DNA of 64,000 nucleotides from Bacteroidota bacterium (GTDB taxonomy: Bacteria; Bacteroidota; Bacteroidia; CAILMK01; JACPUW01), in the NCBI GenBank assembly GCA_016192035.1, contig JACPUW010000024.1:1-64000 (forward strand), given 5' to 3'. The translations under genes and the position numbers were made by a program. Below the pieces are notes generated by a model, which saw nothing but the letters and a program-made list of their open reading frames with translations, ran no database searches and was not told the DNA's origin. Positions 1 to 64,000 of this stretch are shown here, piece after piece (position 1 is the stretch's first letter; each line of letters starts with the position of its first letter).

Positions 1-443
1 CATCGTTACAACGCCCCAGAGGGGCGGCATCTTCGTAGCCACGGTCACCGCCCGTGGTGCATTGCCCACCCATCGTTCCAACGCCCCAGAGGGGCGGCAT
101 CTTCGTAGCCACCGCCACCGCCCGTGGTGAAAAACCAACCAATGTTCCAACGCCCCAGAGGGGCGGCATCTTCGTAGCCACCGCCACCGCCCGTGGTGCA
201 AAGCCCACCCATCGTTCCAACGCCCCAGAGGGGCGGCATCTTCGTAGCCACCGCCACAACCTATTGTTAATCTGTTACAAACAACCCCGAAGGGGTGTAA
301 TGATTATAGCCACGGGCGAAGCCCGTGGTGCATGGCCGGCCCTAAGCCCCAAACCCCGAAGGGGTGGCATATAACCGCCACAACCCTATGATAATCTATA
401 AAATAACTACGCAGGGGTGGCATATTCCATACACAACCATCGT
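1..443. repeat. REP-like palindromic repeat array, left of the kinase gene
   Basis: Two related repeat types are arranged in tandem. Type A has a small GCCCC-AGA-GGGGC hairpin at about 13, 83, 152 and 222 (period 69-70 bp), followed by the conserved stretch GGCATCTTCGTAGCCACC and an imperfect CCACGG..CCGTGG palindrome. Type B has CCCC-GAA-GGGG (285-295 and 354-364) and the perfect palindrome CCACGGGC-GAA-GCCCGTGG (310-328). The units degrade toward 443. Open frames across the array are products of the repeat and are not taken as genes. Repeats of this style occur in intergenic space of Bacteroidota genomes; a REP/RAYT-type origin is inference. The array begins at or before base 1, so its left limit is unknown. 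Confidence 0.85.
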
Positions 444-497
444 ATTAAAATCCACCGCTAAATGCGCAAACCAAACGCACGAATTACGCCCGTGATT

Positions 498-505
498 TAC
501 ATTTG
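498..505 (+). promoter_or_regulatory. -7 promoter element (TACATTTG) of the kinase gene
   Basis: TACATTTG matches the Bacteroidota -7 consensus TAnnTTTG. It overlaps the upstream TTG (503) that could otherwise be read as a start, which favours the ATG at 536 and a leader of roughly 20-25 bases. No clear -33 TTTG is seen. Confidence 0.5.
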
Positions 506-535
506 AAAAAAAATGTCAAATGGCATCGTTTGATT

Positions 536-2590
536 ATGCAATTAAAAGAAAATCAAATATTTGCCGGTAGGTACCGGCTGCTAAAAAAACTGGGGGTGGG
601 GGGCTTCTCAGAGGTGTGGAAAGTAGCCGACCAAATGGCCGAAGATGCCGTGATGGCCCTAAAGGTGTATGCTCCCGAAAAAGGCATGGATGAAGTGGGC
701 CTTAAACAGTTTAGGCGTGAATATGCCGTGGTGCTGAACCTATACCATTCCAATTTGCTCACAGCTAAGCATTTTGATATTCATGAGGGGCACCCGTACC
801 TAATAATGCCCTTTTGCCAAGGCGGATCGGTGTATGCCCGTGTGGTGGAGCACGGTACTTTTTCAGAGAAGGAATTGGCTGAATGCCTGGTGCAGATAGC
901 ACCGGCTTTGGCCTACCTACATGGCCAGGGCATAGTACACCAAGACATAAAGCCTGACAACGTATTGATGGATGGCCAGGGCCGCTACCTGCTCACCGAT
1001 TTTGGCATAAGCACAAGGCTGCGAAATACCCTGCGCAAAAGCACCAACACCGCCGGGAGCATGACAGTGGCCTATGCCCCTCCGGAAAAGTTTAAGGCCA
1101 TGGGCCAACTTATACCCGGAAGCGACGTGTTCTCACTGGGGGTGATGATGATAGAAATGCTCACGGGCGAGGTGCCCTGGGGCGGAAACGGCGGCGCGTT
1201 CCTGCACGATGTGGGCGGCCTGCCCGATTTGCCCGGCCATTTTTCCCGGGAGTTAAACCAGTTGATAAAGGGCTGCCTGCACCCCGACCCTGAACAGCGC
1301 AGCAGCCTTGACACACTGCAGGATGCCGCCAGGGCCTACCTTCTTGCAAACAAATGGGCGGATACGGGCAATGGTGAACGGCCAAAGGCGGGGAGAAAAA
1401 CCCAGGCCATGCCCATGCGCCACGGGGAGGCCGACCATGACGAAACACCTACCCGGCCGGCAGGCGTTGACAAAGGGAAGGGCAAAGGCAAAAAAGGCAT
1501 GGTGCTGATAGCCATAGCCATACTTGCCGTGTTGGTGGCCGGTTATTTTGTGTTGAAGCCAGGGGAGGGCACTGGGACCGGGGCTGCCCCCAGTGGCCAA
1601 CAAGAAGAAGGCGACACGGCGGGAGTGCCATCAACCGCCGGTTCGGCTAATGTCCAGGATACTATTCCATTGGTTGAAGAAAAAGGCCCCCCTAGGGAAA
1701 AACCCAAACCCGGGTCAGGCCTTACAGCCGAAGAAACGGCCTGGCAGCAGGCGCAAACCACCAACACCATAGCGGGCTACCGGGCCTATTTGGCGGGCTA
1801 CCCCACTGGCAGGCACGCGGCGGAGGCCAAGGACCGGATAACCGTGCTGGAAGAAGCGGCCAAGCCCAGGCTCCACCCCCAGGTACAAGAGCTTATAGAC
1901 AACATGGTGTATGTACCAGGCGGCACGTTTACCATGGGCTGCACCGGTGAGCAGGGCAGTGATTGTTTTGATGACGAAAGCCCGGCACACCTCGTAACCC
2001 TTAGCAGCTATAGTATGGGCAAGTATGAAGTGACCCAGGCGCAGTGGCGGGCGGTAATGGGTTCAGACCCGGCAGAATTGTACCACAAGGGCTGCGACGA
2101 TTGCCCGGTAGAGCAGGTAAAATGGGACGATGTACAAGCGTTTATCCGCAACCTGAACCAGCTCACGGGCAAGGTGTTTAGGTTGCCAACGGAGGCGGAG
2201 TGGGAATTTGCGGCGCGTGGGGGCACCAAGAGCAGTGGCTACAAGTATGCGGGTAGCAATACCCTGAGCTATGTGGCTTGGTTTGATGAGAATTCTTATG
2301 ATTTAGGTTCTAGCCATCCAGATTACGGAACCCACCCGGTAGGCCAAAAAGGGGCCAACGAGCTGGGGCTGTATGACATGAGCGGCAATGTGTGGGAATG
2401 GTGTGCCGATGGGTATGGAGCATATAGTAGCTCTAGCCAAACCAACCCTAGCGGCCCTTATACAGGCTCCGGCCGCGTGGTTCGCGGCGGCGGTCGGATC
2501 AACAGCGCCGGGTACTGCCGAGTGTCGAATCGCTCCCTCAGCAACCCGGGCATCCGCCCCAGCCCCTTGGGTTTCCGCCTTGCCCTTTAG
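536..2590 (+). CDS. Membrane Ser/Thr protein kinase with C-terminal FGE-sulfatase/C-type-lectin-like domain; probable DGR target
   Basis: The 684-residue protein has four parts. A Hanks-type kinase domain (about residues 10-275) shows a glycine loop LGVGGFSEV, the lysine in MALKVY, catalytic loop HQDIKPDN and DFG in LTDFGIS; the usual HRD arginine is glutamine. After a charged linker a single membrane helix lies near residues 322-341. A short YxxYLxxYPxGxHA segment (about 402-437) precedes an FGE-sulfatase domain (about 457-684) with YVPGGTFTMG, RLPTEAEWEFAARGG, GNVWEWCAD and final LGFRLAL. The predicted topology is kinase inside, FGE/C-lectin fold outside. Codons at the C-terminus look like a DGR variable region (separate entry). 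The start at 536 places the kinase fold about 10 residues in; a TTG at 503 is the alternative. Repeat arrays flank both sides. The protein substrates and ligand are unknown. Confidence 0.9.
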   Translation: MQLKENQIFAGRYRLLKKLGVGGFSEVWKVADQMAEDAVMALKVYAPEKGMDEVGLKQFRREYAVVLNLYHSNLLTAKHFDIHEGHPYLIMPFCQGGSVYARVVEHGTFSEKELAECLVQIAPALAYLHGQGIVHQDIKPDNVLMDGQGRYLLTDFGISTRLRNTLRKSTNTAGSMTVAYAPPEKFKAMGQLIPGSDVFSLGVMMIEMLTGEVPWGGNGGAFLHDVGGLPDLPGHFSRELNQLIKGCLHPDPEQRSSLDTLQDAARAYLLANKWADTGNGERPKAGRKTQAMPMRHGEADHDETPTRPAGVDKGKGKGKKGMVLIAIAILAVLVAGYFVLKPGEGTGTGAAPSGQQEEGDTAGVPSTAGSANVQDTIPLVEEKGPPREKPKPGSGLTAEETAWQQAQTTNTIAGYRAYLAGYPTGRHAAEAKDRITVLEEAAKPRLHPQVQELIDNMVYVPGGTFTMGCTGEQGSDCFDDESPAHLVTLSSYSMGKYEVTQAQWRAVMGSDPAELYHKGCDDCPVEQVKWDDVQAFIRNLNQLTGKVFRLPTEAEWEFAARGGTKSSGYKYAGSNTLSYVAWFDENSYDLGSSHPDYGTHPVGQKGANELGLYDMSGNVWEWCADGYGAYSSSSQTNPSGPYTGSGRVVRGGGRINSAGYCRVSNRSLSNPGIRPSPLGFRLAL
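2492..2587 (+). other. Putative DGR variable region (VR) at the 3' end of the kinase-FGE gene
   Basis: Sixteen codons at the positions that vary in DGR-type C-lectin proteins are GGT CGG ATC AAC AGC, GGG TAC, TCC CTC AGC AAC, GGC ATC, CCC AGC CCC. Thirteen end in C, as expected when AAC (or GAC) template codons are diversified at adenines in positions 1 and 2. The intervening constant codons, for CRVSNR (2516-2533), CCG at 2546 and LGFRL (2567-2581), match the scaffold of known VR proteins. One substitution does not fit the commonest template: CGG at 2495 where most members have TGG. No template repeat, Avd gene or reverse transcriptase was seen in the window, so the assignment rests on codon pattern and family resemblance. 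Confidence 0.7.
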
Positions 2591-2619
2591 CAGTTCAATA
2601 CGGGCAATAGCTGGTTTTT

Positions 2620-2656
2620 GGCTAAGGCGGGCCAAGCGGAGCGGCCCAAGCCAGCC
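2620..2656 (+). other. GC-rich inverted repeat just downstream of the putative VR
   Basis: GGGCC (2629-2633) pairs with GGCCC (2643-2647) around a nine-base loop, and GGCT (2620-2623) pairs with AGCC (2653-2656). It lies 30-65 bases after the stop codon. It has no following T-tract, so it is a poor intrinsic terminator. A hairpin or cruciform after the VR is known to aid retrohoming in the Bordetella phage DGR; the same role here is inference. Confidence 0.4.
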
Positions 2657-2689
2657 AATAAACCAAGCTATTGACCGCAGGCTTTGGGG

Positions 2690-3035
2690 TGTAGGGACAG
2701 GGCACCGCCCGTGGTGAAAAACCAACCAATGTTCCAACGCCCCAGAGGGGCGGCATCTTCGTAGCCACCGCCACAACCCTTTGATAATCTATAAAACAAC
2801 CCCAGAGGGGCGGCATCTTCGTAGCCACGGTCACCGCCCGTGGTGCATTGCCCACCTATCTTTCCACCGCCCCAGAGGGGCGGCATCTTCGTAGCCACCG
2901 CCACAACCCTGTGAAAATCTATAAAATAACCCCGCAGGGGTGTGACATGATAATAGCCACGGGCGCAGCCCGTGGTAAAATGGCCAGCCAATATTCCAGA
3001 ACCCCGAAGGGGTGGCATATAATGCACACAACCAG
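2690..3035. repeat. REP-like palindromic repeat array, right of the kinase gene
   Basis: This is the same family and orientation as the array at 1-443. Bases 2703-2774 are identical to 116-187 (72 bp) and 2800-2856 are identical to 14-70 (57 bp). Type A units give way to type B units, including the palindrome CCACGGGC-GCA-GCCCGTGG (2957-2975). The rest of 2591-3073 holds no convincing gene. Confidence 0.85.
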
Positions 3036-3073
3036 CATATTATGCTCAGTTTTCCCCTGCGCCCCGTGCCCGC

Positions 3074-4324
3074 CTAAAACCGATAAAACATCCCTAATTG
3101 AACGCCTTGCTCCAGGGCATTGAATGCATGGTACGGCAACGCAACCTTGGCAAACCGCTTGCGCAACACCGCCTCCATTTGCAGCCCCAGGTGGCGGGTG
3201 AGATGGGCTTCCAAACCCACCGACACAAAACTGCCTACATGCAGTGGGTTGAAATATATATCGTTGGGATATTGTTCGCGTATAGCACTCCAGTCGGCAT
3301 CGCTCACTTCAAATTGGCGGTTGCTGCCCAAGCCCATTTGGGCAAATCCGCCCAGGTCCACGTGGTAACCCATGAAACCGTGGCTCCCCGCCAGGCGCAC
3401 GGCCAGGGGCAACAGCATTTGGCGGCTGCTATACCCCAGCCTATATCTGTAGGCCGACACCCGGTCGCGGTACTCCAGGCTGCTGCCCGGGTCGGTATCC
3501 ACCATCAGGCCATGGCCCGAAAGCTGTAGGTACCTGTCGTTTATGGCTATGCCGCCTAGAATGGCCAGGTTGCGGGCCACGAAATAGCCATATGTCAGTT
3601 GGAGCGCATTGTGTTGTTCTATCCAGTATTCTTCGGTGCGGCCAAGCACCGTAGCGCCCGCTTCAATCCCGGCATTAAAACCTGAAATCCCCTGGTTGGC
3701 ATTAAACCCAATTGCTACTATATGGCGCGGTGCCAGTGCCGCCGATACTTCCTTGGGCAGTTCAAACAATGGTTGCCTAGGTAGCTGCACTTGGGTGGTG
3801 GCCATGGGCATGGCGGCTATGGCTGCCGTTAACCGGCTGTGAACAAAAGCCAAGGTAGTGGGTTGGCCCTGGGTGGGGCTGCTGCCCACCGGTACCTGGG
3901 CCTCAAACGGGCCTGGCGCAAAAGCGGTGGTGTGTGATGGATCTAATAATGCACTTGTAGTGAGGCGTGTGGGTCCGCTGGGCGTAACAGGGGCCAGGGA
4001 TTGGCCCATTCCCCTTCGGTAATCCTGTGTAAAGGTATAGGGTTGCTCTACGGGTTGTAGGTCAGGGTGTGCATCTGACAGGGCAGGCATTTGGCCCTCA
4101 TGCGCGCCATGCCCCAACGAAGCCATGAAGTAGCCTACCCCAAAGGACAAGAGCGAGATGGCCAGGGCCAAGGCCAGTGTTTTGCGCGGTTGGTAGTACC
4201 AGGGCAACACCGCTTTTCCATCAGGCGCACCCAGGGCAGAAGCAAGCCCTTCCCACACCTGCGGGCCTGGCGTTATGCGGTGGCTTTCAAGTCCTGAACG
4301 GAATATTTCGTCAATGCTGGGCAT
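3074..4324 (-). CDS. Anti-sigma-like membrane protein with outer-membrane-barrel-like C-terminus
   Basis: This 416-residue protein is not a named family I can identify firmly. The N-terminus (MPSIDEIFRSGLESHRITP.., with VWEGL near residue 24) resembles the short cytoplasmic segment found in Bacteroidota proteins encoded beside ECF sigma factors. One membrane helix follows at about residues 48-68. A proline-rich, low-complexity region of about 110 residues leads to a C-terminal part (from about 190) with alternating aromatic/hydrophobic strands and a terminal FYRF, as in small outer-membrane barrels. The start codon overlaps the 3' end of the sigma gene by 14 bases, so the two are surely co-transcribed. 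Anti-sigma function is inferred from position; the barrel call is from composition only. Confidence 0.6.
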   Translation of the reverse strand: MPSIDEIFRSGLESHRITPGPQVWEGLASALGAPDGKAVLPWYYQPRKTLALALAISLLSFGVGYFMASLGHGAHEGQMPALSDAHPDLQPVEQPYTFTQDYRRGMGQSLAPVTPSGPTRLTTSALLDPSHTTAFAPGPFEAQVPVGSSPTQGQPTTLAFVHSRLTAAIAAMPMATTQVQLPRQPLFELPKEVSAALAPRHIVAIGFNANQGISGFNAGIEAGATVLGRTEEYWIEQHNALQLTYGYFVARNLAILGGIAINDRYLQLSGHGLMVDTDPGSSLEYRDRVSAYRYRLGYSSRQMLLPLAVRLAGSHGFMGYHVDLGGFAQMGLGSNRQFEVSDADWSAIREQYPNDIYFNPLHVGSFVSVGLEAHLTRHLGLQMEAVLRKRFAKVALPYHAFNALEQGVQLGMFYRF

Positions 4325-4901
4325 ATCTATTATACACGTCTTTGTCCATTCGGCGAACCATGTTTTGCAGGGCTAGGCGTGCCCTGGACAACTGAGATTT
4401 GCTCGTACCGATGGAGATGTTCAATTCTTTAGCTATCTCTTTGTGGTTCAATCCTTCCAGTACATAAAGGTTGAACACTACCCTAAATCCTGGCGGCAGG
4501 GCATTTACCAGTTCCAGCAGTTCGTTGGCCGACATATTGTCGAGTGCCTTTGATTCTACCGGTAGTTCTGGCGAATGGTCAAGGCCATCTACCACTACCA
4601 GGTGCTTGTTTTTTCTGAAATTTTCAAGGCAGGCATTCACCATGATCTTGCGCAGCCAGCCCTCCAGCGAACCCTTGGCCTCAAACCGGTGCAGGTTTTT
4701 CACAGCTTTGATAAATCCTTCGTGCAGTACGTCTTGCGCTTCTTCGCGGTTGCGGCAGTACCTGCAGCACACGGCCAGTAAACGGGAGGCGTACCTGTCA
4801 TACAGTTCCTTTAAATAGCGCCCATCATTGCGCAGGCAGCCTTCCAACAGGAGGCTCTCATTGGCTTGTGATGGGTGGTTTGCTTGTTTTTTAAAAAACA
4901 T
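4311..4901 (-). CDS. RNA polymerase ECF sigma factor (sigma-70 family)
   Basis: The 196-residue protein has region 2 (about residues 28-95, with LYDRYASRLLAVCCRYC and EEAQDVLHEGFIK, and GWLRKIMVN) and region 4 (about 130-185, LPPGFRVVFNLYVLEGLNHKEIA then LNISIGTSKSQLSRAR, the DNA-binding helix-turn-helix). It would direct RNA polymerase to a dedicated promoter set. The ATG at 4901 is preferred over the upstream start at 4931, because the sequence MFFKKQ.. begins just before region 2. The downstream gene overlaps its stop codon and is the likely membrane partner or anti-sigma. The regulon cannot be read from the window. Confidence 0.93.
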   Translation of the reverse strand: MFFKKQANHPSQANESLLLEGCLRNDGRYLKELYDRYASRLLAVCCRYCRNREEAQDVLHEGFIKAVKNLHRFEAKGSLEGWLRKIMVNACLENFRKNKHLVVVDGLDHSPELPVESKALDNMSANELLELVNALPPGFRVVFNLYVLEGLNHKEIAKELNISIGTSKSQLSRARLALQNMVRRMDKDVYNRYAQH

Positions 4902-5098
4902 GATGCGGGATTTAAGATGCGGGGCGGCCATTTGGGGTTGCAGCCTTGCCGAAACCCGCGTAAAAATATCCCACTATGGGCGAATAACAAGGGAGTTTTC
5001 AAATATTAGGATTTAGGGCTTGTGTGCCCCAGCCGCCCTTCCTGGGTGCCTTTCGGCAAAAAATGGGCACTTTTGAGCCATTAATGTCCCCCATATCA

Positions 5099-5875
5099 AT
5101 GGATAAACCGTTGACTATAAGTATAGTTACTATTTGTTTTAACAATTTGCCCCAGCTTAAGGAATCTATGGCCTCCGTAGCTGCCCAAGAGCGACTGCCT
5201 CATTCGCATTGGATCATTGATGGGTCAACCAATGGTGATATACGGAACTATCTCACCCATAAGTCATTGCCGGGCTATGTGAAATGGATTTCAGAACCTG
5301 ATAAGGGTATTAGTGATGCCTTTAATAAAGGAATAGCCCGTGCGGAAGGAGATATAATACACCTGCTCAACTCGGGTGACAGCTACCATGGCCCACAGAC
5401 ACTTGCCACGGTGATGGCGCATTTTGAAAGCCATCCCCATATTACCTGGCTGCACGGCAAGTACTGCCAATATATGGGCGGGCGTTGGATCGTGTCGGGC
5501 AAGAGGTTTGACCCCAAGCGGCTCTACCAGGGCATGAGGGAGGTGGCGCATCCCACCATGTTCCTGCGCAGGGAGGTTTATCAGCGCGTGGGCGTGTTTC
5601 CCGCCCATATGAAGCTGGCCATGGACTATGATTTTCTCATTCGCCTTAGGCATGAGCCATTTGATTACCTGGATACGGTACTGAGCGTGTTTGCCCCAGG
5701 CGGCACCAGTGACATACACTGGCAGCAGAGCCATAGGGAGTGCATGCGCATATACCGCCGGCACCTGGGCCCTGACCCCAGGCTTTGGCTGGGCTATGCC
5801 AAACAAGTGCTGGTACATGCCGTGGTGGACAGCCCCCTGGGCAGGCTTGCCCTGCACCACCGAAAAGCAGATTGA
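5099..5875 (+). CDS. Family 2 glycosyltransferase
   Basis: This 258-residue GT-A-fold enzyme is likely involved in surface polysaccharide synthesis. TISIVTICFNN opens the nucleotide-sugar fold, DGSTNGD follows near residue 40, and the usual DxD is replaced by LLNSGDS near residue 88, a form common in the WcaA/WcaE-like group. HPTMFLRR and MDYDFLIRL form the acceptor side. The ATG at 5099 is chosen because it sits directly before the first strand; an upstream ATG at 5024 would add an uncharacteristic leader. It ends two bases before trmB, so the two are probably co-transcribed. Donor and acceptor sugars are not known. Confidence 0.85.
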   Translation: MDKPLTISIVTICFNNLPQLKESMASVAAQERLPHSHWIIDGSTNGDIRNYLTHKSLPGYVKWISEPDKGISDAFNKGIARAEGDIIHLLNSGDSYHGPQTLATVMAHFESHPHITWLHGKYCQYMGGRWIVSGKRFDPKRLYQGMREVAHPTMFLRREVYQRVGVFPAHMKLAMDYDFLIRLRHEPFDYLDTVLSVFAPGGTSDIHWQQSHRECMRIYRRHLGPDPRLWLGYAKQVLVHAVVDSPLGRLALHHRKAD

Positions 5876-5876
5876 C

Positions 5877-6512
5877 ATGGCGCGAAACAAAAGCGGTAAA
5901 CTGGCCGAAACAAAGGAAATGGCCAACATACTGGAGGCGCCTGAGCACTTGCGCGGGCAGTGGGCGGCACACTTTGCCAACCCCGCCCCCCTGGTGCTGG
6001 AACTGGCCTGCGGACACGGATACTATACCCTGGCACTGGCCCGGCGCAACCCCTTGGGCAATTACATGGGCATAGACATAAAGGGGGCCAGGCTTTGGAA
6101 AGGCGGCAAGATAGCCCTGGCCGAAAACCTGCACAACGTGCGGTTTATGCGGTGCCGGATTGAAATGATAAACAAGTACTTTGCCCCTTCTGAGGTGGAC
6201 GAAATCTGGATAACCTTTCCCGACCCCCAACCCAAGAAGGACAACAACCGGCTTACCCATCCATTCTTTCTGGAGAAATACCGCCAAATGCTCAAACCGG
6301 GCGGCGTGGTACACCTCAAAACCGACAATACGCCCCTTTTTGAATTTACCCTGGGTGCAATTGCCGGCATGGGAATCAAACCAGGTGCCATGACGCGTAA
6401 TCTGTATAAATCAAAGCTATATGAAGATGAAATGCTCCAGGTATCCACCCACTATGAGGAAATGTTTGTGGCGGACGGGGCGCAAATCAAATACTTAAAT
6501 TTCAGGCTTTAG
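5877..6512 (+). CDS. trmB: tRNA (guanine-N7-)-methyltransferase
   Basis: This 211-residue SAM-dependent methyltransferase forms 7-methylguanosine at position 46 of tRNA. The SAM-binding motif is LELACGHGYYTLALA (about residues 40-54), followed by MGIDIKGARLWKG. The tRNA-contacting motif is ITFPDPQPKKDNNRLTHPFF (about 113-132), the Bacteroidota version of FPDPWPKKRHxKRR. The C-terminal KTDN and THYEE-type ends are also family features. The start is the ATG two bases after the upstream glycosyltransferase stop, giving the usual length. An in-frame extension upstream runs through the glycosyltransferase gene and is discarded. Confidence 0.93.
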   Translation: MARNKSGKLAETKEMANILEAPEHLRGQWAAHFANPAPLVLELACGHGYYTLALARRNPLGNYMGIDIKGARLWKGGKIALAENLHNVRFMRCRIEMINKYFAPSEVDEIWITFPDPQPKKDNNRLTHPFFLEKYRQMLKPGGVVHLKTDNTPLFEFTLGAIAGMGIKPGAMTRNLYKSKLYEDEMLQVSTHYEEMFVADGAQIKYLNFRL

Positions 6513-6546
6513 GGTTTAGATGCGGATGGGTTTATAACATTGTGCC

Positions 6547-7950
6547 GTGCTTTTCAACTCTTTGCCATTTCTCCTTTTTTTGCCCCTGGTGGTGGTGCTC
6601 TTTTATGTGCTGCCACACCGGCATAGATGGATCATGCTCCTGGCGGCCAGTTACTATTTCTACATGGGATGGAAACCTGTGTACGCCTTGCTTATAGTGG
6701 CTTCAACCCTGGTGGACTATGCGGCGGCCCTTCTTATCAGCCAAAGTCGCGGGGCTTGGCGCAGAAGGTGTTGGTTGGCGGTAAGCCTGTCGGTGAATTT
6801 GGGCGCGCTCACCGTGTTCAAGTACTATGGGTTTTTTCGCGGCGAGCTGGCTGCCCTGATAGGGGAAGTTTCTTGGCTGCCAATGGTACAAGTGGCCTTG
6901 CCGGTGGGCATTTCGTTTTACACCTTTCAAACCATGGGCTATACCATAGATGTGTATAGGGGGAAACACCCACCCGAGAGCCACCTGGGGATTTTTGGTT
7001 TATATGTAGCGTACTTTCCTCAACTGGTAGCAGGGCCCATAGAGCGCTGGGGCCACTTGGGCCGCCAACTGCGCAGCTGCCAGCGGTTTCACTACCCCAA
7101 CCTGGCAAAGGGTGCCCGGCTGATACTTTATGGCTTGTTTGTAAAAATGGCCATTGCCGACAATGTGTCGCCCTATGTGGACCAAGTATTTGCCAATTAT
7201 GAAGCCCTGGGCGGGGCGCAGTTGGCCATGGGCATGTGCCTGTATTCGGTACAGATCTATGCCGATTTTTATGGCTACTCACTTATAGCCATAGGTTCGG
7301 CGCGGCTCATGGGCATTAGGCTCATGGACAACTTCAGGATGCCGTATTTGTCGGTGTCTATCAAGCAGTTTTGGGCCCGGTGGCACATATCGCTCACCAC
7401 TTGGTTTAGGGAGTACCTATACCTGCCCCTGGGGGGCAACCGGGTGGGCGCCTGGCGGTGGATGGCCAATATTGCGGTGGTGTTTGGCCTGAGCGGACTA
7501 TGGCACGGGGCAAACTGGACTTTCTTGGTGTGGGGCGGCATGCACGGGGCCATGTACCTGGCAGAGCATGGTTTGGCTGCCGTGTGGAAACCTGGCCGAT
7601 GGGCGGCAGCCCCGGGGTGGCGGTTGTTGGGCTGGGCCAAAACAGTGGCGGTGGTTACCCTGGCCTGGGTTTTCTTCAGGTCGCCCAACCTGGAACATGC
7701 CCTCGGCATGTTGTCGCGGCTCGTGGACTGGCCTTCTGGTGGAGCCCAAGGGATTCAACCCGGGCTGGCCACTTGTTTCCTTCTGTTGCTGTTTGGGGCA
7801 ATGGAAGTGGCGCAGCGGCGCAGCCGTTTCGACCGATGGATAGGGGCCGCGCCTGCTTGGCTGCGCTGGCTGGCCTACGCGGCGTTGGTGTTTGGCATCA
7901 TGGCACTCGGAGGCCTTAGCCCTCACCCTTTTATATATTTTCAATTTTGA
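6547..7950 (+). CDS. MBOAT-family O-acyltransferase (AlgI-like)
   Basis: This 467-residue polytopic membrane protein transfers acyl (often acetyl) groups from the cytoplasm to a cell-surface polysaccharide or similar acceptor. It shows the AlgI/DltB pattern: hydrophobic N-terminus, FPQLVAGPIERW, FWARWHISLTTWFREYLYLP and GLSGLWHGANWTFLVWGG, which contains the catalytic histidine. The start codon is GTG at 6547. The following gene begins at or just after its stop and encodes an SGNH-like protein, the usual extracytoplasmic partner of such acyltransferases. The acceptor is unknown; alginate itself is not implied. Confidence 0.92.
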   Translation: MLFNSLPFLLFLPLVVVLFYVLPHRHRWIMLLAASYYFYMGWKPVYALLIVASTLVDYAAALLISQSRGAWRRRCWLAVSLSVNLGALTVFKYYGFFRGELAALIGEVSWLPMVQVALPVGISFYTFQTMGYTIDVYRGKHPPESHLGIFGLYVAYFPQLVAGPIERWGHLGRQLRSCQRFHYPNLAKGARLILYGLFVKMAIADNVSPYVDQVFANYEALGGAQLAMGMCLYSVQIYADFYGYSLIAIGSARLMGIRLMDNFRMPYLSVSIKQFWARWHISLTTWFREYLYLPLGGNRVGAWRWMANIAVVFGLSGLWHGANWTFLVWGGMHGAMYLAEHGLAAVWKPGRWAAAPGWRLLGWAKTVAVVTLAWVFFRSPNLEHALGMLSRLVDWPSGGAQGIQPGLATCFLLLLFGAMEVAQRRSRFDRWIGAAPAWLRWLAYAALVFGIMALGGLSPHPFIYFQF

Positions 7951-7958
7951 CACGGGCC

Positions 7959-8996
7959 ATGAAAATACTGCAAAAGATCTCGGTTAAGCTGCTGTATTTT
8001 ATAGCGTTGCTGGCGGTGGTAAACGCAGTATATGGGCGGTGGCTGTGGTATGATGACGTGGACAAGTATGCCGATACCCTGGAAAACCTTTGGCCCCACC
8101 AGGACCGCAGCCAAGTGATATATTTTGGGGAATCTTCCAATTTTCACCAGGCGTATCCCGACACGCCCAAGCAGCGCATAAGCGATTATTTGGATGGCTT
8201 GTTGCCTTATTTGCAGGTGGGTACGGTGGACAATGCAGGCCTGTCGCCGTCTAGTTTCCTGCATATCATGCGCCACATACCCAAGCAAGGCCCCACCCAA
8301 GCCGTGGTGGTGGGCATGAACCTGCGGGCACTGGGGCCTACCTGGATGTATGACCAAAATAGCAACTACCTGCACAGGGCCAATGCCCTGATTGCCCAGA
8401 GGCCCAGGTTGATAAACCGGTTTTTGGTAGCACTGAAATGGTATGGCTACCTGGACAGCGAACAACTGGCACTGGCCATGGAACAGGCCTGGAAGCAGCC
8501 ACTGGACTGTGGAGGCAAGTGCCCGTATGCCAACACCTTTGACTGGAACCGTGGGCTGGCCAATGGGGGGATAGTACGAGATGACGGGTCGTGGCACATG
8601 GAGAAAATTTCCATGGGTTGCCATTATGTTAAAAACTATGGCTTTAACATTGATGTGGCCACCAATCCGGTGCTCGCTGACTTTGACAAGATGGTGGCCC
8701 TGGCAAGGGTAAGGGGCTGGAGCCTATATTTTCACTTGCTGCCCGTGAACATGGAGGAAGCAGGGGAGTTGGTGGGGCCAGCACTCTGTGGAATCATTAG
8801 GCGCAATGCCCAAATGCTCATAGATAGATACCACATGCCCGAAGGCCATGTATATGTGGTGGATAACCTGGAGTTGCTGCCTGATTCGGCGTTTACCGAC
8901 CGGGATTTTCCCGTGGAGCACTACCATAACTGGGCCAAGTGGAGATGCGCTGCGAGACTGGCAAAGGCAGTGATGGACAACGGAATGCGTAATTAA
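7959..8996 (+). CDS. SGNH-hydrolase-like membrane-anchored protein, partner of MBOAT acyltransferase
   Basis: The 345-residue protein has an N-terminal membrane anchor (ISVKLLYFIALLAVVNAVYG). VIYFGESSNFHQ (about residue 48) fits the position of the GDS block of SGNH enzymes, VVVGMNLRAL (about 110) could be the Gly/Asn block, and VEHYHNWAKW near the C-terminus could carry the catalytic histidine. These assignments are by pattern only. Such proteins (AlgJ/AlgX/DHHW type) complete acyl transfer on the outer face of the inner membrane. The ATG at 7959 is preferred; a TTG at 7947 would overlap the upstream stop codon. It is co-transcribed with the MBOAT gene. Confidence 0.65.
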   Translation: MKILQKISVKLLYFIALLAVVNAVYGRWLWYDDVDKYADTLENLWPHQDRSQVIYFGESSNFHQAYPDTPKQRISDYLDGLLPYLQVGTVDNAGLSPSSFLHIMRHIPKQGPTQAVVVGMNLRALGPTWMYDQNSNYLHRANALIAQRPRLINRFLVALKWYGYLDSEQLALAMEQAWKQPLDCGGKCPYANTFDWNRGLANGGIVRDDGSWHMEKISMGCHYVKNYGFNIDVATNPVLADFDKMVALARVRGWSLYFHLLPVNMEEAGELVGPALCGIIRRNAQMLIDRYHMPEGHVYVVDNLELLPDSAFTDRDFPVEHYHNWAKWRCAARLAKAVMDNGMRN

Positions 8997-9008
8997 ACCC
9001 TGAGGGTA

Positions 9009-9476
9009 TTACCACCGAAACAAACGCTCCCACCATCTGGATTGATTGTCTGGCCCTTGCTGGATCTTGATCCTGCGGGTAGCCACCAGGTAGTGGTCGC
9101 GGTAGTGCATGGACGACACGATTTGCTTGGGGCAAATGATCTGTACCAATCCAGGCACATACCTGGCACTGATGGTATTTGGTGCCACGTCGGTGGGCAG
9201 CACCAAGCTGCGCTGGAATATGGGGATCTTTTCAATGGAGGTGAAAAAAGGCCGCCTTTTTTTGGTTACCTCAAATCCCCTGAGGAACAGGGTATCGCCT
9301 TGGGCCCTTAAGTCTAGGTTGGCAGGCTTAAATCCCGGTACCGACACCTCCACAATATACCGGTCTTCAAACTCATGGGCTACCTTGTCGGTAAAAAAAC
9401 AGGCCTCATAGAGCAAATAATCGTCAACAGAACGTCCAAAAAGGGCTTGTGAACTATGTGGACTGGTTCGTGGCAT
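9009..9476 (-). CDS. Small heat shock protein, Hsp20/alpha-crystallin family
   Basis: This 155-residue ATP-independent chaperone binds unfolding proteins. The alpha-crystallin domain spans about residues 38-135: DRYIVEVSVPGFKPANLDLR, a DTLFLRG strand, an insertion KKRRPFF, then FQRSLVLPTDVAPNTISARY and GLVQIICPK in place of the usual GVL.I.IPK. The C-terminal IxI anchor motif is not obvious. The ATG at 9476 is chosen because a TACCTTTG -7 element (9492-9499) overlaps the more upstream TTG start. It converges with the SGNH-like gene, with only 12 bases between stops. Confidence 0.85.
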   Translation of the reverse strand: MPRTSPHSSQALFGRSVDDYLLYEACFFTDKVAHEFEDRYIVEVSVPGFKPANLDLRAQGDTLFLRGFEVTKKRRPFFTSIEKIPIFQRSLVLPTDVAPNTISARYVPGLVQIICPKQIVSSMHYRDHYLVATRRIKIQQGPDNQSRWWERLFRW

Positions 9477-9491
9477 ACAGAAATTGGCTGG

Positions 9492-9499
9492 CAAAGGTA
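9492..9499 (-). promoter_or_regulatory. -7 promoter element (TACCTTTG) of the Hsp20 gene
   Basis: CAAAGGTA on the plus strand reads TACCTTTG on the minus strand, matching TAnnTTTG. It would place the transcription start about 9-10 bases before the ATG at 9476, a nearly leaderless message. Confidence 0.4.
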
Positions 9500-9589
9500 A
9501 TGTCTTGGGTCATACAAGGGTTGCAAGCCGGCCATAGCTCCCTATTGGCAGGGAATTGCAGTAGGGCAGGGGTCCAAGGTCGTTTTTGC

Positions 9590-10606
9590 TTAGTTGGCTT
9601 TCAGGGCTTTGATTCTCTCTTCAATATCCTCGTATAGCAGGCGGTCTTCGCCCGCGCTATCCACCACCCACAGCACGCGCTCCAGTATGTCCAATTCCTT
9701 TTCGGGCTGCATGTGCAGGTTGCGCAGGTCGGCCACTTCTACCAGGTAGTTTATGTGGTTGAGTGCCATCATGCGCCTGCGTATCTGATTGGTGGCCAGT
9801 ACATCTTCTATTTTTTTCTGTGCCAGTGCGTGGTAGGTGTCGTAGAGTGGTTCGTCCACGCGCATCACGCCCAGGTAGGCCAGGCGTTCGCAGAGTTGCA
9901 GGTACATCAAGGTATCTTCAGCCTCTATGATGGGAAGCCTGCGTGCTGCTGCGGTGAGGTATAAGAGCATGGTAGAGTAATCGTTGAGCCGCTGATATAA
10001 GTGGGCAGAAGCCATTAGGGTGCGCCATTCGGGAATGGAGTCTAGCCAAATGGGTTTCCATTTACCGGTAGGGTCGTCTTTTACAATCCGGTTTTCCTTG
10101 TCAATGAGCAATTCGTACCAAGTTTCACCATTGGCCGATTCCCTGGTGACCGAGGCGCTACCTTTTTGAAATAGGTTGGCACGCACGTATTGAGGTGCAA
10201 TTTGCCACTGGCCCAATTTGTTGATATAGCCCCAGCGCTGGTTTTTGAAGGCGGGGCACAGGCCTTCGGCAAATTGCTTGGCATCTGATAGTTCCAGGGG
10301 CAAGGCTTCGCCCTTTGTATTGATAAAAGTGTACCGCATCACTTTTTGGGTATGCACATCCCAGTAGCCTTCGCCATCAAAACTGGGCTCCATCCACAGG
10401 CTGTCGGTCTTATTTACCTTAAATCCCACCTTGGCCATGCCTTCGTGAAAGTCCCAGGCTGCCTTGAATTGTGGCCTTATCACCATTTTCCCCGATTTCT
10501 TGGCATAACCGTAGAGTCCGGAGTCCCCTTTGATGGGGCTAATACTGGGGCTGCATGAGAGCAGGATGATGCAAGGGCAGATGCTGTATAACAGGATGCG
10601 CTTCAT
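9590..10606 (-). CDS. WG-repeat lipoprotein
   Basis: The 338-residue protein has a lipoprotein signal peptide (lipobox LLSC, cysteine near residue 18). Two WG-type repeats are visible: GLYGYAKKSGKMVIRPQF (about residues 30-48), followed by an FHEGMAKV strand, and QRWGYINKLGQWQIAPQY (about 123-140). The C-terminal half is helical and rich in Leu/Arg (for example YQRLNDYSTMLLYLTAAARR), possibly TPR-like. WG-repeat proteins are common in Bacteroidota and their roles are mostly unknown. It is divergent from the DUF2147 gene. Confidence 0.75.
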   Translation of the reverse strand: MKRILLYSICPCIILLSCSPSISPIKGDSGLYGYAKKSGKMVIRPQFKAAWDFHEGMAKVGFKVNKTDSLWMEPSFDGEGYWDVHTQKVMRYTFINTKGEALPLELSDAKQFAEGLCPAFKNQRWGYINKLGQWQIAPQYVRANLFQKGSASVTRESANGETWYELLIDKENRIVKDDPTGKWKPIWLDSIPEWRTLMASAHLYQRLNDYSTMLLYLTAAARRLPIIEAEDTLMYLQLCERLAYLGVMRVDEPLYDTYHALAQKKIEDVLATNQIRRRMMALNHINYLVEVADLRNLHMQPEKELDILERVLWVVDSAGEDRLLYEDIEERIKALKAN

Positions 10607-10692
10607 ATATTGCCGATGGTTTTGCGGCCTAGTGGCAAGGCCATTTGGTCATTTGTTCTTTCACTCAATATCAAGATAAAATCAATTACAGT

Positions 10693-11157
10693 ATGGCAAA
10701 GAAAGTGTTTTTCATTGGCTTATTGGCCTTGGGCGTGTTGGCATCAGGTTTCAATTATCCGGTCAAGTTCCATAGCGAATCAATTGTGGGCATTTGGTGG
10801 AACCAGGAAAAGACCTCACGTATCCAAGTGTATAAGAGCAATGGTAAGTACTATGGAAAGATAGTATGGCTAAAGAACGAGTTAGAAGACAACAGCACCA
10901 CCGAGCCCAACCGGGACGATAAGAACCCGGACCCGGCCTTGCGGAGCAGGCTGGTGAATGGCCTGGTGATACTTACTGACCTGGAGTGGGATGATGATGA
11001 GTGGGATAGCGGGGAGATCTATGACCCAAAATCGGGGAGCAGCTATAGCTGTTATGCCACGTTTGAAGACGACAACGACTTGAATACCCTAAAGTTGCGC
11101 GGATATATGGGGTTTTCCCTCATAGGCCGTACCAGCTACTGGACCCGGTTTAAATAG
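10693..11157 (+). CDS. DUF2147 domain protein, secreted
   Basis: The 154-residue protein has an N-terminal signal sequence (KKVFFIGLLALGVLASGF). The DUF2147 domain fills the rest: GIWWNQEKTSRIQVYKSNGK (about residues 31-50), YYGKIVWLK, DDKNPDPALRSRLVNGLVIL, GEIYDPKSGSSYSC, LRGYMGFSLIGRTSYWTR. The family is a small lipocalin-like beta-barrel of unknown function in the cell envelope. The ATG at 10693 is preferred to an upstream in-frame start at 10645 because it directly precedes the signal peptide. Its 3' end overlaps the convergent glycosyltransferase by eight bases. Confidence 0.88.
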   Translation: MAKKVFFIGLLALGVLASGFNYPVKFHSESIVGIWWNQEKTSRIQVYKSNGKYYGKIVWLKNELEDNSTTEPNRDDKNPDPALRSRLVNGLVILTDLEWDDDEWDSGEIYDPKSGSSYSCYATFEDDNDLNTLKLRGYMGFSLIGRTSYWTRFK

Positions 11158-11917
11158 GCTCGCCCCGCTGGAGTTTTCCCAGGTATAGGTAGGTAAACCA
11201 ACTTTCACGTGCCTGAATGAGGCATATGGTGAGCCCCATGCGTCCGTCAAGAAAACCCAAGCGTACCACATAGGCCCATATGAACTTGAATGGAGGCGAG
11301 AGGAACTGTTTCCAAGGGCTGGACTTCCTGCCCTGGGAATACACGGCCCTTGCTTTTATTTTGGCATACTTAAGTGACCGCGCCAAGTGCTCGTCCACAG
11401 AGTAATATGAATAATGGGCCAGGTCTCCTGCCAACCAATTGGCCTCTAGCCCAGTGAGCAGCTCTACCCGGTCATGGGGGTTATAGCCGCCCCAGTGCCC
11501 AAGCCTTTTGTCCCATAAGCGTACTTTTTTGTCGGGATACCAACCGCAGTGCCTCACCCACTTGCCACAGTAGTTGGTTAGCCGGTTGAATCCATAGGCG
11601 GGCCCTTTCCAGTCATTTTTTACTTCCAGGATTGATGCCTTAAGCTGCGGGCTGAGGGCCTCATCGGCATCCAGTGACAGCACCACGTGATGCCGGGCCA
11701 AGTGCATGGCCCTGTTTTTTTGTTCTATATGGCCGTCAAAAGGGTGCTGAACCACCCTAGCCCCCATTTTGGCCGCCAATTGCGGGGTGCCATCCGCGCT
11801 AAAGCTGTCCACCACCACTATTTCATCGGCCAAGCCTTGCAGAGACTCTAGGCATCGGCCTATGTTGCGGGCCTCGTTATAGGTAATGATCACAGCCGAA
11901 ATATGGACGGCAGGCAT
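11150..11917 (-). CDS. Family 2 glycosyltransferase, WaaE/KdtX-like
   Basis: The 255-residue protein matches the LPS-core group of GT2 enzymes: ISAVIITYNEARNIGRCLES, EIVVVDSFSADGT, GHIEQKNRAMHLA and LSLDADEALSP, the last carrying the metal-binding DxD. A C-terminal hydrophobic segment (KFIWAYVVRLGFLDGRMGL) is usual for the family and suggests membrane association. It lies six bases after tag in the same direction, in an apparent acyl-CoA dehydrogenase - tag - glycosyltransferase operon. A role in lipopolysaccharide core assembly is plausible, and rfaE2 is nearby, but the transferred sugar is unknown. Confidence 0.85.
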   Translation of the reverse strand: MPAVHISAVIITYNEARNIGRCLESLQGLADEIVVVDSFSADGTPQLAAKMGARVVQHPFDGHIEQKNRAMHLARHHVVLSLDADEALSPQLKASILEVKNDWKGPAYGFNRLTNYCGKWVRHCGWYPDKKVRLWDKRLGHWGGYNPHDRVELLTGLEANWLAGDLAHYSYYSVDEHLARSLKYAKIKARAVYSQGRKSSPWKQFLSPPFKFIWAYVVRLGFLDGRMGLTICLIQARESWFTYLYLGKLQRGEPI

Positions 11918-11923
11918 AGGATT

Positions 11924-12511
11924 TTAATGCTTTTTGCGCCAGCAGCTTTCCAGGTGGTCGTCAACCATGCCGGTGGCCTGCATATGGGCATACATAATGG
12001 TGGAACCCACAAACTTAAACCCCTTTTTCTTCAGGTCTTTGCTCAGCGCATCCGATTCCTTTGATGTGGTGGGTATGTCTTTCATGGTTTGGGGATGGTT
12101 TACTATGGTCTCTCCATTGGTAAAACCCCATATATAGTTGGCAAATGAGCCATATGCCTGTTGCACATCCAAGAATAGCCGGGCATTGGTAACCGATGCG
12201 GCTATCTTTAGCTTGTTGCGGATGATACCTGTATTGCCCAGTAGCATGGCTTGGCGCAAGTCAGTAAAGTTGGCCACTTCGTTCACATCAAATCCTTTAT
12301 ACGCCTTTCGGTAGGATTCGCGCTTGCGCAGTACGGTAATCCAACTCAAACCGGCCTGAGCGCCTTCCAGGATCAGGAATTCAAACAGCTTGCGGTCGTC
12401 ATGCACTGGCACGCCCCACTCCAGGTCATGGTAACGCTCATAGAGCGGGTTGCCCAGGCACCAATCGCAGCGAGTGACCTCATGTTGGGGCAGGGGCTTA
12501 TGCAGTGCCAT
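11924..12511 (-). CDS. tag: DNA-3-methyladenine glycosylase I
   Basis: This 195-residue base-excision repair enzyme removes 3-methyladenine from DNA. The family is recognised by RCDWC (about residues 14-18), YHDLEWGVPVHDDRKLFEFL, EGAQAGLSWITVLRKRE and the C-terminal FKFVGSTIMYAHMQATGMVDDH. The Cys and His residues at both ends (RCDWC, YHD, DDHLESC) are the expected structural zinc ligands. Length is standard. It sits four bases after the acyl-CoA dehydrogenase stop, a purely positional link. Confidence 0.95.
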   Translation of the reverse strand: MALHKPLPQHEVTRCDWCLGNPLYERYHDLEWGVPVHDDRKLFEFLILEGAQAGLSWITVLRKRESYRKAYKGFDVNEVANFTDLRQAMLLGNTGIIRNKLKIAASVTNARLFLDVQQAYGSFANYIWGFTNGETIVNHPQTMKDIPTTSKESDALSKDLKKKGFKFVGSTIMYAHMQATGMVDDHLESCWRKKH

Positions 12512-12515
12512 TATT

Positions 12516-13655
12516 TTAGGAAAGGATGTTCCTTGAAATTACCAGCTTCTGTATTTCAGAAGTGCCTTCGTAGATCTGGGTTATCTTGGCATCGCGCATC
12601 AATCGTTCTACGTGGTATTCTTTTACATAACCATATCCACCGTGTACCTGCACGGCTTCGGTGGTCACGTTCATGGCCGTGCGCGAGGCGTGTAACTTGG
12701 CCATGGCGCTGGCCTGACCATAGGGTAGGTGCTGGTCTTTGAGCCAGGCGGCGTGCAGGCAGAGCCAGCGGGCAGCTTCTATTTCCAGGGCCATATCGGC
12801 CAATTTGAAAGCTATTGCTTGGTGGTGCATGATTTCTTTGCCAAACGCCTTGCGCTCTTTGGCGTACTTAACCGAAAGCTCAAGGGCCCCACTGGCTATG
12901 CCCAGTGCTTGAGAGGCTATGCCTATCCTGCCACCATCCAAGGTTTTCATGGCAAACTTGAATCCGAATCCCTCCTCGCCCAAGCGATTTTCCTTTGGCA
13001 CCTTCACATCTTGAAACATGATGCTATGGGTGTCAGAGCCCCGTATGCCCATCTTGTCTTCCTTTTTGCCCACGGTTACGCCTGGCCAGCTTTTTTCTAC
13101 TATCAAGGCATTTATACCCTTGTGTCCCTTTTCTTTATCGGTTTGGGCCACTACCAAATATACGTCTGCGGTGTTGCCATTGGTTATCCAGTTCTTGGTG
13201 CCGTTGAGCAGGTAGTGGTCGCCCTTGTCTTCGGCGGTGGTGCGCTGTGAGGTGGCATCACTTCCCGCTTCGGGCTCGCTCAGGCAGAAAGCACCTATCC
13301 ATTCGGCAGTGGCCAGTTTGGTAAGGTACCTCATCTTTTGCCCTTCGGTGCCAAAAGATTCTACTCCCCAGCACACCAAGGAGTTGTTAACCGACATGCA
13401 CACCGAAGCAGAGGCGTCCACCTTGGATATTTCTTCCATGGCCAGTACATAGGATATGGTATCGAGGCCTGCACCATTGTATTTGGTATCCACCATCATA
13501 CCCATAAAACCAAGTTCGCCCATTTTCTTTACCTGTGCCAGGGGAAATTTCTGGTGGGTATCCCTTTCTATCACACCGGGAAGCAATTCGGTTTGGGCAA
13601 AATCCCTTGCGGCTTGTTGGATCATGAGGTGCTCCTCGCTTAGCTTAAAGTCCAT
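12516..13655 (-). CDS. Acyl-CoA dehydrogenase (short/medium-chain type)
   Basis: This 379-residue flavoprotein oxidises acyl-CoA to the 2,3-enoyl-CoA, passing electrons to ETF. It shows the two family signatures: GAFCLSEPEAGSDATSQRT (about residues 122-140) and QVHGGYGYVKEYHVERLMRD (about 335-354), and IYEGTSEIQ with the catalytic glutamate position of butyryl-CoA dehydrogenase-like members. Full length and collinear with the family. It is the first gene of a likely three-gene operon with tag and a glycosyltransferase. Chain-length preference cannot be settled by eye. Confidence 0.93.
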   Translation of the reverse strand: MDFKLSEEHLMIQQAARDFAQTELLPGVIERDTHQKFPLAQVKKMGELGFMGMMVDTKYNGAGLDTISYVLAMEEISKVDASASVCMSVNNSLVCWGVESFGTEGQKMRYLTKLATAEWIGAFCLSEPEAGSDATSQRTTAEDKGDHYLLNGTKNWITNGNTADVYLVVAQTDKEKGHKGINALIVEKSWPGVTVGKKEDKMGIRGSDTHSIMFQDVKVPKENRLGEEGFGFKFAMKTLDGGRIGIASQALGIASGALELSVKYAKERKAFGKEIMHHQAIAFKLADMALEIEAARWLCLHAAWLKDQHLPYGQASAMAKLHASRTAMNVTTEAVQVHGGYGYVKEYHVERLMRDAKITQIYEGTSEIQKLVISRNILS

Positions 13656-13710
13656 GTTGTGATTCGATTTATTGATTACTAATGGCCAGGGCCGGATTAA
13701 AAAATGGGCG

Positions 13711-13718
13711 CAAATATA
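13711..13718 (-). promoter_or_regulatory. -7 promoter element (TATATTTG) of the acyl-CoA dehydrogenase operon
   Basis: CAAATATA on the plus strand reads TATATTTG on the minus strand, an exact TAnnTTTG match. It lies about 55 bases upstream of the start codon at 13655. Confidence 0.45.
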
Positions 13719-13740
13719 GCCAAGAGCCCCGGGCTAGGCA

Positions 13741-14241
13741 TTATTGGACATTATGGGCTGCCAGTATGCGCCGCTCCAAGGCGGTGGTAGAGTGCCCTTT
13801 CAGGAACGGAAGGATCACTACCCGGCCACCTGTGCGCAGCACCTCCTTGGCACCTACCACGGTTTCTGCCGTATAGTCCCCACCTTTTACCAAAACCTGC
13901 GGCCCTATGGCGGATATCAGGGCCAGGGGGGTGGGATCATCAAAAAGCACCAGGGCATCTGCGCAAGCCAATCCGGCCAATACCTGCAGCCTGGCCTGTT
14001 CAGGCTGTATGGGCCGGTGCGGCCCTTTTAAGTGAGATACGCTGCTGTCGGTATTTACCCCTATTATTAGCTTATTACCCAAATCTTTAGCTTGAAATAG
14101 GTAGTCCACATGGCCTGGGTGCAACAAATCAAAGCAACCATTGGTGAAAACCAGGGAGTGGCCATCGGCCTTCCATTTGCGACAGGCCTCTGCCAGTGTG
14201 CCTATACTACCAAATACTTTATGTTCCAGGCTCGGGTGCAT
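13741..14241 (-). CDS. rfaE2: D-glycero-beta-D-manno-heptose 1-phosphate adenylyltransferase
   Basis: The 166-residue protein is a stand-alone RfaE domain II (HldE C-terminal domain). It adenylylates heptose 1-phosphate in ADP-heptose synthesis for lipopolysaccharide core. The nucleotidyltransferase motif is FTNGCFDLLHPGHVDYL (about residues 32-48, HxGH included). IIGVNTDSSVSHLKG and the C-terminal LPFLKGHSTTAL are family hallmarks. Its 5' end overlaps the upstream flippase-like gene by 23 bases. The partner kinase domain (RfaE1) is not in the window. Confidence 0.93.
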   Translation of the reverse strand: MHPSLEHKVFGSIGTLAEACRKWKADGHSLVFTNGCFDLLHPGHVDYLFQAKDLGNKLIIGVNTDSSVSHLKGPHRPIQPEQARLQVLAGLACADALVLFDDPTPLALISAIGPQVLVKGGDYTAETVVGAKEVLRTGGRVVILPFLKGHSTTALERRILAAHNVQ

Positions 14242-15223
14242 GGTTATTTTGATTTGATCTATTGTAAAACAGTGAAATGGCCCCTACCAGGAGATTGAGG
14301 ATGGTGTTGCCCAGAAATGCGACCATGGCTACTGTTTTCGCTTCCATATCAGGTACATGGTAAAGGGCCAGTGCCAGTACGAACATGTATTGGTAGGTAC
14401 CGACCCCGCCAGGCACGGGAGCGATAAAACCTATGGTGGAAAGGGTAAAAACCACCAGGCCGGCTATGGGCCCCAGGGAGGCGGTTTCGGGTAAGGTGAA
14501 AAAGGCCAAATAGCACATCACATAGTAGGCCAGCCATATATACGCAGTTTGGGCTATGAACAACCAGGGCCGGGGGAGTTTGCCCACCGTGGCCAATCCG
14601 GATTTGAACCCGGCCAACATTTCCATTAATTTGGCAAATAGCCTGGTATGGCGCAGTAGGTAGTAGGCAGTAAAGGCAAGTGCCAGGGCCATGATGGCCA
14701 CCAGCAGTACACTAAGGGACAATGATTGGCCCAAGGTGCTGAATTTGTTTCCCAATAGTTCCAAAATGTACTCGCCCACCAGATGGTATTCAAGCAATAT
14801 AGTGAGGCCTACCACCACCAAGAGCATGAGCAGGTCTGATAACCGTTCGGTGATAACGGTGCCAAACGACTTTGCCACAGGTACTTGCTCTATACGCTGC
14901 AGTGCTACACAGCGGCTTACTTCGCCCAAGCGGGGTACAAGGGTGTTGAAATAATAGCCTATCATAATGGATCTGAAGGCACTGCCTGTCTTGATGTGGT
15001 ATCCCATGGGCAAGAGCAACATGCGCCAGCGCAATCCCCTTACATAATGGGAGCTCAGGGCCACGGCCACTACGGGGATAACATACAAGTAGTTTATTTC
15101 CTTCAACTTGTGGAGTAGTGCTTCAATTTCACGCATGGGATACACGTAAAAGAAAACCCCAAAACCGAGGCCCATGAAAAAGAGGTACTTGGCTACCTGT
15201 GCCAGGCGTTGCATGTGTTTCAA
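14219..15223 (-). CDS. YbhN/UPF0104 family membrane protein (lysylphosphatidylglycerol synthase TM-region, flippase-like)
   Basis: This 334-residue integral membrane protein has about eight hydrophobic helices. Typical elements are YFNTLVPRLGEVSRCVALQR (about residues 90-109), GTVITERLSDLLML and FIAPVPGGVGTYQYMFV near the C-terminus. The family corresponds to the transmembrane half of MprF and is thought to move lipids; here there is no lysyl-transferase domain. It overlaps panC by four bases at its start and rfaE2 at its end, so all three are co-transcribed. Substrate is unknown. Confidence 0.9.
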   Translation of the reverse strand: MKHMQRLAQVAKYLFFMGLGFGVFFYVYPMREIEALLHKLKEINYLYVIPVVAVALSSHYVRGLRWRMLLLPMGYHIKTGSAFRSIMIGYYFNTLVPRLGEVSRCVALQRIEQVPVAKSFGTVITERLSDLLMLLVVVGLTILLEYHLVGEYILELLGNKFSTLGQSLSLSVLLVAIMALALAFTAYYLLRHTRLFAKLMEMLAGFKSGLATVGKLPRPWLFIAQTAYIWLAYYVMCYLAFFTLPETASLGPIAGLVVFTLSTIGFIAPVPGGVGTYQYMFVLALALYHVPDMEAKTVAMVAFLGNTILNLLVGAISLFYNRSNQNNHAPEPGT

Positions 15224-16062
15224 AATAGTAAGTTGTCTATGAGTCTCACGCCATCAATTTTTGCCGCGCACAGTGCTATGAGTTCGGCATTATCAGGCCA
15301 TTCGGTCACTTCCAGTAAGTTATTCCCAAGGCATACGCAGAGATAATCTGTTTCAAAGCCCGTTTGCTCCAGCATCCACGCGGCTTGGGCAATGGCCTGA
15401 TCCAAAGGTATTTTGTGTTTTTGAAAGGCGATATGCCTTAGCGCCTTGCCAATGTTGAGCGCGGTATGCAGCGCCTTTTCGCCCAATCGCTGGTTTCTCG
15501 AACTTAGCGCGAGGCCATCTACACTGCGCACGGTCTCAACACCAAGTATTTGTACCATAGGCAGCAGCAGGGAAGCAGCCTTTTTAATAACCAGGTATTG
15601 TTGGTAATCCTTGAGGCCAAAAAACGCCTTGTTTGGGGCAACCTGTTTCAGTAATCGAATCACCACGGTGACCACCCCCTGGAAATGACCGGGGCGATAG
15701 CTGCCCTCCAGGATGCCAAATAGGGCAGGATCGTTATAATCCAGCAGTTTGGGCAAGTGAGGCGGGTAAAGCTCGTCCTTTTCGGGGAAATAGGCCAATA
15801 CCTTATCAAAAGCCGAAAGGGCATCCAAATCTTGATCTTTGGTCCTGGGGTAGTTTTCGTAGTCAGCAGGGTCATTAAACTGCGATGGGTTGACAAACAC
15901 GCTGCAAACCACCCAATCACACTGGGCAAGGGCGGTGTTTATTAGGTGCAAATGGCCCTGGTGAAGGGCTCCCATGGTAGGCACAAAACCCAGTAGGCTG
16001 TTTTCAATGCCCAGTTGTGCATAGGTGTGCAACAATTGCTTATGGCCGTGTACTATATGCAA
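15220..16062 (-). CDS. panC: Pantothenate synthetase (pantoate--beta-alanine ligase)
   Basis: The 280-residue enzyme joins pantoate and beta-alanine using ATP, the last step to pantothenate and so to coenzyme A. The ATP-binding motif is VPTMGALHQGHLHLI (about residues 28-42), followed by VNPSQFNDPADYENYPRT, and KAFFGLKDYQQYLVIKK and SSRNQRL complete the active site. Length is standard. A divergent short GT5 gene shares the promoter region. The aspartate decarboxylase gene (panD), often adjacent in Bacteroidota, is not present next to it. Confidence 0.95.
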   Translation of the reverse strand: MHIVHGHKQLLHTYAQLGIENSLLGFVPTMGALHQGHLHLINTALAQCDWVVCSVFVNPSQFNDPADYENYPRTKDQDLDALSAFDKVLAYFPEKDELYPPHLPKLLDYNDPALFGILEGSYRPGHFQGVVTVVIRLLKQVAPNKAFFGLKDYQQYLVIKKAASLLLPMVQILGVETVRSVDGLALSSRNQRLGEKALHTALNIGKALRHIAFQKHKIPLDQAIAQAAWMLEQTGFETDYLCVCLGNNLLEVTEWPDNAELIALCAAKIDGVRLIDNLLF

Positions 16063-16084
16063 GCTACATGGAGTAAAAGGGCCG

Positions 16085-16092
16085 CAAAGCTA
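16085..16092 (-). promoter_or_regulatory. -7 promoter element (TAGCTTTG) of the panC operon
   Basis: CAAAGCTA on the plus strand reads TAGCTTTG on the minus strand. It lies about 23 bases upstream of the panC ATG, the expected distance for a short leader. Confidence 0.45.
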
Positions 16093-16123
16093 TTCGACAA
16101 ACCGGCTAAAGCCGTGAAACCAT

Positions 16124-16131
16124 TAATTTTG
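16124..16131 (+). promoter_or_regulatory. -7 promoter element (TAATTTTG) of the short GT5 gene
   Basis: TAATTTTG matches TAnnTTTG and lies 36 bases before the ATG at 16168, back to back with the panC element. This supports the shorter reading of the GT5 gene. Confidence 0.45.
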
Positions 16132-16167
16132 TACCCCAATTTTCTGAAGCGGAAGAAAAGTACCTAT

Positions 16168-16986
16168 ATGCTGAAAATCTTGTACATCACCCACGAAATG
16201 GACCCCTACACCGGTTTGACCGAATTGAGCGAAGTGGCCCGGGTGCTGCCTCAAGCCATTCAATCCAAGGGAATGGAAGTGAGGGTTTTTATGCCTCGAT
16301 ACGGTAGGATCAACGAGAGAAAGCACCGGCTTCACGAGGTAATCCGCCTTTCGGGAATTAACATCACCGTGGCCGACGAGGACAACCCCATGATCATCAA
16401 GGTGGCCTCACTCCCCATAGCCAAGATTCAGATATATTTCCTTGACAACGAAGAGTTTTTCTACCGCAAGAATTTCTTCCACGACGATGACGAAAAGTTT
16501 TTCACTGACAATGACCTTCGAACATTGTTTTTTAATAAAGGGGCCATACAGATTGCAACCAAACTGGGGTGGGAGCCCGATATAATCCACTGCCACGGAT
16601 GGATGGGCAACCTGGTACCCATGATAGCCCGGACAGTGTATAAGAACGAGCCCGTGTTTAAGAACGCAAAGATCATTTTTAGTACCTACAGCAACTATTT
16701 TGACCATCCCATAGGTAAAAACTATCTGGCAAACGCCCAGTTGAACATACCAAACAAGCAATTGACCCAAGGACTGAACTATAACAATCCCAATTGTTTG
16801 GATTTATATAAGATAGGTGTAACGTATTCCGATGGCATAATCAATTCGTCCAACGGATCAATGCAAGAACTACATGACTATATCGACAGCCTGGGCAAGC
16901 CTGTGCTCAAACAGATCTACACCCCCGAACAAGAAGAGGAATACGTTAATGCCAACAAAACCTTTTACGAGCAGATGGTTTCTTAG
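16168..16986 (+). CDS. Short GT5 protein: glycogen/starch synthase catalytic (N-terminal) domain only
   Basis: The 272-residue protein matches the N-terminal GT-B half of glycogen synthase: MLKILYITHEMDPYTGLTEL, EVRVFMPRYGRINERKHRLHE, PDIIHCHGWMGNLVP and KIIFSTYSNYF. The C-terminal ADP-glucose-binding half is absent. Short versions of this size, next to panC and a DUF4270 gene, are usual in Bacteroidota, so this is not read as a truncation. The KxGG substrate motif of full-length synthases is not seen; YTGL occupies that place, so catalytic function is uncertain. Its 3' end overlaps the next gene by 38 bases. Confidence 0.85.
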   Translation: MLKILYITHEMDPYTGLTELSEVARVLPQAIQSKGMEVRVFMPRYGRINERKHRLHEVIRLSGINITVADEDNPMIIKVASLPIAKIQIYFLDNEEFFYRKNFFHDDDEKFFTDNDLRTLFFNKGAIQIATKLGWEPDIIHCHGWMGNLVPMIARTVYKNEPVFKNAKIIFSTYSNYFDHPIGKNYLANAQLNIPNKQLTQGLNYNNPNCLDLYKIGVTYSDGIINSSNGSMQELHDYIDSLGKPVLKQIYTPEQEEEYVNANKTFYEQMVS

Positions 16987-18256
16987 CCTTCTTGCGGCGG
17001 CGTGGGTGTTCTCCGCCTGTCACCAAAACGAAAACCTGGATATTGACCTAGACCTAAACCAGTTTGTCTCAGACACCTTGGTGCTGGGCAATTTGGAGAT
17101 GAAAACCATAAGGGAAGACAGTCAACGAACTGACAATCTTAGTTTTCAGCTACTTGGAAATATCCATGACTCGGTATTTGGCAGGTCGCGGGCAGCCATT
17201 TATACCCAATTCTTGCCGACGGGGGCACTGGATATACCGGCCAATGCCGAACCAGATTCGGTGGTGATACAGCTAAGCCTAGTGGATTACTATGGCAAGA
17301 TTGCTACTCCCCAGCATCTATCGGTATATGTATTGGGCGATTCCTTGCGCCAGGGCCAATTATACTATACCACCAGCACCGTGGCCCTGGGGCCCAAGGT
17401 AGGCAGTAGCCCTTACCAAAAACTAAAAAAGGGCCTGGGCCTGCGTATGTCAATACCTCATTTGTGGGGACATAAGGGCATAGGGCCCGGGAGTTATTAT
17501 ACCAAGGTGCGTGACTTTAAGCGCGATATGCCCGGTTTGGCCATAGTCTCAGAATCTGATTTTGGTCCAAGCGATGGCGCCATAGCCTATTATAACCTAG
17601 CCAATGCCAATAGTTTACTGGAGGCGCACTACCATTATTATGTGCGCGAAGGCGATTTGCTATTGCGCAAAACAGGCATGGTGAAATATGTATTCACCAG
17701 CGGGTGCAGATCATTTACATCAATTGCCCACGACTATGCGGCGGAGTTGGTAGAAGATTATCTCCACCCCGATAGCAACCAGGCTTATAGGGGTTTTGTC
17801 CATGCCCTGGGCGGCAGCAATGTGTCTATTGACCTGTTGCCTATCAAGGAGCTGGCGGATTCGGTTTTTGTGGCTTTGCATAAAGTGGAATTGGTCCTTC
17901 CTTGTGAATTGGAATACCACAATGGACAATTTGTGCCAATGCCGTTCCTAGACCTAAAAACCATGGGCGACGACGGTGTGGAATATGACCTTGCGGACCG
18001 CTCAAATCCATATTGGTCAAGGGCCTACAAAGAAGATTTACAGGCATATGTGTTCAATATTACTTCCCATGCCCAGCAGCTGCTCATGTACAACAGGCAA
18101 GATCCAAGCTATGACCTGAACCAATTGTTGGTCAAGGCGGTAAAAACTGAACCTGTACCATTTTCGGCTGGTAGGGTAGTACTGAAAGGGCCTAAAGGCA
18201 AGCGAAGGAATGGCGCATACCTCCAACTGTATTACTCTAAACTAAGCCAACCTTGA
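16949..18256 (+). CDS. DUF4270 family lipoprotein
   Basis: The 435-residue protein has a lipoprotein signal (LLAAAWVFSAC, lipid-attachment cysteine near residue 24). It has the DUF4270 pattern: after the signal, acidic NLDIDLDLNQFVSDTLVLG, then LLGNIHDSVFGRSRAAIYTQ and PDSVVIQLSLVDYYG. Proteins of this family are Bacteroidota-specific outer-membrane lipoproteins of unknown role. The ATG at 16949 is chosen because it begins a signal peptide; it overlaps the end of the GT5 gene, an arrangement conserved in the phylum. It also overlaps the DAHP synthase start by four bases. Confidence 0.88.
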   Translation: MPTKPFTSRWFLSLLAAAWVFSACHQNENLDIDLDLNQFVSDTLVLGNLEMKTIREDSQRTDNLSFQLLGNIHDSVFGRSRAAIYTQFLPTGALDIPANAEPDSVVIQLSLVDYYGKIATPQHLSVYVLGDSLRQGQLYYTTSTVALGPKVGSSPYQKLKKGLGLRMSIPHLWGHKGIGPGSYYTKVRDFKRDMPGLAIVSESDFGPSDGAIAYYNLANANSLLEAHYHYYVREGDLLLRKTGMVKYVFTSGCRSFTSIAHDYAAELVEDYLHPDSNQAYRGFVHALGGSNVSIDLLPIKELADSVFVALHKVELVLPCELEYHNGQFVPMPFLDLKTMGDDGVEYDLADRSNPYWSRAYKEDLQAYVFNITSHAQQLLMYNRQDPSYDLNQLLVKAVKTEPVPFSAGRVVLKGPKGKRRNGAYLQLYYSKLSQP

Positions 18257-19263
18257 TCGTTACCACTCAACAGGGTATGGGCCAGGTGGCACTCAAAGAG
18301 TTGGCAACTGTCCTAAGTGAGCTGGATGAAAGGTTTAACTCATTGAATTTCTTAGGGGAACAAGTATTTTTTTTGCCCGACAACCTTGACGCTCAGCAGG
18401 TGAACGAGGTCAAGGGACTTCTAGGGGTTGCGGGTATATATTCTCCCCCCCTGCACTACCAGTTGGCATCAAGTGTATGGCGTAAGGAGCGTACCGGTTT
18501 TTTGGTAGATGATATTGGTGTGGGCGCTGGGCATTTTCAGGTGATGGCTGGCCCCTGCGCCGTGGAAAGCGAAAGCCAGATGGATGCGGTGGGCCGCAAA
18601 CTGCGGGACTGCGGGGTGAAATTCATCAGGGGTGGTGCCTACAAGCCCAGAACCTCGCCATATTCTTTTCAGGGCCTTGAAACCGAAGGGCTTAAAATTA
18701 TTAGGGAAGTGGCTGATAGGTATGGACTTAAGGTAATTACCGAAGTGGTGGACCGCAGCGTGCTTGACGATGTGCTATATTATACCGATGTGGTGCAGAT
18801 AGGGGCACGCAACATGCAGAATTTCTTTTTGCTCAAAGAACTTGGGCGCATTGACAAACCCGTGTTTCTAAAAAGGGGAATGGCCGCCCGCATCACAGAG
18901 TGGCTTGGGGCCGCTGAATACATTATTTCACACGGAAACCCACGGGTAATCCTTTGTGAGCGCGGCATTAGGACCTTTGACACGGAATTGCGAAACACCC
19001 TGGACGTGGCTGCCATACCTTTAATAAAGAGTTTGAGCCATTTGCCCATTTTTGCCGATCCAAGCCACGGTACCGGCGACCGGAAGTTTATTAAACCCAT
19101 GGCCTTGGCAAGCATGGCTGCCGGTTGTGATGGCATAATGGTTGAAGTACACCCAGTACCAGCCCAGGCATTGTCTGACGGGCAACAATCACTCGATTTT
19201 GCCGAACTGGAAAGCCTTGTCAAGTCCCTGAATTCCTTGAAAAAAGTGTTGCCGACCCTTTAA
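18253..19263 (+). CDS. aroF: 3-deoxy-7-phosphoheptulonate (DAHP) synthase, AroF-Ibeta type
   Basis: The 336-residue enzyme condenses phosphoenolpyruvate and erythrose 4-phosphate, the entry step to the shikimate pathway. An N-terminal ferredoxin-like regulatory domain (about residues 1-66) precedes the barrel: FQVMAGPCAVES, FIRGGAYKPRTSPYSFQG, VITEVVD, QIGARNMQNF, PVFLKRGM, HLPIFADPSHGTG and MVEVHP. This is the KDO8P-synthase-like Ibeta class. No fused chorismate mutase domain is present. The start is TTG, overlapping the upstream stop as TTGA. glmS follows by 23 bases. Confidence 0.93.
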   Translation: MIVTTQQGMGQVALKELATVLSELDERFNSLNFLGEQVFFLPDNLDAQQVNEVKGLLGVAGIYSPPLHYQLASSVWRKERTGFLVDDIGVGAGHFQVMAGPCAVESESQMDAVGRKLRDCGVKFIRGGAYKPRTSPYSFQGLETEGLKIIREVADRYGLKVITEVVDRSVLDDVLYYTDVVQIGARNMQNFFLLKELGRIDKPVFLKRGMAARITEWLGAAEYIISHGNPRVILCERGIRTFDTELRNTLDVAAIPLIKSLSHLPIFADPSHGTGDRKFIKPMALASMAAGCDGIMVEVHPVPAQALSDGQQSLDFAELESLVKSLNSLKKVLPTL

Positions 19264-19286
19264 CCAACCAACAAAACAAGAAATAT

Positions 19287-21125
19287 ATGTGTGGAATTGT
19301 AGCCTATCTGGGCAATAAGAATGCGGCTCCCGTACTCATCAAAGGCCTCAAACGGCTAGAATACCGGGGTTACGACAGTGCCGGTATCGCTGTATGGAAC
19401 AATGGCCTGAAAATTAGCAAGAAAGCAGGTAAAGTGGTGGATTTAGAGCTGCAGCTAACAGAAGACCAACTCTCTGGTACCGTGGGCATAGGGCATACCC
19501 GCTGGGCCACCCACGGTGCGCCAAATGACCGAAATGCCCACCCTCATCTGAGTGGCAATTCAAAGTTGGCCATCATCCACAATGGAATTATTGAGAACCA
19601 TGCCACCGTGAAAGAAGCGCTCATACGCCGAGGCCATCGATTTGTGAGCGATACCGATACCGAAGTGCTCATCCATTTGGTGGAAGAAATACAAGACAAT
19701 GAGCAGTGCCCACTTCATGATGCGGTGCGCCTGGCACTACAGCAAGTGACTGGTGCATACGCCATAGTGGTAATTTCTGAAGACCAGCCAGGCGAAATGA
19801 TTGCCGCACGTAAGGGTAGCCCCCTGGTGATGGGCATAGGTTCCGGTGAGTTTTTTCTGGCATCTGATGCCACCCCAATAGCAGAATATACCAAGAATGT
19901 GGTATATCTCAATGATGGACAGATGGTGAGGGTAGATTTGGATGGGTACCAAATACTCAATATAGCCGACAATAGCGCCTACACGCCTACCATACACCAG
20001 TTGGAAATAAGCTTGGAGCAACTGGAAAAAGGTGGGTATGACCACTTCATGCTCAAAGAAATACACGAGCAGCCCCGGGCCATTTATGACACCCTCCGTG
20101 GGCGGCTATTGCCCGAAGAGGGCATTATACGCATGGCCGGATTGGAAGATAACCTGGCTAAATTCATTAATGCACAGAGAATCATAATAATAGCATGTGG
20201 AACATCATGGCATGCCGGTTTGGTGGCAGAATACCTCATTGAAGATCTCGCCAGGCTGCCGGTTGAGGTGGAATACGCATCGGAATTTAGGTACCGCAAC
20301 CCAATCATCCGGGAAACCGACATCGTGATACCCATATCACAATCGGGCGAAACGGCTGATACCCTGGCGGCAGTGGAAATGGCCAAGGCAAAGGGAGCCT
20401 TTGTTTTTGGCATATGCAACGTACCGGCCTCCTCCATACCCCGTGCCACCCATGCCGGGGCTTATACCCATGCCGGTCCTGAAATCGGGGTGGCTTCTAC
20501 CAAAGCTTTTACTACCCAGATAGCCATTCTAACCCTGATAGCCACATATTTGGGATACAAGCGGGGCACGATAACAGCCTCTCGATACCAAGAAATATTG
20601 TTTACCCTACACCATGCCCCTGCCAAGGTAGAAGAGGCGCTTAAACTAGAGAAAGCCATACAGGAGGTGGCCTTGCAGTACCAAGGTGCAACCAATTTTC
20701 TATACCTGGGCCGCGGGGTGAATTTTCCCATAGGCCTAGAAGGTGCGTTGAAACTCAAGGAAATATCATATATTCATGCTGAGGGGTATCCTGCTGCCGA
20801 AATGAAACATGGCCCCATAGCGCTCATAGATGAAAACATGCCGGTGGTGGTAATAGCCACTAGCCACCAGCACTATGATAAGATACTGAGCAATATACAA
20901 GAAGTGAAGGCGCGAAAGGGAAAGGTCATTGCTATTATAGACAAGTTTGAATCGGAGATAAAGAGCCTGGCCGACCATATCATAGAAGTGCCCGATGCCG
21001 ATGCCATACTGGCCCCCTTGGTCAATGTGATTCCCCTGCAGTTTTTGGCCTACCACATAGCCGTGATGCGCGGGTGCAATGTGGACCAGCCCAGAAACCT
21101 AGCAAAAAGCGTGACGGTGGAGTAG
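19287..21125 (+). CDS. glmS: Glutamine--fructose-6-phosphate aminotransferase (isomerizing)
   Basis: This 612-residue enzyme makes glucosamine 6-phosphate, the precursor of peptidoglycan and lipopolysaccharide amino sugars. The N-terminal glutaminase domain begins MCGIVAYLGNKN with catalytic Cys2, followed by YRGYDSAG and GHTRWATHG. Two SIS sugar-isomerase domains follow: IIIACGTSWHAG, PISQSGETADTL, GVASTKAFTTQ and, in the second, LGRGVNFPIGLEGALKLKE. The C-terminus QPRNLAKSVTVE is canonical. No glmS ribozyme-like sequence is apparent upstream, where only 23 bases separate it from the DAHP synthase gene. Confidence 0.97.
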   Translation: MCGIVAYLGNKNAAPVLIKGLKRLEYRGYDSAGIAVWNNGLKISKKAGKVVDLELQLTEDQLSGTVGIGHTRWATHGAPNDRNAHPHLSGNSKLAIIHNGIIENHATVKEALIRRGHRFVSDTDTEVLIHLVEEIQDNEQCPLHDAVRLALQQVTGAYAIVVISEDQPGEMIAARKGSPLVMGIGSGEFFLASDATPIAEYTKNVVYLNDGQMVRVDLDGYQILNIADNSAYTPTIHQLEISLEQLEKGGYDHFMLKEIHEQPRAIYDTLRGRLLPEEGIIRMAGLEDNLAKFINAQRIIIIACGTSWHAGLVAEYLIEDLARLPVEVEYASEFRYRNPIIRETDIVIPISQSGETADTLAAVEMAKAKGAFVFGICNVPASSIPRATHAGAYTHAGPEIGVASTKAFTTQIAILTLIATYLGYKRGTITASRYQEILFTLHHAPAKVEEALKLEKAIQEVALQYQGATNFLYLGRGVNFPIGLEGALKLKEISYIHAEGYPAAEMKHGPIALIDENMPVVVIATSHQHYDKILSNIQEVKARKGKVIAIIDKFESEIKSLADHIIEVPDADAILAPLVNVIPLQFLAYHIAVMRGCNVDQPRNLAKSVTVE

Positions 21126-21238
21126 GCCATAGTCCGTTGAAGGGCAGCTTGGTATGGCGGTGTTGTCCTGCATACCATTAAAGTGTGTGCGCTTGGATAT
21201 AAGCCCCCCATTTCACAGGTCGTCCAGTCACACAATAA

Positions 21239-21272
21239 AAAACCCTCGGTTTTTTTACTAACCGAGGGTTTT
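21239..21272. terminator. Bidirectional terminator between glmS and sodA
   Basis: AAAACCCTCGGTT (21239-21251) pairs with AACCGAGGGTTTT (21260-21272) around an eight-base T-rich loop. A-rich and T-rich flanks allow it to end transcription from both sides. Confidence 0.85.
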
Positions 21273-21291
21273 ATCTATTACGGGAGATGGG

Positions 21292-21906
21292 CTACGACTT
21301 TTTTGCGGCTGCGTAGTTATCGCCCACCTTTTTCCAGTCTATCACTTCAAAAAACGCAGAAATATAGTCGGGACGCCGGTTCTGATAGTTTAAGTAATAG
21401 GCGTGTTCCCAAACATCGAGCCCCAGTATGGGCGTTCCCGGGCATTCGGCTACGTCCATGAGTGGGTTGTCTTGATTGGGTGTGCTGCATACGCAGAGTT
21501 TGCCGCCGGGAGCTACACAGAGCCAAGCCCAGCCCGAGCCAAACCTATTGGCGGCGGCATCAGCAAACTGGGCCTTAAACTTGTCAAAACCGCCTAAATC
21601 GCTTTTAATCGCGTTGGCCAATTCGCCAGTGGGCAAGCCTCCGCCATTGGGCGACATGATTTCCCAAAACAGGCTATGGTTGTAGTGACCTCCGCCATTG
21701 TTCCTCACCGCCGCACCATAGCTTGATATTGATTTCATTAGCTCCACCATGCTGAGCTGGGCCGCATCGGTGCCTTCTAGTGCTGCGTTCAGCTTGGCTA
21801 TGTACGCTGCATGGTGCTTGGTGTGGTGTATCTCCATGGTTTTTTCGTCTATGTGTGGGCTTAATGCGTTGTACGCATAGCCCAGTTTGGGTAATTCATG
21901 TGCCAT
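21292..21906 (-). CDS. sodA: Superoxide dismutase (Fe/Mn family)
   Basis: The 204-residue enzyme converts superoxide to peroxide and oxygen. Metal ligands are the histidine in [13 protein letters not shown] (about residues 20-32), HYNHSLFWE (about 73-81), and the aspartate and histidine of [12 protein letters not shown] (about 165-176). QDNPLMD and the GGHYNH context suggest the manganese or cambialistic type, but the metal cannot be settled by eye. The ATG at 21906 gives the normal length; a longer frame to 22005 runs through the promoter element at 21934. Divergent from miaB. Confidence 0.95.
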
Positions 21907-21933
21907 TGTGTTGGGTTTTTCTATTTGTTCGGT

Positions 21934-21941
21934 CAAAATTA
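21934..21941 (-). promoter_or_regulatory. -7 promoter element (TAATTTTG) of sodA
   Basis: CAAAATTA on the plus strand reads TAATTTTG on the minus strand, matching TAnnTTTG, about 28 bases upstream of the sodA ATG. Confidence 0.5.
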
Positions 21942-21998
21942 TGGGTTGAAACACGTATCTGCCCATATTGTTCAGGCCAACCCTGGCCCTATTCCCTA

Positions 21999-22013
21999 CT
22001 GACAAGCTGTCAG
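21999..22013. promoter_or_regulatory. Operator-like inverted repeat between sodA and miaB
   Basis: CTGACA-AGC-TGTCAG is a perfect 6+6 inverted repeat with a three-base spacer. It ends seven bases before the miaB -7 element and lies about 60 bases upstream of the sodA element. The size and position fit a dimeric repressor site; the regulator is unknown. Confidence 0.4.
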
Positions 22014-22020
22014 CAGGGTG

Positions 22021-22028
22021 TATTTTTG
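22021..22028 (+). promoter_or_regulatory. -7 promoter element (TATTTTTG) of the miaB operon
   Basis: TATTTTTG matches TAnnTTTG and lies 22 bases before the ATG at 22051, supporting that start over the in-frame start at 22018. Confidence 0.5.
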
Positions 22029-22050
22029 CCCGTTTCTAAAAAGGAATCCA

Positions 22051-23478
22051 ATGCCAAATACCGGTGCTATGGTACAAGAAAAAATGATCGACGAGCAAAA
22101 ACAAGGAGAAGTGCTAAAGGCTCCGGGACATTTAAGCAAGCCAGGAGGCAAGAAACTGTATATTGAATCATATGGGTGCCAAATGAATTTTTCTGATAGC
22201 GAGATAGTAGCATCGGTAATGTTTGAGCATGGGTACAGTGCCACCGACCAGTTGGCCGATGCCGATGTGGTTTTTGTAAATACCTGTGCTATAAGGGACA
22301 ATGCAGAGCAAAAAGTGAGAAACCGGCTTGATCATTTCAAAGCCGTTAAACGAAGGCGGCCCCAAATGGTGATAGGGGTGCTGGGCTGCATGGCCGAACG
22401 GCTCAAGACCAAGCTGCTGGAAGAAGAAAAGATAGTAGATATGGTGGTAGGGCCTGATGCCTACCGTGATTTGCCCAACTTGGTAGCAACGGCTACCTCA
22501 GGGCAAAGGGCGGTCAACGTGTTCTTATCGAGGGAGGAAACTTATGCCGACATAGCACCGGTACGCTTGGGTACCAATGGGGTAACTGCCTTTATCTCCA
22601 TCATGCGGGGTTGTGACAACATGTGTTCCTTTTGCGTGGTGCCCTATACCCGTGGCAGGGAGCGCAGCCGCGACCCTCATTCTATTGTCGCTGAGGCCCA
22701 TGAGTTGGTGGCCAATGGGTACCGGGAGGTAACCCTGCTGGGTCAAAACGTGGATTCCTACAAATGGAAGGGGCCAGATGGCCAATTGGTCAACTTTGCC
22801 CAGTTACTGACCATGGTGGCTGAGGCCCATCCCTTGTTGCGCGTGCGGTTTTCCACCTCACACCCCAAGGACATTACCGAGGATGTAGTGCTTGCCATGA
22901 AACGCTATGACAACATTTGCAATTATATACACCTCCCTGTGCAGTCGGGGAGTTCGGCAGTGCTTGAGCGAATGAATCGCACGTACGACCGCGATTGGTA
23001 TTTGGACAGGATAGCCATGATCCGGAGTATTATCCCTGATATATCACTCAGTACCGATGTGATTTGCGGATTTTGTGGTGAAACCGATGAAGACCATGAA
23101 CAAACCCTTGGCCTAATGGAACAGGTGCGCTTTGACCATGCATATATGTTTATGTACTCAGAACGGCCAGGCACCCCAGCGGCCAAGAAGTGGGCCGATG
23201 ATGTGGATGAGCCTACCAAAAAACGGCGACTGGAAGAAGTAATAGCACTGCAAACCCGACATGCCGCCGAAAACAACCGGAAAGATCTTGGAAAGCAATT
23301 TAAGGTGCTTATAGAAGGGCCATCAAAAAAAGACCCCAAACGCCTGAAAGGACGGAATGACCACAATAAGATGCTCGTGTTTCCCGGCGAAGGTTTTATG
23401 CCCGGCGACTATGTGATGGTTGAAGTACAACAAACCACCAGTGCAACCCTACTGGGTAAAATTGTCAGGCCCGCATGA
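22051..23478 (+). CDS. miaB: tRNA-2-methylthio-N6-dimethylallyladenosine synthase
   Basis: This 475-residue radical-SAM methylthiotransferase modifies adenosine 37 of tRNAs. The N-terminal UPF0004 domain carries three cysteines for the auxiliary 4Fe-4S cluster ([35 protein letters not shown]). The radical-SAM motif [20 protein letters not shown] (about residues 189-208) binds the SAM cluster. A C-terminal TRAM domain ends the protein. The sequence identifies MiaB rather than MtaB or RimO. It starts an operon whose next two genes overlap by ATGA junctions. Confidence 0.96.
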
Positions 23479-24701
23479 TAGACCTACAACAGATTCAAAC
23501 GGTAAAGAACCGTTTTGAGATCATTGGCAATTCGCCTTTGCTCAATAGGGCCATAGAAATGGCCATGAAAGTGGCATCAACTGATATCACCGTGCTAATT
23601 CTGGGCGAGAGTGGCGTGGGCAAGGAAGCCTTTAGCAAAATCATCCACAGCCTTAGCAAGCGCAAACACAACACGTTTATTGCCGTTAACTCAGGCGCTA
23701 TTCCGTCAGGAACAATTGATTCCGAATTGTTCGGACATGAAAAAGGATCATTTACATCGGCCGTGGATGCCCGAAAGGGGTACTTTGAAACGGCCAACAA
23801 TGGCACCATTTTCTTGGATGAAATAGGGGAGCTGCCCCTGGAAACACAATCCCGCCTACTAAGGGTATTGGAAAACGGAGAATTCCTGAAGGTGGGTTCC
23901 TCTAAAGTGCTGAAAACCGATGTGCGCGTGGTGGCCGCTACCAACCGAGACCTGCTCAAAAGGGCGGAAAAAGGCAAGTTTCGCGAAGACCTATATTACA
24001 GGCTTAGTTCTGTTACCCTTAAGATTCCGGCCTTGAGGGAGCGCAAGGAAGATATACCCTTGCTTTTCATGAAGTTCGCATCTGATTTTTCCGACAAATA
24101 CCGGGTGCCGCCAATAGAACTTGCCCCTGGGGCCGATGGCCTTATTCAAGCCTACCCCTGGCCGGGCAACATTCGGCAGCTGCGCAATGTGGTGGAGCAG
24201 ATTTCCATTCTGGAAAGTGAGCGCATGATAACTGCCAACATACTGGCCCAGTACCTCCCGCCGGTAGAGCAGCCCAAACTTGATATTGCGCCCATGCCCG
24301 GGGCGGCATCAAGCCTCAACGAAAGGGAAATTCTTTACAAATTCCTTTTTGAAATAAAACAGGAAGTAGGTGAGCTAAAAACCATGATGTATAACCTGGT
24401 TTCTACCCTGCAAGGAAGGCCCACAAACGACTACAGAAAACTGCTGGGCCCAGGCGATCCGGCAGGCGCCTATCCACCCATGGCCGATGAATTTGTGCCG
24501 CATGAGGAGGTGGACGATGAACCCCTTAGGCAAAGGGTTCAAAAAGAGCCGCTATCCCTTCAAGACCAGGAAAAGGAGATGATAAAGAAAGCACTGGCCA
24601 AGTATTTTGGCAAGCGCAAGCCTGCCGCTGCCGAACTCGGTATTTCAGAGCGCACCCTATACCGCAAGATAAAGGAATTCAACCTTGAAGAGCTCCAATG
24701 A
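23475..24701 (+). CDS. Sigma-54-dependent transcriptional activator (AAA+ and Fis domains, no receiver)
   Basis: The 408-residue protein begins almost directly with the AAA+ domain (about residues 15-250): Walker A GESGVGKE, the loop that contacts sigma-54 as GSFTSA instead of GAFTGA, Walker [11 protein letters not shown] and the arginine-finger region [10 protein letters not shown] linker of about 100 residues precedes a C-terminal Fis-type helix-turn-helix ([19 protein letters not shown]). With no N-terminal sensor it may be controlled by expression or by a partner. Placement between miaB and lptE is conserved in Bacteroidota. It overlaps both neighbours by ATGA. Confidence 0.92.
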
Positions 24702-25201
24702 CCACGCATTGGCTTAGCCATATCCGCTTTTTTGCCCTATTGGCCTTTTTGTCGGCTTGTGGGATTTACCGGTTTAATGACTTTCAGACCGATGGCGCAC
24801 AAACCATTGCCATACATTACTTTGACAACAAAGCCCCTATCGTGGTGCCCAGCTTGGGCCAAGTTTTTACCCAGGCCCTCAAGGATAAGTACCGCAGCGA
24901 GTCGCCCCTTACCGTAACCAGTGGGCAGGGAGACTGGGATTTGAGCGGGTACATAAGCCGGTACCAAACCACCTTTTTGGCGGTGCAACAAGACCAGCCA
25001 TCACGCACTAGGCTGAGCCTTTCGGTGCATGTGGTTTTTGTCAATTCCTTATTGGAGTCCAAGGGGTTTGAACGGGATTTTGAACAATTCGTGGATTTTG
25101 ACAGTGATAAGGAACTGAGCCAAATAGAGAGTGGACTGATAGAGGAGTTGTCAGAAAAGATAGTGGTGGACATTTACAACGCTACCATTAACAATTGGTA
25201 G
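24698..25201 (+). CDS. lptE: LPS-assembly lipoprotein LptE-like
   Basis: The 167-residue protein has a lipoprotein signal ending LAFLSAC (lipid cysteine near residue 21), followed by GIYRF. The mature part has the LptE pattern of Bacteroidota: QTIAIHYFDNKAPIVVPSLG, FTQALKDKYRSESPLTV, WDLSGYISRYQTT and a C-terminal helix LIEELSEKIVVDIYNATINNW-type segment. It is expected to plug the LptD barrel in the outer membrane during lipopolysaccharide insertion. Overlaps the sigma-54 activator by four bases and is followed directly by the TPR-like gene and secG. Confidence 0.85.
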   Translation: MTTHWLSHIRFFALLAFLSACGIYRFNDFQTDGAQTIAIHYFDNKAPIVVPSLGQVFTQALKDKYRSESPLTVTSGQGDWDLSGYISRYQTTFLAVQQDQPSRTRLSLSVHVVFVNSLLESKGFERDFEQFVDFDSDKELSQIESGLIEELSEKIVVDIYNATINNW

Positions 25202-25203
25202 CC

Positions 25204-25842
25204 ATGGTAGCCAAGAACAGGGAAATCTTTCGGTTGACCATTGGGTCTTTATCGCCGGCGCAATTACAGTGGATCCGCGACACCCTGGCCCGGTATCCGT
25301 ATTACCAAGAGGCCAGGCTCCGGCTGGTGAAGGAGCTTCACCACCTAGGCGATTTGACATGGCGCGATGAATTGCGCTTGCTGGCCCTACAAACCTGTGA
25401 TAGGAATATGCTTTTCAAGTGTTTTGAGCCCGGCGCGGATTCAGGCCCTGAGCAATCTGACATACATGGCAATCAGCAAGTTATCAATTCAGAAACTGAA
25501 CCGGCAAAGGTGCATGCCAACCGTATGGCCGAAGCTGGGATACATGGCATGGGCAACACGGGGGCTAAAGGTCGGCAACTTGAAATCATAGAAAAGTTTT
25601 TGAAAAAACAACCGGGCATGCCACCGGCCAATGCTGCATATACACTTGAAAAACAGCCAACCATGGATAACTCCCTTCTGGTTCCCGAAGATTTGGTGTC
25701 AGAGACCCTGGCCAAGATATATGCAAAGCAGGGTAAGTGGGAACAGGCAATTAAAGTTTATGAGCGCCTCATACATCAAGTTCCCGAAAAAAAGGCGAAG
25801 TTTGCCGCCCAAATCTTGGAATTACAACATAACCTAAGGTAA
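25204..25842 (+). CDS. Hypothetical protein with C-terminal TPR-like segment
   Basis: I do not recognise a named family for this 212-residue soluble protein. The N-terminus (NREIFRLTIGSLSPAQLQWI, then YPYYQEARLRLVKEL) is helical and resembles an N-terminal segment seen in Bacteroidota proteins encoded between lptE and secG. The middle (about residues 85-145) is polar and probably unstructured. The C-terminus LVSETLAKIYAKQGKWEQAI followed by KVYERLIHQVPEKKAKFA is one tetratricopeptide-like hairpin. The ATG at 25204 follows the lptE stop; a TTG at 25195 would overlap it. It likely serves an envelope or scaffold role, by context only. Confidence 0.7.
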   Translation: MVAKNREIFRLTIGSLSPAQLQWIRDTLARYPYYQEARLRLVKELHHLGDLTWRDELRLLALQTCDRNMLFKCFEPGADSGPEQSDIHGNQQVINSETEPAKVHANRMAEAGIHGMGNTGAKGRQLEIIEKFLKKQPGMPPANAAYTLEKQPTMDNSLLVPEDLVSETLAKIYAKQGKWEQAIKVYERLIHQVPEKKAKFAAQILELQHNLR

Positions 25843-25843
25843 T

Positions 25844-26200
25844 ATGCTCACTGCCATTATTGTGCTCATTATCATTGCTTGCCTCCTGCTTTGGCTGGTT
25901 GTCCTTATCCAGAATCCCAAAGGTGGCGGATTGTCCTCGCAATTTGGTGGGAGCAGCGTAACCAATATCATAGGTGCCAAGCAAAGTGTGGACGTGATAG
26001 AAAAAGCCACTTGGATATTGGGTGCAACCGTATTTGTATTGGTGGTTCTGAGCAGCTATATTACCAAGCCCAGTGAAGCCGAAATAGGACCTGGACTTGA
26101 TGCAGTAGAAGGGTCATCCTCTTCAACTGGTGAGGGGGCCCAAGAAGAAGTGCCCCAGGAACAGGCCGTTCCATTCAACGAAGGAGATTCTGCGAAATAG
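25844..26200 (+). CDS. secG: Preprotein translocase subunit SecG
   Basis: This 118-residue small membrane protein of the SecYEG channel has two hydrophobic helices (about residues 3-22 and 55-75). The linking motif VVLIQNPKGGGLSSQFGGSS is diagnostic. The C-terminal tail (about 40 residues) is acidic and Ser/Glu-rich, as often in Bacteroidota. It starts one base after the preceding stop codon. secA is about 30 kb away at 56406. Confidence 0.93.
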   Translation: MLTAIIVLIIIACLLLWLVVLIQNPKGGGLSSQFGGSSVTNIIGAKQSVDVIEKATWILGATVFVLVVLSSYITKPSEAEIGPGLDAVEGSSSSTGEGAQEEVPQEQAVPFNEGDSAK

Positions 26201-26239
26201 GGCAAACATGGCCGTTGGCACGGACTCAGCCTGCTGACC

Positions 26240-27028
26240 ATGAATTTTTTGCCATATAACATTCGATATTTAAGAAAGAACAAGGGCTTGACCCAAAGTG
26301 CACTGGCCCAAATGCTGGGGCTGAAACGTGCCGTAGTGGGTAGCTATGAAGAAGGCAAGGCCCAACCCAAATTGGAAACCCTGCGGCTTATCTGCCAATT
26401 GTTTGATTGTACCCTTGACGAGTTGGTGGAGCAAAACCTGGATGGACATACGCCACATCCTGCCCATGCATCGGGTAAGTCACTCCGTGTGCTATCGGTA
26501 ACTGTAGATAGCCTAGGAAAGGAGAATATAGCCGTAGTGCCAATTAAGGCTGTTTCGGGGTATCTGTCTGGCTATGCCGACCCTCAATTTGTGGGGCAGT
26601 TGCCCCAATTTGCCCTTCCATTGCCAGAAATAGCCGCCCATAGGAGCTATCGGATTTTTCAAATCAAGGGCCACAGCATGACACCGGTGCAGCAAGGCGA
26701 CTACATCCTGGCTGAATACGTGGCCAATTGGATGGAAATACATGATTACCAAACCTATGTGGTGTTGACGAAAACCGATGGGGTGGTGTATAAGCGGGTA
26801 ATAAACAAGCTAAAGGGCGAGCAGATGCTATTTATGTTGTCTGACAATGGTGAATATGAACCATACCCCTTGTTGGTAACTGACATTCTCGAAGTGTGGA
26901 AGTCGGTGGGGCACCTGGCTTTTAGGCTGCCTGGCACTGCTGACCAGGGCAGGGTAGATCAATTGGAAAAGGTCCTTGAAATGATGCGGCAAGAGATTGA
27001 TTTGATAAAAGGGCGGCAAGGGCGCTAG
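26240..27028 (+). CDS. XRE-family regulator with LexA/S24-like C-terminal domain
   Basis: The 262-residue protein has an N-terminal helix-turn-helix (about residues 3-60: NIRYLRKNKGLTQSALAQML, YEEGKAQPKLETL) and a C-terminal S24 peptidase-like domain with KGHSMTPVQQGDYILAEY (serine near residue 147) and VVYKRVINKL (lysine near 187), the pair used for self-cleavage in LexA and CI repressors. A canonical Ala-Gly cleavage site is not obvious. It follows secG by 39 bases in the same direction, perhaps in the same transcript. Its targets are unknown; SOS or stress control is inference. Confidence 0.85.
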   Translation: MNFLPYNIRYLRKNKGLTQSALAQMLGLKRAVVGSYEEGKAQPKLETLRLICQLFDCTLDELVEQNLDGHTPHPAHASGKSLRVLSVTVDSLGKENIAVVPIKAVSGYLSGYADPQFVGQLPQFALPLPEIAAHRSYRIFQIKGHSMTPVQQGDYILAEYVANWMEIHDYQTYVVLTKTDGVVYKRVINKLKGEQMLFMLSDNGEYEPYPLLVTDILEVWKSVGHLAFRLPGTADQGRVDQLEKVLEMMRQEIDLIKGRQGR

Positions 27029-27071
27029 TCCTGATAAATTGTTGGGGCAAGCCTCATATGTGCCTGAAACA

Positions 27072-27101
27072 ATAAAGCCGCCCACATGTGGGCGGCTTTA
27101 T
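27072..27101. terminator. Bidirectional terminator, perfect 30 bp palindrome
   Basis: ATAAAGCCGCCCACA is followed directly by its exact reverse complement, giving 15-base arms with no spacer. It separates the convergent XRE/S24 and LVIVD genes. Confidence 0.8.
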
Positions 27102-27123
27102 CAAACACTCAATCGGCCTTAGC

Positions 27124-28425
27124 CTAATTCGGCAATTTCAGTATCTGTCCAACAATCCGTATATCACTAGGATTGGTGTAATCAATGAGTTGGAAGCCCA
27201 GATTCGACGACAATATCAAGGTGCCGTGGTAAGGAATCACGTCGTATGCGTCCATACCGGTGATGTGGGCTATAAGGTTTTCTTCCACTTGTAGGGTGCC
27301 ATCGCGCAGGTCGTACACTTTTAGTCCCGCTTCGGCGTCGCAAAGGAACAACAATCCATCGTCAATTCCCAACCCATGTGGGTTGTGCATGGGGTGGGTG
27401 GATTTTAAGGTCGGGTTTTTAAGGTCAGAAATATTGATAATTTGGAGTTCATCGGTAAACCCATTGCACTGGTTGCCACTCCTTAGGGTCACATACGCTA
27501 AGGTATCTTCGGCTACCACAGGGTCGCAACTGTTCACGTGCAGGAACTTGGCGATCTCTTGTGGTGAAGAGGGATTGTTGTTGTCCATGATGTACATGCC
27601 GTTTGATGCACCTACGAATAGGTACTGCTCACTCCCCCTATAAAAAGGGAATAGGGTTTCAATGTTCCAATCAATATCCACTTGGCTGAAATACTGGGTT
27701 TGTGCCGGATTTTCCAAGCTGAAAAGCTTCATGGAGCTGTTGTCAAGCACATATAGAAAATTTGACATGATGGCAAAACGGGCCATGGATCCGGCTTGGC
27801 CGCTGGAACCGCCACCTTCACCACCATTGGACAAGAAATCATTTTGGCTAAAATCACCAACAGACCTTGACTCAAGCCCTGCGTCTTTGCCCCAATAGTC
27901 GCAGTCCACCTCTATCTCTTCTTCTATCCAGTCAATGGCCACGCCCTGGTTGCGGTCCACCATCCAGTATCCCGCTTCATCATGGGCTGAAAGGTTATCG
28001 GGAAACACATTTTGCTCCCGTCCTACTTCCTGTATGCGGGTTATGTCACTTATGTCGAATATGGCCAGGTCAATGAAGTTGTCGGCATAGAGGTAATTGC
28101 CCATTACGGCCATGTCAATATTACCGGGTATGGCTATAAAGGCTTTGCTCACGGGCTTGGATTTGTCCTTGATGTCTATTACGTGGATGCCGCTACCTTT
28201 TTCGTTAAGGAACAGGTAGTTGCCATATGCCACAATCTTCCCGGGGTCTTCCAGATCCCGGGGCTCGGTGGCTTTTGTCATGGCCCTTACCTCCTCCATG
28301 GTTTTATAGACGGGCGTGTATTGTAAATAGGTTTGGGTAGAATTGCAGGTATCTTGTAAGCACCCGCTCATTGCCAAGGCCATACCGGGCAGTATGGCAA
28401 AAAAAATCCAATGTTTTCGTGTCAT
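27124..28425 (-). CDS. LVIVD-repeat beta-propeller lipoprotein
   Basis: The 433-residue protein has a lipoprotein signal (LAMSGC, cysteine near residue 22). Repeats of about 40-45 residues follow with the LVIVD pattern: YGNYLFLNEKGSGIHVIDIK, GNYLYADNFIDLAIFDISD, GASNGMYIMDNNNPSSPQ and LQIINISDLKNPTLKST. These fold as a beta-propeller. A Gly/Ser-rich insertion occurs near residues 200-217. The family is common in Bacteroidota surface lipoproteins and its ligands are unknown. Confidence 0.85.
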   Translation of the reverse strand: MTRKHWIFFAILPGMALAMSGCLQDTCNSTQTYLQYTPVYKTMEEVRAMTKATEPRDLEDPGKIVAYGNYLFLNEKGSGIHVIDIKDKSKPVSKAFIAIPGNIDMAVMGNYLYADNFIDLAIFDISDITRIQEVGREQNVFPDNLSAHDEAGYWMVDRNQGVAIDWIEEEIEVDCDYWGKDAGLESRSVGDFSQNDFLSNGGEGGGSSGQAGSMARFAIMSNFLYVLDNSSMKLFSLENPAQTQYFSQVDIDWNIETLFPFYRGSEQYLFVGASNGMYIMDNNNPSSPQEIAKFLHVNSCDPVVAEDTLAYVTLRSGNQCNGFTDELQIINISDLKNPTLKSTHPMHNPHGLGIDDGLLFLCDAEAGLKVYDLRDGTLQVEENLIAHITGMDAYDVIPYHGTLILSSNLGFQLIDYTNPSDIRIVGQILKLPN

Positions 28426-28498
28426 CGTGTTGTGTTTAGGTTTGGCTCAAACGAAGGCCCACTGCAAAGGTTGCACGCGCAACTGCACTAAAGGTGAG

Positions 28499-28506
28499 TA
28501 CGTTTG
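28499..28506 (+). promoter_or_regulatory. -7 promoter element (TACGTTTG) of the 28533 gene
   Basis: TACGTTTG matches TAnnTTTG, 26 bases before the ATG. A TTG at 28471-28473 could be the -33 element, though the 25-base spacing is long. Confidence 0.4.
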
Positions 28507-28532
28507 TGGCGTAAAAGTAAAGTAGGTATGCC

Positions 28533-29264
28533 ATGCGTGTGATTTTTTTCTTTTGCCTTTTTATCATTCCCTTTTTGGCTGGAGCCCAGGGTGGTTTAGA
28601 AGACGTGCTATACCTAAAAAATGGGGCGGTGTACCGGGGAACCCTCCTGCCTTCAATTGACTCTGCGCACTACCGAATAGAAATAGTAGGTAGTAACGTG
28701 ATGGTGGTGGCCCTGGACGAGGTGGCCTTGAAATCGAGGGAGAAAGCGGCCTATGTGCTGGTGCGGGCACCAAGAACCCCCCAGGCCAATGGATGGTACG
28801 GCGAAATGTCGGTAGGATTGCCCATGGGTTTGAGTCAGTGGGGAAGCTTGATTTCAGCGGTTTCCCTTCACGGTTTTGCGGGCTATCAAATTAAACAGAA
28901 TATTAAAGTGGGGTTGGGCAGTGGATTTGAGGCCTATAATGAAGCGGCCTTATTGCTACCCCTATTTGGCCGCATTACCGGCGACCTCACGCGCAAATTG
29001 GTCACCCCGTTTTATCAAGCCGATGTGGGCTATGGCTTTAACATGGTGCCTGACAACGACATGCAGTCATTTAGGGGGGGGGCATCTGGTTTTTTGGGTG
29101 GGGGCATCAAGTTTAATTCTCGTAGTACATTCTATTTCAATATACTAACCGGCATTAGAATTCAGTATGCTTCCTCATATATTAATTCAAATTGGTGGTG
29201 GGAACCCTACACCGAGTACTACAGGTACAACCGCATTGAGACCAGATTGTCCTTTGGGTTTTGA
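28533..29264 (+). CDS. Hypothetical outer-membrane beta-barrel-like protein
   Basis: The 243-residue protein has a signal peptide (FFFCLFIIPFLAGAQG). A short N-terminal domain contains VLYLKNGAVYRGTLLPS, a motif frequent in Bacteroidota envelope proteins. From about residue 88 it shows alternating glycine/aromatic strands (SVGLPMGLSQWGSL, LHGFAGYQIKQNIKVGLGSG) and a terminal LSFGF, as expected of an eight-stranded barrel. No specific family assigned. It is divergent from the LVIVD lipoprotein. Confidence 0.65.
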   Translation: MRVIFFFCLFIIPFLAGAQGGLEDVLYLKNGAVYRGTLLPSIDSAHYRIEIVGSNVMVVALDEVALKSREKAAYVLVRAPRTPQANGWYGEMSVGLPMGLSQWGSLISAVSLHGFAGYQIKQNIKVGLGSGFEAYNEAALLLPLFGRITGDLTRKLVTPFYQADVGYGFNMVPDNDMQSFRGGASGFLGGGIKFNSRSTFYFNILTGIRIQYASSYINSNWWWEPYTEYYRYNRIETRLSFGF

Positions 29265-29554
29265 ACCAAAATGAAATGGTATTCCAATTTGGGGAAAGTT
29301 TTATCGCACATTTAGTCGAAACTTTGGAAGGTTTCGGCTAAGGGTTGAAGTCCATTTTGGCACCGAACAGCTGGGATACCAATGGAAATTTTGCCAATAA
29401 CGGGCCTAATTTGGGCTTTTTGGGCACCTTTAATGGTAGGGCACGGGTTGGGTCAAAACTATAATCCACCAAGTTTCGACCAATGATTCAAATTTGACTT
29501 GTCAGGGGAATGTACTTTGTATCTGCCACATGGCAATCCTAAACAACCCCAATC
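29265..29554. other. Intergenic region, 290 bp, no gene seen
   Basis: No supported coding region, tRNA or repeat was found. It holds a weak inverted repeat (CGAAAC at 29317-29322 with GTTTCG at 29331-29336) that may end transcription of the upstream gene, without a T-tract. Confidence 0.5.
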
Positions 29555-30136
29555 ATGAAGTCATTAATCGTTCCTTTTGTGGCCATTAGCCTAGGCGGCC
29601 TGGTGAGTTGCCACACCGATCAACAAACGGCTAGAATTGAAAAAATGCTGTATGTACAGGTAACCAACCCAGCTGGAAACCTATATTTTGAAGGGTCGGA
29701 ATTGGATGAACGTGCCCATTTTTATGATGTGGCTGAGCTGGGCCCTGAAGGCACCCTTTTGCAAACCGGTTGCACGCTATATACCCCAGGGGGCAAGGCG
29801 CAATTAAAGATTGATTTTCTATGCAACAGGGAGTTGCAGGGCAAAGTAGCGGGAGTGTATGAGCCGGGTGTGTACCATGACGCCCAGATTTCTGACTGCA
29901 CCGTGGTGGACATATGCTATATGGATGAAATAGGCAACACGTGGAAACTCGCCAGGGACAGCGATCCCAATTTTGTGTTTGAAATACTGGGCCTGCAACC
30001 GTACAACTCACTTGTGACAGGCGAAAGCAAACATTTGATAGAGTGTAGGTTTGATGTAAGGATGGTAAACCAAAACGGCGAGGTGGCCAGCCACCAGGGC
30101 CAGTTTTTAAGCGCGATAGCACATACTGTAAGATAA
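29555..30136 (+). CDS. Hypothetical lipoprotein
   Basis: The 193-residue protein has a lipoprotein signal ending LGGLVSC (cysteine near residue 19). The mature part is predicted mostly beta: MLYVQVTNPAGNLYFEG, AELGPEGTLLQTGCTLYTPG, CTVVDICYMDEIGNTWKLAR. Four further cysteines lie between residues 68 and 126. I do not recognise a family. A strong terminator follows the gene; upstream is the 290-base gap. Confidence 0.6.
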   Translation: MKSLIVPFVAISLGGLVSCHTDQQTARIEKMLYVQVTNPAGNLYFEGSELDERAHFYDVAELGPEGTLLQTGCTLYTPGGKAQLKIDFLCNRELQGKVAGVYEPGVYHDAQISDCTVVDICYMDEIGNTWKLARDSDPNFVFEILGLQPYNSLVTGESKHLIECRFDVRMVNQNGEVASHQGQFLSAIAHTVR

Positions 30137-30162
30137 ACAAGTACATGGAGTTTGGTTAAGAG

Positions 30163-30190
30163 ACCGAGGCCGGCAAAGCCTCGGTTTTTT
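30163..30190 (+). terminator. Intrinsic terminator
   Basis: ACCGAGGC (30163-30170) pairs with GCCTCGGT (30178-30185) and is followed by six T residues. It ends the 29555 lipoprotein gene. Confidence 0.8.
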
Positions 30191-30286
30191 GTTGCCCATA
30201 AATTGACCTTTATCCCGGTTGTCAAATCACCTTGCCCAGTATATCCCCTACAAACCACACAGTGCAAGCCCCCCTCAAATACCTAC

Positions 30287-31339
30287 TCAATTCAGTTTAA
30301 GTACCACCACCTCTACCCTGCGGTTGGCCTCATGTTCGTCCTCGGTTTGCGGATTAGGGTACTTCATTTCATCTCCGCCCATGCCCCGGTATTTTATTCG
30401 GGCAGGGTTAGCGCCTTGTTTTACCAGTGCTTGGTGCACGGCGTATGCACGGGCAAATGAAAGTTTATGGCCTTCTTCAATCACCGAAGCCGGTAGGGAG
30501 TCCTTGTTGGGTTGGTTCACATGTCCGCGTATCTCTATGTATATGTCGGGGTTGTTCTTAAGGAGTTCGGCTATTTGTACCAGGGCCGGTTCGCTTTTGG
30601 GCATTACCGCATTCTGGCCTTCATAGAAATAAATGTTGTCAAAACTCAGCCGTTCGGTCACTGTGGCTTGTTTTAGTTCCAAGGCAAGTGTCCAGTCAGA
30701 GCTGCCCACCACTTGGGGGTTTGCTATGGCCGAATCCAACCGGCTCAAGTATCCATCGGCATAGCCGTAGATGTAGTACTTTGGCCTATAAAGGGTTATA
30801 AATTCAAAGGTGCCGTCTTTGTTGGTGGCCAACTCCTCATTGAGCATGGGTTTATCCGGCACGCTGAACAGTACTTTGCCGGCTATGGGCTTGCGCGTTT
30901 TGGCATCTGTTAGCTGTCCGCGTATCCGCATGATCTGCCTAAATTCCACACGGCGGCTAAACTTATCGCTATACTTACCCATATAGCTAAATGGCTGAGA
31001 TTCGCCGCGGGCCACCACGGTAATGCTCCTGCTGTCGGCCCCCAGTTTCAGCAACTCGGATTTAACCGCCTCCGCCCGCTTGAGCGATAGGGCAGTGTTA
31101 TATTTCAAACTGCCAGAGGTATCCGTATGTCCAGATATTTCAAAAAGTACCCCTGGTTTCGATTTCAGTTCTGTGGCCACTGATTTGAGTACGGCCATAT
31201 CCTTTTCATCAAGCCTGAAATCGGAAGTGTCAAAGAAAATCTTGTAAGTGAGTGGGGCACTCCCGCTGCGGTTATACTGTGCCAAGCCTACAAGCGGAAT
31301 GGCTATACACCAAATTATTAACCAGTTACGTATTGCCAT
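30287..31339 (-). CDS. Protein with two OmpA-like peptidoglycan-binding domains
   Basis: The 350-residue secreted or periplasmic protein begins with a signal peptide (LIIWCIAIPLVGLAQ). A first OmpA domain (about residues 30-135) shows KIFFDTSDFRLDEKD, ISGHTDTSGS and NTALSLKRAEAVKSELLK. A middle beta domain (about 138-215; IRGQLTDAKTRKPIAGKVLF) resembles CarboxypepD_reg-type modules. A second OmpA domain (about 235-350) has IEIRGHVNQPN, LSFARAYAVHQALVKQG and ANRRVEVVVLKLN. Binding to peptidoglycan is expected. Having two full OmpA domains in one chain is less usual than one. Confidence 0.88.
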   Translation of the reverse strand: MAIRNWLIIWCIAIPLVGLAQYNRSGSAPLTYKIFFDTSDFRLDEKDMAVLKSVATELKSKPGVLFEISGHTDTSGSLKYNTALSLKRAEAVKSELLKLGADSRSITVVARGESQPFSYMGKYSDKFSRRVEFRQIMRIRGQLTDAKTRKPIAGKVLFSVPDKPMLNEELATNKDGTFEFITLYRPKYYIYGYADGYLSRLDSAIANPQVVGSSDWTLALELKQATVTERLSFDNIYFYEGQNAVMPKSEPALVQIAELLKNNPDIYIEIRGHVNQPNKDSLPASVIEEGHKLSFARAYAVHQALVKQGANPARIKYRGMGGDEMKYPNPQTEDEHEANRRVEVVVLKLN

Positions 31340-31370
31340 GATGAACGAAATATAGCACCGGTCGCCTAAA

Positions 31371-32141
31371 TTAGTCTTTCTTAAAGCTTAGTTTGTGTTG
31401 GTAGGCATTCCTTATAAAGGGTGATGCAAAAATAAAATCACGCAGCTCCGGCACTTCAGAATCCATAATTTCATTAGGGTGGCCTTCCCAAAGCTTGGCA
31501 CCTTTGTGAAGGTACACCACATTGTCGCCCACTTCAAATATGGAATTCATATCGTGGGTATTCACCACGGTGGTTATGTTGTATTCCACTGTGATCTCCT
31601 TTATGAGGCGATCTATTACTATGGAAGTCACGGGATCTAAGCCTGAATTGGGTTCATCGCAATACAAATACTTGATGTCCATGGCTATGGCCCTGGCTAT
31701 CCCCACCCTTTTCTGCATGCCACCGCTTATTTCCGAAGGGAATTTTTGGCTGGCGCGGGACAATTCCACCCGTTCAAGGCAGAATTCCACCCGTTCTTTT
31801 ATTTGTTTTTCGGGTTGGTGGGTAAACATGCGCAAGGGAAAGGCCACATTTTCATACACGGTCATGGAGTCAAACAGGGCCGCGCTTTGAAACAACATCC
31901 CAATTTCTTGCCTGATTTTTTTGCGCTCTTTGATGTGCAGTCCGTAAACGGTCCTGCCGCTGTACCTCACATCGCCATGATCGGGCTCTATGAGGCCTAC
32001 CATACACTTAATGGTGACCGTTTTGCCGCTGCCACTTGCCCCAATGATCATGTTGATTTTACCGGGCTCAAACCTGGCATCTATGCCCTTGAGCACCTCA
32101 GTGCCCTCAAATGATTTTCTAAGTCCAATAACTTCAATCAT
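31371..32141 (-). CDS. ABC transporter ATP-binding protein, MlaF-like
   Basis: The 256-residue ATPase has Walker A GASGSGKT (about residues 34-41), the signature SGGMQKRVGIARAIA (about 143-157) and Walker B YLYCDEPNSGLDP (about 162-174). These features, with MIEVIGLRKSFEGTEVLKGI at the start, match the MlaF/Ttg2A family that moves phospholipids between inner and outer membranes. The permease gene lies three bases upstream in the same direction. No MCE-domain (MlaD) gene follows in the window. Confidence 0.93.
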   Translation of the reverse strand: MIEVIGLRKSFEGTEVLKGIDARFEPGKINMIIGASGSGKTVTIKCMVGLIEPDHGDVRYSGRTVYGLHIKERKKIRQEIGMLFQSAALFDSMTVYENVAFPLRMFTHQPEKQIKERVEFCLERVELSRASQKFPSEISGGMQKRVGIARAIAMDIKYLYCDEPNSGLDPVTSIVIDRLIKEITVEYNITTVVNTHDMNSIFEVGDNVVYLHKGAKLWEGHPNEIMDSEVPELRDFIFASPFIRNAYQHKLSFKKD

Positions 32142-32144
32142 ATA

Positions 32145-32912
32145 CTACAAGAACAACTGGGCTATGATGTAATCAGAAAAGAGGATAAGCACGCAGCTCC
32201 ACACCACCGCCCGTGTGCTTGATTTGCCCACACCTGTGGCCCCGCCAGATGAATAGTACCCTTGGTAGCATGAAATGCTGGATATCATAAAGGCAAAAGT
32301 GTAGGCCTTGGTCATAGAAAGTATAAATACCTTGACCTTAAATATATCAATGGCGCCCGCCACAAAATCATGGTAGGGCACAATGCCCGAATTGTTGCCT
32401 ATAAAGGCGCCACTCAGGGTCATTAGTGCGGTGGATATGAGTATGAGCATGGGAATGACCACCAGCGAAGCCAAGATCTTGGGAAAAACCAGAAAGGCGG
32501 CAGAGTTTACGCCCATTACGTCCAGTGCGTCTATTTGTTCTTTCACGCGCATGGTGCCCAACTCAGAAGCCAGGCTTGATCCTACCCTGCCCGCAAGCAC
32601 CAAACCGGTGATGGTGGGGGCCAACTCCAACATGGCCGTTTCCGTTACTATCTCGCCAATCACGCTGGCCGGTATCCAGGCCACTATGAGCTGATAAGCG
32701 GTTTGTAGCGTGGTTACCATGCCCAAAAAAACCGAAATCAAGATGACAATGCCCAGAGAGCCTATGCCTATCTTGTTCATCTCCTTAAAGAGCTCTTTGG
32801 CATACATCCGCGTACTTTCGGGCCTGCGTATGGAGTTGCGCAGCAGGAGTAAGTATTTGCCAAAATCGGTGAAAGGCAACAAATGAGTAGGATTTTTGAG
32901 AGATAGGCGCAA
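32145..32912 (-). CDS. MlaE-family lipid ABC transporter permease
   Basis: The 255-residue polytopic protein has the MlaE (DUF140) core: IGSLGIVILISVFLGMVTTLQ (first helix; 20 or fewer residues conserved), TGLVLAGRVGSSLASELGTM and VKEQIDALDVMGVNSAAFLV, the coupling helix that docks the ATPase. It works with the MlaF-like ATPase encoded three bases downstream. The start is uncertain: TTG at 32912, or a TTG near 32879 that would leave FGKYLLLLRN near the N-terminus. Only 17 bases separate it from the divergent SDR gene. Confidence 0.9.
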   Translation of the reverse strand: MRLSLKNPTHLLPFTDFGKYLLLLRNSIRRPESTRMYAKELFKEMNKIGIGSLGIVILISVFLGMVTTLQTAYQLIVAWIPASVIGEIVTETAMLELAPTITGLVLAGRVGSSLASELGTMRVKEQIDALDVMGVNSAAFLVFPKILASLVVIPMLILISTALMTLSGAFIGNNSGIVPYHDFVAGAIDIFKVKVFILSMTKAYTFAFMISSISCYQGYYSSGGATGVGKSSTRAVVWSCVLILFSDYIIAQLFL

Positions 32913-32929
32913 AGTAAACCAATTAAACC

Positions 32930-33631
32930 ATGAAAACCATTGTAGTCACCGGGGCAACAAAGGGGATAGGTAGGGCCGTATGTGAACGCTTTGCCAAGGA
33001 GGGTTTCGCCCTGGCCATCTGTTCGCGGAGCAACAACGATTTGAAAGCCCTTGCCAAACGCCTAGAGGCTTTGGGCGCCGAAAAGGTGTACTATGAGCAA
33101 TGTGATATGGGTCAGCGTGATGACATACAAATGTTTAGCGGTCATATCATGGATTTTTTCGGCCAAATTGACATATTGGTAAACAACGCAGGTCTTTTTG
33201 TGCCGGGAAAAATTACCGAAGAAGCCGAAGGAAGCCTGGAACGCATGATGGAAGTCAACGTATTTAGCACCTACCACCTCACACGCGACCTTTTTCAGGT
33301 GATAAAGGCCAGTAAACGTCCGCATATTTTCAATATGTGCTCCACTGCCAGCATCACGGCGTACGAAAATGGTGGCTCATACTGCATTAGCAAATTTGCC
33401 CTACTGGGGCTTACCAAGGTGCTTAGGGCAGAACTGCGAAATAGCCATGTGAAGGTAACCGCCGTGCTTCCTGGCCCTACCTATACCCCTTCATGGCAGG
33501 GAAGCGGACTGCCCGAAGAGCGGTTTATCAGGGCTGCTGAAATAGCCGATCTAGTATATGCTACCTATTCCCTGCCAGGCAATGCCGTAGTGGAAGAATT
33601 GCTTGTAAGACCACAACTTGGCGATATTTAG
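32930..33631 (+). CDS. Short-chain dehydrogenase/reductase (SDR)
   Basis: The 233-residue NAD(P)-dependent oxidoreductase has the classical motifs: TGATKGIGRA (about residues 7-16), NNAG (about 85-88), the serine region MCSTAS and catalytic YCISK (about 149-153), then LPGPTYTPSW. The basic residues after the second strand (CSRSNNDLKAL) suggest NADPH preference. Substrate is unknown. It starts 17 bases from the divergent MlaE gene. Confidence 0.9.
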   Translation: MKTIVVTGATKGIGRAVCERFAKEGFALAICSRSNNDLKALAKRLEALGAEKVYYEQCDMGQRDDIQMFSGHIMDFFGQIDILVNNAGLFVPGKITEEAEGSLERMMEVNVFSTYHLTRDLFQVIKASKRPHIFNMCSTASITAYENGGSYCISKFALLGLTKVLRAELRNSHVKVTAVLPGPTYTPSWQGSGLPEERFIRAAEIADLVYATYSLPGNAVVEELLVRPQLGDI

Positions 33632-33753
33632 GCCCCACATCCATCCTTAACAATATTGAATTTATCCTTCATTGGGCCTTTTAGTGGCCTATGCCTGCGC
33701 GCTAAACAGTCAAAAAGTAATAACATTGCAGCATTCATAACATTACAAATACA

Positions 33754-35097
33754 ATGAGAAAAGTTTATACCCTTTTGATGGCGGTTTTGGGGGTTACCGC
33801 GGCCTTGGCACAAGCACCTAATTCCCTTCCTGAAAATGCGATTAGAAACATGGCGGAGGAGCTTGACTACCTGAATACCAAGGAGGTGAAGCCCATGCTA
33901 AGTAAAAAGATTGAGGTAGAAGTATATGACTGGTACCGGTTTGTGGATGATTGGAGGGCCTTGTCAGGTAGCTTTAGGGAACAAAATTCCTTCTTCTCCA
34001 TTTTCCCCGATACGTTTGTAAAGAACATTACCCTTGACGAGAATACCAATTTGGCTACCACTAGCTATCCTGGCTGGTGTGCGCTGGGCCAAATGCTCGA
34101 TGTGAATGACCCCAACTGGAGCGATCCAAATATTGCCGGAGTGGGTGGTTGGTACCCGTATTCCATAGATTCAGTGATATTTACTTATGGATATTTCAGG
34201 ACTTCGGGGCCTGATGTAGTGGATACGCTTATCGTTCAGTTCTATAATGAATCACAAATAACCGACGGTTCATTTACCAATACCGGTAGTGTTTTCGGCA
34301 TTGTAGGGTATGACCAAACCAAAGGCTTGGGAGCCAACTACACCGAAATAGTTAAGGTGCCGCTCACCGAAATGGACAGCGTAGCGCTCACGGATGATGG
34401 AACCTTTTTCGCCAAAAACCTGAAAGTGGGGCCAGAAAATATTTTGGAAGTGCCAAAAGACGGCGCTTGCGCGGTGACCGTAATCTTTAAACCGGGCACC
34501 AAATACGAAGCAGGCGATACCGCCTATTTTGACCCAGCCCTAACAGGTTTTGGAGTAACCCCTCCTGTAAAGAAATTCAATAGGTTCGGATTGTTGGCTG
34601 CTACCCAAACCCCTACCTTTACTCCCCTCCAGAGCCAGAACAACGGGCTTTTCATTGTGCGATGGAATCGATATGACGATGCGTTTAGCGGAGGATCGGC
34701 ATTTATGAACGACAAGTTTTACCCCAACCTATTTGGTAATGGCACAGAACAATTTGGATATTATCCTTATATAGGGTTTAAAATAAAGGCCAATTACGAC
34801 ACTGGGCTGGAAGAAGGCCAATTGGTGAATGGCAATGGTCTCGGTGAGGTATTCCCCAATCCAGCCAATACGGGCGATAGGGTTTCCCTAGGTTTCGCAC
34901 TGGGCCAGGCAGGTAAAGTAAATATATCTGTGTATGATATTACAGGTAAGAAGGTCATCACCCTGGCCAACGGCAACTATGCCGAAGGAAGCCATAGCCT
35001 TACTTTTCAAGCATCGGAACTAAACCCAGGCATGTATATATATACCATGACCACCAATGGGTTTACCAACTCAAAGAAATTCAATGTGGTAAAGTAG
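33754..35097 (+). CDS. Type IX secretion cargo protein with C-terminal sorting domain
   Basis: The 447-residue protein has an N-terminal signal (LLMAVLGVTAALAQ) and a C-terminal type A sorting domain of about 80 residues: EVFPNPANTGDRVSLGF, VNISVYDITGKKVITL, ELNPGMYIYTMTTNG and a final KKFNVVK. The domain sends the protein through the outer membrane by the type IX system and often attaches it to the cell surface. The central ~330 residues match no family I recognise. A terminator follows. This gene is a main pointer to Bacteroidota. Confidence 0.88.
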   Translation: MRKVYTLLMAVLGVTAALAQAPNSLPENAIRNMAEELDYLNTKEVKPMLSKKIEVEVYDWYRFVDDWRALSGSFREQNSFFSIFPDTFVKNITLDENTNLATTSYPGWCALGQMLDVNDPNWSDPNIAGVGGWYPYSIDSVIFTYGYFRTSGPDVVDTLIVQFYNESQITDGSFTNTGSVFGIVGYDQTKGLGANYTEIVKVPLTEMDSVALTDDGTFFAKNLKVGPENILEVPKDGACAVTVIFKPGTKYEAGDTAYFDPALTGFGVTPPVKKFNRFGLLAATQTPTFTPLQSQNNGLFIVRWNRYDDAFSGGSAFMNDKFYPNLFGNGTEQFGYYPYIGFKIKANYDTGLEEGQLVNGNGLGEVFPNPANTGDRVSLGFALGQAGKVNISVYDITGKKVITLANGNYAEGSHSLTFQASELNPGMYIYTMTTNGFTNSKKFNVVK

Positions 35098-35117
35098 CAT
35101 TCCGCAGATTAAAGGTT

Positions 35118-35154
35118 ACCGCCATTCCTTGGCTAAGGGGTGGCGGTTTTTTTT
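35118..35154 (+). terminator. Intrinsic terminator
   Basis: ACCGCCA (35118-35124) pairs with TGGCGGT (35141-35147), followed by eight T residues. It ends the T9SS cargo gene. Confidence 0.8.
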
Positions 35155-35177
35155 GCCTATTTAACCAGGGCCTAGCG

Positions 35178-35196
35178 GTTTAGAATGTTTCTAAAC
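35178..35196. promoter_or_regulatory. Operator-like inverted repeat upstream of the iron permease
   Basis: GTTTAGAA-TGT-TTCTAAAC is a perfect 8+8 inverted repeat with a three-base spacer. It ends four bases before a -7-like TAATTTCG (35201-35208), so a bound protein would block the promoter. Metal-dependent repression is plausible from the gene served, but the regulator is not identified. Confidence 0.5.
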
Positions 35197-35200
35197 AAGC

Positions 35201-35208
35201 TAATTTCG
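35201..35208 (+). promoter_or_regulatory. -7-like promoter element (TAATTTCG) of the cytochrome c-FTR1 gene
   Basis: TAATTTCG differs from TAnnTTTG at one base and lies 20 bases before the ATG. The same octamer occurs upstream of guaB (37238). Confidence 0.4.
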
Positions 35209-35227
35209 CGCCTTTACATCACCGCAT

Positions 35228-37150
35228 ATGCGCATTATTGCCATCTGTTCCCTTTTACTTACATCAGGACTTGTCCGGGTATTTGCCCAGGATTCTTTTG
35301 ATCCGCGCATGGCCGTACACCTGCTCGATTATATAGCAGCCGACTACTCTATGGCGGTGGAAAACGGTGTGGTAATCAACCAATATGAGTATGATGAAAT
35401 GCAGGAGTTTGCCGCTACTGTTGAAGGTATTTTGCATGAGATGGCCCATGAAAGGCCTTCAACAAAATTTGACTCCCTCCTGGTCCAGGCTGGGCTACTC
35501 ATACAGGGCATAGAAGCGCTGGAAAGCGTCGATAAAATACGGGACAGGGCCATTGGCATGAAAAACATGGTGATAGAGCTGGGAAAAATCCCCACCGGGC
35601 CTGCCAGGTGGCCAAGCCCTGAAAACGGAAAAGCCCTGTACGCAGCCCATTGTCAATCATGCCATGGGGCCAACGGCCATGCCGATGGTGCGGCCGCCCA
35701 GGGTTTAGACCCCAAACCCACTGCCTTTGCCAACCAATTGGTGATGGCCGATAAATCGCCCCTGCAATCCTACCACACCGTCAAATACGGAATTGACGGA
35801 ACATCCATGTCGGGGTATGCCCACCTCTCTGAAGACCAATTGTGGGACTTGGCTTTTTTCCTGCACAGCCTCCGGTTTTCCAGCCCAATGCTCGATACTT
35901 ACGACCCTGCCAAATATCCGGAAATTGCCCTGTCCGATCTTGCTTCCAAGAGTGATAAGGAATTGCTCAACACCGATCCAGGCCTTGACCAAAAAAGCTT
36001 GGCCTACTGGAGGGTTGGCCACAGTGTGGCGGGTCAAGGCCCAGGCCCGCTTGAAGTGGCGCTACGGCTCATGAAAGAATCCCTGACACATGCCCGGTCT
36101 GGCGAATATGAATTGGCAAAAAATAAGGCACTGTTGGCCTACCTAGATGGAATTGAGCCAATAGAAGTGATCCTTAAAGCGCAAGATCCCAATGCCGTAC
36201 AAGATTTGGAACTTGCCATGGGGGCTTACCGCAAAATGGTGGACCAGAAAAAAAGTGCATTGGAATTGGAAGGACAAGCGGAAAACATATACCACCTTAT
36301 TCAACAGGCGCAGGAGCTTATGGACAATAAAACGTCCTCCTTTTGGCTCACTTTCCTTATGGCGGGCTCCATTATCCTTCGCGAAGGGATAGAGGCTTTC
36401 CTTATCATTATCATCATGTTGTCTGTCCTAAAAAAAGCCAATGCCCTCCAAGTAGCCAAATATGTCCACGCGGGCTGGATACTGGCCCTGGCCCTGGGAT
36501 TTGTGGGCTGGTATTCTGCCGATAAACTTATGAAAATGAGCAGTATGGGCAGGGAAGTAATGGAAGGCGCCGCCGCGCTGGTGGCCGTGGTTGTATTGTT
36601 TTACCTGGGCATTTGGATGCATGGCCTTTCTGAAGCCAAACGGTGGAACCAGTTTGTGAAAGAGCGCATACACAAGCTGCTGGATGCCAAGAATGCACTG
36701 GGCATGGCAGCCTTTAGTTTCATGGTGGTGTTCAGGGAGGCATTTGAGTCCGTGTTGTTCCTGTCGGCCATAGGGCTTGATGCCCAAGAATATGACAACC
36801 ATGCCTTGGGGCTGGGGGTAATGGTGGCATTTGCACTCGTAGGCGGGCTAGCCTTAGTGGTCATGCGCTATAGTGCCAAACTTCCTGTTAATCAGTTGTT
36901 CAGATATTCTTCTTATGTTTTGGCCGTACTGGCCGTCATTTTGGCGGGCAAAGGAATCCACGCCCTGCAAGAAGCGGGATATGTGGGTATTTCAGCTTGG
37001 CCCATCAGCTGGCGTTCGGAGTGGCTGGGAGTGTATCCTACCGTAGAATCCATGATGGCCCAATTGGTCGTGGCCATTGCTTTGGTTGCCGCGAGGTGGG
37101 TACAGTCCAGGCGCAGTGAACCCAAGAATGGTGCCGTAACAGCCGCATAG
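35228..37150 (+). CDS. FTR1-family iron permease with N-terminal cytochrome c domain
   Basis: The 640-residue protein has a signal peptide, a helical region, and a c-type cytochrome domain with the haem motif CQSCHGANG (about residues 144-152) and a likely axial methionine in GTSMSGYAH. From about residue 375 it is a seven-helix permease with the two FTR1 motifs REGIEAFLIII (about 388) and REAFESVLFL (about 507), which coordinate iron. The fusion suggests that iron oxidation or redox coupling accompanies uptake across the inner membrane. Cytochrome-linked FTR1 proteins are known in Bacteroidota. An operator-like palindrome precedes it. Confidence 0.9.
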   Translation: MRIIAICSLLLTSGLVRVFAQDSFDPRMAVHLLDYIAADYSMAVENGVVINQYEYDEMQEFAATVEGILHEMAHERPSTKFDSLLVQAGLLIQGIEALESVDKIRDRAIGMKNMVIELGKIPTGPARWPSPENGKALYAAHCQSCHGANGHADGAAAQGLDPKPTAFANQLVMADKSPLQSYHTVKYGIDGTSMSGYAHLSEDQLWDLAFFLHSLRFSSPMLDTYDPAKYPEIALSDLASKSDKELLNTDPGLDQKSLAYWRVGHSVAGQGPGPLEVALRLMKESLTHARSGEYELAKNKALLAYLDGIEPIEVILKAQDPNAVQDLELAMGAYRKMVDQKKSALELEGQAENIYHLIQQAQELMDNKTSSFWLTFLMAGSIILREGIEAFLIIIIMLSVLKKANALQVAKYVHAGWILALALGFVGWYSADKLMKMSSMGREVMEGAAALVAVVVLFYLGIWMHGLSEAKRWNQFVKERIHKLLDAKNALGMAAFSFMVVFREAFESVLFLSAIGLDAQEYDNHALGLGVMVAFALVGGLALVVMRYSAKLPVNQLFRYSSYVLAVLAVILAGKGIHALQEAGYVGISAWPISWRSEWLGVYPTVESMMAQLVVAIALVAARWVQSRRSEPKNGAVTAA

Positions 37151-37237
37151 CCACCAACGCGGGCCTAGGGGTAAGCAGGCTATCCATATGGTTCCCACTA
37201 CTACTAGACTTTCTGCCCAATCCCATTGCCCTGTACC

Positions 37238-37245
37238 TAATTTCG
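37238..37245 (+). promoter_or_regulatory. -7-like promoter element (TAATTTCG) of guaB
   Basis: TAATTTCG, one base from TAnnTTTG, lies 27 bases before the guaB ATG at 37272. Confidence 0.35.
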
Positions 37246-37271
37246 CACCGCAAATAGCCCCCCTATTTGCC

Positions 37272-38744
37272 ATGAACCATTCCCATTCCAAAGTAGTAGC
37301 CGAAAGCCTTACCTACGACGACGTACTGGTGCTTCCCGACTACTCAGAGGTGCTCCCCCGCGAAGCCAGCCTTAAAACTAGGCTGACCAAAAACCTGCAA
37401 ATCAATGTGCCTATCGTATCTGCCGCCATGGATACGGTTACCGAAAGCGAATTGGCAATAGCCATGGCCAGGGAAGGAGGACTGGGCATCATACACAAGA
37501 ACATGAGCATAGAGCGCCAGGCCGATATGATACGAAAGGTGAAACGCTCCGAGAGCGGCATGATACAAGACCCCATAACCCTACGGGCTGGTGCCACCAT
37601 CAAAGAAGCCCTTGAAATCATGAAGGAACACCACATAGGGGGAATTCCCATAGTGGATGAAATAGGGATATTGGTGGGCATTCTTACCAACCGCGACCTA
37701 AGGTTTGAGCGCGACGTCAATAAAAAGGTCCAAGAGGTGATGACCTCTGATGGCTTGGTAACCGCCACTAAGGGCATAAGCCTTCATGATGCACAAGATA
37801 TACTGCAAGCCAATAAGATAGAGAAGCTCCCCGTGGTTGATGGGGGCAAACTGGTAGGCTTGATTACCTTTAGGGACATTAAAAAAGTGTCGGAACACCC
37901 CAATGCTTGCAAGGACAGCTACGGCAGGCTGCGGGTAGGGGCCGCACTGGGAATCACCGCCGACGTGCTTGACCGGGTGGAAGCCCTGGTAAAGGCGGGG
38001 GTGGACGTGGTAAGCCTGGACTCGGCCCACGGACATTCCAAAGGGGTTATCCAAACCTTGGCACTCATTAAAAAACACTATCCTGAGCTACAAGTCATAG
38101 GGGGCAATGTGGCAACCGCACAAGGTGCCTTGGCGCTGGCCCAGGCAGGTGCCGACGCCGTGAAGGTGGGCGTAGGGCCCGGGTCCATATGCACCACCCG
38201 CATCATAGCCGGTATTGGCGTGCCCCAGCTCAGCGCCATCATGGACGCGGTATCGGCCCTCCATGAGCTTGGCATTCCCGTAATTGCCGACGGCGGTATC
38301 CGCTACACCGGGGATATAGTAAAGGCACTGGTGGCGGGCGCCGACACCATTATGGCGGGCTCCCTATTTGCCGGGGTGGACGAAGCACCGGGCGAAACGG
38401 TAATATACGAGGGTCGTAAATTCAAGACTTACAGGGGTATGGGTTCTATTGAGGCCATGCAGATGGGCTCCACGGATAGGTATTTCCAAGACCCTGAAGA
38501 GGAAATCAAAAAACTGGTCCCCGAAGGTATCGTGGGCCGGGTGCCATACAAGGGTACCCTGGCCGAGGTAATGTACCAGTACGTGGGCGGACTCAAGGCG
38601 GGCATGGGCTATTGCGGCGCTGCCACCGTGCCAGAATTGCAAGCCAAGGGCAGGTTTGTGAAAATTACGTCTGCCGGCGCAAGGGAGAGCCACCCACATG
38701 ACATCATTATTACCAAAGAAGCCCCCAACTATAGCACGAGGTAG
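37272..38744 (+). CDS. guaB: Inosine-5'-monophosphate dehydrogenase
   Basis: This 490-residue enzyme oxidises IMP to XMP, the committed step to guanine nucleotides. [17 protein letters not shown] opens the barrel. Two CBS domains interrupt it (about residues 95-220; [20 protein letters not shown] and [19 protein letters not shown]). The catalytic loop is [11 protein letters not shown] (about 300-310) with the active-site cysteine, and the flap region GYCGAATV lies near the C-terminus. The ATG at 37272 gives the standard length; a start at 37188 would include the promoter. Confidence 0.96.
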
Positions 38745-38778
38745 GAGTGGGGCCATCAGCCAAAACACCGTTGGGATA

Positions 38779-39216
38779 GTGGAATTCGATATATATAGCG
38801 ATGCCCATTTTATGCGCAAGGCGTACAGCCTGGCCTTACAGGCATACCATGAAGGAGAAGTGCCGGTGGGCGCCGTAGTGGTGGGCCACAACCGCATCAT
38901 AGGGTCAGGCTACAACCAGGTGGAGCGCCTGGCCGACATAACCGCCCATGCCGAAATCATGGCCATAACCGCTGCCACCCAATTCCTGGGTGCCAAGTAT
39001 TTGGTGGACTGTACCCTGTACGTCACGCTCGAACCCTGCGCCATGTGTGCGGGAGCCCTGCATTGGGCGCAGTTGGGCAGGGTGGTATTTGGTGCACGCG
39101 ACCCCAAAAAAGGATTTTTGCGCTACCAACCCCCCGTGTTGCTCAGCAAGGTAGAAATAGTGCCAGGGATTATGGAAACGGAATGCGCCACCCTGCTAAG
39201 GGAGTTTTTTTTGTAA
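38779..39216 (+). CDS. tadA: tRNA-specific adenosine deaminase-like nucleoside deaminase
   Basis: The 145-residue zinc-dependent deaminase converts the wobble adenosine 34 of tRNA to inosine. Zinc ligands are in ITAHAEIMAI (HAE, about residues 55-57) and LEPCAMCAGAL (about 85-95); GEVPVGAVVV is the family opening. The GTG at 38779 (VEFDIYSDAHFM..) gives the N-terminus usual in Bacteroidota homologues; an in-frame ATG at 38698 inside guaB and an ATG at 38812 are alternatives. A related guanine or cytosine deaminase is possible but less likely. Convergent with rnr. Confidence 0.87.
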   Translation: MEFDIYSDAHFMRKAYSLALQAYHEGEVPVGAVVVGHNRIIGSGYNQVERLADITAHAEIMAITAATQFLGAKYLVDCTLYVTLEPCAMCAGALHWAQLGRVVFGARDPKKGFLRYQPPVLLSKVEIVPGIMETECATLLREFFL

Positions 39217-39241
39217 AAAAGAAATGGAGGGCACGCTCCAC
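39210..39241 (-). terminator. Intrinsic terminator of rnr
   Basis: Read on the minus strand, TGGAG...CTCCA (39225-39240) forms a short hairpin followed by TTTCTTTTTT. It overlaps the end of tadA, leaving 32 bases between the two stop codons. Confidence 0.5.
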
Positions 39242-39248
39242 AATAGGC

Positions 39249-41474
39249 TTAGCGTCTCTTGCCAAATTTCTTTGGCGCCGCCTTCTTAGCGGCCTTGGCC
39301 GGGGCCTCACCCTTCGCGTTCAGCAAATCAAGCTCTATCACCCGGCGATCCATGTCGCAGCGCAAAACCCTCACCATCACCGGCTGCCCCAGGCTGTATG
39401 ACTTTTGGGTGCCGCGCCCTATTATTCGGTAGTTTTCTTCATCAAACTGGTAGTGGTCATCCAGCAAGCTGCCCAGGCGCACCCCGCCCTCGCATTTGTT
39501 GCTTAACTCTACAAACAGCGTGTGGTCGGTCACCCCACTCACTATTCCTTCAAATTCATCGCCTACAAACTGTTGCATGTATTCCACCATTTTGTAGCGG
39601 GTAGAGTCGCGCTCGGCCTCCTCGGCCTCCACTTCCATGGCGCTAGAGTGGGCGCATTGTTCCTCCAGCCATTGGGCACTGTCGCCTGGCTTTCCTGCCA
39701 GGTAGTCAGCCAGTAAGCGGTGTACCATCACATCGGGGTATCGGCGTATGGGAGAGGTGAAATGGGTGTAGTATTCAAACGCCAATCCGTAGTGCCCCTT
39801 GTTTTTGGTGGTGTACTTGGCCTTGGCCATGCTCCTTATGGCCAGGGTTGAGAGCATGTGGTGTTCGGGCTTGTCCTTGCTCTCCCGCAGCATACGGTTC
39901 ACTTCTTTTGACGCTTGTTTGTTTTTTACCAACCGCAGGTCATAGCCAAACCGCTTGGCCATTTTTTCAAGCCCATCCAGTTTTTTCTCGTCGGGCTCAT
40001 CGTGCACCCTATATACAAAAGGCCAGTCGGCTTTTACCATCCGCACGTGTTGCGTAGCTACCTCGCGGTTGGCCAGCAGCATAAACTCTTCTATAAGTTT
40101 ATGGGCATCTAGGCTTTCCTTGATCACTATTTCTACGGGGTGCCCATTTTCATCAAGCTTAAACCGCATTTCCTCCCGATCAAAAGCTATGGCCCCCTCC
40201 CTAAACCGGGCCGCCCGCAGTTTTTTGGCCAGGGTGTCAAGCGACCGTATTTCTGTAGATAGGTCTCCCTGGCCGCTTACTATGCGCTCCTGCGCTTCCT
40301 CATAGGTAAACCGGCGCTGTGAGTGAATAAGGGTGCGGCCAAACCATCGTTCCAGCACTGTGGCCTCTGCATCCATCACAAATACCGCAGAGAAGCAACA
40401 TTTGTCCTCGTTGGGCCTAAGGGAGCACAGTTCATTTGACAGCCGCTCCGGAAGCATGGGTATAACCCTATCTACCAAATAGACCGAAGTAGCCCTTTTC
40501 TGGGCTTCCTTGTCTATGGTGCTATTGGGTTTTACATAGTGGCCCACATCGGCTATATGCACGCCTATTTCATATCGGCCATCGCCCAATTCATTATATG
40601 ACAGGGCGTCGTCAAAATCCTTGGCATCCCATGGGTCAATGGTTATGGTAAGTACCTGCCTAAAATCGCGGCGACGGGCTATCTCGCCCTCATCTATGGT
40701 ATCGGGTATTTTGGCAGCCTCGGCTTCTACCTCTGCATCAAACCGAGGTGGCAGGTTGTGCTCCAGCATGATGGCGTTCATTTCACTCTGGTGGTCGCCA
40801 GGCCTGCCCAGCACGGCCCGTACCTCACCCACGGGGTTGGTGCGGCCGGCATCATACCCCATCAGGCGTACGGCCACCAGGTCGCCGTCCTTGGCCCCGC
40901 CCAGTTTGCCCAGGGGCACAAAGAAGTCAACCACCATTTTTTTATTTACCGGCAGGGCAAAAGCAAACTTATCATGTATCTGCAACACACATACCCACAT
41001 GTCGCGGCCCCGCTTTACCACTTCCAGTACCTTTCCCTCAGGTCGCCGGTCGCCGCCTTTGCTGGTCAGTTTCACTACTACCGTATCACCTGGCAGGGCG
41101 TTGTTCACGTCTTTGGCGGGTATGAAAATGTCTTTGTCAAAATCGGGGCTCTTGACAAACCCCACACCGGTACGCGCCAAATCGAGCACACCGGTTATGC
41201 CTACAGGTTTTTTAGCCTCTACCGGTTTGGTTTCGGCTGGGGGGCCTATGTAGCGCACCTTGCCGGCGCCTTCTATTTCAACTAATTGACTGGCTGCCAA
41301 CTGGCCTAAGGTGTTTTCCAAGTGCAGGGAGTCGTTGGAGGAGGTAATGTCCAACTCAGTGCGCAGTTGCTTGAGGTTAAAGGGTTTGTTTGGGTGCTGG
41401 CTTAGGTACTTGAGCAGTTCCTTTCGAATCCTATTCTTCGCCTTTTTTGGGCCTTTGCTTCTTTTTTTGTTCAA
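39249..41474 (-). CDS. rnr: Ribonuclease R
   Basis: This 741-residue 3'-to-5' exoribonuclease degrades structured RNA. It has an N-terminal helix-turn-helix region, cold-shock domains with GVLDLARTGVGFVKSP, the RNB catalytic domain (DPWDAKDFDDALSY, magnesium-binding aspartates, about residues 277-290; HYGLAFEYYTHFTSPIRRYP) and a C-terminal S1 domain (FEGIVSGVTDHTLFVEL). The tail is Lys/Ala-rich. The start is TTG at 41474, before a very basic N-terminus (NKKRSKGPKKAKNR). No ATG lies nearby. Confidence 0.95.
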   Translation of the reverse strand: MNKKRSKGPKKAKNRIRKELLKYLSQHPNKPFNLKQLRTELDITSSNDSLHLENTLGQLAASQLVEIEGAGKVRYIGPPAETKPVEAKKPVGITGVLDLARTGVGFVKSPDFDKDIFIPAKDVNNALPGDTVVVKLTSKGGDRRPEGKVLEVVKRGRDMWVCVLQIHDKFAFALPVNKKMVVDFFVPLGKLGGAKDGDLVAVRLMGYDAGRTNPVGEVRAVLGRPGDHQSEMNAIMLEHNLPPRFDAEVEAEAAKIPDTIDEGEIARRRDFRQVLTITIDPWDAKDFDDALSYNELGDGRYEIGVHIADVGHYVKPNSTIDKEAQKRATSVYLVDRVIPMLPERLSNELCSLRPNEDKCCFSAVFVMDAEATVLERWFGRTLIHSQRRFTYEEAQERIVSGQGDLSTEIRSLDTLAKKLRAARFREGAIAFDREEMRFKLDENGHPVEIVIKESLDAHKLIEEFMLLANREVATQHVRMVKADWPFVYRVHDEPDEKKLDGLEKMAKRFGYDLRLVKNKQASKEVNRMLRESKDKPEHHMLSTLAIRSMAKAKYTTKNKGHYGLAFEYYTHFTSPIRRYPDVMVHRLLADYLAGKPGDSAQWLEEQCAHSSAMEVEAEEAERDSTRYKMVEYMQQFVGDEFEGIVSGVTDHTLFVELSNKCEGGVRLGSLLDDHYQFDEENYRIIGRGTQKSYSLGQPVMVRVLRCDMDRRVIELDLLNAKGEAPAKAAKKAAPKKFGKRR

Positions 41475-41525
41475 TGTGGTGGTTTGTCTGAAGGATGAAA
41501 GTGGGTGTATCCACGTATGCCTGGC

Positions 41526-44500
41526 TTATTTCTTTGGGTCATCTTTTTTAAATAAGTCCGATACAGACTCAAATTCCCGTTTCAAAAATACGCCAATGCC
41601 ATAGGTATTGCTGGAAAAACTTATCACAGGGTTTTGTGTCTTCCTCTGAAACACAAGGACTTTCAGGCTTCCATCGGGATTTACCTTATACGCTATTTCT
41701 TTTAGGGGGCTATACTCGTTTTGCAGTTCATAGGCAAAATTTACACTTACCCTATCATTGAAAAGCGTGGTGGCAAGCGCCAGTTCCAATTCTTTTTCGG
41801 ATAAAGTGATGCCGTCACTCTTAAAACCATTGCGGTAGTTCAGGTTTACCTGTATGTCATCACTTATACTGGACAACCAATAGGTTAACTGATTTGAAAT
41901 CAAATCGCCCAGGCTGGTGCCCACGCTGGAGCCAAAGAGTTCAGAATTGTCGGTAGGTGCCGAATAAAGGGGCATAAACCGATTGAGGACCAGCAGGCTA
42001 ACTACCTGTTTGGTGAGTTCATCCTCACCCAGTTGTAGGTTGTCAAGCGCACGCATCAGGGGGGCTGCGTCTGGCCCTCCTTCATCCAAAAACTTAAAAT
42101 TCAGGTCTATTTCTGGTTTGAGCAAGGAGCCTTTTAGGTTGGCATAGGCCACCACGGGCATTGGGGTTTTATAGCTTTCAAGGGTTGTTACGTCTAATTG
42201 GGGCAGCCCACTGGCCAGTGCATAGGCATTGGCTTTGAGAAAATAGTTTGCCCTTATATCAATCAGGGCATCGTAGGGATCGCCCACCCAAGAGATTTTG
42301 CTGCCTTTTTCTATCTCAAACCTTTTGTTTATCAGGTCAAAGGCGGTGAACAGGTAATTGCCATTGTCTATGATGTAGTCACCAAAAATCTCCAGTTCGC
42401 CGGCGGGGCTCAGGCCAATTGTTATACTGCCGCTGCCCCAGGCTTTAATTATGTCGCCCAGTTGTTTGTCAAAAATCAATTGCATTTCGGTCTCCGGGGT
42501 TACCACCAGGTTGAGGTCCAGGGAGAAATCGTTGTCGTTTACTTTATACTCTTCGTTCTGGCGGTTGGGGTCCACAAACCTGATATATGATTCCATAGAG
42601 AACCCCTGCTCGTCTTCTATGGGCAGCACAAACTTGGATCCTTTTTGTGTGGTGATTTGGCAGGCTATCCGCGACCTAAGCAGCGGGCCAGTAAAGGATG
42701 CGGTCCCTGTGCCCAGTATGTTACCATAATACAGGTCGTTGTCGGACTCCAATGTGCGCAAGCTTTCAAAATTTGTGCAGCGAAGCCCCAGGTCTAGGTC
42801 AAACCTCGATAGCCTGTCATGGGTCACCGTGCCATTTACTACGGCCCGGCCTCCCTTTCCGTCATGCAGCACCAAGTGTTCTATGCTAAGTTGTTCTGTA
42901 CCTATCGCTATAGTATCGGTAAATGCATAGTCGGTGCCCATGTAGTCCACATGCACTTTGGCCTGCTTCAAGGCTAGCCAGCCGCTTAGATTTGGCTGTG
43001 CCGCAAGGCCATATAGGCGGACCTGCATGGAGGTGTTGCCTTCCATTTCTGACACCACCCCCTGCGCTAAGGGGCTAAAGAGGTCAATGGCAACGTCGTC
43101 CATATCAAAATAGAAATCGAGCTGCACCTGGTCACCATATTCAAGCCAGCCATCTATGCCTATGAGCGAATCACCGTTTAACCCAGTGAGCAAGCCCTGT
43201 ATCTCAAGTTTTTTCGATTCTTGTTCATAGTGGCTTTCCAGGGTTAGGCGTTCTATTTCTATTCCCTTAAAATCTAGTGGATCTATGGTAAGGCCCGCTT
43301 CAATGACCGGTAGCTTGTTTTCTGTGTGCACCAAGCCGTTGCCGTTCACCAAGCCTTCCATGTCATGAAAGTAATCGGGCAGTATGGCACTTAATCTACC
43401 TAATTGTAGGCCCTGTAGGTTAAAACTGGCCGCGTAATCTTGGGATGCGGCCCAGTTGCCGGTAGTAGTGAACAGTTCTTGGCCAAGTCCCAAGCTAAGA
43501 TTGTGAAAATGAAAGGCATCCAAGCCTACCCAGGCTATGGAGTCAAAACCCAGTGAAAGCGTGTCGCCATAGGCGTATATGTAGCTTTTGTTGCTGGTTA
43601 TCAAGCTAGTAGGTGTAGTAGAATAAGCTATATGATGCCCAAGTAGAAATTGTATGGATGTGTCGTTCACCATACCGCTATGGCTTAGGTGCAAACCGCT
43701 GCTGTCGCTGTGGAGCTCCAAGGAGTACGGGTGCAAGGAAAACTCGCCAAATTCCACTTTTGCAAACTGTATGGAAGATTCATAGCCCCCATTGTCAACC
43801 ATGAGCCTTACCGAAGGTGACTCCATGGCTATGTGGGCAGCCGTTATGCCTGGGGCATTAAAAGCTACTTTGGCTATTTGGGCGCTGTCATGTATATATA
43901 GCCGCAGGTGGGTATTGGCCCTTGTTTCATACCCTTTGGGGAGCAGTGAGTTAAGTATATCGGGCTGGCTTAGTGTCAGGTTCAGGTCTATGTAGTCGGT
44001 GGTTTCTTTTTTTTCCAAACCAAAATCTTTTGGCAACCAATTGATGCCGTGCTGCCTCAATGAAGGCCATAAGTCCATGAGAAGCAGGGAAGTTTCTAGG
44101 CTGGCCTGTGCAAAATCCGATTCCAGCTCCCACCGCTTTCCTTTTGGGGTGAGCGCGCTTTTTACCAATGCCTTGCCCGTTTGGTAGGAGGTGCCGTTCA
44201 CATAGACCCACATGTTGCGCGTACTTATGTTGCCCACAAAATTTTCCATTTGGTTGCCGGTAAAATCCATGCGGGCCTCCGTTCGTAGGCGTATGCTGTC
44301 TTTGCTCAGCCCCAGGGCGTGTAGGTCCAGGTTTTTTATTTCGGTTATGACTTTTATGGCCGGCAGCGATGCGGAAAAATCTATTTTTCCGTCCACGCTC
44401 AGGTCAGCGTTTGGGTCGGTCGATAGGAGCTTGCCATCAAAGTAGCGGCTGGCCAGGTCAGCACTCACGCTCATGTTTTGGTAATTATAGCCCATGTAGC

Positions 44501-45944
44501 CCAGTTCGGTAACAGTGCCGTCCAGATTGCCCCTCATGTTGTCTAAGTTGCTGCCCCAGCCATTCAAGCTGGCGTTTAGGCTTACATGGCCCAGTTGTGG
44601 GCGGTCAAGTAAGGCGCCCAAGTCAAAATGAAACAACGACAAATGCCCTGAATATTGGTTCTCGGCGGGGTCACCATGGAGTTTAACGCTCAGGTCTGTT
44701 TTTGCACTGCCCAGGTTTGAAACAAATTGGCCCTGGGCCACGAAACTTTTAACAAAACCGGTAAAGTTTCCATTAAATGACATATTGCCCAGTTTATGTA
44801 CCACGGCTGGCAGTGGGTTGCCCGGCAATTGGTTGGTTAAATCGCTCAGCGTAAGTTGGGATTCATGGATTTGGGCCTTTATGAATGTTTCATCAATTTG
44901 GGGAAGGCCCTTAAAATCTATGGTTCCCCTAATAAAAGTGCCCGTACCAGCCTGGACTGAGAGATCTTCCACCCTAAAAGCACGGAGGCGGCCATGGGCC
45001 TTGCCGGCCAACTGGACCTGGGCAAACACCTTGTTTACCTCAGGGGCAAAAAAACCTATATCGTCGGCAAACACAGTACTGGAATCTATATGTGCCAGTA
45101 TGTCAATGGAGTCATTGAAGTATTTCCAATAGCGCCAAGATTTGAAATCAAACCTGACTTGGCCATGTATGTTGGATCGGTTGGTCAAAACGTGTAGCTT
45201 GTCCCAGTGAAACCGCCCACTGTCCAATCCCATATGGGCTGACAACCTCCTTATGGTGAAACCGCTCCGCTCTTTTAGGCTGAGGTGGGCTATGTGGGCA
45301 GAAAATCCCTTATCAAAGCGGAGGGAATCAAAAACCCCATCTATTTGGTTGGTGCCTAGCCTGTAAAAGTCCATGCCTTGTTCTCCCGGTTTCCTAAATG
45401 GGGCTTGGTTGTAATCGGCAAAACTGAAATTTCCCGCTTCCAGTATGAGTTTTCTTACCAGCACAACCCTGCCGCTGGGCGTTTGTTGGGTTTTCTCAGG
45501 GAGTTTTAGGGCCATTTCATAGTTGTACTTGGCATCGCCCCGGTACCATCTTAGGTTGCCGGTAAACTCGCTCAGCACCAATTGATCAATATATATGGCA
45601 TCTTGGGTTATCACCGGCCATTTGAGCCCCAGGCGTAGGGCTTCAGCCGAAAACAGGATAGAATCCCTGTGGTCATACACCACCAGTTGGTGTAGGGTAA
45701 GGCGCGGGGGAAGGCTTATTTGTACGGCCCCTATGGTGGCGTGGTGAAACAGGTATTTATTGGCCAGGCCTGAGGTAATTCTTGTGATAAAGCCTTGACC
45801 AGAAGGGGTAACGCTTATGTAAAACCAAAAACCAAAGGCGCAAAACAACAAGCCCAGGGGCAGGCTAAGTGGCCATACCCACCACCGCCTTTGTTTCTTT
45901 GCACCGCTATTTGTGCTATTGTCGTTGCTGTTCAATGGGTTCAA
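41526..45944 (-). CDS. tamB: Translocation and assembly module TamB-like protein (AsmA-like, DUF490)
   Basis: This 1472-residue protein has one N-terminal membrane anchor (about residues 22-45; LPLGLLFCAFGFWFYISV) and a very long beta-helical periplasmic body. The C-terminal DUF490 domain is recognised by GNYLFTAFDLINKRFEIEKG-type sequence, YDALIDIRANYFLKA, TPMPVVAYANLKGSLLKPEI and LISNQLTYWLSSI. TamB bridges inner and outer membranes and is thought to act in lipid transport or outer-membrane protein assembly. The start appears to be TTG; no ATG lies nearby. It diverges from tsaD, with under 30 bases between starts. Confidence 0.92.
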   Translation of the reverse strand: MNPLNSNDNSTNSGAKKQRRWWVWPLSLPLGLLFCAFGFWFYISVTPSGQGFITRITSGLANKYLFHHATIGAVQISLPPRLTLHQLVVYDHRDSILFSAEALRLGLKWPVITQDAIYIDQLVLSEFTGNLRWYRGDAKYNYEMALKLPEKTQQTPSGRVVLVRKLILEAGNFSFADYNQAPFRKPGEQGMDFYRLGTNQIDGVFDSLRFDKGFSAHIAHLSLKERSGFTIRRLSAHMGLDSGRFHWDKLHVLTNRSNIHGQVRFDFKSWRYWKYFNDSIDILAHIDSSTVFADDIGFFAPEVNKVFAQVQLAGKAHGRLRAFRVEDLSVQAGTGTFIRGTIDFKGLPQIDETFIKAQIHESQLTLSDLTNQLPGNPLPAVVHKLGNMSFNGNFTGFVKSFVAQGQFVSNLGSAKTDLSVKLHGDPAENQYSGHLSLFHFDLGALLDRPQLGHVSLNASLNGWGSNLDNMRGNLDGTVTELGYMGYNYQNMSVSADLASRYFDGKLLSTDPNADLSVDGKIDFSASLPAIKVITEIKNLDLHALGLSKDSIRLRTEARMDFTGNQMENFVGNISTRNMWVYVNGTSYQTGKALVKSALTPKGKRWELESDFAQASLETSLLLMDLWPSLRQHGINWLPKDFGLEKKETTDYIDLNLTLSQPDILNSLLPKGYETRANTHLRLYIHDSAQIAKVAFNAPGITAAHIAMESPSVRLMVDNGGYESSIQFAKVEFGEFSLHPYSLELHSDSSGLHLSHSGMVNDTSIQFLLGHHIAYSTTPTSLITSNKSYIYAYGDTLSLGFDSIAWVGLDAFHFHNLSLGLGQELFTTTGNWAASQDYAASFNLQGLQLGRLSAILPDYFHDMEGLVNGNGLVHTENKLPVIEAGLTIDPLDFKGIEIERLTLESHYEQESKKLEIQGLLTGLNGDSLIGIDGWLEYGDQVQLDFYFDMDDVAIDLFSPLAQGVVSEMEGNTSMQVRLYGLAAQPNLSGWLALKQAKVHVDYMGTDYAFTDTIAIGTEQLSIEHLVLHDGKGGRAVVNGTVTHDRLSRFDLDLGLRCTNFESLRTLESDNDLYYGNILGTGTASFTGPLLRSRIACQITTQKGSKFVLPIEDEQGFSMESYIRFVDPNRQNEEYKVNDNDFSLDLNLVVTPETEMQLIFDKQLGDIIKAWGSGSITIGLSPAGELEIFGDYIIDNGNYLFTAFDLINKRFEIEKGSKISWVGDPYDALIDIRANYFLKANAYALASGLPQLDVTTLESYKTPMPVVAYANLKGSLLKPEIDLNFKFLDEGGPDAAPLMRALDNLQLGEDELTKQVVSLLVLNRFMPLYSAPTDNSELFGSSVGTSLGDLISNQLTYWLSSISDDIQVNLNYRNGFKSDGITLSEKELELALATTLFNDRVSVNFAYELQNEYSPLKEIAYKVNPDGSLKVLVFQRKTQNPVISFSSNTYGIGVFLKREFESVSDLFKKDDPKK

Positions 45945-45971
45945 AAATCCGAAATTAATTTGCTCACAGCG

Positions 45972-47000
45972 TTGAATTCGCCCACCATTTTGGCCATAGA
46001 GAGTTCTTGTGACGACACGGGAGCGGCCATTTTATCACAAGGCAATATCCTATCCAATGTGGTCATGGGCCAGCAGGCGCACCGGCTGCTCGGTGGCGTA
46101 GTGCCCGAATTGGCTTCGCGTGACCACCAACGCAAGGTGACACTGGCGGTGGAAGAGGCACTAATAAGGGCGAAAATACATATGGGTCAGCTAGATGCCA
46201 TAGCCGTTACCAATGGGCCTGGCCTATTGGGCTCGCTCTTGGTAGGCTTGGCTTTTGCCAAAGGTCTGGCCCTGGCGCTTGATAAACCACTCATAGCAGT
46301 GGACCATTTGGATGCACATGTCCTGGCCCATTTTATAGGCCCAAGATCTCCGCAATTCCCTTTTTTATGCCTTTTGGTGTCGGGTGGGCATACCCAGCTG
46401 GTGCTGGTGCGCAAGCCACTCTGCCATGAGGTGTTGGGGGCTACCATAGACGACGCAGCCGGTGAAGCATTTGATAAAGGGGCAAAGTGTATGGGCTTGC
46501 CCTATCCGGGTGGCCCAGAGATAGATAGACTGGCCAAGCAGGGCAATCCCCTTGCGTTTTCTTTCAAATTCCCCAAGGTACAGGGCTATCACTACAGTTT
46601 TAGCGGCCTAAAAACCGCCTTGCTCTATTTCTTGCAGGCACAACAAAGGGAAGATAAAGATTTCATAAAGAATAACTTGAATGATTTATGTGCATCTTGG
46701 CAAAAAACCATTGGGGACTACCTCATGACCAAACTTGAAATGGCCGTGCGCGACCATGGCATTCAACACTTGGGCATAGCAGGCGGGGTAGCGGCCAATA
46801 GCTACCTGCGCCAAAAGGTAGTAGAACTTGGAAGGCAGCAAGGCATTGAAACCTATGTGCCTGCCATGGAATACTGCGTGGACAATGCCGCTATGATAGC
46901 CCAGGTAGCCGGGTATAAGTATGGGCAGGCCCAGTTTGCCCCACTCACCATAGAGCCTTATACCAGGAATCTACCCAAGTCCGGGGTTATGGATTTGTAG
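45972..47000 (+). CDS. tsaD: tRNA N6-adenosine threonylcarbamoyltransferase subunit TsaD
   Basis: The 342-residue protein is the catalytic subunit that places threonylcarbamoyl on adenosine 37 of ANN-decoding tRNAs. It begins ILAIESSCDDTGAAIL, has GGVVPELASRDHQRKV, the metal-binding HLDAH (about residues 114-118), LLVSGGHTQLV and the C-terminal YCVDNAAMIAQVAG. The start is uncertain: TTG at 45972 gives the family length; TTG at 45960 is possible; upstream frames overlap tamB. Both divergent genes seem to lack ATG starts. Confidence 0.92.
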   Translation: MNSPTILAIESSCDDTGAAILSQGNILSNVVMGQQAHRLLGGVVPELASRDHQRKVTLAVEEALIRAKIHMGQLDAIAVTNGPGLLGSLLVGLAFAKGLALALDKPLIAVDHLDAHVLAHFIGPRSPQFPFLCLLVSGGHTQLVLVRKPLCHEVLGATIDDAAGEAFDKGAKCMGLPYPGGPEIDRLAKQGNPLAFSFKFPKVQGYHYSFSGLKTALLYFLQAQQREDKDFIKNNLNDLCASWQKTIGDYLMTKLEMAVRDHGIQHLGIAGGVAANSYLRQKVVELGRQQGIETYVPAMEYCVDNAAMIAQVAGYKYGQAQFAPLTIEPYTRNLPKSGVMDL

Positions 47001-47090
47001 CAATTCATTCTAAAAAATTAAGGTACTCCGTGCGCACCTTTGGGGCCATTTATCGGTTTGCCTAGCCAAAATGTTTGAAATTAATATCCA

Positions 47091-49865
47091 TTGAATCCCT
47101 ATACCGTCCTGGAACAAATGCCCCTGAAGCCACAGGGAGGCCCTTCGCTGCCGTATTCAAAATACCGGTTGTCTAATGGGCTCACCCTCATACTCCACCC
47201 TGTGCCCGGCAGCAGCTTGGTCCATGTGGACTTGACCTACCATGTGGGCTCAGCCCGCGAAACGGTAGGCAAATCCGGGTTTGCTCACTTTTTTGAACAC
47301 ATGATGTTTGAGGGGTCAAAACATGTGGCCAACAACTTGCATTTCAAATATATATCAGAGGCAGGAGGCGATTTGAACGGCAGCACCAACCGCGATAGGA
47401 CCAATTACTACCAAACCCTACCCAGCAATCAACTGGAGTTGGCATTGTGGCTAGAATCTGACCGAATGGGATACCTCCTGGAGGCGGTTACCGTGGAAGG
47501 TTTTGAAAACCAGCGGTCGGTAATAAAGAACGAAAAGGCACAGCGGTATGAAAACCAGCCCTATGGTATGCTGGGCCAGGTGTTTCAAGAACACTTCTAC
47601 CCCAAAGGGCACCCCTACTCCTGGACTACCATAGGATACACCGAAGACCTGGACCGGGTGGGACTAGATGACTTGAAGGCGTTTTTCAAGACCTGGTACG
47701 GCCCTAACAACGCGGTGCTCACCATAGGGGGCGGCTTTGATGAAATTGCAGCCATTGATTTGGTAATCAAGTATTTTTCTGATATACCTGCCGGGCCGGC
47801 GGTACCCAAACCTGTATTTCAACCGGTGGTTATTGATGCCCATAAATATGTAAGTTTCCAGGATACCGTAAGGTTTCCCATGATTCAATTGGCCTGGCCA
47901 ACCGTACCCGTATTTCACACACATGAACCCGCCCTGGATGTGCTAACCGATATACTGGGCCATGGCAAGAACTCCAGGCTTTACCAACGGTTGGTGAAAG
48001 AAGGAAAGGCCGTACAGGTATATGCACACAACACTTGCTACGAGGGCTCTGGTGAGCTCACGCTTGGGGTGTTTGCTTACCCTGAGGTGCACTTGGGATG
48101 GGTAGAAGAGGTGCTAATTGATGAGATAGCCAAATTGGCCAAACACGGCGTGGGCCGTGAGGAGGTAGCGCGAGCTACCATGAAGTACTATGCCCAAATG
48201 CTGTATTCGCTAGAGAGCGTGAGCAATAGGGTGTCTAGGTTGGCAGCCTACCACACCTTTGCCCCTTATACCGACTACCTAGAAAAAGACATAGCCCGCT
48301 ATGGCCAGGTAGATGCCGCCCATGTAATGGAAGCGGTTCAGGCCTATGTGAAAGAGTTGCCCTACTTGGCCGTGAGTTTTGTGGGCCAGGGCCAAGAGAA
48401 ATTGCTGCCAAGAACGGACAATAGCGTGTTTGAAAGAGAGATCGGCAAGATTGAGGTAGGGTTGCCAGTGCAAGTGGAAGGGCGGGAAAACCCCAGTTCA
48501 ATTGACCGTAGCCTTAAACCGCTGCCGGGGCCGGCACCCACCATAGCCATACCCAATCCGGTACACAAACAGGCAGCCAATGGACTTACCTGGATGCTAA
48601 GCCACAACAAGAAAAGCCCCACGGTAAGTTTGGTACTCAGCTTTCTGGCAGGCAGCCATGCCGACCCCATGGGCCAGGCCGGTTTGTCAGGGTTCTATGC
48701 CCGCATGTTTAAGGAATCAACCCGCCACCGCCGCGCAGAAGAGATTGTGGGACTCTTGGAAAGGCTGGGTTCTTCCATTCAGGCCAGCAGCACCAAAGAG
48801 CATTTCAGGATTTCAATGAACGCCCTGGCCAAGCATGTGCCAGAAACTGTTTCATTGCTCTTTGAACTGCTCAACCGCGATTGGTTTGACCCAGAAGAAC
48901 TGGAACGTAACCGCCGCGAACACATGGAGTTGCTGCAGTACCAAATGGATGAGGTAGATGTGTTGGCCAACAGGGCCTTCTATGAAACTCTCTACGGCCC
49001 CCAACACCCACTGGGCCGCTCACACAGCGGGTATATACCAGACGCAAAGAATTTTACCATAGACTCTCTGTTAGCCTACCGCAAGCAATACCTGCACCCA
49101 ACCGGGGCCTATCTGGCCGTGAGCGGCGATATAAGCGCCCCCCAGTTTGAGTCCATAGGAAAGGTATTGCTTGAGCAGTGGACGCCAGATGACAAGCAGG
49201 GCAAAGACCTACCGGATCCGCCCAAGCCCACAAAAGGTATATACGTGGTACACAAGGAAGGGGCCCCGCAGTCGGAAATCAGGTTGGGGTATCCTGCCAT
49301 GCCCTATTCGGCCACCGGCGATTACTTCCACGCCACTATACTCAATTTTCCCCTGGGAGCCGCTTTCAATAGCCGGATAAACCTCAACCTGAGGGAGGAC
49401 AAAGGATACACCTATGGGGCACGGTCATATTTTCACGGTGGGCCTTTCCAAGGACCTTTTGTGGTATCGGCAGCCGTGGCCACTGCGGTAACGGCACAGG
49501 CGGTACGGGAGTGTATCAAAGAGATAAGCCAGTTTGCCCAGGGTGGCATGACCCATGAAGAGCTTGAATTTACCAAACAAAGCTACCTCAACAAGGAAGC
49601 CCTGCGGTATGAAACCAATGGCCAGGTAAACGGATTCTTGCTGAGAATGATGGAGTTTGACCTTCCCCTTGATTATGTAGGGGTGCAGCACAAAATGTTG
49701 CACGGTATGGGGCTTGATGAAATCAACACTCAGGCCCATAAGTTTTTTCCCATACACGACATGGTAGTGGTGGTGGCCGGCGATGCCCAGGCAATAGTGC
49801 CAGGCCTTGAAAAGCTGGGACATGGAGGGGTAATAGTGCGTAACATCGATAAAATCAATGCATAG
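47091..49865 (+). CDS. M16 family zinc metallopeptidase, fused two-half form
   Basis: The 924-residue protein contains two M16 halves. The first has the inverted zinc motif HFFEH in GFAHFFEHMMFEGS (about residues 64-77) and the downstream glutamate region (ENQRSVIKNEKAQRYENQPY). The second half (from about 480) keeps the fold (LAGSHADPMGQAGLSGFYAR, RLNLREDKGYTYGA-like) but lacks the HxxEH motif. This arrangement, active plus inactive half in one chain, resembles pitrilysin-type enzymes. No clear signal peptide is seen. The start is TTG at 47091; an ATG at 47115 is possible. It overlaps the DsbD gene by eight bases. Confidence 0.92.
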   Translation: MNPYTVLEQMPLKPQGGPSLPYSKYRLSNGLTLILHPVPGSSLVHVDLTYHVGSARETVGKSGFAHFFEHMMFEGSKHVANNLHFKYISEAGGDLNGSTNRDRTNYYQTLPSNQLELALWLESDRMGYLLEAVTVEGFENQRSVIKNEKAQRYENQPYGMLGQVFQEHFYPKGHPYSWTTIGYTEDLDRVGLDDLKAFFKTWYGPNNAVLTIGGGFDEIAAIDLVIKYFSDIPAGPAVPKPVFQPVVIDAHKYVSFQDTVRFPMIQLAWPTVPVFHTHEPALDVLTDILGHGKNSRLYQRLVKEGKAVQVYAHNTCYEGSGELTLGVFAYPEVHLGWVEEVLIDEIAKLAKHGVGREEVARATMKYYAQMLYSLESVSNRVSRLAAYHTFAPYTDYLEKDIARYGQVDAAHVMEAVQAYVKELPYLAVSFVGQGQEKLLPRTDNSVFEREIGKIEVGLPVQVEGRENPSSIDRSLKPLPGPAPTIAIPNPVHKQAANGLTWMLSHNKKSPTVSLVLSFLAGSHADPMGQAGLSGFYARMFKESTRHRRAEEIVGLLERLGSSIQASSTKEHFRISMNALAKHVPETVSLLFELLNRDWFDPEELERNRREHMELLQYQMDEVDVLANRAFYETLYGPQHPLGRSHSGYIPDAKNFTIDSLLAYRKQYLHPTGAYLAVSGDISAPQFESIGKVLLEQWTPDDKQGKDLPDPPKPTKGIYVVHKEGAPQSEIRLGYPAMPYSATGDYFHATILNFPLGAAFNSRINLNLREDKGYTYGARSYFHGGPFQGPFVVSAAVATAVTAQAVRECIKEISQFAQGGMTHEELEFTKQSYLNKEALRYETNGQVNGFLLRMMEFDLPLDYVGVQHKMLHGMGLDEINTQAHKFFPIHDMVVVVAGDAQAIVPGLEKLGHGGVIVRNIDKINA

Positions 49866-52353
49866 CATGTCTATATTTAACAAAAAGTTCCTTATCGGTT
49901 TGTTGGTGGTAGCTAGCCTGGCTGCCAAGGCCCAAGAAATGTTTGATCCGGCAACCTTGCGGTATTCCATTGATTATTTGGGCAATAACCAAGTAGAAGT
50001 TGTGGTAGGCCTGGGACTTGAATCGGGTTGGCATACCTACAGCCTTACCCAAGACAATCCCATGGGGCCACTGGCTTCTGTACTTACGGTAAGGGATACT
50101 ACCATATACAAGAAGATAGGGAAGCCATACTCTAAATCGCACATGCACAAGGAGTATGAGCCCGCGTTTGACATGGAGGTGGAGTACTATGAAACCGAGG
50201 CGGTATTTAGGCAAAAGGTGCAGCTACTAGGGGAAGCTACCCATATCAAAGGGGTTTTTGAGTATCAGGTGTGCAACCAAGAGCGCTGCTTGCCACCAAG
50301 TTACAATGAATTTGAGATTGAGGTTAAAAAAGGATACTATCAGGACAAAGCGGAGGCGGTAGCCTTTGGGGGGCTTAGTGATGCTGCCATGTTTCAGGAA
50401 GCAGAGGGTGGCGCACTGGAAGGAGAGATGCTAGACCCCATTTCATGGACTTTTGGTGTGAACTATTTAGAAAACAATCAAGTAGAAGTATGGGCAAAGC
50501 CGGTAATGGAAAGCGGTTGGCACCTATACGCCAACCTGGGACAGGAGGTGCCCATACCCACCGTGCTGGAGATAAACGACTCACTGGCCCAGGGTGCCTA
50601 CGCCGCCACAGGTGCCAATACCATACGCCCTGAATTGGGCCGGGAAGCACGGTTTATGGATGAGATTTTTGGGGTGGAGGTAGCCTATCTGTCGGGTGAC
50701 CACACCATTGGCCAACTGGTAACGCTTACGGGAACCACCGACCGTGTGCGGGGTACCGTGGTTTTTCAGGCCTGTGACGATGCACGCTGCCTGCCCCCGC
50801 AAGAAGTGGAATTTTCTGTTGAAATCTCGCCGGATTGGTATGATCCCTCGGCGACTACCCTAACTAGTGACAATGATGATTTGGCCAGCGAAGGATGGTG
50901 GTCTATCTTTATCAAAGGGTTGGGTGGCGGTTTCCTTGCGTTGCTCACTCCCTGCGTGTTCCCCCTTATACCCATGACAGTCAATTTTTTCATGAAGCAG
51001 TCGGGCAGCAAGGCCAAGGGCATACGCAATGCCTTTTTATACGGTGCCTCCATCATATTTATATACACCACCATTGGCTTTGGGCTTACCAAGGTGCTGG
51101 GGGCCGATGTGATGAACCAAATGGCGAGCAACATTGCCATGAACATCATTTTCTTTTTGGTCTTTATCATTTTTGGTGTTTCCTTTTTGGGTGCCTTTGA
51201 AATTGCCCTGCCCTCCTGGATAGCCAATAGGAGTGACCGGCAAGCGGATAAGGGAGGCCTGATCGGCATATTCTTTATGGCGTTTACCTTGGCCATTGTT
51301 TCGTTCTCGTGTACCGGCCCCATCATAGGCAGCTTGCTGGTGCTTGCAGCGCAGGGCGGCAACAATGCGGGCCCCATAGCCGGTATGTTGGGTTTCTCCA
51401 CCGCACTGGCCCTCCCGTTTACCCTTTTTGCCATTTTCCCCTCATGGCTGGCCAATTTGCCCAAATCAGGCGGATGGCTCAACTCGGTAAAGGTGGTGCT
51501 GGGCTTGGTAGAATTTGCCTTGGCGCTCAAGTTTCTCAGCAATGTGGACCTGGCCTACCACTGGGGAATTCTGTCCAGAGAAGTTTTTGTGTCGCTATGG
51601 ATCGTGATATTTGCTATAATAGGTTTCTATCTTATTGGCAAACTGAAATTTAGTCATGATTCTGATTTGCCATATGTATCGGTGCCCAGGGCCATTTTCG
51701 CTATTTTGGCTTTTTCCTTTGCCATATACCTAATGCCCGGACTCTGGGGCGCCCCGCTTAAGCTCATGAGCGGTTTGGCACCGCCCCGTTCTTACGTAGA
51801 AGACCTACAGTGGATGCGCCGGGGCATGCACGCGGCAGGGACGGTATCTGGGCCTACATCCACAAATGCAAATGAAGCAGCGGCGCACGGAGATGGGCAG
51901 TGCCCCAATGGACTGCCCTGCACCAAGGACTATGAGGAAGCACTGGCCCTGGCCAAGCGGCTAAACAAACCGATTTTTCTTGATTTTACCGGATATACCT
52001 GTGTGAACTGCCGCAAAATGGAGGACAACGTGTGGGTTGATCCGCGCATTGACAAGATATTGAGAAACGACTATGTGGTGGCATCCCTCTATGTGGACGA
52101 CCGGCGCTTGCTGCCCAAAGAAGAGCAAAAAACGGTTGATTTGTTTGGCAAAGAGTTTAATATAAGGACGGTAGGCAATAAATGGACCTACATGCAGGCC
52201 ACCAAATACAAAACCAATTCTCAGCCATACTACGTTTTGCTGGCCCCCAATGAGGAGTTGTTGGCCAAACCAGTGGGCTATACCCCTGATGTGGCCGCAT
52301 ATGAAGCCTTTCTGCTGGGCGGACTGGAAGCATTTAAGAAAAATGGACATTGA
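49858..52353 (+). CDS. dsbD: Thiol:disulfide interchange protein DsbD-like, with duplicated N-terminal domain
   Basis: This 831-residue inner-membrane protein carries reducing power from the cytoplasm to the periplasm. After a signal peptide two homologous DsbD-alpha-like domains occur in tandem (about residues 24-165 and 197-325), each with a paired-cysteine CNQERCLPP or CDDARCLPP. The membrane domain has LLTPCVFPLIPMTVNFF and SFSCTGPIIGSLLV, with the redox cysteines. A C-terminal thioredoxin-like domain has FTGYTCVNCRKMEDNVW. The ATG at 49867 is an alternative start that fits the signal peptide better. It overlaps the M16 gene. Confidence 0.92.
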   Translation: MHSMSIFNKKFLIGLLVVASLAAKAQEMFDPATLRYSIDYLGNNQVEVVVGLGLESGWHTYSLTQDNPMGPLASVLTVRDTTIYKKIGKPYSKSHMHKEYEPAFDMEVEYYETEAVFRQKVQLLGEATHIKGVFEYQVCNQERCLPPSYNEFEIEVKKGYYQDKAEAVAFGGLSDAAMFQEAEGGALEGEMLDPISWTFGVNYLENNQVEVWAKPVMESGWHLYANLGQEVPIPTVLEINDSLAQGAYAATGANTIRPELGREARFMDEIFGVEVAYLSGDHTIGQLVTLTGTTDRVRGTVVFQACDDARCLPPQEVEFSVEISPDWYDPSATTLTSDNDDLASEGWWSIFIKGLGGGFLALLTPCVFPLIPMTVNFFMKQSGSKAKGIRNAFLYGASIIFIYTTIGFGLTKVLGADVMNQMASNIAMNIIFFLVFIIFGVSFLGAFEIALPSWIANRSDRQADKGGLIGIFFMAFTLAIVSFSCTGPIIGSLLVLAAQGGNNAGPIAGMLGFSTALALPFTLFAIFPSWLANLPKSGGWLNSVKVVLGLVEFALALKFLSNVDLAYHWGILSREVFVSLWIVIFAIIGFYLIGKLKFSHDSDLPYVSVPRAIFAILAFSFAIYLMPGLWGAPLKLMSGLAPPRSYVEDLQWMRRGMHAAGTVSGPTSTNANEAAAHGDGQCPNGLPCTKDYEEALALAKRLNKPIFLDFTGYTCVNCRKMEDNVWVDPRIDKILRNDYVVASLYVDDRRLLPKEEQKTVDLFGKEFNIRTVGNKWTYMQATKYKTNSQPYYVLLAPNEELLAKPVGYTPDVAAYEAFLLGGLEAFKKNGH

Positions 52354-52500
52354 TCTGGTTGAACAATAAGTAGATAAGGGAAAATCAGGTAAATCCTAGG
52401 CTTAACCATTTAGTTTGGTCAATTCACCCGATGGTATGAGTTGGGCAGGGCAAGTTTCTTGCTTGATTTGTATCAGATTTATGGTAAACAAACAACACAA

Positions 52501-52692
52501 ATGAAGTCACAACCTATACTACTCATCCTGGCAAGCTTGCTCCTACTTTCAGCCGGGGTCATGACAGTACAGATGTTCTCACTTATGGAACAAAACCGTG
52601 TGCTCAACGAGAAACTAAAGGGTAGCCAGGAGATTACCGAGAAGGTTAACAAAGAAATATCGGTGATGGCGCTCACCGCCTATTTCAATTAG
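52501..52692 (+). CDS. Small single-pass membrane protein
   Basis: The 63-residue protein has a hydrophobic N-terminal helix (PILLILASLLLLSAGVMTVQ) and a polar, probably coiled-coil tail (LMEQNRVLNEKLKGSQEI). I do not recognise it. The ATG at 52501 is preferred to an upstream in-frame start at 52441. It stands alone, with about 150 bases to the upstream gene and 180 to the next. It could be a real small protein or chance; the compact helix-plus-coil shape favours real. Confidence 0.5.
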   Translation: MKSQPILLILASLLLLSAGVMTVQMFSLMEQNRVLNEKLKGSQEITEKVNKEISVMALTAYFN

Positions 52693-52875
52693 GCAGAAGC
52701 CAATTGCCAAAAATAGGGTAAAGCCATCACCGTGAATGCGGTAGTGCCGTGTAAGTTATAGAGGGGCGGGCTGCGGGAATAAGGTCAATCAAAGGGTGAA
52801 AAAGGGGAAAACATCGCCATGTAAGGGTTTATGCCCCTTGGGGTTTTAGTATTGAACCCATAAACTGACAGAATC

Positions 52876-53742
52876 ATGGCGTACAAGGCATCTGAACTGA
52901 TAGTAAACCCTCGTGGGGGCATGTACCATATAGACATGCTGCCCACCGAGCTGGCACAACGGGTAGTGCTGGTGGGCGACCCCGGTAGGGTAGGTCAAGT
53001 GGAAAAACACTTTCAGCGGGTAATATGTGCACACCAGCACCGCGAATTTGTTTGGTCCACAGGTATATATCAAGGAAAGGAAATTACCGCGTTGTCAACC
53101 GGCATAGGGACTGACAACATAGACATAGTGGTAAATGAACTGGACGCGCTGGCCTCTATAGACTTGGCTAAGCGCCAACCGCTGCCCCAGGGGGAGGTGC
53201 GCAAACTGAAATTGGTGCGCCTGGGCACTTGCGGCCTGCTGCAGCCCTACCTGCCGGTGGGTTCCTTTGTGCTGAGCCGCTATGCGCTGGGCTTTGATGC
53301 GCTAATGCACTTCTACAAGGTGGGCGAGGCCTATGAAACGTACCAGCTTCGTTTTCAGCTCAAGAATTATTTTGATACACGCGCCATAGACCTGCCATTT
53401 TATGTGTCGGCCCCGCAAGGGGAGTTTGACCCGTTGCTGCCCGGGCGCCACCTGGGCATCACGGCCAGTTTGCCAGGTTTTTATGGCCCTCAAGGAAGGC
53501 TGCTCAACTGCCCGGTGCGTTTTCCGGAGTTTATTGAGGAGCTGGCAGGATTTGGCTGGGAGGGCCTCACGGTCTTGAATTTTGAGATGGAAGCCTCGGG
53601 CCTCTTTGGCCTGGCAAGTGCCCTGGGCCATGAGAGTGCCTGCGTATGCCTGGGTTTGGCCAATAGGATAACCGGTGAGGTGCTGCGCGGGTCTGAGCAG
53701 CGGATGAATGAGTTGATTGAACTGGTGCTCAACGGGATATAG
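52876..53742 (+). CDS. Nucleoside phosphorylase (uridine phosphorylase-like)
   Basis: The 288-residue protein belongs to the PNP/UDP phosphorylase family, which cleaves nucleosides with phosphate. Typical features are VVLVGDPGRVGQVEKHF (phosphate site, about residues 31-47), ALSTGIGTDNIDIVVNEL (about 73-90), LVRLGTCGLLQPYLPVGSFV and VLNFEMEASGLFGLAS (nucleoside ribose-binding Met/Glu, about 234-249). The C-terminal HESACVCLGLANRITGEV is diverged. Substrate (uridine or a purine) is not certain. Confidence 0.88.
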   Translation: MAYKASELIVNPRGGMYHIDMLPTELAQRVVLVGDPGRVGQVEKHFQRVICAHQHREFVWSTGIYQGKEITALSTGIGTDNIDIVVNELDALASIDLAKRQPLPQGEVRKLKLVRLGTCGLLQPYLPVGSFVLSRYALGFDALMHFYKVGEAYETYQLRFQLKNYFDTRAIDLPFYVSAPQGEFDPLLPGRHLGITASLPGFYGPQGRLLNCPVRFPEFIEELAGFGWEGLTVLNFEMEASGLFGLASALGHESACVCLGLANRITGEVLRGSEQRMNELIELVLNGI

Positions 53743-53788
53743 GGCGAACGGCGGGAACCCATTAGCTCTTGGCAATGCCAAAGGCCAG

Positions 53789-54052
53789 CCGGGTATGGAT
53801 GAAATGGACGTTTTTTGGCAAAAAGCCCATATATCTAAATTAGAAAACAATGCCAACAGCGCAACTATTGACACTATTTTGAAAGTGTTTAAGGCGCTAA
53901 AAGAAGAGATCAATTTTAACGTAAAACTGGAAGCCCTCTTTGTTAAACTCACTTGCACAAAGGAAGGCCAAACCGATAACAGCGGCTACACCCAAGTGGT
54001 TTTCGCAGTGGCAGCCTTAAAATCCAGTGGTTATGGCCTGTCTATGAGATAA
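53789..54052 (+). pseudogene. Decayed XRE-type helix-turn-helix gene (remnant)
   Basis: The frame 53717-54052 contains HISKLENNANSATIDTILKV followed by FKALKEEINFNVKL, which is the second half of an XRE/HTH-3 domain (recognition helix to dimer strand) as in RelB/HigA-like antitoxins. Upstream, ALGNAKGQPGMDEMDVFWQ aligns in place of the first helices but has lost the TQxxLA pattern, and the frame opens inside the preceding gene. The C-terminal ~40 residues match nothing known. No toxin partner is visible. Read as an eroded or truncated regulator. Confidence 0.5.
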
Positions 54053-54087
54053 CAACACGGAGGGACAATCATCACCCCCACATCCAC

Positions 54088-55278
54088 CTACCGCCCCAAA
54101 AAACCCAGTGCCTCATAGGCCATGGCGGCCATGCCGGTAACCAGGGCCGTTTCGTCTATATCAAATTCAGGGTGATGTACCGATGCGCCGCCCCCGGTGC
54201 CCAGCCTAAAAAAACACGAAGGCACCCGCTGCCCGTAGTAGGCAAAATCCTCGCCCGTGGGGCGCAGGTCAAGCTCCACCACCTGCCCAGGCCCCACCAG
54301 CTCCCGCGCTCGCGCCAGGGCCATGCCAGTGAGTGCAGGGTCGTTATACAGGCTTGGGTACCCCTTCACTATGTCTATTTTGCAGTGGCCACCCATCATT
54401 TCCGCCGTTCCTCGGCATATGCCTTCTATCTCCCGGTGCGCCTGGCTGCGCCAGTCTTCGTCATAGGTGCGCAGCGTGCCCTTTAGCAGGGCGCGGCCGG
54501 GTATCACATTGGTGGCGCCCAGGGCCTCAAAGTGCCCTATGCTCAGCACCGTGGGCAGCAGGGGCCAGGCCTTTCTCGACACCACCTGCTGCAGCCCCAC
54601 CACTATGTGCGCGCCTATCAGTATGGGGTCCACCGCCAAGTGGGGCAGGGCTCCGTGTCCGCCGCGGCCCACCACTTCCAGGTGCAGCTCGTCACAGGCC
54701 GCCATGTAGCGGCCCGCCCTAAAACCCAGTGAGCCCACCGGCAGCTCGGGCATCACGTGCAGGGCAAACATGGCATCCACCGGGTGCTTTTCCAGCAGCC
54801 CCTGGGCCAGCATTTGCTGCGCACCTCCCGGCAGCAGTTCCTCCCCTGGCTGAAACACCAGCTTCACCTCACCGCCCCACTGCGCCCGTGTGTCGTGCAG
54901 CAACAGGGCAGCCCCAAGCAGGCAGGCCATATGTACGTCATGCCCACAGGCATGCATCCATCCTTCGCGCCCCGAACGGTAGGGCACCTCATTGCCCTCA
55001 TGTATGGGCAACGCGTCCATGTCGGCGCGCAGTCCCACCCGTCCATGGCCCTCCTTATTGCCCACTATGGTAGCCACCAGCCCGGTTTTCGCCCAGCCCC
55101 TTTCGCAGCGTATGCCTTCCTTTTCCAGCAGTCCCGCCAGGTAGCCCGATGTCCATTCCTCCTCAAATGAAGGCTCCGGGTGTGCATGCAGCTCACGGCG
55201 CACCTGGCGTATCTCCTCAAAATACGCCGCCGCCAGATTGTGTATTTCCTGTGCCAGTGTAACTTGGGTACCTTCCAT
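54088..55278 (-). CDS. M20-family amidohydrolase (N-acyl amino acid/hippurate hydrolase type)
   Basis: This 396-residue metallo-hydrolase has zinc/manganese ligands in MHACGHDVHMACLLGAALLL (about residues 108-127; CGHDxH), the catalytic glutamate in PGEELLPGGAQ (about 148-158) and HHPEFDIDE near the C-terminus. A dimerisation domain is inserted (about 190-300, with HGALPHLAVDPI). Such enzymes release amino acids from N-acyl conjugates. It is the last gene of the secA - deoC - SPOR - amidohydrolase run, 11 bases after the SPOR gene. The region is richer in G+C than the left part of the window. Confidence 0.9.
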   Translation of the reverse strand: MEGTQVTLAQEIHNLAAAYFEEIRQVRRELHAHPEPSFEEEWTSGYLAGLLEKEGIRCERGWAKTGLVATIVGNKEGHGRVGLRADMDALPIHEGNEVPYRSGREGWMHACGHDVHMACLLGAALLLHDTRAQWGGEVKLVFQPGEELLPGGAQQMLAQGLLEKHPVDAMFALHVMPELPVGSLGFRAGRYMAACDELHLEVVGRGGHGALPHLAVDPILIGAHIVVGLQQVVSRKAWPLLPTVLSIGHFEALGATNVIPGRALLKGTLRTYDEDWRSQAHREIEGICRGTAEMMGGHCKIDIVKGYPSLYNDPALTGMALARARELVGPGQVVELDLRPTGEDFAYYGQRVPSCFFRLGTGGGASVHHPEFDIDETALVTGMAAMAYEALGFLGR

Positions 55279-55289
55279 CGTATTTGGGC

Positions 55290-55745
55290 CTATTCCTCTC
55301 CTGGGCTATCGGCAGGTGCGGCCAAAGGCAGCGGCGGGTATGCCAATCCCTTGCCGTACACTATCTTGGCCCCAGGGTAAGACTCCTCCAGTGCCACCCA
55401 CAGCGCATGGGCCTCCAGCTTGGTCCTAAATATGCCCACCTTCACCTTCACAAAAGCCCCCTCAAACACTATCTCGGACGGCACCCCAGGGTATTTCTCG
55501 TTCACGGCCAGCAGTATGTCACGCGCCTCCGTGCGGCTGTTCTTGTTATATACCTCTATGCGGTAGCCGTCAAACCGGCTTATGCGGTTCACCTTCACCA
55601 TTTGGTCCCGTATCCGCGCCATCAGCGGGGGTTCGGTTATATGCACCGTGCCCGGGCTGTCGGCGGGCTGCAGCAGGTAGTCTTGTTGGCCAAAAGAGGG
55701 CATGGCAACCAAACACCACATAGCGGTTAAGAACAATAATCTCAT
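55290..55745 (-). CDS. SPOR-domain protein, secreted
   Basis: The 151-residue protein has an N-terminal signal (LLFLTAMWCLVAMPSFG). A SPOR domain occupies about residues 58-130: GYRIEVYNKNSRTEARDILL, FVKVKVGIFRTKLEAHALWV and YPGAKIVYG. SPOR domains bind denuded peptidoglycan at septa. It begins three bases inside or beside the deoC stop and precedes the amidohydrolase, so it belongs to the same transcript. Confidence 0.85.
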   Translation of the reverse strand: MRLLFLTAMWCLVAMPSFGQQDYLLQPADSPGTVHITEPPLMARIRDQMVKVNRISRFDGYRIEVYNKNSRTEARDILLAVNEKYPGVPSEIVFEGAFVKVKVGIFRTKLEAHALWVALEESYPGAKIVYGKGLAYPPLPLAAPADSPGEE

Positions 55746-56398
55746 TGTATTTCAGATATTTGGAATCCAGCTGAAGTCCCTATGCGGTCGGCGCCGGCCC
55801 CGATCAGCGCCAGGGCAAACTGGCGGTCCCTTATCCCCCCCGATGCCTTAATCCTCACCGAGGCCGGTAGGCAACTGCGCAGCAGGGCCACGGCCTCCAC
55901 GCTGGCGCCCGGCCCGTTTATCCCCGTGCTCGTTTTCACAAAATCCACCTCACGCGCCGCGCAAATCTCACAGGCCTTTTTTATCTGGTCATCGCTCAGC
56001 AGGCCCGTTTCTATGATCACTTTCAGTGCCTTGCCGTTCATGTGGCAAAGGGTCAGCAAACTGCCAATTTCCTCGCCCACCAGCAGGTAGTTGCCGTTCA
56101 TAAACGCGCCTATGTTCATCACCATGTCCACCTCATCAGCCCCGTCTTGCAGCGCCTTTCGGGTAGCCTCCGCCTTGGCCGACGTATGGTCGTAGCCATA
56201 GGGAAAACCCACCACGGTCACCGTTTTGGTTTGTGTGGCGGCCAATATACGGTGTGCCACAGCTACATAGTAGGGCGGTATGCACACCCCGGCCATACCC
56301 GCCTCAGCGCTTTGGCGGCACAGTGCCTCTACCATGGGCATAGTGGTTTCTACCTTTAGCAGGGTCTGTTCCAAGTGCGCCGCTAGGTTTCCTTTCAT
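55742..56398 (-). CDS. deoC: Deoxyribose-phosphate aldolase
   Basis: The 218-residue enzyme cleaves 2-deoxyribose 5-phosphate to glyceraldehyde 3-phosphate and acetaldehyde in deoxynucleoside breakdown. Active-site elements are DEVDMVMNIGA (about residues 88-98), FVKTSTGINGPGAS with the Schiff-base lysine (about 152-165) and VRIKASGGIRDRQFAL (second lysine). The ATG at 56398 gives the family length; an upstream start at 56464 overlaps secA. It follows secA by seven bases. Confidence 0.94.
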   Translation of the reverse strand: MKGNLAAHLEQTLLKVETTMPMVEALCRQSAEAGMAGVCIPPYYVAVAHRILAATQTKTVTVVGFPYGYDHTSAKAEATRKALQDGADEVDMVMNIGAFMNGNYLLVGEEIGSLLTLCHMNGKALKVIIETGLLSDDQIKKACEICAAREVDFVKTSTGINGPGASVEAVALLRSCLPASVRIKASGGIRDRQFALALIGAGADRIGTSAGFQISEIQ

Positions 56399-56405
56399 CT
56401 GTTTC

Positions 56406-59400
56406 TTATGCGTTAATTCCGTGACAGTGTTTGTATTTCTTGCCGCTGCCGCAAGGGCAGGCATCGTTTCGGCCTATCTTTTCGCCCACCCGCACCGGTT
56501 CCGTTTTGGGCGGTTCCTCCGGTTCGGGCCTCCGGTTGGGCAATCCCCTGTTTTCTACCACCCGCTCCCGTGGCGCGGTAGGTATCCGCTGTTGGCGCAC
56601 CTGTTCGGGGTCTTGCGTCCGTATTTTGGCCTTAAAAATCATGTCAAGCGTTTGCCGGTTCACCTTATCCAGCAGTTGCTGAAACAGTTCATACGCCTCA
56701 AACTTGTATATAAGCAGCGGGTCCTTTTGCTCCAGGTGCGCGTTTTGTACGCTCTGTTTCAGCTCGTCCATCTCTCTCAGGTGCTCCTTCCACAGCTCGT
56801 CTATGGTGGCCAGTGATATGCCCCTGTCAAACGATTCGGTTATGTGTTTCCCATGGGTTTCAAGTGATTTCTGTAGGTTCACCGGTACGTCTATTTGCCT
56901 TAGTCCATCGGTAAAAGGTATGACCACCACCTCTACCAGCTTGCCCCTTTCGGCCTGTATGCGCTGCAGCACCGGGAGCGCCTGTTCGGCTATGGCCTTA
57001 GATTTTCGCTTGTATATATCATACAGATAGCCATATAGTTCATTGGCCAGCACTTCGGCCTTTTCTTGGTCAAACCGCGCTTGGTCAAAAGGGCACTGGG
57101 CGGCAAACACGCGCAGCAAGTCTATCACCAGGCCTTCATAGTCGCGCTTGCCCTTATAGCTTTCCACCAGTGACGATGACATGTCATAAAGAATATTGTT
57201 CAAATCCACCTGTAGGCGTTCCCCCGACAGGGCATTGCGCCGCCGCGTATAGATTACCTCGCGCTGTGAGTTCATCACGTCGTCGTATTCCAGCAGACGC
57301 TTGCGCACGCCAAAGTGGTTCTCTTCCACCTTTTTCTGCGCCCTTTCTATCGACTTGCTAATGAGCGGGTGCTGTATCACCTCGCCGTCTTTCATGCCAA
57401 ACAAGCGACTGTCCATCACCTTGGCTATGCGTTCTGAGCCAAACAGGCGCATCAGGTTGTCTTCCAGCGACACAAAGAATTCCGAACTGCCTGGGTCGCC
57501 CTGCCTGCCTGCCCGTCCGCGCAGCTGCCTGTCCACCCGCCGCGACTCGTGGCGCTCCGTGCCTATAATGGCAAGCCCTCCCGCCTCTTTCACGCCAGGC
57601 CCCAGTTTTATGTCGGTTCCACGTCCGGCCATGTTGGTGGCTATGGTCACCGTTCCTGCCCTACCGGCCTCCGCCACTATTTCGGCCTCGCGCTGATGTT
57701 GCTTGGCGTTTAGCACATTGTGCTTTACCTTTCTAAAACCCAGTGATTTTGAAAGCAACTCCGATATCTCCACCGATGTGGTGCCCACAAGTACCGGCCT
57801 GCCAAGTGCCGTGTACTCCTGTACCTTGTCTATCACTGCATTAAATTTTTCGCGGCGGGTCTTATAGATCAGGTCGTCCTTGTCGTCGCGCACCACTTTT
57901 TGGTTGGTGGGTATGGTCACCACGTCCAGTTTGTATATCTGCCAAAATTCGCCGGCCTCGGTCACCGCCGTACCGGTCATGCCCGCCAGCTTGTGGTACA
58001 TCCTAAAAAAGTTCTGCAGGGTTACCGTGGCAAAGGTTTGGGTGGCCCCTTCCACCTTCACGTTTTCCTTGGCCTCTATGGCCTGGTGCAGCCCGTCGCT
58101 GTAGCGCCGCCCCTCCATGATCCTGCCCGTCTGCTCATCCACTATTTTTATCTTGCCCTCTGTGATAATGTATTCTACGTCTTTCTCAAACAGGGTATAT
58201 GCCTTGAGCAACTGGTTTATGGTGTGTATGCGCTCCGATTTTATCGCGTAGTCGCGCGTTAATTCGTCCTGTCTGGCCATCTTTTCTTCTGGGTTTAGAC
58301 CCAGGTTGTCCAGTTGCGACAATTGGCCCGCCAGGTCAGGCAGTATAAAGAAATCTTTCTCTTCCCCTTGTTTGGTTATCAGCTCTATGCCCCGGTCAGT
58401 GAGTTCTACCTGCCGGTTTTTTTCCTCTATGGTAAAGTAGAGTTCCTTGTCCACCGTGGGCATTTCCTTCTGTTGGTCTTGCAGGTAGTAGTTCTCCGTC
58501 TTTTGCAAAAAGGTTTTTATACCGTCTTCCTGTAGGTATTTCAGCAGCGAATTGTGTTTGGGCAATCCCCGGTAGGCGCGCAGCAGGTATAGGCCGGCTT
58601 CTTTGTCATTTCCTTCTGCCCTGAGTCCCTTGGCCTTGCTAAGTGCTTCTTGCACATATTTTTTCTGGGCGTTCATTAGGGTTTCTACCCTGCCTTTTAG
58701 CAAATAAAACTTCTCATGGTCCTGGTCTGATTTGGCCGTGGGGCCTGATATGATCAACGGGGTACGCGCATCGTCTATCAGCACCGAGTCCACCTCGTCT
58801 ATCATGGCGTAGTGAAATTTACGCTGCACCAATTCGCTGGAGCTATGGGCCATGTTGTCCCTCAGGTAGTCAAAACCAAATTCGTTGTTGGTGCCATAGG
58901 TCAGGTCGGCGGCATAGGCCTTCTTACGTCCCGCCGTGTTCGGTTTGTGGTACTCTATACAGTCTATGCTCACCCCCAGAAACTCAAACAAGGGCCTCAT
59001 CCACTCCGCATCGCGCTGGGCCAGGTAGTTGTTTACCGTTACTATGTGTACCCCTTCGCCGGTCAGGGCGTTTAGGTAGGCCGGCAGGGTGGCCACCAGG
59101 GTTTTGCCCTCGCCTGTGGCCATTTCGGCTATCTTGCCCCGGTGCAGCACTATCCCGCCTATCAGCTGCACATCGTAGTGTACCATATCCCAGGTTATCT
59201 CATTGCCGGCGGCCTTCCAGTGGTTTAGATAGGCGGCGTAGTTCCCTTTCAGTTTCACAAAGTCGGTACTGGCGGCCAGGTCGCGGTCACGGTCATTGGC
59301 CATTACTTCCATCTCGCTGTTTTCCTTAAACCTGCGGGCTGTTTCTTTCATTATGGCAAAGGCCTCGGGCAGCACCTTTTCCAGTATTTCCTCATACAGC

Positions 59401-59702
59401 ACGTCTTTCTTGCGCACCAGTTCGTCCACCTCCTTAAATATGGACTCTTGCTCATCGGCCTCTACATCCTCGGCCTGTGCCCTAGCCCGCAAACCGGCTA
59501 TTTCGCCATTGGTTTCGGCCACGTACTGGGCTATGGTTTGGCGCAGGGCGGCACTTCTGCCGCGCAATTCATCATGGCTTATTCCAGCTAGTGTATTGTG
59601 TATTTCGTTGATATTCCGCACTATAGGCCCTACGTCCTTTATATCGCGCTCCGATTTATCGCCAAAAAGCTTTTTAATTCCCCTGGTTATTATGTTAAGC
59701 AT
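56406..59702 (-). CDS. secA: Preprotein translocase ATPase SecA
   Basis: This 1098-residue motor drives secreted proteins through SecYEG. Walker A is [20 protein letters not shown] (about residues 191-210), DEAD-type Walker B is [17 protein letters not shown] (about 300-316), and [13 protein letters not shown] and [18 protein letters not shown] lie in the second nucleotide-binding domain. The C-terminal zinc-binding SEC-C motif [20 protein letters not shown] is intact. The length exceeds E. coli SecA (901) because of insertions usual in Bacteroidota. First gene of a four-gene run. Confidence 0.97.
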   Translation of the reverse strand: [1098 protein letters not shown]

Positions 59703-59750
59703 CTTGTTGGGTATTTGGTATGGGTGCGGTGTTTACTGCCATGCAGTGGG

Positions 59751-59758
59751 CAAAGATA
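59751..59758 (-). promoter_or_regulatory. -7 promoter element (TATCTTTG) of the secA operon
   Basis: CAAAGATA on the plus strand reads TATCTTTG on the minus strand, an exact TAnnTTTG match, 48 bases before the secA ATG. Confidence 0.45.
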
Positions 59759-59843
59759 GGAACATACCCGGCAGGCCATTGTCCTGGCCGCGTTTGGCAG
59801 GTATCGTGCCCCATGGGGCCATTGTCAGTACTTGGGCAAATTG

Positions 59844-61982
59844 TCAGGTGGGCAGGGGCCTTGACATGAGTACGCCCAGTATGTCCATGGCTGCCCTGGC
59901 TATCTTGGTGCCTGGCCCAAAAACCGCTGCCACACCTTCTGAAAAAAGGTACTTGTAGTCTTGTGGGGGTATCACCCCGCCGGCCACCACCAGTATGTCA
60001 GGCCTTCCAAGTGCCTTGAGTTCTTCAATTACCTGTGGAACAAGGGTTTTGTGCGCACCTGCCAGCGACGATACCCCCAATACGTGCACATCGTTTTCCA
60101 CGGCCTGCATGGCCGCTTCTTGGGGTGTTTGAAACAAGGGGCCCATGTCCACGTCCCAGCCCAGGTCGGCAAATGAGGTGGCTATCACCTTGGCGCCCCG
60201 GTCATGGCCATCTTGGCCCATCTTGGCTACCATTAGGCGTGGGCGCCTGCCAAATCCTTCTTCAAAGGCATCGGCCAGGCTCAGTGCTTCGTCAAAATCT
60301 GCGTTTTTGCCTCGCATCGCCAACGAATATACCCCGCTAATACTCCTTATCACCGCCTGGTGCCTGCCCCAAACCTGTTCCAAGGCCTGTGAAATTTCTC
60401 CCAGGCTGGCGCGTGCACGTGCTGCGTCTATGGCACATTCCAGCAGGTTGCCTTCCCCTGTCATGGCACTGTGGCTGAGTCGTTCCAAGGCCTTGTCCAC
60501 CTGGGCTTGGATTCTATTGGCCCTTAAGGTTTGGAGCCGCGCCACCTGCTGGGTCCTCACCTTGGCGTTGTCCACTTGCAGTATGTCCAGTGGGGCCTCT
60601 TCCTCCACTTGGTATTTATTGAGCCCCACTATCACGTCGTCGCCCGAATCTATACGGGCCTGGCGCCTGGCGGCTGCTTCTTCTATGCGCATCTTGGGCA
60701 GGCCGGTTTCCACGGCTTTGGCCATGCCGCCCAGCCCTTCTACCTCTTCTATAAGTTTCATGGCCTTGGTTGCCAGTTCTTTGGTTAGGGTCTCTACGTA
60801 GTATGATCCTCCCCAGGGATCTACCGCCCGGCATATATGCGTTTCCTCTTGTAGGTATATCTGGGTGTTGCGGGCTATCCTCGCCGAGAAATCGGTAGGT
60901 AGGGCTATGGCTTCATCCAGGGCATTGGTATGCAGTGATTGTGTTCCGCCCAGTGCGGCGGCCAGGGCCTCTATGGCGGTCCTGGCTACATTGTTAAAAG
61001 GGTCTTGTGCCGTGAGGCTCCAGCCCGATGTTTGGCAATGGGTCCGCAGCGCCAGTGATTTTGGGTTTTTTGGATTGAACTGGCCCAGCAGTTGGGCCCA
61101 TAGCAGCCTGCCTGCACGCAGTTTGGCTATCTCCATAAAATGGTTCATTCCCACAGCCCAGAAAAACGAAAGCCTGGGGGCAAAATCGTCTATTTGAAGC
61201 CCCGCTGCCAGGCCGGTGCGCACGTATTCCAAACCATCGGCCAGGGTATAGGCCAATTCCAGGTCGGCAGTAGCCCCGGCCTCCTGCATGTGGTAACCTG
61301 AAATAGATATGGGGTTGAACCTGGGCATATGGGCGGCGGCATATTTGAAAATATCGCCTATGATGCGCATGGAGGCAGCCGGCGGGTATATGTAGGTGTT
61401 GCGCACCATAAATTCCTTGAGTATGTCATTCTGTATGGTGCCCGTCAACTGTTCCGCAGGTACGCCCTGCTCCTGGGCAGCTACTATATAGAAAGCCATG
61501 ATGGGCAGCACTGCCCCGTTCATGGTCATGGATACCGACATGTCGCCCAGCGGTATTTGGTCAAACAACACCTTCATGTCTTCTACCGAATCAATGGCTA
61601 CACCGGCCTTGCCCACATCGCCCACCACGCGGGGGTGGTCGGAGTCATAGCCCCGGTGGGTGGGTAGGTCAAAAGCCACCGACAACCCTTTTTGTCCAGC
61701 GGCCAAGTTGCGGCGGTAAAAGGCATTGGATTCTTCGGCGGTGCTAAAGCCCGCATACTGCCGTATGGTCCAGGGCTGGGTAACATACATGGTGGGGTAA
61801 GGCCCTCGCAAATAGGGCGGTGCGCCAGCCCCATAGTCCATCATGTCCAGGTTTTCCACGTCGGCAGCCCCGTAAAAGCTTTTCAAGTCCATGCCCTCTG
61901 GGCCGGTCCACACACCGGCTGACGGTGGCAGGCCTGTTCCGGTCGGCTTGAGTAATGGTATGTGGCTAAAGTCCTTGCGCAT
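59844..61982 (-). CDS. mutB: Methylmalonyl-CoA mutase large (alpha) subunit
   Basis: This 712-residue adenosylcobalamin enzyme interconverts methylmalonyl-CoA and succinyl-CoA. The N-terminal substrate barrel has [20 protein letters not shown] (about residues 60-79) and [20 protein letters not shown]. The C-terminal B12-binding domain has [20 protein letters not shown] (about 593-612; DxHxxG, cobalt-ligand histidine) and [11 protein letters not shown]. It begins five bases after the small-subunit gene. A role in propionate metabolism or the reverse, succinate to propionate, cannot be told from here. Confidence 0.96.
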
Positions 61983-61987
61983 GGCAA

Positions 61988-63952
61988 TTAGTTGTTGAGG
62001 GTGGTGGTGGGAACATAGGCTTGCAGTATGCCATATACATGGCAGCCATTGTAGATAAATTCCTCTATTCCCATATCTCGATAGGTTTCTTCAAGTTGGC
62101 CAGGGTTGCCGGCCAAAATTAGTTTGGGGTATAACCCCTTTTTTTGGAGTGACTTAGCCACGGCGGGCACCAGCGAAGGGTATTCCTTGTCGGCAGCGCA
62201 AATCACTACGGCCTTGCAGGGCTGCGCCATAAACTCCTTAATTCCGTCTTCCACGGAATCGTTGCCCTGTCCCAGCACCACCTTAAATCCCGCGCATGCA
62301 TAGAAATTGAGCGCATAATTGGCCCGGGCTGTCCGCGTGGCCTTGTCGCCAAGGGCCAGCACAAAGAATGAAGGAATGGCTTGCCCTTCTTCCTGGGCTA
62401 TTTCTACCCCAACCCTTAGTTGTTCAAATGCTTCGGTGGCCACATATTGTGGCAGCGCCTCACAGTTGGCGGCGGTATGTCCATGGCTCCACCCCAAGTG
62501 TTGTGATAAGTGGACCATGTCAACCAGCCGTTTGACCGCTGGCATATCCACGGTTTCATATGGGGTAGGCCCGGGGCTTTCTTTTACCAAATCCAGTGCG
62601 CGGTCTTTGGGGTTGGGATACTCATTCACGCCGATAAACTTTTCCTTGCGGGTGGCCAGGCGGTTTTCCCTTTGTTTTCGGGTGGTTTTCAGGCGGTTTT
62701 GTAGCCATCCTGCGCCCGCCACGGCCAGCAAGCCTCCGCGTTGCTCGGTTTCTTGAAACACACGCCATGCCTCTTGTGCCAGTGAGTGGGTAAGAAACTC
62801 TATATAGTAGCTACCGGCAGCGGGGTCGGTGGTCTTGTCTATGTTGGCTTCATGCGCCAACAGGTGGTGTATGTTTCTCGACAAACGGCGCGAGGGGTAT
62901 GCACTCGGCCTAAACGCCTGATCGTAAGGGTCTATTTGGATTTCATCGGCGGTGCCTATGGCGGCAGCCAGTGATTCGGTAGTGAGCCTAAGCAAGTTTA
63001 CATGTGGGTCATACACCCCTTTGTTCCAAGTGGAGGTGCGCGCCACCACATGGCAGCCCTGTAGTTCGGGTGCCAGGTCATAGGCTTGCAACAAACTGGC
63101 CCAGAGCCAGCGCCAAGCGCGGACCTTGGCGATTTCCATAAAATAGGAGCTTCCTATGCTTAGTTCGGTCTGTAGGTGGCCCACCGCCTTGTAGAGCGGT
63201 ATCCCTTCTTGCTGTAGGCCGTGTAGATACTCTTGCGCCAGGGAGAGGGTAAATGCCAATTCGTCAACCGCAGAAGCCCCACAGGTATGAAAAGTGCTGG
63301 AATGCAGTGTAAGGACTTTGTAGTAGGGGGTATGCTCGGCAGCCAACCGCAGGATATCGGCCAGGTGGGCCATGCCGGCAGGTATCCCCAGGGCCATTTC
63401 ACCCTGGCCCAGCAGGTGTGATAGAGGATCAAAATCAAGGCTTCCAAAAAGCTGCCGGCTTGCTACACCCTGTTGTATTGCCCAGTCTAGCAATAATTTA
63501 TAATAGAAGGGCGACTGGACTTGGGCATTGAATCCTATGCCTACCGCTTGTGGGTCAATTCCTTGAATTACCGAGTCCAGTTGGTCGAGCCTGTGTATGG
63601 GCAGGCCGTCAAAACCATCGCGTTGCGGGTTGATTTCGAGTACCAGGTGTTGCACGCCGCCTTCAATGGCTGCCAGGGCGCGGGCATGGGCTGCCTGTAG
63701 GTTCTTTCGCCCTTTTATGCATTCGCGCAGCATCCAGCCATTGCCCTGTGTTTTTTGTGAGCGCAGGTAGGGGGGCATGCCAGGCTGCACATGGGCCCAG
63801 GCCTGCTGGTGCTGCAACTGCCGGGTGTGGTAGGGCGGCACTGCAATGCCTTCAAAACTCTGCCAGTCAAGGCTTGATAGCGGTTTGCCCTTGAGCGGTT
63901 GTTCAGCCAGTAGGGCCCAGTCATGCAGCGACAAGGGTTCAAAGCGGGGCAT
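61988..63952 (-). CDS. mutA: Methylmalonyl-CoA mutase small (beta) subunit
   Basis: The 654-residue protein is homologous to the large subunit but catalytically inactive. It shares the barrel ([40 protein letters not shown]) while the C-terminal B12-like domain ([20 protein letters not shown]) lacks the DxHxxG motif, as is usual for beta subunits of two-gene mutases. The ATG at 63952 is chosen ([12 protein letters not shown]); an ATG at 63997 would add 15 residues. Co-transcribed with mutB. Confidence 0.93.
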
Positions 63953-64000
63953 ATGCCAGCGGGTTTTGTGAGGCCACAAAAGTAGTAGCATGGCCAAAAG

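Follow-up and report, generated by a model that had tools for sequence, protein, structure and literature searches.

The 19-bp palindrome at positions 35178-35196 of the window (the whole 64,000-nucleotide stretch of DNA analyzed here) is very probably a genuine operator of an already described type. We hold with considerable confidence that it is a Bacteroidota-type Fur box, at which the binding of Fe(II)-loaded Fur would block the promoter of a gene for a cytochrome c-FTR1 iron permease; Fur is the likeliest regulator, ahead of DtxR or MntR. This reading builds on the site itself, on its recurrence in the genome, on its retention upstream of the orthologous FTR1 gene in one congener and on its match to the published Fur box. 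Our literature search showed no earlier report of an FTR1 gene with a Fur box in this bacterial group.

The palindrome and the putative FTR1 promoter

The site reads GTTTAGAATGTTTCTAAAC, that is, GTTTAGAA-TGT-TTCTAAAC, with the TGT centre between two perfect 8-base arms, and is assigned to neither strand. The ATG of the inferred target gene, at 35228, follows after 31 bases; the gene (35228-37150, plus strand) codes for a protein of 640 residues with matches to the FTR1 (PF03239; E 7.4e-25) and cytochrome c (PF00034; E 5.3e-12) families. Both the perfect 19-base palindrome and the iron permease behind it, as described in the first-pass annotation, are thus confirmed. The same annotation had the palindrome abut a -7-like element, which is nearly so: the putative element, TAATTTCG (35201-35208, plus strand), begins four bases past the end of the palindrome, and the range 35178-35208 spans both. 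It has one mismatch to TAnnTTTG, a -7 consensus of the Bacteroidota. On the other side, a terminator-like hairpin with a T tail (35118-35147, plus strand) lies after the upstream gene, whose product ends in a Por_Secre_tail sorting domain, and separates that gene from the FTR1 promoter. This domain and the HmuY genes described below suggest a member of the Bacteroidota.

The congener has a 44% identical orthologue of the permease, with the box conserved upstream; the -7-like element starts 22 bases from the start of the core here (TAATTTCG) and 23 bases from it in the congener (TATTTTCG). A search of 12 genomes from the order gave a full-length relative of the permease in the congener alone, the other listed matches being to the cytochrome domain only, and a pattern search for permease relatives in the named genomes returned 75 stretches, none of them a relative. 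The genome containing the window has no match to FeoB_C (PF07664), so FTR1 may be a main inner-membrane iron importer and may account for a large share of iron entry through that membrane. There is one weak match to Nramp (E 1.9e-9), and the surrounding 4 kb contains no core, whether exact or with one mismatch.

Match to the Fur boxes of Riemerella anatipestifer

The Fur box of Riemerella anatipestifer is given as ATTTAGAATTATTCTAAAT, and purified Fur shifted four chosen promoter fragments (PMC5609570). Like the window site, this box spans 19 bp, with half-sites TTTAGAA and TTCTAAA about a 3-base centre (PMC5609570), and when the two are aligned in register 15 of the 19 positions are identical; the window site differs in its outer pair, which is G/C and not A/T, and in its TGT centre. 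The Riemerella boxes also lie less than 100 bp from the start codons of iron or haem uptake genes (PMC5609570, PMC10986502, PMC11967795). Unlike those cases, the window site precedes the gene for an FTR1 permease, a target absent from the Table 5 passage of PMC5609570. The Escherichia coli Fur box quoted in the same report, GATAATGATAATCATTATC, is likewise a 19-bp iron operator of a Fur-family repressor, and agrees with the window site at 9 of 19 bases in register.

The rhuB promoter carries ATTTAGAATTATCCTAAAT and is regulated by iron and Fur, and its gel shift required Fe2+ (PMC10986502); in a Riemerella strain with a mutated Fur box, rhuH was derepressed (PMC11967795). The rhuH box lies 25 and 78 bases from two genes, distances equal to those in Table 5 of PMC5609570, and its letters are absent from the passage concerned (PMC11967795). 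Another iron-regulated promoter carries ATTTATTTTTATTCTAAAT (PMC5976166), and feoAB, which is said to have a Fur box, was derepressed in a fur mutant (PMC10434265). Binding of Fur to an iron-uptake promoter was seen only when Mn2+ was added (PMC7976709). The published picture is not uniform: PMC7976709 presents the E. coli consensus as that of Riemerella, in conflict with PMC5609570, and the Riemerella sprT promoter was shifted despite the poor match of its listed box (PMC5609570).

Recurrence of the core

Perfect 8-3-8 palindromes number seven in the window, against 0.98 expected from base composition; the palindromic shape alone is therefore weak evidence, and we rejected the view that the palindrome is significant on its own. 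As a word with up to three mismatches, the site occurs once in the window, with no second copy (shuffle mean 0.12; 11 of 100 shuffles reach one).

Its recurrence genome-wide is strong evidence. The exact core, TTTAGAnnnnnTCTAAA, occurs seven times in the 2.98-Mb genome and five times in that of the congener, against no match to the reversed control in either. Exact cores alone are informative: the excess in the genome disappeared once mismatches were allowed, be it up to three in the 19-base word (13 matches, 17 for the control) or up to two in the core (98 and 131). Cores with one mismatch number four in the genome, two of them within long reading frames. In G002, a genome of the same family with a 75% identical Fur, no exact core was found, against two control matches.

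Genes beside the copies in the two genomes

The exact cores of the genome lie before the FTR1 permease gene; at a TonB-dependent receptor gene, the substrate of which is not settled by family models; at a cluster of HmuY, TonB receptor and HmuY genes; at the gene of a membrane protein without a family name, adjoining the HmuY cluster; and at genes for a SulP transporter, for a methyltransferase and for a cytochrome c adjoining a molybdopterin oxidoreductase. At the last site, a 6-pyruvoyl-tetrahydropterin-synthase gene lies on the opposite side, and reading by eye suggests that the oxidoreductase is a nitrate reductase. FTR1 and the HmuY cluster are thus the two plain iron or haem uptake loci among the seven exact sites, and the TonB receptor site is likely a third. 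A core with one mismatch precedes the gene for the iron-sulfur repair protein RIC. No box or near box was found at the genome's own fur genes. In the congener, exact cores lie before the FTR1 orthologue (where the core, TTTAGAATGATTCTAAA, is one base off the published Riemerella core), before the gene of a succinate-dehydrogenase membrane subunit and before that of a thermolysin-like peptidase, and two more, with a third near copy, lie between the orthologue of the membrane-protein gene and a divergent gene. The metal-responsive site proposed in the first-pass annotation, for which a lack of further copies near metal genes would have counted as refutation, is supported by the further exact copies before iron or haem uptake genes.

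The membrane protein has 293 residues (L006:8882-9760, minus strand, in G000:C36) and its orthologue 277 (L079:1586-2416, plus strand). The two are 65% identical; neither has a Pfam match, and the protein of the window's own species has no NCBIfam match. With one exact box in one species, two exact boxes and a near one in the other, and HmuY-like genes nearby, it is a candidate for a part of iron or haem uptake; the boxes of the congener could serve the divergent gene instead, or as well.

At the methyltransferase gene (L005, G000:C30:123650-123692) two copies of the box, one exact and one with a mismatch, lie 24 bases apart, with an exact TAnnTTTG directly downstream of the pair and a rhodanese-thioredoxin gene at the far side.

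Distribution of the box across the class

The word used for the class, ATTTAGAnnnnnTCTAAAT (19 bp), differs from the window site at the two outer bases, and the counts that follow therefore speak of the near relatives of the window site. In a sample of 295 genomes, drawn evenly, 165 had the word, and 253 were of good quality, 142 of these with the word; copies numbered 299 over the 295 genomes, against 35 for a control word. Matches to DtxR were found in 242 of the 295 genomes and to Rrf2 in 165, while 30 were without Fur, ten of these being so assigned by their absence from the list of Fur matches. Among the good genomes, 141 of the 238 that match Fur have the word, as does 1 of the 15 that do not (Fisher p 5.6e-5, kinship ignored). 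When Fur and DtxR are taken together, it was present in 130 of 201 genomes with both, in 11 of 37 with Fur only, in 1 of 12 with DtxR only and in none of three with neither; these single-regulator groups, which are small and take no account of kinship, point to Fur. All 31 good genomes with at least three copies have a Fur match, 30 a DtxR match and 20 an Rrf2 match. The exact word is missing from 97 of the 238 good genomes that match Fur. It is likewise missing from five genomes of the order (G006-G010), all of which match Fur, G008 weakly.

The genes beside the box were examined at 30 loci of the class, one per first-listed genome and so not a random draw; two belong to the window's genome and its congener, leaving 28, several from close relatives, so that the counts are not independent. 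A Pfam scan covered the neighbouring gene at 27 of the 28, the exception, L069, having no gene start within 300 bases. An IscA-like gene (PF01521) lies beside the box at 12 of the 28 loci (L056, L057, L058, L060, L061, L062 and L072-L077), and nine further loci carry genes for a TonB plug protein, two multihaem cytochromes, SdhC, two HemA proteins, SufB, NqrA and a Rieske protein. At the other seven (L059, L063, L065, L066, L067, L069 and L070) no plain iron link was found on the scanned side.

Genes for users of iron thus also lie near the box (L031, L071, L078, L084, L068, L081 and L007): SdhC in two species, HemA at two loci, two multihaem cytochromes and the cytochrome c beside the molybdopterin oxidoreductase. 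Simple repression by Fe-Fur leaves these unexplained. Elsewhere Fur shares the control of iron supply and demand with small RNAs or with Irr-type regulators. That a single Fur box before both importers and users (IscA/SUF, SdhC, HemA, cytochromes) makes Fur a two-way switch of supply and demand is a speculative reading, which we put forward as rather unlikely.

A fixed distance between the box and the -7 element was also considered as a rule for the class, and is not supported by the 28 other loci. A spacing of 20-23 bases is found at 4 of 13 sites of the genome and its congener, namely at FTR1 in both species (with one mismatch in the element) and at the TonB receptor and methyltransferase genes (with an exact one). 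At the 28 other loci, on both strands, one exact TAnnTTTG lies at 20-24 bases, and with up to one mismatch allowed 7 of 189 matches do; exact matches cluster instead at -15 (seven) and -23 (five), for which the kinship of the genomes may account.

Candidate regulators and alternative readings

The genome has one match to the DtxR family (L025), two to Fur (L026 and L027) and three to Rrf2. L026, of 151 residues (G000:C23:162950-163402), matches PF01475 with an E-value of 2.6e-24, and its best 14 matches in the PDB are named ferric uptake regulators or Fur-family regulator, with a PerR 15th of 18. Its nine NCBIfam matches all fall below the cut-off, with a PerR model first by 0.5 bit, so that Fur and PerR are not separated by them. 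L027, the smaller of the two, is 31% identical to L026 and matches PerR, Zur and Fur models, again all below the cut-off. A site read by another member of the Fur family, with L026 as a PerR-type peroxide sensor or with L027 as the reader, could draw on these model matches, and a stress regulon could likewise account for the iron-sulfur and haem genes beside the box; against this stand the lead of ferric uptake regulators among the PDB matches of L026 and the available published box and mutant data, which concern iron and Fur (PMC5609570, PMC10986502, PMC11967795). We regard this reading as highly improbable. The DtxR/MntR-type operator suggested in the first-pass annotation, which also named Fur among the candidates for a binding test, fares no better and is, in our estimate, very unlikely. 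L025 is a possible reader, the words TTAG and CTAA are common to Fur and DtxR sites, the DtxR/IdeR box is also a 19-bp palindrome, and the class word goes with DtxR (131 of 213 good genomes with a match and 11 of 40 without; p 9.8e-5, kinship ignored). However, the half-sites of the DtxR/IdeR box stand at another distance from the centre, as the annotation had itself remarked of the spacing, and in register this box shares 5 of 19 bases with the window site, whereas the Riemerella Fur box shares 15; the word is found in 1 of 12 DtxR-only genomes against 11 of 37 Fur-only ones, small groups in which kinship is ignored; the congener, with its five exact cores, has no DtxR hit in a genome 81% complete; and no core within one mismatch lies in the 3-4 kb around the dtxR and Nramp genes of the window's own genome.

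The IscA-like genes at 12 of 28 class loci, the SufB gene at one, the one-mismatch copy before RIC and the three Rrf2 matches in the genome would all suit an iron-sulfur sensor of the Rrf2 family (IscR, RirA or NsrR-like). The word, however, is independent of Rrf2 among the good genomes (82 of 143 with a match and 60 of 110 without; p 0.70), 11 of the 31 good genomes with at least three copies have no Rrf2 match, and neither has the congener at 81% completeness, so that such a sensor is extremely unlikely to be the reader. It is scarcely credible, finally, that the palindrome is an RNA hairpin in the transcript or a product of chance: the 71-nt region does fold somewhat better than its shuffles (z -1.72; 14 of 200 as good) and the window holds seven such palindromes, but the exact core recurs elsewhere against no control match, and a transcript started from the putative -7 element would not include the box, which lies further upstream.

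Proposed iron-dependent control of the permease

Returning to the Fur box, we infer which protein binds, that its binding represses, and where the promoter lies. With plentiful iron in the cytoplasm, Fur in its Fe(II)-loaded form (L026, of 151 residues, being the most likely protein) would bind the box and block the FTR1 promoter, with the left half-site over the -33 region and the putative -7 element four bases downstream; when iron is scarce, Fur would be released and the permease made.

The iron permease is thereby likely to be controlled in response to iron through a known regulator, and an operator characterized in Riemerella, a duck pathogen, is extended to another lineage of the same large group. 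The word of the box may be used to list the iron regulons of bacteria for which genetic tools are lacking, and the box itself points to a membrane protein without a family name as a possible part of iron uptake.
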